Source of the DNA: Gelidibacter sp.
Lineage (GTDB): Bacteria > Bacteroidota > Bacteroidia > Flavobacteriales > Flavobacteriaceae
DNA: 47,541 bases
Direction of reading: 5' to 3'
NCBI GenBank assembly: GCA_010906935.1
Contig: JAAFHC010000007.1
Location: forward strand, 1 to 47,541
Shown here: positions 1 through 47,541 of the stretch, one piece after another
Position numbering within the stretch: position 1 is the first letter of the stretch
How the letters are laid out: each line of letters opens with the position of its first letter
Program-made: the position numbers and the translations under genes
The notes under the pieces: generated by a model
Seen by the model: the letters and a program-made list of their open reading frames with translations, nothing else
What the model was told of the DNA's origin: nothing
The model's database searches: none

Positions 1-96
1 GGGCTGTAAAACTAAATATGTTCATAAATTTTATTTTCCTCAAAGATAAGCATTTATATTAAATTATTGGTGATTACGGACATACAATTAATTAAT

Positions 97-3000
97 TTAT
101 AAATTTCTATAAAGCTCTAATCTTTCCCAATTAACATCAACTTGTTCTTGGGCTTTATCCAATAGCACTTTTGCCAATTCAGGATTTTCGTTTACAACTC
201 TCGTAAAACGAGTTTCTGTATACATAAATTCACTTAAAGGTGCAGAAGGCGTTTTTGAATCCAGTTTAAATTTCTTTCCTTTTTCAGCCAAAGGATTGAA
301 TCTAAATAATGGCCAATAACCTGTTTCTACAGCTTTTTCTTGGTGTTTGGCTCCGTCTTTTAAATCGTATCCATGTTCCCCACAATGAGAATAAGCAATA
401 ATTAATGATGGTCCCGGATAAGCGGCAGCTTCTTCAATTGCTTTCAAGGTTTGGTTATCTTTTGCGCCAATGGCAATTTGTGCCACATAAACATTTCCAT
501 AAGAAACTGCTTGTAAGGCTAAACTTTTCTTAGAAGTCGTTTTTCCTGAAATTGCGAACTTGGCGCTTGCTCCCATCGGTGTAGATTTAGATGCTTGTCC
601 GCCAGTATTTGAATAAACTTCAGTATCCATCACTAAAATATTAACGTTTTCTCCTGATGAAAATACGTGGTCTAAACCGCCATATCCAATATCATAAGCC
701 CAACCGTCTCCACCAAATATCCAAACAGCTTTTTTACGCAAGTATTCAGAAAGGTTTCTTAGTTTTTTAGCTTCATAAGTATCAATGGTTTCTAAAATTT
801 CATTTAGTTCATCAATTTGATTTATTTTTTGTTCTTTAAGCGTTTCGTTTTCTTCAGCATTATTTAGTATGTTATTTACTATGGTACTGCCTATTTTACT
901 TTCTAAAGATTTTAATAAATCAACTGCTATTTCTTGTTTTTTGGTCAATGCCAATTGCATACCCAAACCAAATTCAGCATTGTCTTCAAATAATGAGTTT
1001 GCCCAAGCTGGTCCGCGACCGTCTTTATTTGTTTTATAAGGCGTTGTTGGTAAATTACCGCCATATATAGATGAACAACCTGTTGCATTTGCAATTAAGA
1101 TACTGTCTCCATATAATTGGGTGATTAATTTAATATATGGGGTTTCACCACAACCGGAACAAGCTCCAGAGAATTCAAATAACGGTTCTAAGAACTGAGA
1201 TCCTTTTACGGTAGATGTTACCAATTCTTTTCTGTCGTAATCAGGTAAATCAATAAAGAAATCCCAATTTACATTTTCTGCTTCTTGCACTTTACGGAAA
1301 TCTGCTAAGTTAATTGCAAAAGTATTTGGTATTTCTTTACTTTCGGCCGGACAAACAGCAACACATAAATCGCAACCTGTACAATCTTGGGGCGAAACCT
1401 GCAATATGTAACTTTCTTTATCGCTATTAAAAGGTCTTCCTTTTGCTGGTATACTTTTTAGTGATTCCGGTGCATTTATCAATAAATCATTTGATACAAC
1501 TTTGGCTCTAATGGCAGCGTGCGGACAAATAGCAACACATTTATTACACTGAGTACAAAGATCTGCATCATCCCAAACTGGCACAAAATCGGCAATTCCA
1601 CGTTTTTCATACTGTGTTGTTCCTGTTGGAAATGTTCCATCTACAGAAAAAGCACTCACAGGCAATGAATCACCTCTACCGGCTAAAATAGTTCCTAAAA
1701 TTTCTTTTACGAAATCATCGGCATTGGCTGTCATCATTGGCGTTAAACCAGCACTATTGGTGGTATGACGAGGGTATTCAACTTTTTGAAGATTTTCCAA
1801 GGACTTATCAACTGCATTAAAATTCATTTGCACAACGTCATCACCTTTATGTGAATATGATTTTACAATGGCATTTTTAATTTTCTTAATTGCTTCGTCT
1901 TTAGGAAGTACGCCTGATATGGCGAAGAAACAAGTTTGTAAAATGGTATTTGTACGTTTACCTAAATCAGCATCTTGAGCTACTTTTGTAGCATCAATTA
2001 CGTAAAATTCGATATCATTATCAATAATTCTACGTTGCATTATACTTGGTAACTCTGTCCAAATCTTATATTTTGAATGAGGGGTGTTCAATAAAAATGT
2101 TCCGCCTTTTTTAATATGTTCTAAAACATCATATTTATAGATAAAGCTTGTTTGATGACAAGCAATAAAATTGGCTTTATTAATTAAATAAGTTGAATAA
2201 ATTGGTTCTGGTCCAAAACGTAAATGTGAAACTGTTTGGGCGCCGGCTTTTTTGGAGTCGTACACAAAATATCCTTGAACATAATTGTCGGTAGTTTCAC
2301 CAATAATTTTAATGGAGTTTTTATTTGCACCTACGGTACCATCTGATCCCAATCCATAAAACATACAGTCGAACGTATCTTTTTTAGTTTTGAAATCTGT
2401 GTCGTAACTTAAACTTGTATTGGTTACATCGTCATTAATACCAATAGTAAAATGATTTTTTGGTGAATTTTCGTCTAATTCATCATAAATTCCTTTAACC
2501 ATAGCAGGCGTAAATTCTTTTGAAGAAAGACCATAACGTCCACCAATTATTGTTGGCATATAGTCTCCCATTTCAACAAATGCAGTGACAACGTCTAAAT
2601 ATAAAGGTTCACCAATACTTCCTGGTTCTTTTGTTCTGTCTAAAACCGCAATTTTTTTAGCTGTTTTAGGAATATTTTCGATAAAATCATATACTGAGAA
2701 CGGACGGTATAAACGAACGATTAAAGCACCAACTTTTTCGCCATTTTCAACCAAAGTGTCAATGGTTTCTCTAATTGGTCCATCACCGGAACCCATTACT
2801 ATGATTACTTTTTCAGCCTCTGGATGACCAATATAGTAGAACAAACTGTATCTTCTGCCAGTATGTTTATAAAATTCGTCCATTGTTTTTTGAACAATTC
2901 CAGGAACATTTTGGTAGAAAGTATTGGCAGCTTCACGTGCCTGAAAGAAAACATCAGGATTTTGGGCTGTTCCTCTTATTACTGGATTATCTGGATCTAA

Positions 3001-3627
3001 TGAATTTTTTCTGTGTTTCATTACCTCTTCTTCCGGCATCATTGCTTTAATGACATCATCAGGAATTCCATTAATTTTGGCAATTTCATGAGAAGTTCTA
3101 AATCCGTCAAAAATATTTAAAAAAGGAACCCTGCTTTTTAAGGCAGAAACTTGTGATATCAATGCAAAATCGTGTGCTTCTTGAACTGAACCCGCAAACA
3201 ACATAGAGAACCCAGTTGCACGAGTTGCCATAACATCTGAATGGTCCCCAAAAATTGACAAAGCATGTGTTGCAACCGTTCTTGCAGCCACATGTATTAC
3301 GGCTGGCAATAATTCACCGGCAATTTTATACATATTAGGAATCATTAACAACAATCCCTGCGATGCCGTAAATGTTGTTGTTAAGGCGCCTCCCTGAAGT
3401 GAGCCGTGAACAGCTCCTGCTGCACCGCCTTCACTTTGCATTTCAACAATTCTAGGAATGTTGCCCCAAATATTCGTTTGGCCATTTGAACTGTACACCT
3501 CCGCGTGTTCACCCATTGGTGATGACGGCGTGATTGGGTAAATTGCACAAACCTCATTCGTTTTGTGAGCAATGATCGCTACTGCTTCATTAGCATCACA
3601 AATTAGTTTTACACTTTCTTGTTTCAT
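97..3627 (-). CDS. nifJ: pyruvate:ferredoxin (flavodoxin) oxidoreductase
   Basis: 1176 aa ORF; YPITPSSPMGEHAE N-terminus, two CxxCxxC..CP ferredoxin clusters (CTQCNKCVAICPHAAIRA, CTGCDLCVAVCPAESKE), SGACSGCGETPYIKL and TPP-binding GGDGWAYDIGYGGLDHV. Confidence 0.97.
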   Translation of the reverse strand: MKQESVKLICDANEAVAIIAHKTNEVCAIYPITPSSPMGEHAEVYSSNGQTNIWGNIPRIVEMQSEGGAAGAVHGSLQGGALTTTFTASQGLLLMIPNMYKIAGELLPAVIHVAARTVATHALSIFGDHSDVMATRATGFSMLFAGSVQEAHDFALISQVSALKSRVPFLNIFDGFRTSHEIAKINGIPDDVIKAMMPEEEVMKHRKNSLDPDNPVIRGTAQNPDVFFQAREAANTFYQNVPGIVQKTMDEFYKHTGRRYSLFYYIGHPEAEKVIIVMGSGDGPIRETIDTLVENGEKVGALIVRLYRPFSVYDFIENIPKTAKKIAVLDRTKEPGSIGEPLYLDVVTAFVEMGDYMPTIIGGRYGLSSKEFTPAMVKGIYDELDENSPKNHFTIGINDDVTNTSLSYDTDFKTKKDTFDCMFYGLGSDGTVGANKNSIKIIGETTDNYVQGYFVYDSKKAGAQTVSHLRFGPEPIYSTYLINKANFIACHQTSFIYKYDVLEHIKKGGTFLLNTPHSKYKIWTELPSIMQRRIIDNDIEFYVIDATKVAQDADLGKRTNTILQTCFFAISGVLPKDEAIKKIKNAIVKSYSHKGDDVVQMNFNAVDKSLENLQKVEYPRHTTNSAGLTPMMTANADDFVKEILGTILAGRGDSLPVSAFSVDGTFPTGTTQYEKRGIADFVPVWDDADLCTQCNKCVAICPHAAIRAKVVSNDLLINAPESLKSIPAKGRPFNSDKESYILQVSPQDCTGCDLCVAVCPAESKEIPNTFAINLADFRKVQEAENVNWDFFIDLPDYDRKELVTSTVKGSQFLEPLFEFSGACSGCGETPYIKLITQLYGDSILIANATGCSSIYGGNLPTTPYKTNKDGRGPAWANSLFEDNAEFGLGMQLALTKKQEIAVDLLKSLESKIGSTIVNNILNNAEENETLKEQKINQIDELNEILETIDTYEAKKLRNLSEYLRKKAVWIFGGDGWAYDIGYGGLDHVFSSGENVNILVMDTEVYSNTGGQASKSTPMGASAKFAISGKTTSKKSLALQAVSYGNVYVAQIAIGAKDNQTLKAIEEAAAYPGPSLIIAYSHCGEHGYDLKDGAKHQEKAVETGYWPLFRFNPLAEKGKKFKLDSKTPSAPLSEFMYTETRFTRVVNENPELAKVLLDKAQEQVDVNWERLELYRNL

Positions 3628-4105
3628 TTTATTTTATATTTACGCTGAAAATATTTATTGAATAAAGTTTTTTTGATTTCCTTTATTCTATAAATAATTT
3701 AATTAACTATTCTAAATTTATGGTGTAAAACTATGGTAATAAAGTATTATTTATAATGATATATGTCAGCAAATTAGGCGATAAAATTATTTAGAATTGA
3801 TATAAACACCTCCCTTAAAATATTGATTTTAATTGCATTAAAAATATTTTTTATTGTCGAAAATTGAAGTGTGCAATATTTGTAACGTTTTAAAATGGAA
3901 AATTTCTTCCGATTCAGAGATCACAAATTGGGAATTTTATAGAATTGACTATTTTAATGCAGATTTATAGGGAAATGAGAATAAATGTATGGCTAAATCT
4001 ATGATTACGTAAATAGTGATAATTTTTAATGCATAAAATGAACTTTCAGCTTATAAAAAGGAAACCAAAATATGCAAGACTGTATCGGGAAAAATTTCGC
4101 AAATA

Positions 4106-5395
4106 TTAAGGAAAGAAGCTGCTTTTTACAGCATTTAAATAGCGTTCTCGGGCAAATTTATGTTCCACAATTTCTGGAATTGCCTCATTATTAAAATTTG
4201 GAATCCACTTTTTGATGTAATTAAATTCAGGATCAAATTTTTGCTGTTGTGTTGTTGGATTGAATACCCTAAAATAAGGCGCCGAATCACATCCTGTGCC
4301 TGCAACCCATTGCCAATTTCCATTATTTGAAGACAATTCAAAATCGAGCAATTTTTCGGCGAAATACGCTTCTCCCCAACGCCAGTCTATTAAAAGGTGT
4401 TTACACAAAAAACTTGCCGTGATCATTCGAACGCGATTGTGCATATAACCGGTTTTGTTTAATTGTCGCATTCCCGCATCAACTATTGGATAGCCTGTTT
4501 TGCCTTCGCACCACATTTTAAATTCAGCCTCATTATTTCTCCAGGGAATAAAATTGTATTTCGATTTAAAGTTTTCATTGACCACTTTCGGATAATGAAA
4601 AAGGATTTGCATAAAAAATTCACGCCAAATCAATTCACTCAAGTAAATTTGATTGGTTTTATTGGCATAATTTACCAATTTACGCACACTTATTGTCCCA
4701 AAACGTAAAAACACAGAAGCATTAGACGTTTCAACGGATGGAATATCTCGCACATCTTGGTATTGTTTTATACATTTAGAATTGGATGGCAATACTTTGA
4801 TGCTGCTTTCAGCAAAACCAATGCTCTTTAAAGAAGGAAATGTTAAACGCGATTTGAAAAAATGATCTTTTAAAATTTCAGATTTGTATTCAATTGGTGG
4901 ATTGGAATGATATTTTTCTAGCCATTTATTTTTATAGGGCGTGAAAACACTGTACGGCAATCCGTCGGCTTTTACTATTTCAACTTCCTCAAAAATAACC
5001 TGATCCTTAAATGTATAACATTCAATATTTTTTTGTGTACAAAGCAACTTTATTTTCTCATCTCGTTCATTTGCATAAGGCTCATAATCTTTATTAAAAA
5101 ATACATTTTTTACGTCAAATTCTTCAAAAACAGTCTTCCAAATTTCAGTCAGATTTCCTTCTTTTACATACAATGAAACGTTGATTTTTGCTAATTTACT
5201 GTGAATGTTTTTTAAAGTTTCATAAATAAAATTTACCCTAGGATCGTTATTTGGCAATTCAGTTAAAATAGCTTCATCAAAAATAAATAATGGCAATACC
5301 GGATATTCAGAATTTAACGCATGAAACAATGCGCAATTATCTTCCAATCTTAAATCGCGGCGAAACCAAAAAACAGAAACTTCCTCTTTAATCAT
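4106..5395 (-). CDS. phrB: cryptochrome/deoxyribodipyrimidine photolyase family protein
   Basis: 429 aa; VFWFRRDLRLEDNCAL N-terminus, GYPIVDAGMRQLNKTGYMHNRVRMITASFL and DFELSSNNGNWQWVAGTGCDSAPYFRVFNP FAD-binding motifs. Confidence 0.95.
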   Translation of the reverse strand: MIKEEVSVFWFRRDLRLEDNCALFHALNSEYPVLPLFIFDEAILTELPNNDPRVNFIYETLKNIHSKLAKINVSLYVKEGNLTEIWKTVFEEFDVKNVFFNKDYEPYANERDEKIKLLCTQKNIECYTFKDQVIFEEVEIVKADGLPYSVFTPYKNKWLEKYHSNPPIEYKSEILKDHFFKSRLTFPSLKSIGFAESSIKVLPSNSKCIKQYQDVRDIPSVETSNASVFLRFGTISVRKLVNYANKTNQIYLSELIWREFFMQILFHYPKVVNENFKSKYNFIPWRNNEAEFKMWCEGKTGYPIVDAGMRQLNKTGYMHNRVRMITASFLCKHLLIDWRWGEAYFAEKLLDFELSSNNGNWQWVAGTGCDSAPYFRVFNPTTQQQKFDPEFNYIKKWIPNFNNEAIPEIVEHKFARERYLNAVKSSFFP

Positions 5396-6096
5396 CCTAA
5401 TTCAACAGTTTTTTTATTGAATTTCTTTTTGAAAAATTCTATTAAAAGTATGCTAGGATACAGCATATTAAAAGCATAAACAGCATCTTCAATAGGAATG
5501 GTAAACAATCGAATATTTAAATTTTCATTGTTATTATACCAAACAACTTCATTTTCAATAAAACTTCCGGTTAAAATGCCATTCACCATAAAAAATGGAA
5601 TAAGTATGATGAGAAAAGTGATGAAAAATTGAGATAATACGGGTGTCTTCTTCCACAATGAAAATACCATTAATAAAATAAAAACAATTAAAGTAACCGT
5701 TGTGTATTTTTTTGGATAGGCATAAAACAATACAATAATCGCTATAATCAATAAGACAATGCTGATGTATTTGGTTAATTTATCAGACAATTTTGTATTT
5801 TTAAAAAAATATAGAAATGCATAATGGGTAAAAATACTGGCATAAGGAATGCATATAAAAAATAAAATTTCCTCAATGGGTAAACCCGCCAAATTTAAAC
5901 CGATATGATAATCTGGATTGAATCCCCAAACACCTATACGAGTAAAAATGATATCCCAAACAATGAAAAAGATTCCTACAATGGAAATGGAGAGAAAAAC
6001 AGATTTCCATAACCGTATAAAATGCATTTTTTTCTCAAAACTATACACAAAAGGAACAATAAATGAGGCTATATTTAAAATTAAATAAAGACTCAT
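5392..6096 (-). CDS. crtYcd: lycopene cyclase domain protein (fused heterodimer-type)
   Basis: 234 aa multi-TM protein with duplicated LPIEEILFF / IPIEDAVYAF-type motifs; inside crt operon; 4 nt overlap with the photolyase gene. Confidence 0.85.
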   Translation of the reverse strand: MSLYLILNIASFIVPFVYSFEKKMHFIRLWKSVFLSISIVGIFFIVWDIIFTRIGVWGFNPDYHIGLNLAGLPIEEILFFICIPYASIFTHYAFLYFFKNTKLSDKLTKYISIVLLIIAIIVLFYAYPKKYTTVTLIVFILLMVFSLWKKTPVLSQFFITFLIILIPFFMVNGILTGSFIENEVVWYNNNENLNIRLFTIPIEDAVYAFNMLYPSILLIEFFKKKFNKKTVELG

Positions 6097-6536
6097 TATA
6101 TTTTAAAATATTTGAAAGGCACAAATAACATCCCAAAACACTCGCCTTCTTCTTTACCTAAATGTTTGTGGTGCACTTTATGCGCTTTTCGTAAACCTAT
6201 AAAATACTTGTTATTTGTTTTGTTAAACCATTTAAAACGTTTGTGAATTAACACATCATGAACCAAAAAATAAGACATACCATAAAACATTATTCCCAAA
6301 CCAATAAAAAACCGATAGTTTAAGCCGCCTTCTAAACCAAAGTAAAATAATAAAATGCTTGGTATAGCGAAAATGACAAAAAATACATCGTTTCGCTCAA
6401 ACCAATTTTGATATCTGGGCTGGTGATGGTCTTCATGGAAATACCACAAAAATCCGTGCATTACAAATTTATGCGTTAACCAAGTCACACATTCCATCAA
6501 TAGAAACGTTACCATTGTAATAAGTAAAAACATCAT
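6096..6536 (-). CDS. crtZ: beta-carotene hydroxylase (fatty acid hydroxylase superfamily)
   Basis: 146 aa; histidine motifs HKFVMHG, HEDHH, HDVLIHKR, HKVHHKH. Confidence 0.9.
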   Translation of the reverse strand: MMFLLITMVTFLLMECVTWLTHKFVMHGFLWYFHEDHHQPRYQNWFERNDVFFVIFAIPSILLFYFGLEGGLNYRFFIGLGIMFYGMSYFLVHDVLIHKRFKWFNKTNNKYFIGLRKAHKVHHKHLGKEEGECFGMLFVPFKYFKI

Positions 6537-7027
6537 ATTTTAGTGGACAATAATTTAATTTGAGTTGTTTGATTTTTAGTGATACTTTTAACCAACAAAA
6601 TATTTTCTAATATTTTATGCTTAAATTTCTTATTTAAATCGCTCTTTTCCATTACTTTAACAATTGTCGAAAAATCTTCTTCAATATTGCTATGATAGTT
6701 TAAAAAGTTTGGCAATTCATTTTGAAACACAAAACGTAAATACCTCATTTCAATATTTGATTTATTTTCCTGAATCAATTGATCTAAAGCAGTTTTACCT
6801 TTTTTGAAATAATTGTATTTCGACATTGGAAATTTCACATATTTGGCCTTCATAAAAAGCATGGCCGCATAATATGCTTTCGACGCTGGATCCTCTTCAT
6901 TTTTCAATAATTTCATTTGCAACTCGGCTTCTTCCATTGAATTAATTCTGGGAAACTGATTTCTCACATCTTCTAAAACTGATGCCTGCAATGAATTCAT
7001 CATAAAAAAGAAAATAATTAATTTCAT
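6533..7027 (-). CDS. hypothetical secreted protein in carotenoid operon
   Basis: 164 aa ORF with putative signal peptide, overlapping the crtZ start by 4 nt. Confidence 0.7.
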   Translation of the reverse strand: MKLIIFFFMMNSLQASVLEDVRNQFPRINSMEEAELQMKLLKNEEDPASKAYYAAMLFMKAKYVKFPMSKYNYFKKGKTALDQLIQENKSNIEMRYLRFVFQNELPNFLNYHSNIEEDFSTIVKVMEKSDLNKKFKHKILENILLVKSITKNQTTQIKLLSTKI

Positions 7028-7134
7028 CTGTTTAAATTTTATTTTTTAGCGGAACAGATGATGCCTGCCTGCCGTTAGGTTGGTTCGCCAATAATTATTC
7101 CTTTGTGTTTCAGAATTTGTTATGCTCGTTTCAT
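7025..7134 (-). repeat. start-codon-proximal intergenic repeat, copy R1
   Basis: Minus strand ATGAAACGAGCATAACAAATTCTG...GGCGAACC...CATCTGTTCCGCTAAAAAATAAAATTTAAACAGATG; ends at the start codon of 6533..7027. Confidence 0.88.
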
Positions 7135-7143
7135 TTAGTAAAA

Positions 7144-7983
7144 TTACATCAAATTTAGCTTAAAAACGACAAACGACCGGGCCAGCAAACTAATTTTAAC
7201 CGGATTTGAAATTCTGATTCGCGTATTCATTATTTTTTCTGAAGGCGTTCCTTTCAATTTTCTTAACAAGCCTTTGTAATAAATATAAGCTGTATAAACC
7301 CCAAACTTTGCCTCCATAGGCAATAACTTTATGCCTTTATAGGCTTCTTCAAAATCGTGTTCTATTTCTTCTATGATTTTGTTTTTTGAAGTTAAATCTA
7401 ATGATTGTAAATTTATCCCCGGAAAATAAGAACGGTTCAATACTTCATAATCGTCTTTTAAATCACGCAAGAAATTTACTTTTTGAAAGGCCGAACCCAA
7501 ACTCATAGCATAACTTTTTAGGTTTTCATACTTTTCATTATCGCCATCAACAAAAACTTTCAAACACATTAAACCAACAACATCGGCCGATCCATAAATG
7601 TAAGCATTGTATTCTTCTTCCGTATTATACTCGGCTTTATTTAAATCAAGCTTCATGCTTTTTAAAAAAGCCTGAATTAATTCATCATCTATATTGTATT
7701 TTTTAACCGTTAACTGAAAACAGTTTAGAATCGGATTTAAACTAATTCCAGAATTATAGGCTTTATAATATTCGCGTTCAAACTCATTTATCAACTCGTT
7801 TTTGTCAAAATCGTGAAAGGAATCGACAATTTCATCAGCAAACCTCACAAAAGCATAAATGCCATAAATAGCCTCCCTAATTTTTGGAGCCAACATATTT
7901 ACCGCCAATGAAAAAGAGGTGCTGTATTGTTTTGTAACAATTTTGCTGCACAAAAACGAAGTTTCGTCAAAAATCTGTTTCAT
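7144..7983 (-). CDS. crtB: phytoene synthase (squalene/phytoene synthase family)
   Basis: 279 aa; YAFVRFADEIVDSFHDFD (DxxxD) and QKVNFLRDLKDDYE motifs. Confidence 0.95.
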   Translation of the reverse strand: MKQIFDETSFLCSKIVTKQYSTSFSLAVNMLAPKIREAIYGIYAFVRFADEIVDSFHDFDKNELINEFEREYYKAYNSGISLNPILNCFQLTVKKYNIDDELIQAFLKSMKLDLNKAEYNTEEEYNAYIYGSADVVGLMCLKVFVDGDNEKYENLKSYAMSLGSAFQKVNFLRDLKDDYEVLNRSYFPGINLQSLDLTSKNKIIEEIEHDFEEAYKGIKLLPMEAKFGVYTAYIYYKGLLRKLKGTPSEKIMNTRIRISNPVKISLLARSFVVFKLNLM

Positions 7984-8037
7984 TAAAAATATTTTTAGTT
8001 AGTAATGGTTTTCAATAAAAGTTTAAATGCTGTTTTT

Positions 8038-8129
8038 CATCTGTTTAAATTTTATTTTTTTAGCGGTAACAGCTGCAGTTCGCCAATAATCATTCCTTTG
8101 TGTATCAAAATTTGTTATGCTCGTTTCAT
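8038..8129 (-). repeat. start-codon-proximal intergenic repeat, copy R2 (short form)
   Basis: Minus strand ATGAAACGAGCATAACAAATTTTGATACACAAAGGAATGATTATTGGCGAACTGCAGCTGTTACCGCTAAAAAAATAAAATTTAAACAGATG between crtI and crtB. Confidence 0.88.
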
Positions 8130-9575
8130 TAATAATTCTGACACAATTTTTCCCGAAATAATTGCAGGTGGAACGCCAGGTCCGGGCACTGTTAACTGTC
8201 CTGTAAAAAATAAATTCTTCACCTTTTTACTTTGTATTTTTGGTCTCAAAAAAGCGGTTTGCATCAATGTATTTGCCAATCCGTATGCATTTCCTTTAAA
8301 TGAATTATAATCTTTCACAAAATCGTTAACACAATACGAATCTTTAAATATAATAAAATCTTTTATATTTTGATCGGTCAATTTTTCAAGTCGATCAATT
8401 ATTACTTGGAAATATTCTTCACGTATCTCTGGAATGTCGGTTATACCAGGCGCGATCGGAATTAAAAAAGTAGCCGCTTCAAAACCATTTGGAGCAAAAC
8501 TATCATCGGTAATACTTGGGAAACTTCCGTAAAATAGCGGATCTTTTGGCCATTGCGGCGTGTCATAAATCTCTACTGCATGCTTATCGAAATTTGAATC
8601 AAAAAATAAGGTATGATGCGAAACATTTTTTAATTTTTTGCTGAACCCAACATAAAATAATAAGGCCGAAGGTGCAAAAGTTCTTTTATTCCAATATTTT
8701 TCTGAATACATTCTGTATTTTTCATCCAACAATGTTTCCGAATGGTGATAATCTGCTCCGCTTACAACAAAATCTGCTGCCATAAACTGGTCATTTACCT
8801 GAACACCTTTTACAATTCCATTTTTAACAACAATTTTGTCAACGATTTGGTTTGTTTCAATTTTAACGCCCAATTCCTTTGCCAAGGTCACAAAACCTTT
8901 AACCACTTCATACATCCCTCCTTTTGGATGCCAAGTTCCCAAACCAAAATCGGCATAATTCATAAAACTGTAAAAACTTGGTGTATTTGATGGTTTTGCA
9001 CCCAAAAATAACACAGGAAACTCTAAAATTTGAATTAATTTTTCACTTTTAATATGTCCGCGAACTTCCGTACTGATGCTTTTAAAAAACTGGTTTACAT
9101 TGACCAGGGTTTGAAATGTCACCAATTCTGTCATGGAGTTTCCAGGTTTATAAACTAAATTATTCACTGCAACTTCATAATTGAATTTTGCGGCTTTTAA
9201 AAATTTCTTCAGATAAACGGAGCTTCCTTTTTCCTCATTTTCGAAAACCTGATAGATTTCTTCAATCTTATCTGAAATAAGCAACGAATCAAGTCGGTCA
9301 AAATAAACCTGATAAGCTGGAGCCAATTTCTCCAAATCGTAAAAGTCGGATGGTTTTTTGTTGAAATCGGTAAAGAATTTTTCAAAAACATCGGGCATCC
9401 AATACCAAGTTGGACCAATGTCAAATTTAAATCCCTCTTTAGTAAACAGCCTGGCCCTACCACCAACGCTGCTGTTTTTCTCAAGCATAGTCACTTCATA
9501 ACCTGCTTTTGCCAAGTAGCAAGAAGCTGATATTGATGAAAATCCCGAGCCTATGATAATAATTTTTTTCTTCAT
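8115..9575 (-). CDS. crtI: phytoene desaturase (CrtI family)
   Basis: FAD-binding KKKIIIIGSGFSSISASCYLAKAGYEVTMLEKN; C-terminal GQLTVPGPGVPPAIISGKIVSE. The track start at 9614 includes a likely non-native leader; MKKK at 9575 is the probable start. Confidence 0.93.
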   Translation of the reverse strand: MKKKIIIIGSGFSSISASCYLAKAGYEVTMLEKNSSVGGRARLFTKEGFKFDIGPTWYWMPDVFEKFFTDFNKKPSDFYDLEKLAPAYQVYFDRLDSLLISDKIEEIYQVFENEEKGSSVYLKKFLKAAKFNYEVAVNNLVYKPGNSMTELVTFQTLVNVNQFFKSISTEVRGHIKSEKLIQILEFPVLFLGAKPSNTPSFYSFMNYADFGLGTWHPKGGMYEVVKGFVTLAKELGVKIETNQIVDKIVVKNGIVKGVQVNDQFMAADFVVSGADYHHSETLLDEKYRMYSEKYWNKRTFAPSALLFYVGFSKKLKNVSHHTLFFDSNFDKHAVEIYDTPQWPKDPLFYGSFPSITDDSFAPNGFEAATFLIPIAPGITDIPEIREEYFQVIIDRLEKLTDQNIKDFIIFKDSYCVNDFVKDYNSFKGNAYGLANTLMQTAFLRPKIQSKKVKNLFFTGQLTVPGPGVPPAIISGKIVSELLMKRA

Positions 9576-9584
9576 TTTGTGCAA

Positions 9585-9615
9585 CAAATATACTAATATG
9601 TTAAACAAAAACAAA
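9585..9615 (-). promoter_or_regulatory. putative crtI-operon promoter (TTTG-N19-TATATTTG)
   Basis: Minus strand reads TTTG TTTTTGTTTAACATATTAG TATATTTG just upstream of crtI, matching the Bacteroidetes TTG/TAnnTTTG consensus. Confidence 0.6.
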
Positions 9616-9628
9616 TTATTTCAAAAAA

Positions 9629-10531
9629 TTATAAAATATTTAACAACTCGAACGGAGATTTAAATATTTTTATTTGATCATTTTTGAAAGAATCTGAATC
9701 AAATTGCGTCAATTTTGATCCCAAAACCCATAGAGAATCCTTTGTGTCCTTTAAAACTTCACTATAAACTTGCTGCAAATATTCTTCCACAGTTTCTTTG
9801 GAAGGTTCAACTGTTAAATACGTTAAAAAGCAAACTTCATCAAATACTTTTTGCAAATCATTTAAATTCTCAACAGGAACACTTTGTCCCAAATAAACGG
9901 AATGATATCCGTGAAACAACAATTCAAAATGCATATATAGCAAACCGAGCTCATGAATTTCATTCATTGGCAAATACAATATAAATTTTCTGCCATTTTT
10001 ATTTGGTTGAAGAAATTGTAATTTTTCTGTATTTATGAGGATTTTTTGTTTTATTAAGTTGGTAATGAAATGCTCATGAGCCGGCGTAATTGAATGTACC
10101 TGCCATAAAATACCAATGTCATTCAAAAATGGAATAAATACCTCAGTAAAAATAGCACGAAAAGATATTTGCGAAATAAGTCCATTATAAGTTTGATTAA
10201 ACAAACCTTCATCAAAATTTAGCATCGCCAATTTGAAAGAATTTAGCGCTTTACTCTCAAAGCCTTCTTTAAATACAAGTTCCTTTACGCTTAATTCCAT
10301 TTTATCATCAGACAAAGATGCAATTTTAGATATTTTTAACCCGTTATTATAAAGCAATGATACGTTTAGCAGCTTTAGCATACTGTCCATATCATAATAT
10401 CTTATGTTAGAATCTGTTCTTTTGGGTTCAAACAAATTGTACCTTTTTTCCCAAATTCGTATGGTATGCGCTTTGATTCCTGAAAAATTTTCGAGATCCT
10501 TTATAGTGAACTCTGTTTTGATATTGTTCAA
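9629..10531 (-). CDS. MerR-family regulator with cobalamin-binding domain (CarH/LitR-like)
   Basis: N-terminal MerR HTH (IKAHTIRIWEKRYNLFEPKRTDSNIRYY); C-terminal W-x9-EH (WQVHSITPAHEH) and ExH (NEIHELGL..YLGQSVP) motifs; apparent TTG start. Confidence 0.88.
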   Translation of the reverse strand: MNNIKTEFTIKDLENFSGIKAHTIRIWEKRYNLFEPKRTDSNIRYYDMDSMLKLLNVSLLYNNGLKISKIASLSDDKMELSVKELVFKEGFESKALNSFKLAMLNFDEGLFNQTYNGLISQISFRAIFTEVFIPFLNDIGILWQVHSITPAHEHFITNLIKQKILINTEKLQFLQPNKNGRKFILYLPMNEIHELGLLYMHFELLFHGYHSVYLGQSVPVENLNDLQKVFDEVCFLTYLTVEPSKETVEEYLQQVYSEVLKDTKDSLWVLGSKLTQFDSDSFKNDQIKIFKSPFELLNIL

Positions 10532-10552
10532 AGTAAATTAAGTTTAGTTGAA

Positions 10553-10583
10553 CAAATATATATAATAATTTAATATGCAACAA
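10553..10583 (-). promoter_or_regulatory. putative promoter of the MerR/B12 regulator gene
   Basis: Minus strand TTGTTGCATATTAAATTATTATATATATTTG; TAnnTTTG -7 element with TTG 17 or 20 nt upstream. Confidence 0.5.
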
Positions 10584-10596
10584 TTTTTGCATAAAA

Positions 10597-10620
10597 AAAA
10601 GAGCGCTAAGCGCTCTTTTA
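10597..10620 (-). terminator. Rho-independent terminator downstream of carB
   Basis: aaaaagagcgc-taa-gcgctctttt stem-loop; U tract follows on the minus strand. Confidence 0.85.
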
Positions 10621-10636
10621 AGTGTTTTAAACCAAT

Positions 10637-13486
10637 TTATTTATTCAAATACATCTTTCTTCTCGAATACAGTTCGTAAAACTGGTCGTCTTTTAAACTA
10701 TCTATAAATAATATACTTTCGCCGGTCGATTTCATTTCCGGACCTAATTTTTTGTCAACATTAGGGAATTTATTGAACGAAAATACCGGTTGTTTAATGG
10801 CGTAACCTTCTAATTGTGGATTAAATTTAAAGTCCTTCACTTTATTAGCGCCCAACATTACTTTTGTGGCGTAGTTTACATAAGGCTCTTTATACGCTTT
10901 TGAAATAAATGGAACCGTACGAGACGCTCTTGGATTGGCTTCAATAATATAAACAATATCATCTTTTATAGCAAACTGAATATTTATCAATCCAACGGTT
11001 CTTAAAGCCAAGGCAATTTTTAGGGTGTGGTCTTTAATTTGCTGCAATACAAATTCGCCCAAATTAAATGGCGGCAATGTAGCGTTTGAATCTCCGGAAT
11101 GAACCCCGCAAGGCTCAATATGTTCCATAATCCCAATAATATATACTTCTTCCCCATCGCAAATTGCATCAACTTCCGCTTCAATGGCACCATCCAAATA
11201 ATGATCCAACAGCAACATATTATTAGGAATTTTGCGTAACAAATCAACCACGTGTTTTTCCAATTCTTCTTTATTGATTACAATTTTCATTCCTTGACCG
11301 CCCAAAACATAAGAAGGACGGACCAATATTGGGAAATCCAGATTGTCTGCAATTGCAGCGGCTTCATCAGCCGTGGTGGCTGTTCCATATTGCGGAAAAG
11401 GAATGTCCAGATCCATCAACAATTCAGAAAAACGCTTTCTATCTTCCGCCAAATCAAGCGCATCAAAACTGGTTCCTATAATTTTAACGCCCCATTTATC
11501 TAATTTTTCGGCCAGTTTTAAAGCAGTTTGTCCGCCCAACTGCACAATAACGCCTTCCGGTTTTTCATGCTGAATGATGTCGTAAATATGCTCCCAAAAT
11601 ACCGGTTCAAAATATAATTTGTCGGCGGTATCAAAATCGGTCGAAACCGTTTCAGGGTTACAGTTAATCATAATGGTTTCATAACCCAATTCTTTTGCGG
11701 CCAAAACACCGTGAACACAACAGTAATCGAACTCAATTCCCTGTCCAATTCTATTTGGACCTGAACCTAAAACTACAATTTTTTTCTTATTGGTTACCAC
11801 ACTTTCATTATCAGCATAACTTCCGTTAGCAGTTATCATTTTATTTTCGAAAGTGGAATAATAATAAGGTGTTTGTGCATCAAATTCAGCAGCACAAGTA
11901 TCAACTAATTTATAAACTCTATTGATATCTAATTCAGTTCTTTTAGCATGTACTTCACTTTCCCAGCATCCTAACATATGAGCAATTTGCCTGTCTGCAA
12001 ATCCTTTTTGTTTCGCTTCTAATAATAACTCGTAGGTTAATGATTCTAGTTTGTATGTTGAAATTTCCTTTTCTAAAGCATTTAATTCTTCATATTGCTT
12101 TAAAAACCACATATCAATCTTCGTGATTTCATGAATTCTGCTTAAAGGAATTCCAATTTGAAGTGCATCATAAATAACAAATACGCGATCCCAACTTGCG
12201 TAAGTTAATTTTTCAATAATGGTGTCATAATCCCTCTCTCCTTTTCCGTCGGCACCCAATCCGTTGCGTTTTATTTCTAATGATTGCGTTGCTTTATGAA
12301 GTGCTTCTTGAAAACATCGTCCAATTCCCATCACTTCTCCAACCGATTTCATTTGCAAGCCCAAAGTTCTGTCAGCACCTTCAAACTTATCAAAATTCCA
12401 ACGTGGTATTTTTACAATTACATAATCTAAAGTAGGCTCAAACAAAGCCGAAGTTGTTTTTGTAATTTGATTACTCAGTTCATCTAAATGGTAACCTAGT
12501 GCTAATTTTGCAGCAATTTTCGCAATTGGATAACCAGTTGCTTTTGAAGCCAAGGCTGATGAACGTGAAACCCGCGGATTAATTTCAACTGCAACAATAT
12601 CTTCTTTATCATCGGGGCTTACGGCAAATTGCACATTACAGCCGCCAGCAAAATCACCGATGGAACGCATCATAAGAATAGCCATATCACGCATTTTTTG
12701 AAAAGTGGTGTCGCTTAAAGTCATTGCTGGCGCAACGGTAATGGAATCTCCGGTATGAATTCCCATCGGATCCATATTTTCAATGGTGCAAATAATCACC
12801 ACATTGTCATTTTTATCACGTAACAACTCCAGTTCAAATTCTTTCCAACCCAACAATGCCTTATCAATTAAAACTTCGTGAATTGGTGAAGCCTCTAAAC
12901 CGCGACTTAACAATTCATCAAAATCTTCCTTTTTATAAACAATGGAAGCACCAAAACCACCTAAAGTAAATGATGGGCGAATAACCAGAGGAAAACCATA
13001 TTCCTGCGCAATTTCTTTCCCTTTTAAAAATGAATTGGCAGTTGTTGAAGGCGCTTGCCCAATACCAATTTTTATCATCAACTTTCTAAATTGTTCTCGG
13101 TCTTCTGTAATGTTAATGGCGGCGATGTCAACGCCAATAAGACTGACATTGAAATCTTCCCAAATGCCTTTATCATCGGCTTCAATACATAAATTTAATG
13201 CTGTTTGTCCGCCCATTGTTGGCAAAACAGCATCAATATTTGGATGCTTTTCTAAAATTTGAATGATTGATTTTGTGGTTAATGGCAGCAAATACACATT
13301 ATCGGCCAAAGACGGATCCGTCATAATTGTCGCCGGATTGGAATTGATGAGCGTTACTTCAATTCCTTCTTCTTTTAAAGATCTGATTGCCTGAGAGCCT
13401 GCATAATCAAATTCACAAGCCTGACCAATAATAATTGGTCCTGATCCAATGATTAAAATCGATTTAATGTTCTTGTTTTTTGGCAT
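10637..13486 (-). CDS. carB: carbamoyl-phosphate synthase large subunit
   Basis: 949 aa; duplicated ATP-grasp halves (SILIIGSGPIIIGQACEFDYAGSQA; KIVVLGSGPNRIGQGIEFDYCCVH). Confidence 0.97.
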   Translation of the reverse strand: MPKNKNIKSILIIGSGPIIIGQACEFDYAGSQAIRSLKEEGIEVTLINSNPATIMTDPSLADNVYLLPLTTKSIIQILEKHPNIDAVLPTMGGQTALNLCIEADDKGIWEDFNVSLIGVDIAAINITEDREQFRKLMIKIGIGQAPSTTANSFLKGKEIAQEYGFPLVIRPSFTLGGFGASIVYKKEDFDELLSRGLEASPIHEVLIDKALLGWKEFELELLRDKNDNVVIICTIENMDPMGIHTGDSITVAPAMTLSDTTFQKMRDMAILMMRSIGDFAGGCNVQFAVSPDDKEDIVAVEINPRVSRSSALASKATGYPIAKIAAKLALGYHLDELSNQITKTTSALFEPTLDYVIVKIPRWNFDKFEGADRTLGLQMKSVGEVMGIGRCFQEALHKATQSLEIKRNGLGADGKGERDYDTIIEKLTYASWDRVFVIYDALQIGIPLSRIHEITKIDMWFLKQYEELNALEKEISTYKLESLTYELLLEAKQKGFADRQIAHMLGCWESEVHAKRTELDINRVYKLVDTCAAEFDAQTPYYYSTFENKMITANGSYADNESVVTNKKKIVVLGSGPNRIGQGIEFDYCCVHGVLAAKELGYETIMINCNPETVSTDFDTADKLYFEPVFWEHIYDIIQHEKPEGVIVQLGGQTALKLAEKLDKWGVKIIGTSFDALDLAEDRKRFSELLMDLDIPFPQYGTATTADEAAAIADNLDFPILVRPSYVLGGQGMKIVINKEELEKHVVDLLRKIPNNMLLLDHYLDGAIEAEVDAICDGEEVYIIGIMEHIEPCGVHSGDSNATLPPFNLGEFVLQQIKDHTLKIALALRTVGLINIQFAIKDDIVYIIEANPRASRTVPFISKAYKEPYVNYATKVMLGANKVKDFKFNPQLEGYAIKQPVFSFNKFPNVDKKLGPEMKSTGESILFIDSLKDDQFYELYSRRKMYLNK

Positions 13487-13576
13487 ATTTTAAATATAAA
13501 ATAGTAAAATGTAAATATCAATAAAATTCGTTTTATGCGGTAAAATAGTTTTCAGAACTTATTAATAGTTCAAAAA

Positions 13577-13603
13577 AAAGGTGTTACTAAAAAGTAACAC
13601 CCT
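13577..13603 (-). terminator. Rho-independent terminator downstream of rpmH
   Basis: ggtgttac-taaaaa-gtaacacc perfect 8 bp stem followed by a U tract on the minus strand. Confidence 0.88.
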
Positions 13604-13624
13604 ATATATAAAACTATTGTCTCA

Positions 13625-13786
13625 TTATTTTTTTGGTCTCGGATCAGAAGATACACTGATTCTTTTTCTGCCTTTAGCTCTTCTTCTTGCCAACACTTTT
13701 CTTCCTGTTGCACTAGCCATACGCTCTCTAAAACCGTGTTTGTTTCTTCTTTTTCTTTTTGATGGCTGATAGGTTCTTTTACTCAT
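13625..13786 (-). CDS. rpmH: 50S ribosomal protein L34
   Basis: Minus-strand translation [53 protein letters not shown] (53 aa); absent from the ORF track because of length. Confidence 0.97.
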
Positions 13787-13975
13787 TACAAATATCTTTA
13801 AAATAGTGGTTCTTCTGTTGTTGCTTTCTTTGGAATTCCTCTCCTTAAAAGCGTTGGCAAATATACAATTACTTTTGTTTTTGACAAATAGAATTTAAAA
13901 AAAAATAATATTTTTATTTTAAACCTTAAATTTGAAAAAAAACTTACTTTTATATAAACTAAAATTATAAAAAAT

Positions 13976-14851
13976 ATGTATACTAAACCAATGCTAAAAG
14001 AAGGAAGTTTAAAAGATCAAGTCATTGTTGTAACAGGCGGCGGCAGCGGTTTAGGCAAAGCCATGACCACTTATTTTTTAGAACTTGGCGCTCACGTTGT
14101 CATCACTTCTAGAAATATGGAGAGATTAGAAAAAGCCAAGATAGAATTAGAAGAAAAAACTGGAGGAACCGTTTTGGCAGTGCAATGTGATGTAAGAAAT
14201 TACACCGAAGTTGAAGCTGTTTTACAGGCAACATTGGATAAATTTGGGAAAGTTGATGGACTTTTAAACAACGCCGCAGGTAATTTTATCAGTCCGACTG
14301 AACGCTTGTCGGCCAATGCTTTTGATACCGTTATTGACATTGTTTTAAAAGGAAGCAAAAATTGCACGCTGGCATTTGGAAAGCATTGGATAGACATCAA
14401 ACAACCAAAATCAACCATTTTAAATATTGTAACCACTTATGCGTGGACCGGATCGGCTTATGTTGTTCCATCAGCAACGGCGAAAGCGGGAGTTTTGGCC
14501 ATGACGCGCTCTTTGGCTGTTGAATGGGCAAAATACGGCATTCGATCCAATGCTATCGCTCCAGGACCGTTTCCTACTGAAGGCGCCTGGGACCGATTGT
14601 TGCCTGGCAATTTGAAAGATAAATTTGACATGAAAAAGAAAGTTCCTGTTGGCCGAGTTGGAGAACATCAGGAATTGGCGAATTTGGCTGCTTATTTAAT
14701 GAGCGATTTTTCAGCCTATATTAATGGAGAAGTGATTACTATTGATGGCGGTGAATGGTTAAAAGGTGCCGGAGAATTTAATATGCTTGAAGATGTTCCT
14801 AAAGAAATGTGGGATATGCTGGAAATGATGATTAGAAGCAAAAAAAAGTAA
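13976..14851 (+). CDS. SDR family oxidoreductase (2,4-dienoyl-CoA reductase-like)
   Basis: 291 aa; VTGGGSGLGKA, NNAAGNF, C-terminal YINGEVITIDGG. Confidence 0.9.
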   Translation: MYTKPMLKEGSLKDQVIVVTGGGSGLGKAMTTYFLELGAHVVITSRNMERLEKAKIELEEKTGGTVLAVQCDVRNYTEVEAVLQATLDKFGKVDGLLNNAAGNFISPTERLSANAFDTVIDIVLKGSKNCTLAFGKHWIDIKQPKSTILNIVTTYAWTGSAYVVPSATAKAGVLAMTRSLAVEWAKYGIRSNAIAPGPFPTEGAWDRLLPGNLKDKFDMKKKVPVGRVGEHQELANLAAYLMSDFSAYINGEVITIDGGEWLKGAGEFNMLEDVPKEMWDMLEMMIRSKKK

Positions 14852-14876
14852 ATAGTTCATTTTTGTAGCTGTTAAT

Positions 14877-16124
14877 ATGAAAGCTAAAATTTATCGAGGG
14901 ACAAAAGAAATCGGTGGAACTTGTGTAGAATTAACCGCAGATAATGGAAAAATTCTTTGGGTTGACCTTGGCGCTCCACTTGATGACAAAAATCCGAATA
15001 TAAGTTATACCGACAATAAAGTAGACGCACTATTAATTTCACACCCACATCAAGACCACTTCGGACTAATGGAAAAGGTGGGGACTGACGTCCCCATTTT
15101 CATTGGTGAAGTTGCTCTTGATTTTATTAATGCGACAAAATTATTTATTAACGAGCCTCAATTAAAAGGGAATTATAAAACAATAAAGCCTTGGCAAACC
15201 TTTACAATTTGTGACACTTTCGTTGTAAAATCTTTTTTGACCGACCATTCAACACCTGAAGCATTTGCATTTTTGATTGAAGCTGACGGAAAGAAAGTTT
15301 ATTATAGTTGTGATTTTAGAGCAACAGGTAGAAAAAAAATAGTGTACGATAAAATAGTAGCCTCTCCTCCAAAAGATATTGATTTATTTTTGATTGAAGG
15401 CACTATGGTAGAACGTGCAAATCACATTTACTTGACCGAAGAAAGTGTTGAAGAAGGAATTTTTCAGGTTATCAAAAATCAAAGGAATGTTTCTTTTGTA
15501 ATAAGTTCAGCACAAAATATTGACCGCTTGATTTCAATAATTCGGGCTTGTAAAAAAACGGGGAAGAAAGTTGTAATTGATGTTTACACAGCGTGGCTTT
15601 TAGAAATGCTCCATAAACAGTCAAGCAATGTTCCAACAATGGATTGGGGAGAAATTAAAGTATTTGAGCATCCAAGTCAAATGGAAAGAATTGCAGAAAA
15701 ATCATTTGACGATTTTCGTGCAAGAATAAAAGTAAACAGTGTTGGTAACGCAGTTTTTAATGTTCCGTCCGACTTCATTTATTTTGTTCGTAATCCAAGT
15801 ATGAAATTAGTTAATGAGTTAAGAAAACACGGAAAAATAAATATCATTTATTCGCAATGGGAGGGATATTTAAAAGAAGAACATAAACAATACTTCACGG
15901 ACAATATAAATGCTTTAAAACAAGATAAAGATATTTCATATCATTCAATACACACAAGCGGACACGCAACCGTACCTGACTTAATGAAGTTTGCAAAAGC
16001 AATTAATTCAAGTAAAATTGTTCCTATACATACAGCTTTCCCAAAAAAATTTAAAATAGAATTTGAAAAAGAAGGATTTGCGAACATTGCACTTTGGGAT
16101 GATGGAAAAGAATATAAAATATAA
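14877..16124 (+). CDS. MBL-fold metallohydrolase, RNase J-like (beta-CASP type)
   Basis: 415 aa; EIGGTCVEL, SHPHQDHFGL (HxHxDH), C-terminal HTSGHATVPDLMKF and IVPIHTAFP. Confidence 0.85.
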   Translation: MKAKIYRGTKEIGGTCVELTADNGKILWVDLGAPLDDKNPNISYTDNKVDALLISHPHQDHFGLMEKVGTDVPIFIGEVALDFINATKLFINEPQLKGNYKTIKPWQTFTICDTFVVKSFLTDHSTPEAFAFLIEADGKKVYYSCDFRATGRKKIVYDKIVASPPKDIDLFLIEGTMVERANHIYLTEESVEEGIFQVIKNQRNVSFVISSAQNIDRLISIIRACKKTGKKVVIDVYTAWLLEMLHKQSSNVPTMDWGEIKVFEHPSQMERIAEKSFDDFRARIKVNSVGNAVFNVPSDFIYFVRNPSMKLVNELRKHGKINIIYSQWEGYLKEEHKQYFTDNINALKQDKDISYHSIHTSGHATVPDLMKFAKAINSSKIVPIHTAFPKKFKIEFEKEGFANIALWDDGKEYKI

Positions 16125-16135
16125 AATCCGAAACA

Positions 16136-16831
16136 ATGACAGAAGAATTAAAATATTTTAAGTTCGCCAAAGAATTAAACGACAAGCATCATAATTTTTT
16201 GCTTGAAAAGCAATTGCATTTTAGAGGCAACTTTAAATCCATTTCAATTGTTTCCGTTAGCCAATTATCTCCCGAGCGGGGTAAAAGTGGATTAACATCT
16301 AAAGAGCAAGCGGAAAGGTATTTAAATATAAATGAACAAAAAAAACTTACAGAAACAGGCCGTAAAACTGAAGAAAAGAATTTACAAGCATTTATTATTA
16401 ATCATTCTCTAAATAACAATGGAATTTTACCATTTGGCAACTTCACATTTATAACTTCTGAAATGGCGGTTCAATTGGCGGATGGAAAAAGAATTGTCAA
16501 TGATATTCTTGCGATTGACGAAAATGGCAATCTTGCCATAATAGAATTAAAATCTTTAAGAAATAATAAAGTTAAGCAACAAGCAATTGCCTTTGAAGAA
16601 ATGGTAATTGTACCAAAGAGCGCATTAATTAAGGAACTTGTTAAAATAATTACGGGTAAAACTTGGAATGGAGATACAAGGAAAATTGCAGTTTGGAATG
16701 CACCAACCTCAAAATCATCAGTTAAATTAAATAAACTCGTTGACAAAGTTGAACTATACAATTACGTATTTGAAGGTGAAAGGACAGAAAAATACATAAT
16801 AATGAATACAGTCACTTTTGAAAAAGAATAA
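16136..16831 (+). CDS. hypothetical protein with PD-(D/E)XK nuclease-like motif
   Basis: 231 aa; DILAIDENGNLAIIELKSLRNNKVKQQAIAFEEMV resembles the D...ExK core of NucS/restriction-like nucleases; 11 nt after the MBL gene. Confidence 0.6.
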   Translation: MTEELKYFKFAKELNDKHHNFLLEKQLHFRGNFKSISIVSVSQLSPERGKSGLTSKEQAERYLNINEQKKLTETGRKTEEKNLQAFIINHSLNNNGILPFGNFTFITSEMAVQLADGKRIVNDILAIDENGNLAIIELKSLRNNKVKQQAIAFEEMVIVPKSALIKELVKIITGKTWNGDTRKIAVWNAPTSKSSVKLNKLVDKVELYNYVFEGERTEKYIIMNTVTFEKE

Positions 16832-16846
16832 ATACATAATTCAAAA

Positions 16847-17066
16847 ATGGAGAACGAAATAAATATAAACGCTGACTTCTTGTCTTTCAAAAATCAAATC
16901 GTTAAAATTTGGGTTAAAGCTACTTGACAACGAAGCATCAGACTTTAAAGACGACAAAGAAATGCATCGAAAATTAAAAGAACTTATTGGTGGATATAGA
17001 CAGTTTAGTGTTTCAAATCGCCACCTTCGGGTAGCTGCAAAACGATACATGCTACCAAATACATAA
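16847..17066 (+). pseudogene. small ORF with apparent +1 frameshift
   Basis: ATG at 16847 opens MENEININADFLSFKNQIVKIWV(KAT*); the adjacent frame continues KLLDNEASDFKDDKEMHRKLKELIGGYRQFSVSNRHLRVAAKRYMLPNT* to 17066. Confidence 0.4.
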
Positions 17067-17123
17067 TACTTTTTAAAATTCAAACTTTTTAACTTTTCCC
17101 TTTTTCAACTAAAACATTAAATG

Positions 17124-18776
<1,653 letters not shown>

Positions 18777-18804
18777 TAAGAAACCAAATTTAATTTACAT
18801 TTAG

Positions 18805-18812
18805 TACATTTG
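18805..18812 (+). promoter_or_regulatory. putative -7 element (TACATTTG) upstream of yidC
   Basis: Matches TAnnTTTG about 57 nt upstream of the start. Confidence 0.45.
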
Positions 18813-18868
18813 TCGGGCTTTTTAAATTTTAAAAAAAGCAAAGTACATATTGACATTTATTTATACCC

Positions 18869-20779
18869 ATGGAAGAAAAAAAATTTGATATTAATTCACT
18901 GATAGGTTTTGTTTTATTAGGCGCAATAATCTTATGGTGGATGTACAGCAATCAGCCAACTCCTGAAGAGAAATTGGAAGCTGAAAAAAATAAGATAGAA
19001 AACGTAGAACAAACAACTGTACCTTCAACCCTTACGGATACCACCAAAAGTTCTGAAATAATTACGCAAGCAACCGATTCGCTTTCTTTGGTTAAAGCAC
19101 AGGGCGAGTTGGGCGTTTTTTCATATTCCGCAACACTTCCATCAGCAAAAGAAGATGGGGAAACAGTATTGGAAAACGAACTGCTTAAGTTGGTGATTTC
19201 AAATAAGGGCGGACAAATTAAGGAAGCGTTATTAAAAAATTACGTGACCTATGATTCTTTGCCATTGTATATGATAAAAGACAACAACGCCTCTTTTAAC
19301 ATCAACTTTGGAACTTCCGACAACAGAACATTAAACACAAAAGACTTGTTTTTTGAGCCAACTCTTACCAAAGTTGATGGAAATCAAGTGCTTTCCATGA
19401 AATTAAAAGTTTCTGAAGGCAACTTTTTGGAATACCGATATGTCATGAAACCATCGGAATATATGGTTGATTTCACTGTTCGTTCACAAGGGTTAAGCGC
19501 TTCATTGGACACAAACAAACCGGTTACCTTGGATTATAGTTTAGAAGCTTTCAGAAAAGAGAAAAGCATTAGCTATGAAAACCAACAAACTGAAATGTAT
19601 TTTGAAAAAGAAGATGAGAAAATAGATTATTTATCTATTGGCGACGAAGATGATGCCGAAGAAACCGACGTTAATTGGGTTGCTTACAAACAACATTTCT
19701 TCTCTTCAATTTTAATTTCTGAACAGGCTTTTTCATCTGCAAAATTAGAATCAAAAACACTTTCTTTAGATCAAGATGTTGATACCACTTTCACAAAAGC
19801 CTTTTACTTAAAAGCGCCGTTGGCATTGCAGGCAGGTGAATTAAATTATAATATGAATTGGTATATTGGACCAAATGATTACCAAATTCTAAAAAAATAC
19901 GACCGCAATATTAAAGAAATTGTGAATTTGGGTTGGGGAATTTTCGGCTATTTAAACCGATGGATTTTTATTCCTGTCTTTAACTTTTTGCAATTATTCA
20001 TTGGAAATTATGGGTTAATTATTATTCTATTAACTATTGTGGTTCGAATTATCATGTCTCCCTTGGTATACAAATCTTACCTTTCCAGCGCTAAAATGAA
20101 GGTTTTAAAACCGGAGATGGAAGACATTAACAAACGTTTGCCTGGAAAAGAAAATGCCATGAAGCGTCAACAAGAAACTATGGCGCTACAAAGCAAAGCA
20201 GGCGTTAGTCCGCTTGCAGGCTGTATTCCCGCTTTGTTACAAATGCCCGTTTTCTTTGCCTTATTTAGATTCTTCCCATCCAACATAGATTTGCGTCAAC
20301 AAGGGTTTTTATGGGCAGATGATTTATCGGCGTACGATTCCATATATGAATTGCCTTTTAGAATTCCAATGTACGGTTCTCACATAAGTTTGTTTCCTAT
20401 TTTAGCTTCACTTGCCATTTTCTTTTATATGAAAATGAGCCAAGATCAGCAAATGGGCATGCAACAACCGCAACAAGAAGGAATGCCAGATATGCAAAAA
20501 ATGATGAAAATGATGATGTACCTTTCACCAGTGATGATGTTGGTTTTCTTTAATATGTATGCTAGTAGTTTAAGTTTATACTATTTTGTTTCTAACTTAT
20601 TGACTGTTGCAATTATGTTGGTAATCAAACATTATATTATTGATGAAGACAAAATTCATGCAAAAATTCAGGAAAATAAATTGAAACCTAAAAAAGAAGG
20701 TAAATTTCGTCAACGATTAAATCAAGCGATGTCGCAGGCCCAAGAGCAACAAGCACAGCAAAAAAAGAAAAAGAAATAA
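18869..20779 (+). CDS. yidC: membrane protein insertase YidC
   Basis: 636 aa; periplasmic domain, then RIIMSPLVYKSYLSSAKMKVLKPEM and CIPALLQMPVFFALFRFF; basic C-terminus. Confidence 0.97.
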   Translation: MEEKKFDINSLIGFVLLGAIILWWMYSNQPTPEEKLEAEKNKIENVEQTTVPSTLTDTTKSSEIITQATDSLSLVKAQGELGVFSYSATLPSAKEDGETVLENELLKLVISNKGGQIKEALLKNYVTYDSLPLYMIKDNNASFNINFGTSDNRTLNTKDLFFEPTLTKVDGNQVLSMKLKVSEGNFLEYRYVMKPSEYMVDFTVRSQGLSASLDTNKPVTLDYSLEAFRKEKSISYENQQTEMYFEKEDEKIDYLSIGDEDDAEETDVNWVAYKQHFFSSILISEQAFSSAKLESKTLSLDQDVDTTFTKAFYLKAPLALQAGELNYNMNWYIGPNDYQILKKYDRNIKEIVNLGWGIFGYLNRWIFIPVFNFLQLFIGNYGLIIILLTIVVRIIMSPLVYKSYLSSAKMKVLKPEMEDINKRLPGKENAMKRQQETMALQSKAGVSPLAGCIPALLQMPVFFALFRFFPSNIDLRQQGFLWADDLSAYDSIYELPFRIPMYGSHISLFPILASLAIFFYMKMSQDQQMGMQQPQQEGMPDMQKMMKMMMYLSPVMMLVFFNMYASSLSLYYFVSNLLTVAIMLVIKHYIIDEDKIHAKIQENKLKPKKEGKFRQRLNQAMSQAQEQQAQQKKKKK

Positions 20780-20798
20780 ACAGTAAAAAACAAAGAAT

Positions 20799-20835
20799 AA
20801 AAAGTCCTAAAACATTTTTATTTAGGACTTTTTAT
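20799..20835 (+). terminator. Rho-independent terminator after yidC
   Basis: aaaaagtcctaaa-loop-tttaggacttttt. Confidence 0.8.
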
Positions 20836-20879
20836 TTACATTCGCAACCAATAAACAAATCCCTAACCCCTAACCCCAA

Positions 20880-21371
20880 ATGTCAGAATTAAAAAGCAGT
20901 TATAAAATATTAAAAGAGCAAAACCTTATTGTTGAATTCCATTCAGGAAATTTGGATTTAGATTCATTTATTAATTTTAAGAAACGAATCACTTTGGATC
21001 CTTTATTTGTGCCAAATTTAAATTACTTTGTGCATTTAAAAAATGTTACTTTCACTCCGAATAATAAAACTGAAGATGATGTTTTTACCTACTCAAAATT
21101 TATATTGAATAATTTTAATGTGTATGGAAACAGGCGTGTTGCTTTAATTACCAACACCCCAAATCAGGTAGTTTATACCACCATATTTAAAACAATGGCA
21201 GAAAATGCCAATCAGTCTGTTGACATATTTTCAAGGTATGAAAATGCCATGAAATGGTTGGGAGTTGACTTAGATGTTGAAAAACTTATTGACGTTTTAG
21301 TAGAATTAAAAAAGTTAAAGGAGTATCATACTTTAAAAAAAAAAACAGATTTAGCTAATAGTAAAAGTTAA
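20880..21371 (+). CDS. hypothetical protein (paralog 1 of a tandem pair)
   Basis: 163 aa; SYKILKEQNLIVEFHSGNLDLDSFINF closely resembles the next ORF. Confidence 0.75.
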   Translation: MSELKSSYKILKEQNLIVEFHSGNLDLDSFINFKKRITLDPLFVPNLNYFVHLKNVTFTPNNKTEDDVFTYSKFILNNFNVYGNRRVALITNTPNQVVYTTIFKTMAENANQSVDIFSRYENAMKWLGVDLDVEKLIDVLVELKKLKEYHTLKKKTDLANSKS

Positions 21372-21389
21372 CTTTTTTAAAAGAGATAA

Positions 21390-21818
21390 ATGTCAGATTT
21401 AAGAAGTCGTTATAAAATTTTGAAGGAACACAACCTAATCATAGAATGCCATTCGGGTAATTTAGATTTAGATTCCTATATTAATTTTGTAATAAAGACT
21501 ACACACGACCCCTTATTTTCTCACAATATGAACTATCTTATAGATTTACGAAATGTAGTTGTTACAGCTCCTACTGATGATATTGAAAAGTACAATTATT
21601 TTACAGAAACCAATTTTAAATCTGAAAGAAAAAGAAAGGTGGCCATTCTAACTGATTCACCAAATCAAATGATTTTCTCAACCCTATTTAAAATTCTGAA
21701 TACACAAAAATTAAAAGAAATTGAAGTATTTTCTACTGTTGAAATGACAACGCGCTGGTTAAATAATAACAATAAAGAGGAAATTATTGATGTTTTAGGT
21801 GTATTAATGAATCCCTAA
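21390..21818 (+). CDS. hypothetical protein (paralog 2 of a tandem pair)
   Basis: 142 aa; RYKILKEHNLIIECHSGNLDLDSYINF. Confidence 0.75.
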   Translation: MSDLRSRYKILKEHNLIIECHSGNLDLDSYINFVIKTTHDPLFSHNMNYLIDLRNVVVTAPTDDIEKYNYFTETNFKSERKRKVAILTDSPNQMIFSTLFKILNTQKLKEIEVFSTVEMTTRWLNNNNKEEIIDVLGVLMNP

Positions 21819-21823
21819 CCATA

Positions 21824-22777
21824 TTACTTCTTATTTAAAAAAACAAGTACGTTTTTTTCAATTCTATCCATAATATTACTCACATCTGACTTTACAAAAG
21901 TTTCTCCGGTAATTTTTTCATACAATTCAATATATCGGTCTGAAATTTCATTTATTTTTTCTTCTGTCATTTCAGGAATTTGTTGCCCTTTTAATCCCTG
22001 AAAACCATTTGCAATTAACCACTGACGCACAAATTCTTTCGATAATTGTTTTTGGTCCTCTCCTTTATTTTGTCTTTCTTCATAACCATCAGCATAAAAA
22101 TACCGGGAAGAATCGGGTGTGTGAATTTCATCGATTAACACAATTTCACCATCTTTTGTTTTACCGAATTCATATTTGGTATCCACCAAAATTAAACCGC
22201 GTTTTGCTGCAATTTCAGTACCTCGTTGAAATAATGCTTTGGTATATTTTTCTAAAACTTCATAATCTTTTTTTGAAACAATTCCTTGGGTCAATATATC
22301 TTCTCTTGAAATATCTTCATCGTGAGAGCCACCGTCAGCTTTTGTGGAAGGCGTAATCATTGGTTCAGGAAACTTGTCATTTTCTTTCATTCCGTCAGGC
22401 ATAGAAACCCCACAAAGCATTCTTTTTCCCGCTTTATATTCTCGCGCTGCGTGACCAGATAAATAGCCGCGAATTACCATTTCAACTTTAAAAGGTGTAC
22501 ATAAATGTCCAACCGCCACATTTGGATCGGGAATGGCAACAATCCAATTTGGAACAATATCTTTGGTGGCTTCCATCATTTTAGCTGCAATCTGATTCAA
22601 AATTTGACCTTTAAACGGAATTTGTTTTGGCATCACCACATCAAACGCAGAAAGTCTGTCGCTTGCAATCATTACCAATATTTCATCATTGATATTGTAA
22701 ACTTCTCTCACCTTTCCTCTGTAAAACGATTTTTGATTTGGGAAGTTAAATGCTGTGTTGTTAATGGTATTGCTCAT
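21824..22777 (-). CDS. purC: phosphoribosylaminoimidazole-succinocarboxamide synthase
   Basis: 317 aa; [44 protein letters not shown]. Confidence 0.97.
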
Positions 22778-22895
22778 TGCTATTCGGATTTGTTTATTCG
22801 TTTATTCGTTAAGTTGGGTAATCGTTGAGTTGTGTATTCGTTTATTTATTTGTTATAATTTTAACATTTAACTTCTAACATACTCCTAACTTTTA

Positions 22896-23846
22896 TCACT
22901 CTCCTACTTCAAGGTTTGTGTAGGCTAAAATAATATCTTTCACCAATCGGTGCCTAATAATATCTTTATCGTCAAAATGCACAAATGCAATTCCTTCAAT
23001 ACCTTTCAGCGTAAGCATGGCTTCTTTTAAACCCGATATTTGGCGTTTTGGCAAATCTACTTGTCCGGGGTCTCCGTTAATAATAAATTTTGCATTTTTT
23101 CCCATCCGCGTCAAAAACATTTTCATTTGGTTGTGGGTGGTGTTTTGCGCTTCATCTAAAATTACAAACGCATTGTCTAAGGTGCGGCCGCGCATAAATG
23201 CCAATGGCGCAATTTGTATAATTTCTTTTTCCAAATAAGAATCTAGTCTTTCGTACGGAATCATATCACGCAAAGCATCATACAACGGTTGCATATACGG
23301 ATCCAATTTTTCTTTTAAATCACCGGGCAAAAATCCTAAATTTTCACCAGATTCAACTGCGGGCCGGGTTAAAATAATTCTTCTTACTTCCTTTTCCTTC
23401 AATGCTTTAACTGCCAAAGCAACTGCCGTATATGTTTTTCCGGTTCCAGCTGGGCCAACGGCAAAAAGCATGTCGTTTTTACCCATTTTTTCAACCATTA
23501 TGCGTTGGTTCGGAGTTTGGGCTTTAATAAGCCGTCCGCTAACGCCGTGAACAAGAACGCCATCAGCTTCAATCGAACTTTTATGTTCGCTTCCGTTTAA
23601 GGTTAAAATGCGTTCAATGGTGTTTTCGTCAAGTTTATTATATCTTCCAAAATAAGAAATAATCATTTCTAACCGTTTCTCAAATTCATCTAAAATTTCC
23701 GGTTCGCCATAAACTTTAAGTTCTGTGCCTCTGGCAACAATCTTTAGTTTTGGAAAATATTTTTGTAATAATTCTATATTGGTATTTTTATTGCCAAATA
23801 AGTCGTTTGGATGAATGTCGGTTAATACAATAATACGTTCGTTCAA
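22896..23846 (-). CDS. phoH: PhoH family protein (ATPase)
   Basis: 316 aa; FAVGPAGTGKTYTAVALAV, TRPAVESGENLGFLPGDL, FVILDEAQNTTHNQMKMFLTRMG. Confidence 0.95.
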   Translation of the reverse strand: MNERIIVLTDIHPNDLFGNKNTNIELLQKYFPKLKIVARGTELKVYGEPEILDEFEKRLEMIISYFGRYNKLDENTIERILTLNGSEHKSSIEADGVLVHGVSGRLIKAQTPNQRIMVEKMGKNDMLFAVGPAGTGKTYTAVALAVKALKEKEVRRIILTRPAVESGENLGFLPGDLKEKLDPYMQPLYDALRDMIPYERLDSYLEKEIIQIAPLAFMRGRTLDNAFVILDEAQNTTHNQMKMFLTRMGKNAKFIINGDPGQVDLPKRQISGLKEAMLTLKGIEGIAFVHFDDKDIIRHRLVKDIILAYTNLEVGE

Positions 23847-24028
23847 ATGATGAATGTGTTAAGTCTTATTAAAAAAAAATAGTCTTTCAATCAACAAATA
23901 ATTGATTAGATTTGCATGGTAAATGTAGTAAATATCAAATAACAATTATTAAATTGTTACAAATAAGTTTTAAACATTTTATTAAAAATTTGCTTTAAAT
24001 TTCATCAAAAATTTCCTCTGAATAAAAT

Positions 24029-24859
24029 ATGTCAATAATTACTTTAACCACCGATTTTGGAATCAAAGACCACTTTGTTGGAGCGGTAAAAGGCACTATT
24101 TACAGCGAATTGCCAGATGCTAAAATTGTAGATATTTCTCATCAAATTTCACCTTTTAACATTACCGAAACGGCGTATGTTTTAAGAAATGCCTATAAAA
24201 AATTTCCCAATGGAAGCATTCATATTGTTGGGGTTGATGCTGAATTGAACGCTGAAAATAAACACATCGCTATTGAACTCGACAACCATTATTTTATTTG
24301 TCCGGACAACGGCGTTATTTCCCTTTTGGCTTCAGAAATTACGCCCGAAAAAATTGTTGAAATAAATATTCATGAATATATTGAAAGTAGTTTTCCGGTT
24401 CTGGATGTTTTTGTAAAAGTCGCCTGTCATATTGCACGTGGCGGAAAATTAGAAGTTATAGGTAGAATTATTCCTGAATTTAAAACAATAAGTGAACTTC
24501 AGCCAACAGTTTCAGGAGATAATAATACCATTTCGGGAAATATTATTTATGTTGATAATTATGGAAATTCAATAAGCAACATCAGCGAGAAACTGTTTAA
24601 CCAAGTTGGAAAAGGTCGCCAATTTGAAGTGATTGCCAATAGATATACATTCCCAAAAATTTATAAAAAATACAGCGATATTGTAGATTTCTCCTTACCC
24701 AAAGAACAACGCCAAAAAGACGGAACCAGATTGGCTTTGTTTAATTCGGCTCACTTTTTAGAAATCGCTATATACAGAAGTAACATTACTACTGTGGGAG
24801 GCGCTGTTTCGCTTTTAGGATTAAATTACCGAGCTTCAATAACCATTAAATTCAGCTAA
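24029..24859 (+). CDS. S-adenosyl-L-methionine hydrolase/adenosyltransferase (SAM hydroxide adenosyltransferase) family
   Basis: 276 aa; ITLTTDFGIKDHFVGAVKG, DISHQISPFNI, CPDNGVISLL, YVDNYGNSISNI. Confidence 0.9.
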   Translation: MSIITLTTDFGIKDHFVGAVKGTIYSELPDAKIVDISHQISPFNITETAYVLRNAYKKFPNGSIHIVGVDAELNAENKHIAIELDNHYFICPDNGVISLLASEITPEKIVEINIHEYIESSFPVLDVFVKVACHIARGGKLEVIGRIIPEFKTISELQPTVSGDNNTISGNIIYVDNYGNSISNISEKLFNQVGKGRQFEVIANRYTFPKIYKKYSDIVDFSLPKEQRQKDGTRLALFNSAHFLEIAIYRSNITTVGGAVSLLGLNYRASITIKFS

Positions 24860-24865
24860 AAAAAT

Positions 24866-25162
24866 ATGTTTATACGAATTGTAAAAATGAATTTTAAAGA
24901 ATCAAACATTGCGTTGTTTCTTGAAAATTTTAATGAAAACAAAGAAAAAATAAGAAATTTTAAAGGCTGTAATTTGTTGGAATTGTACAGAGACAAAAAC
25001 GATTCCAACACTTTTTTTACCTACAGTTATTGGGAAACCGAATCCGATTTGGAAGCTTACAGAAATTCTGAACTTTTTAAAGTGGTTTGGAGAAAAACAA
25101 AAGTATTGTTCAACAACAAAGCATTAGCCTGGAGCGTTGATAAAGTTGAACTAGCCCCCTAA
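24866..25162 (+). CDS. antibiotic biosynthesis monooxygenase (ABM) domain protein
   Basis: 98 aa; GCNLLELYRDKNDSNTFFTYSYWETESDLEAYRNSELF. Confidence 0.8.
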   Translation: MFIRIVKMNFKESNIALFLENFNENKEKIRNFKGCNLLELYRDKNDSNTFFTYSYWETESDLEAYRNSELFKVVWRKTKVLFNNKALAWSVDKVELAP

Positions 25163-25194
25163 CCCCCGAAGGGCGAATCATTAATTGAAAGATT

Positions 25195-25412
25195 AAAACA
25201 TTATCCAATATTGAATGTTGAATTTTAAATTAAACATATACACGATTAAACAGTTACACAATTAAACAATTAGATAATTAGGCAATTAGCCAATTGGCCG
25301 ATTAAAGAAAAGAGAATAGAAACAAAAGTTAATGGAAATAAACAATTAAACAGTTAAACAGTTAAACAATTAAACAAATAAACAGTTAAACAATTAAACA
25401 AATAAACGCATA
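25195..25412. repeat. degenerate short AACARTTA/AATAAACA repeat array upstream of gldF
   Basis: cagttacacaattaaacaattag...aaacaattaaacagttaaacagttaaacaattaaacaaataaacagttaaacaattaaacaaataaac. Confidence 0.85.
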
Positions 25413-25421
25413 AACAATTTT

Positions 25422-26150
25422 ATGAGATCCATTTTAATAAAAGAACTAAATTCCTTTTTTTCTTCGCCAATTGGTTATTTGGTTATTGGCGTTTATTTAG
25501 TCATTAACGGATTGTTTTTGTGGGTTTTTAAGGGAGAATTTAACATTTTGCACGCAGGTTTCGCCGATTTAAACAGTTATTTTTTCTTGGCGCCTTGGAT
25601 TTTCATCTTTTTAATTCCGGCCATTACGATGCGCAGTTTTTCTGAAGAAATAAACACTGGAACCATCGAAATTATAACAACAAAACCCATTACCAATTGG
25701 GAAATCATTTTAGGTAAATATTTAGGCGCGCTGATTTTGGTGCTTTTGGCTATAATCCCAACACTGATTTACGTTTATAGCATTTTTCAATTGGGAAATC
25801 CCGTTGGCAATATTGAATTTGGAACCACTTTTGGATCATTTGTTGGATTGCTGTTTTTGGCAAGCGCTTATACTGCCATTGGTGTTTTTTCTTCCACAAT
25901 TTCTAAAAATCAAATCGTTTCGTTCATCATTGCGGTGATTATCTCCTTCTTTTTATTTTACGGATTTGAAGCTATTTCTACATTGAATTTGGTTGGAAAT
26001 TTTGATTATGCCCTTAAAAGTTTCGGGATGAGCGAGCATTTTAACAGCATCAGCAAAGGCGTTATTGACACGCGCGATTTAATTTATTTTATTTCTGTGA
26101 CTGCTATTTTTTTAATATTCACCCATTTTAGAATTCACAATGAAAAATAA
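25422..26150 (+). CDS. gldF: gliding motility ABC transporter permease GldF
   Basis: 242 aa ABC-2 type permease (SSPIGYLVIGVYLVINGLFLWVF; TGTIEIITTKPITNWEIILGKYLGAL), overlapping the gldG start. Confidence 0.92.
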   Translation: MRSILIKELNSFFSSPIGYLVIGVYLVINGLFLWVFKGEFNILHAGFADLNSYFFLAPWIFIFLIPAITMRSFSEEINTGTIEIITTKPITNWEIILGKYLGALILVLLAIIPTLIYVYSIFQLGNPVGNIEFGTTFGSFVGLLFLASAYTAIGVFSSTISKNQIVSFIIAVIISFFLFYGFEAISTLNLVGNFDYALKSFGMSEHFNSISKGVIDTRDLIYFISVTAIFLIFTHFRIHNEK

Positions 26151-27780
26151 GTATTCTAAAATATCGGTTATTTTAATAAGTTTAATTTTATTGAATTTTA
26201 TAGGCGCAAAAGTTTATAAAAGATTCGATTTAACGCAAGACAAACGCTATACACTTTCCAAAGCTACTGAAAAAATAGTTGGAAATATTAAGGATCTTGT
26301 TGTTGTAACCGTTTATTTAAATGGCGATTTTCCTGCGGAATTTAAACGACTTCAAACGGAAACAAAGTTGCATTTGGAAGAGCTGAAGGCCCTTAATAAA
26401 AATATTCAATTCAGGTTTGTTGATCCCGCCGAAATTGCACAAAATTTGATTGAAAGCGGACTCGAACCAAGCAGGTTACAAATTCAGGAAAATGGAAAAT
26501 TATCCGAAATTGTAATTTTTCCGTGGGCGGTTGTTTCTTATAAAAACAAGTCAGAAAATGTGTCGCTTTTAAATGATGTGTTTTCAAATTCACAAGACCA
26601 GCAATTGGAAAGTTCTATTCAAAATTTAGAATTCGCCTTTGCCAATGCCATTCATAAAATCACTTCAGAAAAATCGAAGAAAATCGCGGTTTTAAGAGGA
26701 AATGGCGAACTTAGCGATATTTATATGGCCGATTTTTTGCGAAAATTGGGAGAATATTACTTTTTAGCACCTTTTACATTAGACAGTGTGGCGGTGCAGC
26801 CACAAAAAACTTTTGAGCAAATTTCAGCATTTGACCTGACCATCATTGCCAAGCCAACCGAAAAATTTACCGAAGCAGAAAAATTTACGTTGGACCAATT
26901 TGTGATGAATGGCGGAAAAACATTGTGGTTAATAGACAATGTGCAGGCGGAATTGGACAGTTTAATGCAAACCGGTGAAACGTTGGCTTATCCCAAAGAT
27001 TTAGGATTGACCGATTTATTTTTTAATTATGGCATTAGAATTAATCCCGATTTAATTGCGGATTTATACAGCTCAGAAATTCCTTTGGCGACAGGAAATA
27101 TTGGAAACCAAACCCAGTTTAACCAATTTTTGTGGGAATATTTTCCTTTGGTGAATTCTGTAAACAACCATCCAATAAACAACAATATTGAAGCGGTAAA
27201 CCTAAAATTCGCCAACAGCATTGATACCTTAAAAAACAACATTCAAAAAACGGTATTGCTTCAAAGTTCACCGCTTTCAAAATCTGTAGGAACGCCAGCC
27301 ATCATTACCTTGAGGACAATCACCCAGAAACCAAATCAGGAAGAGTATAGTAAAGGAAATAAGACGATTTCAATATTATTGGAAGGAAAATTTAAATCGG
27401 CTTATTTTGAACGAATAAAGCCTTTTAACATTGCAAATCCGAAAGAAAATGGGACTGAAAATAAAATGGTGGTCATTTCCGACGGCGACATTATTGCAAA
27501 TGAAATTGCTAAAGGCAATCCACTTGAATTAGGCCTTAATAAATGGACAAATCAACGTTATGGTAACAAAGAATTTTTGCTGAATACCGTAAATTATTTA
27601 TTGGACGATTCCGGTTTGATCAACATTCGTTCAAAAACAGTTAAAATCGACTTTCTAAACAAAGAAAAAGCGTTTGAAGAATCGGGTAAATGGCAATTGA
27701 TAAACATTCTTTTCCCTTTAATTATTCTTACTTTATTTGGGTTCATTTTTAACTATTTCAGAAAGAAAAAATACCAATAA
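26140..27780 (+). CDS. gldG: gliding motility-associated ABC transporter substrate-binding protein GldG
   Basis: 546 aa; RFDLTQDKRYTLSKATEKIV, GNGELSDIYMADFLRKLGEYY; adjacent to gldF. Confidence 0.93.
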   Translation: MKNKYSKISVILISLILLNFIGAKVYKRFDLTQDKRYTLSKATEKIVGNIKDLVVVTVYLNGDFPAEFKRLQTETKLHLEELKALNKNIQFRFVDPAEIAQNLIESGLEPSRLQIQENGKLSEIVIFPWAVVSYKNKSENVSLLNDVFSNSQDQQLESSIQNLEFAFANAIHKITSEKSKKIAVLRGNGELSDIYMADFLRKLGEYYFLAPFTLDSVAVQPQKTFEQISAFDLTIIAKPTEKFTEAEKFTLDQFVMNGGKTLWLIDNVQAELDSLMQTGETLAYPKDLGLTDLFFNYGIRINPDLIADLYSSEIPLATGNIGNQTQFNQFLWEYFPLVNSVNNHPINNNIEAVNLKFANSIDTLKNNIQKTVLLQSSPLSKSVGTPAIITLRTITQKPNQEEYSKGNKTISILLEGKFKSAYFERIKPFNIANPKENGTENKMVVISDGDIIANEIAKGNPLELGLNKWTNQRYGNKEFLLNTVNYLLDDSGLINIRSKTVKIDFLNKEKAFEESGKWQLINILFPLIILTLFGFIFNYFRKKKYQ

Positions 27781-27851
27781 ATTCACGCTTAACACTTCTT
27801 AAAAAATTGTTAAAATTAAAAAAAATGCGTGTTTAGGGCTTGATAAAATGC

Positions 27852-27859
27852 TATATTTG
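27852..27859 (+). promoter_or_regulatory. putative -7 element (TATATTTG) upstream of the DUF2911 genes
   Basis: TAnnTTTG 22 nt before the start codon. Confidence 0.45.
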
Positions 27860-27881
27860 AAAATAACTTAAACTAACTATT

Positions 27882-28727
27882 ATGATACGAAATTTATTTA
27901 TGCTGCTTGCTGTTGTTGGAATCACTTCAGCAGTAAATGCTCAAATTAAAACACCACAACCAAGTCCGGCCGCAAAAATGGAACAAGTTGTAGGATTAAC
28001 AGATGTAAAGGTTGAATATTCTCGCCCAGCGATGAAAGGAAGAACTATTTTTGGAGGTTTGGTTCCTTACGGAGAAGTTTGGAGAACCGGCGCAAATGCA
28101 AACACCAAAATTACTTTCAGCGATGACGTAACCATTGGCGGAAAAGAATTAAAAAAAGGAACTTATGCTATTTATACCATTCCAAATGCAAAATCTTGGG
28201 AAGTTATTTTTTACAGCGATGCCACAAATTGGGGAAATCCGGCAAAGTGGGATGAAAGCAAAGTAGCCTTAAAAACTACTGTTGAAGTTTATCCGTTGCC
28301 TATGAAAATTGAGTCGTTTACAATCACATTTGATGATTTAAGTAATGATTCAGCGGTATTGGGAATCCTTTGGGAAAATACGTATGTTGGCGTTAAATTT
28401 GATGTGCCAACAGATAAAACGACCCTTAAAAGTATAGAAACTGCTATGGCAGGACCAACAAAAAATGATTATTTTCAAGCAGCAACGTATTACCATACTT
28501 CAGGAAAAGATTTAAAACAAGCGTTGGAATGGATGAAAAAAGCCACTGCTGGCGATGATCCTGCATTTTGGTATTTACGCAGAATGAGTTTAATTCAGGC
28601 AGATTTGGGCGACAAGGCTGGTGCAATTGCAACCGCAAAAAAATCTTTAGCCGCTGCTGAAAAAGCCGGAAATGCCGATTATGTAAAAATGAATAATGAA
28701 TCTATTGCTGAATGGACAAAAAAATAA
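27882..28727 (+). CDS. DUF2911 domain-containing secreted protein
   Basis: 281 aa; signal peptide, EYSRPAMKGRTIFGGLVPYGEVWRTGANANTKI. Confidence 0.9.
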   Translation: MIRNLFMLLAVVGITSAVNAQIKTPQPSPAAKMEQVVGLTDVKVEYSRPAMKGRTIFGGLVPYGEVWRTGANANTKITFSDDVTIGGKELKKGTYAIYTIPNAKSWEVIFYSDATNWGNPAKWDESKVALKTTVEVYPLPMKIESFTITFDDLSNDSAVLGILWENTYVGVKFDVPTDKTTLKSIETAMAGPTKNDYFQAATYYHTSGKDLKQALEWMKKATAGDDPAFWYLRRMSLIQADLGDKAGAIATAKKSLAAAEKAGNADYVKMNNESIAEWTKK

Positions 28728-29221
28728 TGATGAATAAATTAAAAATAACACTTGTATTTTTACTGATTGCAACTGTGACTTTCGCACAAGAAAGTCCGAG
28801 AAAGCAAGCAACAGGAAAAGCCGGAACAGCAACGGTTAATATAGATTATGGTTCACCAAAGGTTAAAGGAAGAACTATTTGGGGAGAACTTGTCCCTTAC
28901 GAGAAAGTTTGGAGAGCCGGAGCCAATAAAAACACTACCTTTTCTTTTGACAAAGACGTTAAAATTGGGAAAAATACTGTTAAAGCTGGGAAATACGGAT
29001 TTTTCATTATTCCAAGTGAAAACAAAGAATGGACAATAATTCTGAACAGCAAAAATGATGCTTGGGGTTCCAACGGCTACAATAAGGATTTAGACGTTTT
29101 AAGAATGAATGTAAAACCTAATTATCTGGATAAAAATCAAGAAGAACTTGATTATGCTATTGGTAATAAAGAAATCATCATAAAATGGGCAAAAGTTAAA
29201 ATCGCTATTCCGGTTCAATAA
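28727..29221 (+). CDS. DUF2911 domain-containing secreted protein
   Basis: DYGSPKVKGRTIWGELVPYEKVWRAGANKNTTF; the track start at 28712 lies inside the upstream gene, and ATG at 28727 or 28730 gives a clean signal peptide (MNKLKITLVFLLIATVTFAQ). Confidence 0.88.
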   Translation: MMNKLKITLVFLLIATVTFAQESPRKQATGKAGTATVNIDYGSPKVKGRTIWGELVPYEKVWRAGANKNTTFSFDKDVKIGKNTVKAGKYGFFIIPSENKEWTIILNSKNDAWGSNGYNKDLDVLRMNVKPNYLDKNQEELDYAIGNKEIIIKWAKVKIAIPVQ

Positions 29222-29242
29222 ACCGCTTTACTTTAAATAATT

Positions 29243-29287
29243 AAAAGGCTGTCTAAATTTATTTTTAGACAGCCTTAATTTTTTTAT
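29243..29287 (+). terminator. Rho-independent terminator after the DUF2911 pair
   Basis: aaggctgtctaaa-loop-tttagacagcctt followed by T-rich tract. Confidence 0.82.
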
Positions 29288-29381
29288 AAATACATTAAAA
29301 GTATAAACTTTTAAATAGAATACTATAGTTGTCAAGAATAATCTAACCTATAAATTATTTATAAATGGTATTATTATTAAT

Positions 29382-29975
29382 TTAAATTAAAGTTCTTTTT
29401 GTGTAACCGTCGTATACTTGTGAAATAATTTGTTGTTTAATTCCGTAGTCAAAAACAATTTCATCTCTAGAAAAATACTCACTTAAAAAAATTGAATAAG
29501 ATGAAAAAGTAATTGAGTCTAAAATAAAGTATGAAATCAAGAAAACTTTATAATTGATATTTAGATTGAAATAAGATGGAACAGCAAATAAAAGACTTAT
29601 CAGAATAATAAATGTTAACAATCTATTCCTCCAAAAAATAATTACTATAGTATTTAATAACCATGTTATCGGTAGAACTAATAAGAATTTATATTCCCAA
29701 AAAGCAATTAACATGTAGAGCATATAGATTACTGCTCCAAAGAGTTTAATATTTCTTATACCATTGTAAAAACCATAGTTTTGACTACTTAAAAACTCCT
29801 TTGCTATTTTAGAATCAAAAGTAAAATTTAATTTTATTTTACCTAATTTAATCGCTTGCCTTAAATCATCAAAATCTTTAATTTTAATATGATTTTCACC
29901 AAATATTTCAGGAACAAGGTTTTCAAATTGATTAAAATCAATTTTATCTAAAAACTCTTCAGTTTCTTTGCTCAT
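29382..29975 (-). CDS. hypothetical membrane protein
   Basis: Minus-strand ORF with several TM stretches; the track start (30041) is a TTG inside a repeat, whereas ATG at 29975 (MSKETEEFLDKID) is more plausible. Confidence 0.65.
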   Translation of the reverse strand: MSKETEEFLDKIDFNQFENLVPEIFGENHIKIKDFDDLRQAIKLGKIKLNFTFDSKIAKEFLSSQNYGFYNGIRNIKLFGAVIYMLYMLIAFWEYKFLLVLPITWLLNTIVIIFWRNRLLTFIILISLLFAVPSYFNLNINYKVFLISYFILDSITFSSYSIFLSEYFSRDEIVFDYGIKQQIISQVYDGYTKRTLI

Positions 29976-29991
29976 AATTTTCGTATTGAGT

Positions 29992-30075
29992 GGTTGTAGC
30001 AAATTGATTTGTTGACTGTTTGTGAGTTTGTACCAGTTCAAATTTAAGCATAAATTATATGCGGCTTTGTTGTCC
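29992..30075 (-). repeat. cassette-type intergenic repeat, copy B
   Basis: Minus strand GGACAACAAAGCCGCATATAATTTATGCTTAAATTTGAACT..CAAACAGTCAACAAATCAATTTGCTACAACC directly after the stop of the 30076 gene; aligns with copy A. Confidence 0.75.
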
Positions 30076-30591
30076 TTAGTTATTTTTCCTTTCTAATTGT
30101 TTAATTTTGTATTCGGTCAATTCTATTTTTTTACTTGTTTTAGTAATGAAATTCAACTGTTTAGGTGTAATTGGACCTTTTCCAGATTTTTCAAGTTTAT
30201 ATTGCATTGAACTAAAAGAATATCCATTATCTAATGATTCGTATTCAGCGTTTAATCTTTCTAATTGATTTATATGGAGTGCCATTTCTGCAATCCTTTT
30301 TTGGGTATCAGTAATATTATTTATTGAGTTTGAAAGAATACCTTCTTTTAAAGTTTCGTAATAAAGTTTAATAACTTTATCATACCTATCTTCAAAGTAA
30401 TTTGGTGTCCGATCTGCTGCTATTGTCAAAATGCAATATCTTAAAAGTTTATCAACTCCTTTTTTGTTTTTTACATATTTTTTTTTCAAAAAATCAAAAT
30501 CAATATCTTTACTAAAAATATCAATAGTGGCATTTTTCAATATTTTTCTAATTATTCTATTTTCGAAATATTCTTTTATTCTTTCAAGCAT
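30076..30591 (-). CDS. hypothetical protein
   Basis: 171 aa ORF, charged/helical. Confidence 0.65.
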   Translation of the reverse strand: MLERIKEYFENRIIRKILKNATIDIFSKDIDFDFLKKKYVKNKKGVDKLLRYCILTIAADRTPNYFEDRYDKVIKLYYETLKEGILSNSINNITDTQKRIAEMALHINQLERLNAEYESLDNGYSFSSMQYKLEKSGKGPITPKQLNFITKTSKKIELTEYKIKQLERKNN

Positions 30592-30696
30592 TTATTTAAA
30601 TAATTTTATTTTTTACTGTTCGCCGGTTTGCTAATTTTTATTAAGCACAACGGTTTTGTAAATGATTTGTGTGACTGGAAAATCGGAGATTTTTCG

Positions 30697-30777
30697 GTTG
30701 TAGCAAATAGCTTGTTGAATGTTTGTTGGTTTATATTTAGTTTAAATGTAAGCATAAATTATATGCGGTGTTAGGCA
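30697..30777 (-). repeat. cassette-type intergenic repeat, copy A
   Basis: Minus strand TTGCCTAACACCGCATATAATTTATGCTTACATTTAAACT..CAAACATTCAACAAGCTATTTGCTACAACC immediately after the stop of the 30781 gene. Confidence 0.75.
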
Positions 30778-30780
30778 ATG

Positions 30781-31284
30781 TTAAGATTTAAATAATTTTA
30801 AATTCTCGATATGATTATAATGTGTATCAATTTTGTTTGCAATAATATATTCATATATAAAATCTATTATTTCATTTTGAAGTTCTATATGCTCTTTTAT
30901 AAAATTCGAGTAACTCATTTTAGTCAATTTTCCATCTGAATTTGTTTTAAATATTACATCACTTACCAATATCTTAATAGTGTTGGAATTGGTAATATCA
31001 TCATCTACTTCTACGCTTTCTGTTCTATTGCTGTGAGCAAAGACATTTCGATTAGTAGAAAGGTCCCTAATTTTTTTAATTTGAGTTTTATCAAAAATAT
31101 TTAGATTAATTAGAATTTTAAGTTTTGCTCCAAAGTCGACTACTTTTGGATTTAATATATAATCTAAAAAGAATGGTTTGTCTTTCGGTTCGATATTGTG
31201 TGTTATTATTAAACTTATAAATAATTCTATTTCGTTAAATACGTGTAAGGATTTACCTAGATTTACATATGTTTCTTCTTTCAT
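30781..31284 (-). CDS. hypothetical protein
   Basis: 167 aa ORF; KIRDLSTNRNVFAHSNR. Confidence 0.7.
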   Translation of the reverse strand: MKEETYVNLGKSLHVFNEIELFISLIITHNIEPKDKPFFLDYILNPKVVDFGAKLKILINLNIFDKTQIKKIRDLSTNRNVFAHSNRTESVEVDDDITNSNTIKILVSDVIFKTNSDGKLTKMSYSNFIKEHIELQNEIIDFIYEYIIANKIDTHYNHIENLKLFKS

Positions 31285-31464
31285 AATAATTTCAGTTTAA
31301 TTTTGCCTAACTTGATATATCCTCATAAAAATGTAATTTACCACATTAATGCTTTTGGATAACTGCGTTTTAATCAGATTTCAATTTTTATTTAAATGTA
31401 CTATAATTTTCCAATTAAAAAATATATAGAAGTAGAAAGCTCAAATATGTATTTGAAAAACTCT

Positions 31465-33159
31465 TTATTTGGCATTTACAACTTTAAAAGTTTGTAATAA
31501 TATCGCAATGCCCATCACCAAAGCACAGCCAAATAAATTAAGCCATAAATAAGGCATCCAATCGTATTTATAACCAATAATAACTATTACTTGCGTAATT
31601 AATGCTGCCACAAAAACCGCATTGCTTTTTACGTATTTCACAAAAAATGCCAGTAAAAATATGCCCAAAATATTTCCGTAAAAAATAGAACCGATAATAT
31701 TGACCAACTGAATTAAATTATCAAACAAATTGGCAAAACAGGCAAATGTAATGGCTATTATTCCCCAAAGTAGCGTAAACCATTTAGAAGCACTTACATA
31801 ATGCTGATCGGTTTTCACAACCTTATTATTTCTTTTATATAAATCAATCACCGTTGTGCTTGCCAAGGCATTGAGTTCAGAAGCTGTGCTCGACATTGCC
31901 GCAGATAGAATTACGGCCAACAATAAGCCAATCAATCCTCTTGGCAAATTGTTAAGAATAAAATGGATAAAAACGTAATCTTTATCGTTGGTTTCAGCAA
32001 AGGCATCTGCTTTTTTAATGATTTCTTTGGCTTGTTCCCTATTTTCCAATTCCAATAAATTTAGGGCCTGTATTTCTTGTACCGATTTTTCAAGCTGAAG
32101 CGTGTTATTTTCAGAATCAAGGGCAATTCCATAGTTTAAATTTGCCACAGATTTTTGATTTTCAATCGCTACATGTTTGTCTTCCAAATTTTTATACGCT
32201 TCGGAATAAATAGAATTTTTCACTGCGGTATCGGCAGCCGGATTAAAATTTAAGGGCGAAGCATTGAATTGGTAAAAAACAAATACCATGACGCCCACCA
32301 ATAAAATAAAAAATTGCATCGGCACTTTTACCAATCCGTTAAAAATAAGTCCGAGTTGCATTTCTTTTACTGATTTTCCCGACAAATAACGTTGCACCTG
32401 ACTTTGGTCGGTTCCAAAATAGGAAAGCGCCAAAAAGCCTCCACCAATAACACCGCTCCAAACAGTATATCTGTTTTCCCAATTAAAAGAGAAATCCAAC
32501 ACTTCCATTTTTCCGCTGGCTCCCGCAATTTTTAAGGCTTTCGAAAAGGAGATATCAGCCGGCAAATAGCTCACTATTAAATAAAATGCCACAAACATTC
32601 CGGAAAAAATCACCGCCATTTGTTGTTTTTGGGTGACGCTCACCGCTTTTGTTCCTCCGGTTACTGTGTAAATAATCACCAAAACGCCAATAATAATATT
32701 TAAGGTATTTAAATCCCAACCTAAAACTGCAGATAAAATAATGGCTGGCGCAAAAATGGTGATTCCGGCAGCCAAACCGCGTTGAATCAAAAATAAAATT
32801 GCGGCTATGGTTCGGGTTTTTAAATCGAATCGGGTTTCTAAATATTCATAAGCCGTAAATACGTTTAAACGGTAGTAAATTGGGATAAAAACCAAACAAA
32901 TTACCACCATGGCAATTGGCAATCCGAAATAAAATTGTACAAAACCCATTCCACTGTGAAAAGCCTGGCCGGGCGTTGATAAGAAAGTAATTGCACTGGC
33001 TTGCGTTGCCATAACCGATAGACCGATTGTCCACCATTTTGCTTCACTTCCGCCCTTAATATAATCCGTTACATTTTTGCTTCCTTTGGTTTTCCATGCG
33101 CCATAAATAACGATGAAACCCAATGTTCCAATAAGCACCAACCAATCTAACCACTGCAT
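31465..33159 (-). CDS. sodium:solute symporter family protein
   Basis: 564 aa multi-TM; WWTIGLSVMATQASAITFLSTPGQAF, YEYLETRFDLKTRTIAAILF, ILSAAMSSTASELNALAS. Confidence 0.92.
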   Translation of the reverse strand: MQWLDWLVLIGTLGFIVIYGAWKTKGSKNVTDYIKGGSEAKWWTIGLSVMATQASAITFLSTPGQAFHSGMGFVQFYFGLPIAMVVICLVFIPIYYRLNVFTAYEYLETRFDLKTRTIAAILFLIQRGLAAGITIFAPAIILSAVLGWDLNTLNIIIGVLVIIYTVTGGTKAVSVTQKQQMAVIFSGMFVAFYLIVSYLPADISFSKALKIAGASGKMEVLDFSFNWENRYTVWSGVIGGGFLALSYFGTDQSQVQRYLSGKSVKEMQLGLIFNGLVKVPMQFFILLVGVMVFVFYQFNASPLNFNPAADTAVKNSIYSEAYKNLEDKHVAIENQKSVANLNYGIALDSENNTLQLEKSVQEIQALNLLELENREQAKEIIKKADAFAETNDKDYVFIHFILNNLPRGLIGLLLAVILSAAMSSTASELNALASTTVIDLYKRNNKVVKTDQHYVSASKWFTLLWGIIAITFACFANLFDNLIQLVNIIGSIFYGNILGIFLLAFFVKYVKSNAVFVAALITQVIVIIGYKYDWMPYLWLNLFGCALVMGIAILLQTFKVVNAK

Positions 33160-33160
33160 A

Positions 33161-33265
33161 TTAGGAGAAGTTTTTCATAATTACATAAAACAGCACAATG
33201 TAAATCGCGTTTACAACTAAAACAACCGTATAAACTTTTTTCCAAACGTATTTTTGTTTTTCCAT
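33161..33265 (-). CDS. small single-TM protein, possible symporter accessory subunit
   Basis: Minus-strand translation MEKQKYVWKKVYTVVLVVNAIYIVLFYVIMKNFS (34 aa); stop 1 nt before the symporter ATG and start 1 nt after the PIG-L stop. Confidence 0.7.
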   Translation of the reverse strand: MEKQKYVWKKVYTVVLVVNAIYIVLFYVIMKNFS

Positions 33266-33266
33266 C

Positions 33267-35783
33267 TTAGTTTTTTAAAGGTTTTTCTGTCTTATTTTTT
33301 CCGATAGAAAGCATATTTGCAAACAATTTATAGGCTCCAGAAACACCGGCAGGCAATTCCCTGAAAAAACTCAATCCGGTATAAATAAAGTTCCCTTTAC
33401 CATATTTTGCAACCAACAAACTTCCTTTGCTTTCGGGTTCATTTTTATCGTTCATGCTTAAAATGGCTTCAAATTTCGGATCCCATTCGCTTGGAAAATA
33501 CAAACCACGTTCCTGAACCCACCCTTCAAAATCTTTTTGGGTAATTTTATTTGGAAAATTTAACAGTTCGTGAGCCGGATTAATCATACGAACTTCAGCA
33601 ACTTCTTCTGTTACTCTATCGTGAGAAAGTTTCAAGGAATATGGTGCAACCTCATCAACTTTTAACCTGGAACTAGTATTATATTGCACAATTAAAGTAC
33701 CGCCATTTTCTGCATAACTATGTAAGAATTTTTGATAAAACTTTGCCCTATCACTTATGTTATACAATCGAATTCCCAATACTATGGCGTCAAAATTTTC
33801 TAATTTCTTAGAAGTAATGTCATCCTCATTTAATTCAACAACCGTATAGCCCATTTGACGCAAAGCAGTTGGTACGGCATCGCCGGCTCCTTGAATATAA
33901 CCAATTATTTGCCCTTTTTTCTCAATAGTTAACCGAACTAATTTTGCTTCTGATGGCATCATAACAGACTGAAACGGAATGTGATCATAATTAATTTCAA
34001 CCAATTCGTTGGTGTATTTATTGTTGCCAATTTGAACAATTGGATTGATAAATACTTCAGAGGCTTTGGAAGGTGGCTTGACTACAAATTCAAAATTTTG
34101 CTCTTCCCCTTTTTCCTTTAAACTGAATGAAAAACTTTTTGGGGAAATATTCCAAAATTCAGGAATATCCAAAGATAAATTTCCGCTTAAATTTTCCTTG
34201 ATTGCTTTTACTTTAACGCTAATTTTTTGAGCATCTTCATTGGAAAAAATATAGACTTTCTCACCAAATGAAGCCGAAACTTCAGGCAAAATTTCAAAAG
34301 GTTTATACACTTCACCTTTAACGGGATCGTTGTATTTAAAAACCACATTTTTGGCAAATGGAATTGTAAATCCGTTAAAATTAATCTTAAAATTCGCTAT
34401 GATAATTCTTGGTGTTTCGGGCAAGCCGATTAAATTTTGATCGGAAACCTGATACATTCCGATACTTCCTTTTTCCCTAAGCCAATAGGGCGAAGTTTGC
34501 TTTATTTCTGAAGGAATTTCTACGGATAAAGAAAGTGAATTTGCCCTATTTTGTTTTAAGACAATAACGGAATCAATTTTTGCATTTAATGGTGAAATTT
34601 CAACCGATTCCAGAGAAATATTGGCATTGCTTCTGTTAACGGCTTCAATTTTTAGGATATTTTTTGAATTGGAAGTTGTTGAAGAATTCGTTGAAACAAC
34701 TTCTAAATACAAACCGGCACAAGCTGCAATAATTTCTTTAATTTCTTCGGATTTTAATTGTTTCCAATGTTCATCTTTCAATTGCTGCATTAATTTATAG
34801 GCTTCAATTAAACTCGGAATGCTTGCGGCCGGATTTTTAAAATTATAATCGGCCACCACTTTTTGTAAAATTTTACCGATTTCTTTTCCGCCTTCCACGC
34901 GATTCCAAGAAGTGTCAATGCCGTCAAAAACATTTTTACTGATTGGAAATTCGCCTTTCAAAAACTCTAGATATTCCTTTTCTGTGCCTCGTGATCCGGT
35001 GCTTCCAAAACCTTGGGACTCGTGTTTGCTCCTGCTTAATGAAGCTATCTCACTGTTAGACAAACCTTTATTTGGGTAATAAGTACCGATTTCCAAAGTT
35101 AGCAAATTGGTTTTATCCGCTTTATTAAAATTTTCTTCACTGCCGTAAAACCACCAGGAAGTATTAAAAAGCAATCGTTTTGGCTGCCAAACGGCATCAT
35201 TTGCTAAATGTGTTTTGTAGGTTTTGTCTGAAGCCAAATCAAATGCCTCAACGCCCAACATTGCTGAAGCTGTATGATGTCCGTGGGTAGTTCCTGAAGT
35301 TCTGTAATCAAACCTATTGATAATCACATCGGGTTTTATTTTTCTGATGGTGGCAACCACATCATTTAAAACGGCTTCTTTATTCCAAAAATTCAAAGTT
35401 TCATCAGGATGTTTTGAATAGCCAAAATCGTTGGCACGCGTAAAAAATTGCTCACCGCCGTCTACGCGTCTTGCCGCCAATAATTCCTGGGTTCTTATAA
35501 CGCCCAGCAATTCGCTGAGTTCCGGGCCGATTAAATTTTGTCCTCCATCGCCTCTTGTGATGCTTAAATAAGCAGTTCGCGCCTTTACATCGTTCGCAAA
35601 ATAAGAAATAAGTCGTGTGTTTTCATCATCGGGATGTGCCGCGATGTATAAAACCGTTCCTAAAAAATTAAGTTTTTGAATGGATTCATAAATTTCACCA
35701 GAAGTCGGTTTTTTGGGCGCTTGCGCAAAATTTATGGTGATGCAAAAAAGTGTTAGGAATAAAATGGAAACTATTTTTTTCAT
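33267..35783 (-). CDS. PIG-L family deacetylase (large, multi-domain, secreted)
   Basis: 838 aa; signal peptide, LYIAAHPDDENTRLI (HPDDE), THGHHTASAM; C-terminal GATase/ThuA-like segment. Confidence 0.9.
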   Translation of the reverse strand: MKKIVSILFLTLFCITINFAQAPKKPTSGEIYESIQKLNFLGTVLYIAAHPDDENTRLISYFANDVKARTAYLSITRGDGGQNLIGPELSELLGVIRTQELLAARRVDGGEQFFTRANDFGYSKHPDETLNFWNKEAVLNDVVATIRKIKPDVIINRFDYRTSGTTHGHHTASAMLGVEAFDLASDKTYKTHLANDAVWQPKRLLFNTSWWFYGSEENFNKADKTNLLTLEIGTYYPNKGLSNSEIASLSRSKHESQGFGSTGSRGTEKEYLEFLKGEFPISKNVFDGIDTSWNRVEGGKEIGKILQKVVADYNFKNPAASIPSLIEAYKLMQQLKDEHWKQLKSEEIKEIIAACAGLYLEVVSTNSSTTSNSKNILKIEAVNRSNANISLESVEISPLNAKIDSVIVLKQNRANSLSLSVEIPSEIKQTSPYWLREKGSIGMYQVSDQNLIGLPETPRIIIANFKINFNGFTIPFAKNVVFKYNDPVKGEVYKPFEILPEVSASFGEKVYIFSNEDAQKISVKVKAIKENLSGNLSLDIPEFWNISPKSFSFSLKEKGEEQNFEFVVKPPSKASEVFINPIVQIGNNKYTNELVEINYDHIPFQSVMMPSEAKLVRLTIEKKGQIIGYIQGAGDAVPTALRQMGYTVVELNEDDITSKKLENFDAIVLGIRLYNISDRAKFYQKFLHSYAENGGTLIVQYNTSSRLKVDEVAPYSLKLSHDRVTEEVAEVRMINPAHELLNFPNKITQKDFEGWVQERGLYFPSEWDPKFEAILSMNDKNEPESKGSLLVAKYGKGNFIYTGLSFFRELPAGVSGAYKLFANMLSIGKNKTEKPLKN

Positions 35784-35892
35784 CTGTTTAAATTTTATTT
35801 TTTAGTGGTAACAGATGCTGCCTGCCTGTCCGGTAGGCAGGTTCGCCATTAATCATTCCATTGTGTGTCAAAATTTGATATGCTCGTTTCAT
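35781..35892 (-). repeat. start-codon-proximal intergenic repeat, copy R3
   Basis: Minus strand ATGAAACGAGCATATCAAATTTTGACACACAATGGAATGATTAATGGCGAACCTGCCTACCGGACAGGCAGGCAGCATCTGTTACCACTAAAAAATAAAATTTAAACAGATG upstream of the PIG-L gene. Confidence 0.9.
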
Positions 35893-35969
35893 TTAAAGTT
35901 TGATTTTTTAGCAGAAATCAAATATAAAATTAAATTTTAGACTTCACTTTTTTTTATGAATGTATTAAC

Positions 35970-36030
35970 ATTATAAGAAGTTAAATATTAGAAGTTAAAT
36001 ATTAAAAGTTAAATATTAGAAGTTAAAAGT
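35970..36030. repeat. degenerate (GAAGTTAAATATTA)n array
   Basis: aagaagttaaatattagaagttaaatattaaaagttaaatattagaagttaaaagttt. Confidence 0.85.
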
Positions 36031-36059
36031 TTAAATAGGAAATAGCGACATACGAAAAA

Positions 36060-36320
36060 TAAATCCCGAATCCCTAATCCAAAATCGTAATTTGTAATTC
36101 GTAATTCATAATTCGTAATTTAAGCCGCGTTAGGGATTGAGCGGTTTGTTTGAGCTCTTTTTTTGTTGCTTTTCGCAACTAAAAAAAGCGAGCCGCAAAA
36201 GCCCGCCCGCTTTTTCTGCGGAGCCTGCTCGCTGAAAAAGCGGAGCCTGCCCGCTGAAAAAGCGGGAACGCCCTCCAAAATGGCGGGCAAGCCCTCCAAA
36301 ATGGCGGGCAAGCCCAACAT
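36060..36320 (-). repeat. GC-rich dispersed intergenic element, copy G1
   Basis: Abrupt GC-rich block with internal duplications (aagcggagcctgcccgctgaaa; gccctccaaaatggcgggcaa) plus gaattacaaattacgattttg on the minus strand, shared with 46840-46965. Confidence 0.75.
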
Positions 36321-36415
36321 GGCATTTTTATGACTTAAATTTAGCTCAAATTTGTCCTAAATTTTATTGTGATAACGTGTTGATAAAAAATCTTTTTAAA
36401 ACAACATATTTAGAA

Positions 36416-36423
36416 TATATTTG
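36416..36423 (+). promoter_or_regulatory. putative -7 element (TATATTTG) of dnaN
   Basis: TAnnTTTG 27 nt upstream of dnaN ATG. Confidence 0.45.
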
Positions 36424-36450
36424 TAATTCATTCCATTAAAATAATCATCA

Positions 36451-37572
36451 ATGAAATTTATAGTATCAAGCGGTCAATTATTAAAACAACTCCAAGTTTT
36501 GGGAGGCGTTATCAACAGCAATAATACATTGCCAATTTTAGATAATTTCTTATTCGAATTAAATGAAAACGAATTAAAAATATCAGCTTCGGATTTAGAG
36601 ACAATCATGAGCACCGTTATTGAAGTGGAATCTGAGTCTCAAGGTTCTGTGGCAATTTCAGCACGATTGTTATTGGATACCTTAAAAACATTTCCAAACC
36701 AGCCTTTGACTTTTAAAACTGAGGAAAATAGTACCATTGAAATTAGCTCGAGCCACGGAAAATATGATATGGCTTATTTTGACGGCAATGAATTCCCGAA
36801 AGCGGTGACGCTTGAGTCGCCAAGCAACACCACAATTCCCGGAGACATTTTGGCCACTGCAATTTCAAAAACAATATTCGCGGCAGGAAATGACGATTTA
36901 AGACCTGTGATGAGCGGTGTGTTTTTTCAGTTTAATGCAAATAATTTAACATTTGTGGCCACAGACGCCCATAAATTGGTGAAGTATTCAAGAACTGATG
37001 TTGCCGCAAACCAACCTGCGGAATTCATTATGCCAAAAAAACCTTTAAACTTATTGAAGGGGATTTTAGCCGGTTCAAATAGCGATGTTACCATTGAATA
37101 TAACGATTCAAATGCGAAATTTATATTTGACAATGTGGTTTTGGTTTGCCGTTTAATTGACGGAAAATACCCAAATTATGAAGCTGTTATTCCGAAAGAA
37201 AATCCGAATAAATTGACTGTAGACAGAGGCACTTTTTTAAATTCAGTGAAACGTGTGTCTATTTTCTCCAGCAAAACCACGCACCAAATTCGTTTGAAAA
37301 TGGCAGGAACCGAATTAAATATTTCTGCGGAAGACATTGATTATTCAAACAAAGCTGAAGAGCGTTTGGCCTGCGATTATCAGGGCGACGATATGCAAAT
37401 TGGATTTAATTCCCGTTTTTTAACCGAAATGTTAAGCAATTTAAATTCCAATGATGTATTGATTGAAATGTCTATGCCACCAAACAGGGCCGGAATTTTA
37501 ACACCTGCTGACGGTATTGAAGAAGGTGAATTTATTACCATGTTGGTTATGCCGGTGATGTTGAATAATTAA
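36451..37572 (+). CDS. dnaN: DNA polymerase III subunit beta (sliding clamp)
   Basis: 373 aa; KFIVSSGQLLKQLQVLGGVI, LPILDNFLFEL, RPVMSGVFFQF, C-terminal LVMPVMLNN. Confidence 0.97.
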   Translation: MKFIVSSGQLLKQLQVLGGVINSNNTLPILDNFLFELNENELKISASDLETIMSTVIEVESESQGSVAISARLLLDTLKTFPNQPLTFKTEENSTIEISSSHGKYDMAYFDGNEFPKAVTLESPSNTTIPGDILATAISKTIFAAGNDDLRPVMSGVFFQFNANNLTFVATDAHKLVKYSRTDVAANQPAEFIMPKKPLNLLKGILAGSNSDVTIEYNDSNAKFIFDNVVLVCRLIDGKYPNYEAVIPKENPNKLTVDRGTFLNSVKRVSIFSSKTTHQIRLKMAGTELNISAEDIDYSNKAEERLACDYQGDDMQIGFNSRFLTEMLSNLNSNDVLIEMSMPPNRAGILTPADGIEEGEFITMLVMPVMLNN

Positions 37573-37637
37573 AAACACCCCAAATAGAACATCTTAAAAA
37601 TCCGCTTTTTGCGGATTTTTTTGTATTATTGTTTTAA
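37386..37637 (+). repeat. left direct repeat (dnaN 3' end + terminator)
   Basis: About 252 bp nearly identical (about 4 differences by eye) to 43012..43263. Confidence 0.95.
37596..37622 (+). terminator. Rho-independent terminator of dnaN
   Basis: aaaaatccgc-ttttt-gcggattttttt. Confidence 0.88.
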
Positions 37638-40114
37638 TCTAAATTGACATTAATCTCATATATAAAATCTTTATCTAAAACCTTAATATTTGTTGCTAAA
37701 TTTGTTGAAAGTATGAAATCCATAATATTCATTTCAAGAGCTCTATTACCAACATTAATTGATAAATAATGATTCTTTCTTTCTTCTTTAATCAAGTATT
37801 CAACAAATAATTCAACACATTTAACTCTTTTTTCCATAGGTCTCTTTCCGTATGCATCAGGAGAAGTAAAATATTTTGAAATTTCCGCAAAATATCCTTC
37901 ATTGAAAATAGGTGTATCTTGAAGAACTAAATCAAAATAATAAAATTCTGTGACAATATTTTTCGCATAATAAATTCCACTCTGTGTTACGGTAATTTGG
38001 AAGTTTGTAATATCATCCGGTAATTCCTGAACATCAGAAATGTAACTTTCACAATTTATTAATCCATACTTTAATAATTCTATTAACTCTTCCATTAAAA
38101 TTTCTTTATTATATCCACATTTTACAAATGATTCAATTAATTTTTCTGTTGGAATATAATGCTCGCGATATGAAGTTGATTCTGCTTCATTTATTAAATA
38201 ATATAGTATTCTAAGCTTTGTAAAATGATTATTCCCATTAACTGAAGGATGAAATAAATTATAAATTTTACTTCTTGTATGTAAATAGTAATAATTCGAT
38301 TCTAAAGCAACAGACTTAATAAACTCCCAAATTGGTATATTATAATCATCATAAGTCATATATGTCTCAACTTTCGTATGACCAGACACTAAGAAGCTAT
38401 TAAATTTTTCTAATCCAAGTCTAATATTCGGATAAGATGTTTGTTCCAAAAATTCTAAAATTTCAGAATTTTTTCTTTTAAAAAGAGTTTTATATAGATT
38501 CTGAAAAAATACGGCTTGCGACTCATCGGTTAATTTAAATGTCTTATTCTCTACTTTACCTTCTGTATTCTTAAAATCATGAATGTCAACAACATATTGA
38601 ATCCTCTTTTTCAGTACTTCTCGATAGGATGGTGCTGTAATATGAAAAATATTAGGTTGAAACGCATCGAAAGGAGGCTTATCTTTCCATTGATAAAAAT
38701 ATCCTTCTCTTAGTGAAATAATAATAATACATCTTAAATTTAGATGAATACTTTGGGATAGTAAAAAAGCTTCTTTTTGAATTGAAAAATCTAATTGATC
38801 AACATTATCAAAAATGACACACAATCTCTTATGGCATGGATTAATTAGATATTCAGATATTGATTTTAAATGTTCTTCAGGTTTTGAAATCCTATGCTCA
38901 ATAAATTCGTTAATCTTTTCTTCAATAACATCTGGGCTATTTCGATATATTGACCATAAGCCTCTTTCTGTATTTAATTTAATTTCTTTTTTGTAAATTG
39001 TTTTAAGTATATTATAATCATTAAGTTTTAGACTACTTTGAGTTTCATATAATAAATTAAGAATTTTTTGATAAATGTATTTTGGATCTTTAATTTGATT
39101 TGAAGTTATAGATCTAAAATCCATATAGATACTTGGTATTCTTTTTTTAGTTTCTTCCTTTAAAGAAACTTTAAAAAAATAATTAATAAAAGTTGTTTTA
39201 CCAGCCCCTTTACCCCCAATTAAAATAATTGGGTTTGGCAAACTAAAAGTACTGTCTAATAGTCTACCTTCTATAGCATCTTGAGTATTAATTGTATTTC
39301 TAACCCCGAAAACTCTTTCATCAAATTTTGGTGGAGAATCTTGGAACATCAAACTCATTTCTGAATGATGTTTTTCAACGTCTTTATTAAAAACATAACA
39401 TTCATTTAATGTATCAATATCTATTAATTCTGAAGTATTATTAATTTCTCTAAATATTACATCAATTATACGAATTAACTTATCACTCAATTCGTTTCTA
39501 ATTAATTTCTCGTTTTTTCTTTTAAGATTTGAAAGTGATATTAGTTTCTTTGAAAATATTGTTTCTTTTTTAATCTCTATCAAACCCTTTTTCTTAACTG
39601 ATTCAAAAGATAGTAATTCATAAAATTCAATAAATCTCTTTTCAATATCATCGAAACCATCAAAAATTATAGCTTGGTTATTCCTCCATTCTTCACCATT
39701 AAAATTTATAAATTGGGAAATAATAAATTGGTGCCCATTAGAGATAACGCCAATTGGTAAACCCTTTTCAATTAAATAACTTCTTATTTGAGATATAACT
39801 TCTTCATTTGAAGTATCAGTTAAAAGAGTTTTTAATTTTATCCTATTTCCGCTCGGAAGTTTCAATTGAACAAATGTCTTTTTTGCTTCAATAACAAATG
39901 AAAATAAACCGGTTGAAATTAAATAATCATAGAAACCTGTATTAGTTAAATAATCTTCACGTGAAATATTTACTTCCTTCCATCCTAAAATCTCAATAAA
40001 TATCTTATCTAAAATTTTACTCCTTGTGTCAGTTTCTGAGATTTTTGAATTTTTCAATTCTTCAAATTCACTTTTAAATTTGTAAAACATTTCTAACGAT
40101 TCATCAATTCCCAT
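37634..40114 (-). CDS. P-loop NTPase with N-terminal restriction-endonuclease-like domain (candidate defense protein)
   Basis: 826 aa; N-terminal DYLTNTGFYDYLISTGLFSFVIEAKK (D...ExK), Walker A ILIGGKGAGKTTFINYF, Walker B-like RLCVIFDNVDQLD. Confidence 0.72.
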   Translation of the reverse strand: MGIDESLEMFYKFKSEFEELKNSKISETDTRSKILDKIFIEILGWKEVNISREDYLTNTGFYDYLISTGLFSFVIEAKKTFVQLKLPSGNRIKLKTLLTDTSNEEVISQIRSYLIEKGLPIGVISNGHQFIISQFINFNGEEWRNNQAIIFDGFDDIEKRFIEFYELLSFESVKKKGLIEIKKETIFSKKLISLSNLKRKNEKLIRNELSDKLIRIIDVIFREINNTSELIDIDTLNECYVFNKDVEKHHSEMSLMFQDSPPKFDERVFGVRNTINTQDAIEGRLLDSTFSLPNPIILIGGKGAGKTTFINYFFKVSLKEETKKRIPSIYMDFRSITSNQIKDPKYIYQKILNLLYETQSSLKLNDYNILKTIYKKEIKLNTERGLWSIYRNSPDVIEEKINEFIEHRISKPEEHLKSISEYLINPCHKRLCVIFDNVDQLDFSIQKEAFLLSQSIHLNLRCIIIISLREGYFYQWKDKPPFDAFQPNIFHITAPSYREVLKKRIQYVVDIHDFKNTEGKVENKTFKLTDESQAVFFQNLYKTLFKRKNSEILEFLEQTSYPNIRLGLEKFNSFLVSGHTKVETYMTYDDYNIPIWEFIKSVALESNYYYLHTRSKIYNLFHPSVNGNNHFTKLRILYYLINEAESTSYREHYIPTEKLIESFVKCGYNKEILMEELIELLKYGLINCESYISDVQELPDDITNFQITVTQSGIYYAKNIVTEFYYFDLVLQDTPIFNEGYFAEISKYFTSPDAYGKRPMEKRVKCVELFVEYLIKEERKNHYLSINVGNRALEMNIMDFILSTNLATNIKVLDKDFIYEINVNLD

Positions 40115-40496
40115 AGTTTTATTTATTATTAGAGTATAATATAAGTCCTTTATTATGTGAAATTAAATCACAGGTTTTGTAAAACTACACATTAAGATTG
40201 ATATTTTAAATTCAATTTCTTAATTTTAGTTTATTAGTTATAAACTTAATGTTTAATAAAGCTACCTATAAAAATAAATAGCAAGTCTGTTAATATAAAA
40301 ACAACATGTGTTATATTCATTCACTCCTAATTCTTAAATATTTTTATTGTTCACTTAATCATAATACCTTCACATAAACTAACATTACTATTGGAAGACA
40401 TTTGTATTAAAATAATAATCTTCCTTTGTATTGAAGAAGCTAATAAGACAATTTTTAATAAAAAATAACATGTCTTAAACAATATAATTATGGTAA

Positions 40497-40590
40497 TTAT
40501 CTTTAAATAAAAAATGGAAATTCGATGTCCTTTTTTGATAGAAGTTCAATAAGTACATTGCATTAGTAAATTTAAACAATAAAAATTATG
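40497..40590 (+). repeat. leader repeat, copy 1 (upstream of the 40588 ORF)
   Basis: ctttaaataaaaaatggaaattcgatgtcctttt...caataagtacattgcattagtaa...aataaaaattATG aligns with 40813..40908. Confidence 0.65.
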
Positions 40591-40887
40591 TATAAAATTC
40601 TAAATATTAGTTTGACTTTTTTTGAGGCTCTGGTGGATTGCAAATTGTTTGATATTAAAGCAAAGGTTTCCAATTATTGGAACTACTGTTTGAAATTCAA
40701 TTCTGAAATTATTTATTTCAATTTTGTTAAGTGCCCACTCTGGTGTGTGCTTAAGGTACACTATGGTGTAAGCTTTGGAATATTGAATTTTAAAAAGATA
40801 ATCTTTATGAATATCTTTCATTTAAATAAATGGAAATTGGATGTCCTTTTAAATTTAGAACCCAATGAATACATTGTATTGGTATAA
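40588..40887 (+). CDS. hypothetical small ORF
   Basis: 99 aa ORF with ATG after the leader repeat; its C-terminus overlaps the second leader repeat; coding status uncertain. Confidence 0.35.
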   Translation: MYKILNISLTFFEALVDCKLFDIKAKVSNYWNYCLKFNSEIIYFNFVKCPLWCVLKVHYGVSFGILNFKKIIFMNIFHLNKWKLDVLLNLEPNEYIVLV

Positions 40888-40908
40888 TTTCAAAACTAAT
40901 AAATTATG
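40813..40908 (+). repeat. leader repeat, copy 2 (upstream of the 59 aa ORF)
   Basis: catttaaataaatggaaattggatgtcctttt...caatgaatacattgtattggtataa...aataaattATG. Confidence 0.65.
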
Positions 40909-41085
40909 AATAATAATGTTCTATTTATATTAATTTGGTCGTTAATTCTGATAGTCTATTTAACTCTACTTCCATCTAAACGGTTAAAGGATTTTGGAAT
41001 CTTCTTAAAAACTGTGATGAGTGTTTTACCAATAACAAAAGTTGTTGAAGCAATTGGTATTTTAAAGTCCAAAAATAAAAATTGA
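40906..41085 (+). CDS. small membrane protein upstream of recombinase remnant
   Basis: Translation MNNNVLFILIWSLILIVYLTLLPSKRLKDFGIFLKTVMSVLPITKVVEAIGILKSKNKN (59 aa), just below the track cutoff. Confidence 0.6.
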   Translation: MNNNVLFILIWSLILIVYLTLLPSKRLKDFGIFLKTVMSVLPITKVVEAIGILKSKNKN

Positions 41086-41230
41086 AAAACATTTACTATC
41101 AATTATGGATTTATAATGTGATTAAGATAGTTAACACTTATTCTCTCACCGTTTCACATTAAAAAGGTGTATTGATAGGGATTAAAAAAATAACTAGTGA
41201 GAACACTGATAATTGAGCTTAATAATTTTT

Positions 41231-41625
41231 AATTAAATAGACAATTCCTCAAAGGAGATAAAAGAACAGACTCCCGAAAAATAGGTTTAAACATTAAGCA
41301 AATCCTATTAGTTTCAGAATATATCAGCATATATAGAAAAAATATTAAAAGTATAGGTACTTCTCCTCTATTTAAAGTTTCAAATAGTGAATCTGCCTTA
41401 CAAAACATATTACAAAGGCTATCTGAAAAACTAAGAAAATCTATTTATGGATTTGAGGCGTTATATCAAATAAGGTCGTCAGTAATTCATAATTGGGTCA
41501 AAGAATACGATTTAAGAAAAGCGCAGTACCTAAGTGGGCATAAATATATTTCTACTACTGAAAAATTTATAGTTAAAGATTTAAGTATGTTACAAAAAGA
41601 ATTGGATAAGTTTTTTCCATTTTAA
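41231..41625 (+). pseudogene. tyrosine recombinase/integrase C-terminal remnant
   Basis: Open frame after the stop at 41230, no ATG near its 5' end: ...ALYQIRSSVIHNWVKEYDLRKAQYLSGHKYISTTEKFIVKDLSMLQKELDKFFPF*; matches the C-terminal R..H..W....DLR..Q.L.GH..I.TTE.(Y/F) signature. Confidence 0.8.
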
Positions 41626-41801
41626 AATTTTTAGAATTTATTTATTGCATTAGAAATTAAGTCTTTACTTCATTTGTGGCGGATAATTAGGAATGGAATC
41701 CTTACAGAGTTAATTTCCTAATTATCATTTTTTTAAAACTAATTATCCTGTTTTAATATACATTATTTTACTATATTTACATCAATAAAAATATAAAAAA
41801 T

Positions 41802-42452
41802 ATGGAAAAATTTAATGAAAAACAATTCGACAAAATTAACAACCTAAATTGGTATCCTTGGATAGGAGAAAACTATTCTAAAACTAAACTCCTTATAGTT
41901 GGAGAGAGTCATTATGAAGATGGCGATGAATGGCAACTTGGCAATAAGAATACAACTAATACTATTATAACAAAAAGAATTAATGGAGATAGGGGAAAAT
42001 TACATACAAATATTGAAAAAACATTATTAAACTTAGACAATCCAACTAAAGAGCAAGGATATAATTTTTGGAAATCAATTGCTTATTGGAATTTATTACA
42101 AAGACTTTTGGATAGCAGAGAACAAGCTGACAGACCAATGGATGAAGACTTTGATATGGGTTGGAAGGTGTTTTTTGAGTTAATTGAAATTTTAGATCCA
42201 AAGTATATTATTGTAGTAGGTAAATCTAGTGTTGGAAGGTTAGGTAACTATTTAAATGTTAACGAAACAGGTTGGGGAAAAAATAACAGTGATTTTGAAG
42301 CAAAGGAGAAAATAATTAGCTTAAAAAGAGGAAATAAAACACTTAAACTAATTTTCATAAAACATGCAAGTGCTTTTTATAGTTATAAAAAATGGGCTGA
42401 TTTGATAAAAAATGAACATCCTGAACTTAGTAAGATATTGTTAAACCAATAA
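41802..42452 (+). CDS. uracil-DNA glycosylase superfamily-like protein
   Basis: 216 aa; LLIVGESHYEDGDEW, YIIVVGKSSVGRL, LIFIKHASAFYSYKKW resemble UDG-fold motifs. Confidence 0.55.
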   Translation: MEKFNEKQFDKINNLNWYPWIGENYSKTKLLIVGESHYEDGDEWQLGNKNTTNTIITKRINGDRGKLHTNIEKTLLNLDNPTKEQGYNFWKSIAYWNLLQRLLDSREQADRPMDEDFDMGWKVFFELIEILDPKYIIVVGKSSVGRLGNYLNVNETGWGKNNSDFEAKEKIISLKRGNKTLKLIFIKHASAFYSYKKWADLIKNEHPELSKILLNQ

Positions 42453-42476
42453 CCAAACATAATATTAATATTTTGC

Positions 42477-42908
42477 ATGAAACAATATAATTCATTCGTC
42501 GGTAATTTTAATGATAAAAGGATAAACATATATATTCTTAAAGAATTATTAGAAGTCAATTATCAGTTTGATAGCTTATTAGAATTAATTAATTTTCAAA
42601 ATCTAAGTGAAAATTTTGAATTTAATATTTTAAATAAGTTCATCTTAATAATTAAAAATTCTAAAGAAGAAATATACTTGGTTTTATCAAATGATTTTAA
42701 GACAATCAAATGCTTAAACAAGTTAATCAGATATTCAAATAAAGAGAATAGTATTATTGTTTTCGATTCAACCATTGTTTTAAAAGAATTCAATAATGTT
42801 CACTACATTAATCAAGAAGATTGGATGAATAGAATAATTAGCAATGGAATAAATCAAAATATTTTAAACCTACAATTTATAAGAGATTTAGATTTTAGGA
42901 TAGCTTAA
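42477..42908 (+). CDS. hypothetical protein
   Basis: 143 aa ORF downstream of the UDG-like gene in the same orientation. Confidence 0.55.
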   Translation: MKQYNSFVGNFNDKRINIYILKELLEVNYQFDSLLELINFQNLSENFEFNILNKFILIIKNSKEEIYLVLSNDFKTIKCLNKLIRYSNKENSIIVFDSTIVLKEFNNVHYINQEDWMNRIISNGINQNILNLQFIRDLDFRIA

Positions 42909-42994
42909 CTGTGATAGAATACGATTTGGAAATGCTATGGTTAATTAAATATATTTAAGCTTAAGGTTAACTTATTCAAATTCAAAAGAGTATC

Positions 42995-43198
42995 ATGGTT
43001 ATCGACTACCACGACGATATGCAAATTGGATTTAATTCCCGTTTTTTAACCGAAATGTTAAGCAATTTAAATTCCAATGATGTATTGATTGAAATGTCTA
43101 TGCCACCAAACAGGGCCGGAATTTTAACACCTGCTGACGGTATTGAAGAAGGTGAATTTATTACCATGCTGGTTATGCCGGTGATGTTGAATAATTAG
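42995..43198 (+). pseudogene. duplicated 3' fragment of dnaN
   Basis: 67 aa MVIDYHDDMQIGFNSRF...LVMPVMLNN, identical to the DnaN C-terminus from DDMQIGF onward. Confidence 0.92.
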
Positions 43199-43263
43199 AA
43201 ACACCCCAAATAGAACATATTAAAAATCCGCTTTTTGCGGATTTTTTTGTATAATTGTTTTAA
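43012..43263 (+). repeat. right direct repeat (dnaN 3' end + terminator)
   Basis: See 37386..37637; constant offset 5626 bp. Confidence 0.95.
43222..43248 (+). terminator. duplicated Rho-independent terminator
   Basis: taaaaatccgc-ttttt-gcggattttttt. Confidence 0.85.
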
Positions 43264-43272
43264 ATCGCTTTT

Positions 43273-43866
43273 ATGAATTTTTTAGCCCATTTATATCTTT
43301 CCAAGGACAACAATAATATTTTAATTGGCAACTTTATTGCTGATGCCGTGAAAGGTAAAAAGCACGAAAATTATCCGAAAGATATTCAGGCAGGGATTTT
43401 ATTGCATAGGCAAATAGACTACTTTACAGACACGCATCCAATTGTAAGACGAAGCAAACGTCGCTTGCATGCACGTTACGACCATTATGACGGTGTGATT
43501 ATCGACATTTTATACGATCATTTCTTGGCTAAAAACTGGCGCAACTATTCTGAAATTCCGTTGGCTATTTATGCCAACAGCGTATATATATTTTTTCAGG
43601 ACAATATTGTAATATTCCCTTCAGAAATGCAAAGATTACTTCCTTATATGATACAATATAATTGGCTGGTTAGTTACGCTTCTCTTGAAGGCATTGAAAA
43701 AGTGCTGATTGGAATGAACAGAAGAACAAAAGGAATCTCTAAAATGGATTTGGCCATAGAAGATTTAATAAAACATTATGACGAATTTGAATCGGATTTC
43801 ACTACATTTTTTACTGATTTGATTCAATTTTCAGAAGAAAAAACAATAAATTTACTTTCAAGATGA
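43273..43866 (+). CDS. acyl carrier protein phosphodiesterase-like protein
   Basis: 197 aa; [54 protein letters not shown]. Confidence 0.9.
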
Positions 43867-45566
43867 AAAAAATTATTTCAATTATTGCCCTTGCATTTCT
43901 TTTTGCGCAATGCAAAATAAACACACCGATAACTGTTAAAAACAATAAAATTACCGGATTAATTGCCGACAGCACGATGGTGGTAAGTGCACGGGAAGAA
44001 GCTTCAAAAATTGGCGTGGCTATTTTGAAAAAAGGCGGAAATGCCTTTGACGCGATGATTGCTACGGAACTTGCTTTGGCTGTTGCTTATCCGTTTGCAG
44101 GAAATATTGGCGGTGGCGGCTTTATGGTGTACAGAACCAACGATGGCAAAACCGGTGCCTTGGATTACCGGGAAAAAGCACCGCTTGCCGCTTCAAAAAA
44201 TATGTATTTGGACGAAAATGGCAATATTATAGAAAGTAAAAGTACGTTGGGTGCAATGGCCGTTGGCGTTCCGGGAACGGTGGACGGATTGTTTAAAGTT
44301 CACGAAAAATTTGGCAGTTTGCCTTTTTCAGTATTAATTCAGCCAGCCATTGATTTGGCCAATAAAGGTGTTGTGGTTACTGAAAAACAAGCTGAAAGGT
44401 TGGCGCTTTACAAACATTATTTTTCCGAAGTGAATGCTACTAAAATAATTTTGGATAATAATTGGCAAAAAGGCGACACCATAAAATATGTGAAACTGGC
44501 CAAAACTTTAGAACGAATTAGAGATTTGGGGCGCGATGGATTTTACAAAGGTGAAACTGCTGAAATGTTGGTAAATTATGTCCAGAAATTGGGCGGAATA
44601 ATCACCAAAAAAGATTTAGAAATCTATGAAGCAAAATGGCGAAATCCAATAGAATTCACTTATAAAGATTTGAAAATAATTGCAATGTCGCCCCCTTCAA
44701 GCGGCGGAATTTGCAATGCACAAATTTTTAAAGCGATTGAGCCTTTTGATATTGTTTCTTATGGACATAATTCCTTAAAATACATTCAGTTGCTTACGGA
44801 AGCAGAAAGAAGGGCTTATGCCGACAGGTCTTATTATTTAGGCGATCCAGATTTTGTGAAAATTCCGATTGACACTTTAATCTCTTCAAAATATGTAAAA
44901 AAAAGAATGGCAAATTTTTCTTGGGACAAGGCAACGCCTTCTTCAACTTTAAAACACGGGGAAATTACCGGTTATGAAAGTGATGAAACTACGCACTATT
45001 CTATTGTTGACAAATATGGAAATTCCATTTCTGCGACTACTACGCTAAACGGCGCCTACGGTTCAAAAGTGTTTGTTTCTGAAGGCGGTTTCTTTTTGAA
45101 TAATGAAATGGATGATTTCAGCTCAAAACCAGGAACCCCAAATATGTTTGAATTAATTGGCGCTGAAGCAAATTCTATTGAACCCGGAAAACGAATGCTA
45201 AGTTCTATGACGCCAACAATTGTTGAAAAAAATAATCGATTTTATATGTCCGTTGGTTCACCGGGAGGTTCAACCATCATAACTTCTGTGTTACAAACCA
45301 TTTTAAATGTGTATGAATTTAATTTAAGCATGCAAGAAGCCGTTGATGCACCCAGATTTCACCACCAATGGTTGCCTGATGTTGTTAATTTTGAACCAAA
45401 AGGTTTTGACAGTTTATTGCTAAACCAACTACAACAAAAAGGCTATCAAATTAAACAGGAAAATTCCGTAATTTTGGGTAAAGTAGATGCTATTTTGCGT
45501 TTGCCAAATGGAAAATTGGAAGGCGGAGCCGATTATAGAGGCGATGATAAAGCGGTTGGGTTTTGA
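43863..45566 (+). CDS. ggt: gamma-glutamyltransferase (putative lipoprotein)
   Basis: 567 aa; lipobox [79 protein letters not shown]. Confidence 0.95.
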
Positions 45567-45720
45567 GAAGTTAAAAGTTAAAAGTTAGAAGTTAAAAGTT
45601 GATAATTAGAAATAAACATATAATATTTAACAATTAAATAAGGGTCGCCGAGCGCGGTTACTGAGTGCGGTTACTGAGCGGAGTCGAAGTAAAACAATTA
45701 AACAGTTAAACAAATAAACA
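45567..45720. repeat. composite intergenic repeats (GAAGTTAAAAGTT array, GGTTACTGAGCGGAGTCGAAGT element, AACAATTAAACAGTTAAAC array)
   Basis: Direct reading of gaagttaaaagttaaaagttagaagttaaaagttg ... cgcggttactgagtgcggttactgagcggagtcgaagtaaaacaattaaacagttaaacaaataaacaaATG. Confidence 0.8.
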
Positions 45721-45721
45721 A

Positions 45722-46804
45722 ATGAATTCCAATACAATTACCAACGGAATTGTAAAAGCAGTTGCCATTATTGCAGGCGTTTTGTTACTGCTGTACTTTT
45801 TGTATGAAATAAAAGCAGTGATTACTTATATCGCAATTTCAATTGTCCTTGCATTGATTGGAAGTCCGATTATTCATTTTTTAAAACGCAGACTGAAATT
45901 CCCTAATGCTTTGGCTGTTGTTACCACCATGTTGCTGTTTTTAGGAATTTTGACAGGAGTAATTAGTATGTTTATTCCGTTAATCATAAAACAGGGTGAA
46001 AATTTATCCTTGTTAAATATTGAACAACTTCAAACCAATATTGAACAAATATTAAATCAGGTTAACGATTATTTTTTTTTACATCATATAGATATTTTAA
46101 AAGAACTCAAAAAAGCCGATTTATTTAAAAACCTAAAAGCCATTCCAGATTTATTAAATGCCATTATTGGAACCATTGGCAACTTTAGTGTTGGGTTATT
46201 TTCTGTCATTTTCATCACCTTCTTTTTAATGAAGGACTTCCAAATAATGGAAAATTCATTTTACGTATTGGTTAACAACAAAAGTGAACCAAAACTACGA
46301 ACTGCTTTAGCCTCCATCAACAATTTATTGTCAAGGTATTTTATTGGTTTGGTGCTTCAAATTCTAATTCTTTTTGCAATGTATTTAATTGTTTTGGCAA
46401 TATTTGGTATTGAAAACGCCATTGTAATCGCATTTTTATGTGCATTGTTAAACTTAATTCCATACATAGGTCCATTATTTGGCGGCATTCTGCTGCTGTT
46501 TTTAACAATGAGCAACAACCTGGGACAAGATTTTCAAACTGAAATACTACCAACAACCATTTATGTGATGATTGGTTACTTAATAGCGCAATTAATTGAC
46601 AATAATGTGAGTGTTCCAATTATATTTTCAAAAAGCGTAAAATCACATCCGTTAGAAATATTTTTAGTAATCATCATTGGCGGAATTTTATTTGGCATTG
46701 TAGGAATGATTGTGGCAGTACCAATGTATACCGCTATAAAAGTAATTTTAAAAGCCTTTTTAGCCAATAACAAATTTGTGAAATTGATGACAAAAGATTT
46801 ATAG
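45722..46804 (+). CDS. AI-2E family transporter (UPF0118-type permease)
   Basis: 360 aa multi-TM; LNLIPYIGPLFGGILLL; C-terminal GIVGMIVAVPMYTAIKVILK. Confidence 0.9.
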   Translation: MNSNTITNGIVKAVAIIAGVLLLLYFLYEIKAVITYIAISIVLALIGSPIIHFLKRRLKFPNALAVVTTMLLFLGILTGVISMFIPLIIKQGENLSLLNIEQLQTNIEQILNQVNDYFFLHHIDILKELKKADLFKNLKAIPDLLNAIIGTIGNFSVGLFSVIFITFFLMKDFQIMENSFYVLVNNKSEPKLRTALASINNLLSRYFIGLVLQILILFAMYLIVLAIFGIENAIVIAFLCALLNLIPYIGPLFGGILLLFLTMSNNLGQDFQTEILPTTIYVMIGYLIAQLIDNNVSVPIIFSKSVKSHPLEIFLVIIIGGILFGIVGMIVAVPMYTAIKVILKAFLANNKFVKLMTKDL

Positions 46805-46834
46805 TTTTTAAAAATAATAGATTTAAAACTAATA

Positions 46835-46970
46835 TTTTGGGCGTTCCCGCCGAAATGGCGGTCGGGCTTTTCGTTACAAACTTTTTTCGCCGAAAAACCT
46901 CAAAAAGGTTTTCCACTTCAATCACTAACGCAAATTGAATTACAAATTACGATTTTGAAAAAATACTGGC
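46835..46970 (+). repeat. GC-rich dispersed intergenic element, copy G2 (short form)
   Basis: gggcgttcccgccgaaatggcggtcgggcttttcg...caatcactaacgcaaattgaattacaaattacgattttg; shares gggcgttcccgc, cgggctttt and gaattacaaattacgattttg with G1. Confidence 0.7.
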
Positions 46971-47041
46971 ATTTAAATTTTAACATTAAATTTTTTGTTA
47001 TTAAAATTTAAATTTTAGATTTACCACAAAAATATTGCGCT

Positions 47042-47541
47042 ATGAAAAATGAAACCGCCATTCCTGATGAAATAATTACCAGTAAAATATATTTTATTCG
47101 GGGACAAAAAGTAATGTTAGACAGGGATCTAGCTGAACTTTATAAGGTTGAAACAAAACAATTAAAAAGACAAGTTAAACGAAATATAGCGCGTTTCCCT
47201 GAAGATTTTATGTTCCAACTAAATGATCAGGAATTTAAGAATTGGAGGAGCCAATTTGGCACCTCCAATTCTTCTGACAAAATGGGATTACGGTATGCAC
47301 CTATGGTTTTTACTGAACAAGGCGTTGCTATGTTATCAAGTGTGTTACATAGCCAAACTGCAATAAAAGTCAATATTCAAATTATAAGAGTGTTTATTAA
47401 AATACGACAAATGCTCACTGATCATTTAGAATTAAAACTTGAAATTGAAGATATTAAGAAGAAATTAAAGCATCAAAACAAGAATATTGAATTGGTTTTC
47501 AGTTATTTAGACGAATTGCTGGAAAAGAAAGAAAATCAACA
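47042..47541 (+). CDS. ORF6N (KilA-N-type) domain DNA-binding protein, truncated by window end
   Basis: MKNETAIPDEIITSKIYFIRGQKVMLDRDLAELYKVETKQLKRQVKRNIARFPEDFMFQL...RYAPMVFTEQGVAMLSSVL; open to the window edge, absent from the ORF track. Confidence 0.88.
   Translation, partial: MKNETAIPDEIITSKIYFIRGQKVMLDRDLAELYKVETKQLKRQVKRNIARFPEDFMFQLNDQEFKNWRSQFGTSNSSDKMGLRYAPMVFTEQGVAMLSSVLHSQTAIKVNIQIIRVFIKIRQMLTDHLELKLEIEDIKKKLKHQNKNIELVFSYLDELLEKKENQ

Follow-up and report, generated by a model that had tools for sequence, protein, structure and literature searches.

Stray gene cassettes in a Lutibacter-like flavobacterium point to an apparently overlooked integron of marine Bacteroidota

Introduction

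Integrons are natural gene-capture devices. Sedentary chromosomal integrons combine an integrase gene (IntI), an attI site beside it, and gene+attC cassettes that run in one direction and mostly carry short genes of unknown function. Cassettes are exchanged at GTT, the complementarity of the core arms is restored in the excised cassette, and the attC sites fold preferentially on the bottom strand. Where at least two attC sites lie close together without an integrase beside them, the cluster is termed a CALIN element. Published definitions of the integrase require the extra domain specific to IntI (PMC2426708, PMC9668308), although this insertion is not fully conserved in an "integron-like" recombinase subgroup (PMC8138268). 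In the Bacteroidetes proper, IntegronFinder 2 reported a complete integron only in Salinibacter ruber (PMC9024848). In a flavobacterial context, a CALIN has been described in Polaribacter phage P12002L, and one of its attC sites was recombined by IntI1 (PMC9892861); no integrase was described there, and the element was not linked to a flavobacterial integron.

Here, we analyzed a 47,541-nt stretch of DNA from a Lutibacter-like flavobacterium (contig JAAFHC010000007.1, assembly GCA_010906935.1; hereafter the window), in which a first-pass annotation had noticed two unknown genes, each followed by the same ~80 bp repeat, and had read them as attC-bounded, CALIN-like cassettes without a visible integrase.

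Results

Two repeat-flanked genes with complementary cassette ends

Inspection of the ORFs and repeats confirmed both genes and both repeats. The ~80 bp repeat is the left part of a ~130 bp attC-like element, of which the first copy is complete and the second is truncated at position 29992. The features of the locus are as follows:

31298..31311 (-), start of cassette 1, with R'' core GTTAGGC and the extended arm GTTAGGCAAAATTA; no attC or attI body lies upstream, so this is an off-site junction
30781..31284 (-), gene of cassette 1, 167 aa, unknown protein with an RNVFAH (R-x4-H) motif
30645..30776 (-), attC1, complete 132-nt attC-like element from GCCTAAC to GTTGTGC
30076..30591 (-), gene of cassette 2, 171 aa, unknown protein with a weak match to the PADLOC candidate PDC-M30B (E 0.0064)
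29992..30075 (-), attC2, truncated to the left ~77 positions of the element and starting with R' GGACAAC; the right half is lost
29382..29975 (-), third gene, 197 aa, membrane-protein-like, lying directly after the truncated attC2, without an attC of its own and absent at the syntenic place in relatives; its membership is uncertain

The protein of cassette 1 gave no Pfam, PADLOC, or NCBIfam match. The two attC sites are 704 nt apart, and no recombinase gene is present among the ORFs of the window. GTTAGGC (31311-31305) and GCCTAAC (30776-30770) form a perfect 7-nt complement, and the match extends further, with GTTAGGCAAAATTA against the reverse complement GTTAGGCAATGTTA (30770-30783). GTTGTGC (30651-30645) and GGACAAC (30075-30069) extend likewise, with GTTGTGCTTAAT against GTTGTCCTTAGT and the same A/G step at position 11. 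With one mismatch allowed, these are the only two such pairs on the minus strand of the whole window, whereas 0.02 would be expected in the local 3 kb. However, both arm pairs carry one mismatch and the second attC is truncated, so this copy may be dead.

The same genome holds at least 16 copies of the element by BLAST and about 20 by nhmmer (E 8e-30 for attC1), on at least nine contigs, and 37 of 38 genomes of the genus contain it. The element has no match in Rfam, and DNA similarity searches of plasmids and phages gave no match.

A complementarity rule spans each cassette

In an integron cassette, the 3-prime core of the site in front of a gene must be complementary to the 5-prime core of the site after the same gene, because the two meet in the excised circle. 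To examine this, we compared the cores in Lutibacter arrays. Of 97 gene-bounding pairs, 46 match perfectly over six variable bases, against 1 of 106 within one element and 0 of 90 when one site is skipped, while shuffling gives 1.2 on average and 6 at most. About half of these pairs, found with one attC model, were not perfect, which is explained in part by further attC types and by IS insertions. The match is longer than the classical 7-bp core, covering 10 nt plus a fixed A/G step and 2-3 more nucleotides: GTT-N7-A-TTT matches the reverse complement of AAA-C-N7-AAC, with 3% identity at the step and 88% at the next position.

A single-path chain parser of arrays broke off early because attC types vary and cassettes were interrupted, and it was replaced by pair counting. 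A loose 10-mer pair count gave little contrast to shuffles. We therefore applied the strict rule with the A/G step downstream of the integrase in 20 loci of other genera. This yielded 137 pairs on the array strand, 1 on the other strand, 0.2 in shuffled sequence, and 0 in 276 strand-kb of non-integron control loci.

In relatives, the elements form long one-directional arrays, with 39 sites in ~100 kb of one species (G010) and 42 in ~60 kb of another (G002). Of 44 ORFs between sites, 41 lie on the array strand, the median length is 165 aa, and most stop codons lie 9-30 nt before the site. PADLOC and Pfam scans of ten G002 cassettes returned mostly unknown proteins and no clear defence genes. 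Reconstituted attC sites from relatives fold more stably on the bottom strand in 43 of 43 cases (mean -18.7 against -13.1 kcal/mol; mean z -4.1). By inspection, further attC types have different sequences but the same arm layout, with unequal spacers and co-varying inner arms. In the G010 array, a 1.31-kb IS481-like insertion sequence (rve transposase) is repeated at L078:5846-7159 (L numbers denote extracted loci) and about nine further places (L077-L082), with many copies starting about 12-15 nt after an attC GTT, which suggests a target preference for attC.

In relatives, the arrays begin at an attI beside a tyrosine recombinase

Where the contig continues past a ~390-aa tyrosine recombinase gene, the array usually lies downstream on the same strand, although two long loci without nearby elements (L190 and L191) are exceptions. 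Many assemblies end just after this gene, as repeats would cause. A conserved motif, ATATAACNA|GTT, lies just after the stop codon in most loci. Everything after GTT is unique, and in eight Lutibacter loci the ten bases from GTT are exactly complementary to the end of the first cassette (10/10). The same attI is present in 28 of 28 top-scoring loci of other genera but at none of 12 loci of canonical IntI. Several loci outside the family (L266, L272, L273, and L275) also show an attI-like motif or a rule pair. At one locus (L250), the first rule pair downstream of the integrase occurs twice (36 to 917 and 36 to 1674), suggesting a tandemly duplicated first cassette.

Exchange of cassettes between species is inferred from near-identical cassettes in different contexts. 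Cassettes that are 94-99.3% identical occur in species whose integrases are far less alike, and identity starts at GTT and ends at the next GTT. One cassette is first after attI in another species, G008, and mid-array in G002. Moreover, a cassette shared by G010 and G002 shows a compensatory change in both arms.

The recombinase differs from IntI

The recombinase keeps the tyrosine-recombinase catalytic residues (Pfam PF00589, 129.7 bits) and a C-terminal SPxD motif. However, representatives aligned with Bacteroidota IntI lack the IntI-specific insertion of about 40 aa near patch III and carry an N-terminal extension of ~95 aa. It scores 198.5 bits on the IntI model TIGR02249 (cut-off 265) and 212.5 bits on NF040815 (cut-off 220), and 0 of 38 genomes of the genus exceed the IntI cut-off. 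In the tree it forms one clade (99/99), as does IntI (100/100; PDB 2a3v), but their sister relation is weak (81/64), with long branches. XerA/XerC/XerD recombinases (NF040815; PDB 5hxy) are closest by sequence and fold search and share the core-binding and catalytic domains. Nevertheless, the gene is not a chromosome-dimer resolution gene, as separate Xer genes exist in the same genomes and this one heads a cassette array.

The AlphaFold model of the full integrase is poor (pLDDT 54) and could be interpreted only for the N-terminal domain (pLDDT 82.6). The top structural matches of the predicted N-terminal domain are the SMARCAL1-HARP and XPB structures 4o66 and 5tnu (probability 0.97 and 0.87), probably structure-specific DNA-binding domains, but at sub-threshold E values (0.08-0.11).

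In 398 Bacteroidota genomes, canonical IntI is common (109) but does not pass the cut-off in any sampled genome of the window's family, whereas the recombinase described here, or a related one, is present in 94 of 301 genomes of that family (Flavobacteriaceae) at E below 1e-70.

The window locus

The order DnaN, PIG-L-like gene, SSS (sodium-solute symporter) transporter, gap, DUF2911-like gene is conserved across Lutibacter. The gap is 73-170 bp in several species and holds unrelated genes in others, and none has the element; the window cassettes are therefore a lineage-specific insertion or remnant. An exact empty site was not found because the close relatives carry another gene there. This gene, of ~277 aa and BRO-N-like by eye (L134, L136, L139, and L141), occupies the very gap where the window has cassettes, so the gap may be an insertion hotspot.

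No ~390-aa integrase was found in this draft genome, and it is absent from the site where one relative (G011) has it, although the absence may be real or reflect an assembly gap. The best hit in the draft is a 367-aa frame at contig C260, whose relatives have no array nearby. The 347-aa recombinase of the same genome (C260; L025:196-1239), also present at L175-L179, has a similar N-terminal domain, but no sites lie near it in five relatives. Decayed remnants of it seem to lie upstream of the integrase at locus L187.

Discussion

Our analysis supports the cassette reading of the first-pass annotation, with the corrections that the terminal complementarity extends beyond the 7-bp core and that the system is not simply a classical integron that lost IntI, because its integrase belongs to a different, insertion-less tyrosine-recombinase clade. 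We consider it very likely that the window holds a small off-site, CALIN-like cluster of two cassettes belonging to a family-wide Bacteroidota integron with four parts: a ~390-aa tyrosine recombinase gene; an attI shortly after its stop codon; a one-directional array of gene+attC cassettes downstream; and strand-asymmetric attC sites. Compared with sedentary chromosomal integrons, the recombinase lacks the IntI-specific insertion, the cassette arms are ~14 bp with a fixed T.G step rather than 7 bp, attI is short, and the integrase gene reads into the array.

We propose that the integrase excises a cassette as a circle between two attC sites, in which the cassette's own GTT-N7-A-TTT start and AAA-C-N7-AAC end become the two arms of one attC hairpin. 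In this model, the bottom strand folds preferentially because the fixed position pairs as T.G there but is an A.C mismatch in the top strand, and the folded bottom strand is inserted at attI, or at another GTT, with exchange at GTT. In the absence of experiments, single-stranded recombination, the role of this integrase in it, and the reading of folded DNA by the N-terminal HARP-like domain in place of the missing IntI insertion are inferred.

How the cluster reached its present position is less clear. It may have been inserted off-target at a GTT between the symporter gene and the DUF2911-type gene. Alternatively, a piece of an ancestral array may have moved away by rearrangement and lost its integrase, a possibility that we regard as tentative. 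Two consecutive cassettes, the truncated second attC, and the scattered sites on many contigs of this draft are consistent with rearrangement, whereas the bare GTT at the upstream boundary, with no attC or attI remnant, and flanking genes that are the ancestral neighbours in ~18 relatives suit insertion.

It is very unlikely that the cassettes belong to a classical integron whose intI was lost and are recognised by ordinary IntI from elsewhere. IntI1 can recombine an attC of phage P12002L (PMC9892861), and canonical IntI does occur in Bacteroidota. However, the arrays sit next to a different recombinase in 20 genera, and true-IntI loci lack this attI and this arm rule in the ~1.5 kb examined. 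It is equally unlikely that the ~390-aa recombinase is a bystander and that cassettes are moved by XerC/XerD or another recombinase. Although Xer proteins are present in all these genomes and functional proof is lacking, the recombinase is at the head of the array, on the same strand, with attI directly after its stop codon in dozens of genera. Ordinary dispersed 3' repeats of a terminator-like or REP-like family, suggested by the hairpin (GAAAAATC..GATTTTT) and the closeness of the sites to stop codons, are rejected because the complementarity spans the gene rather than the element, is unique per cassette and strand-specific, and because the arrays start at attI beside a recombinase and cassettes appear to be exchanged between species.

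We found no report of this integrase type among open-licence PMC papers, a search that did not cover preprints, and relatives without the insertion may have been classified in the "integron-like" subgroup (PMC8138268) without array evidence. Because integron surveys look for IntI with its extra domain, the system appears to have been overlooked; the presence of a related recombinase in about a third of sampled Flavobacteriaceae genomes would make integrons a common gene-capture system in a major marine lineage. It would also test whether the IntI insertion is really required for recombining folded attC sites, and the arm rule offers a simple way of finding cassettes whatever the attC sequence. 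It is possible, although less likely than not, that integrons arose, or were rebuilt, on a second recombinase scaffold, in which an insertion-less Xer-like enzyme reads folded single-stranded attC DNA through an N-terminal HARP-like domain, in a phylum where many such platforms went unrecognised.

Elsewhere in the window, an 826-aa AAA-type NTPase with a nuclease-like N terminus by eye (37634-40114) and a protein with a weak DpnII match (42477-42908; E 0.028) mark a possible defence region. In phage P12002L (KR136259), a perfect arm pair at 14632-15197 brackets the hypothetical gene P12002L_0024, a lone minus-strand gene in a plus-strand block that is followed by an attC-like site, suggesting a probable cassette in a lytic phage, apart from its methyltransferase region.
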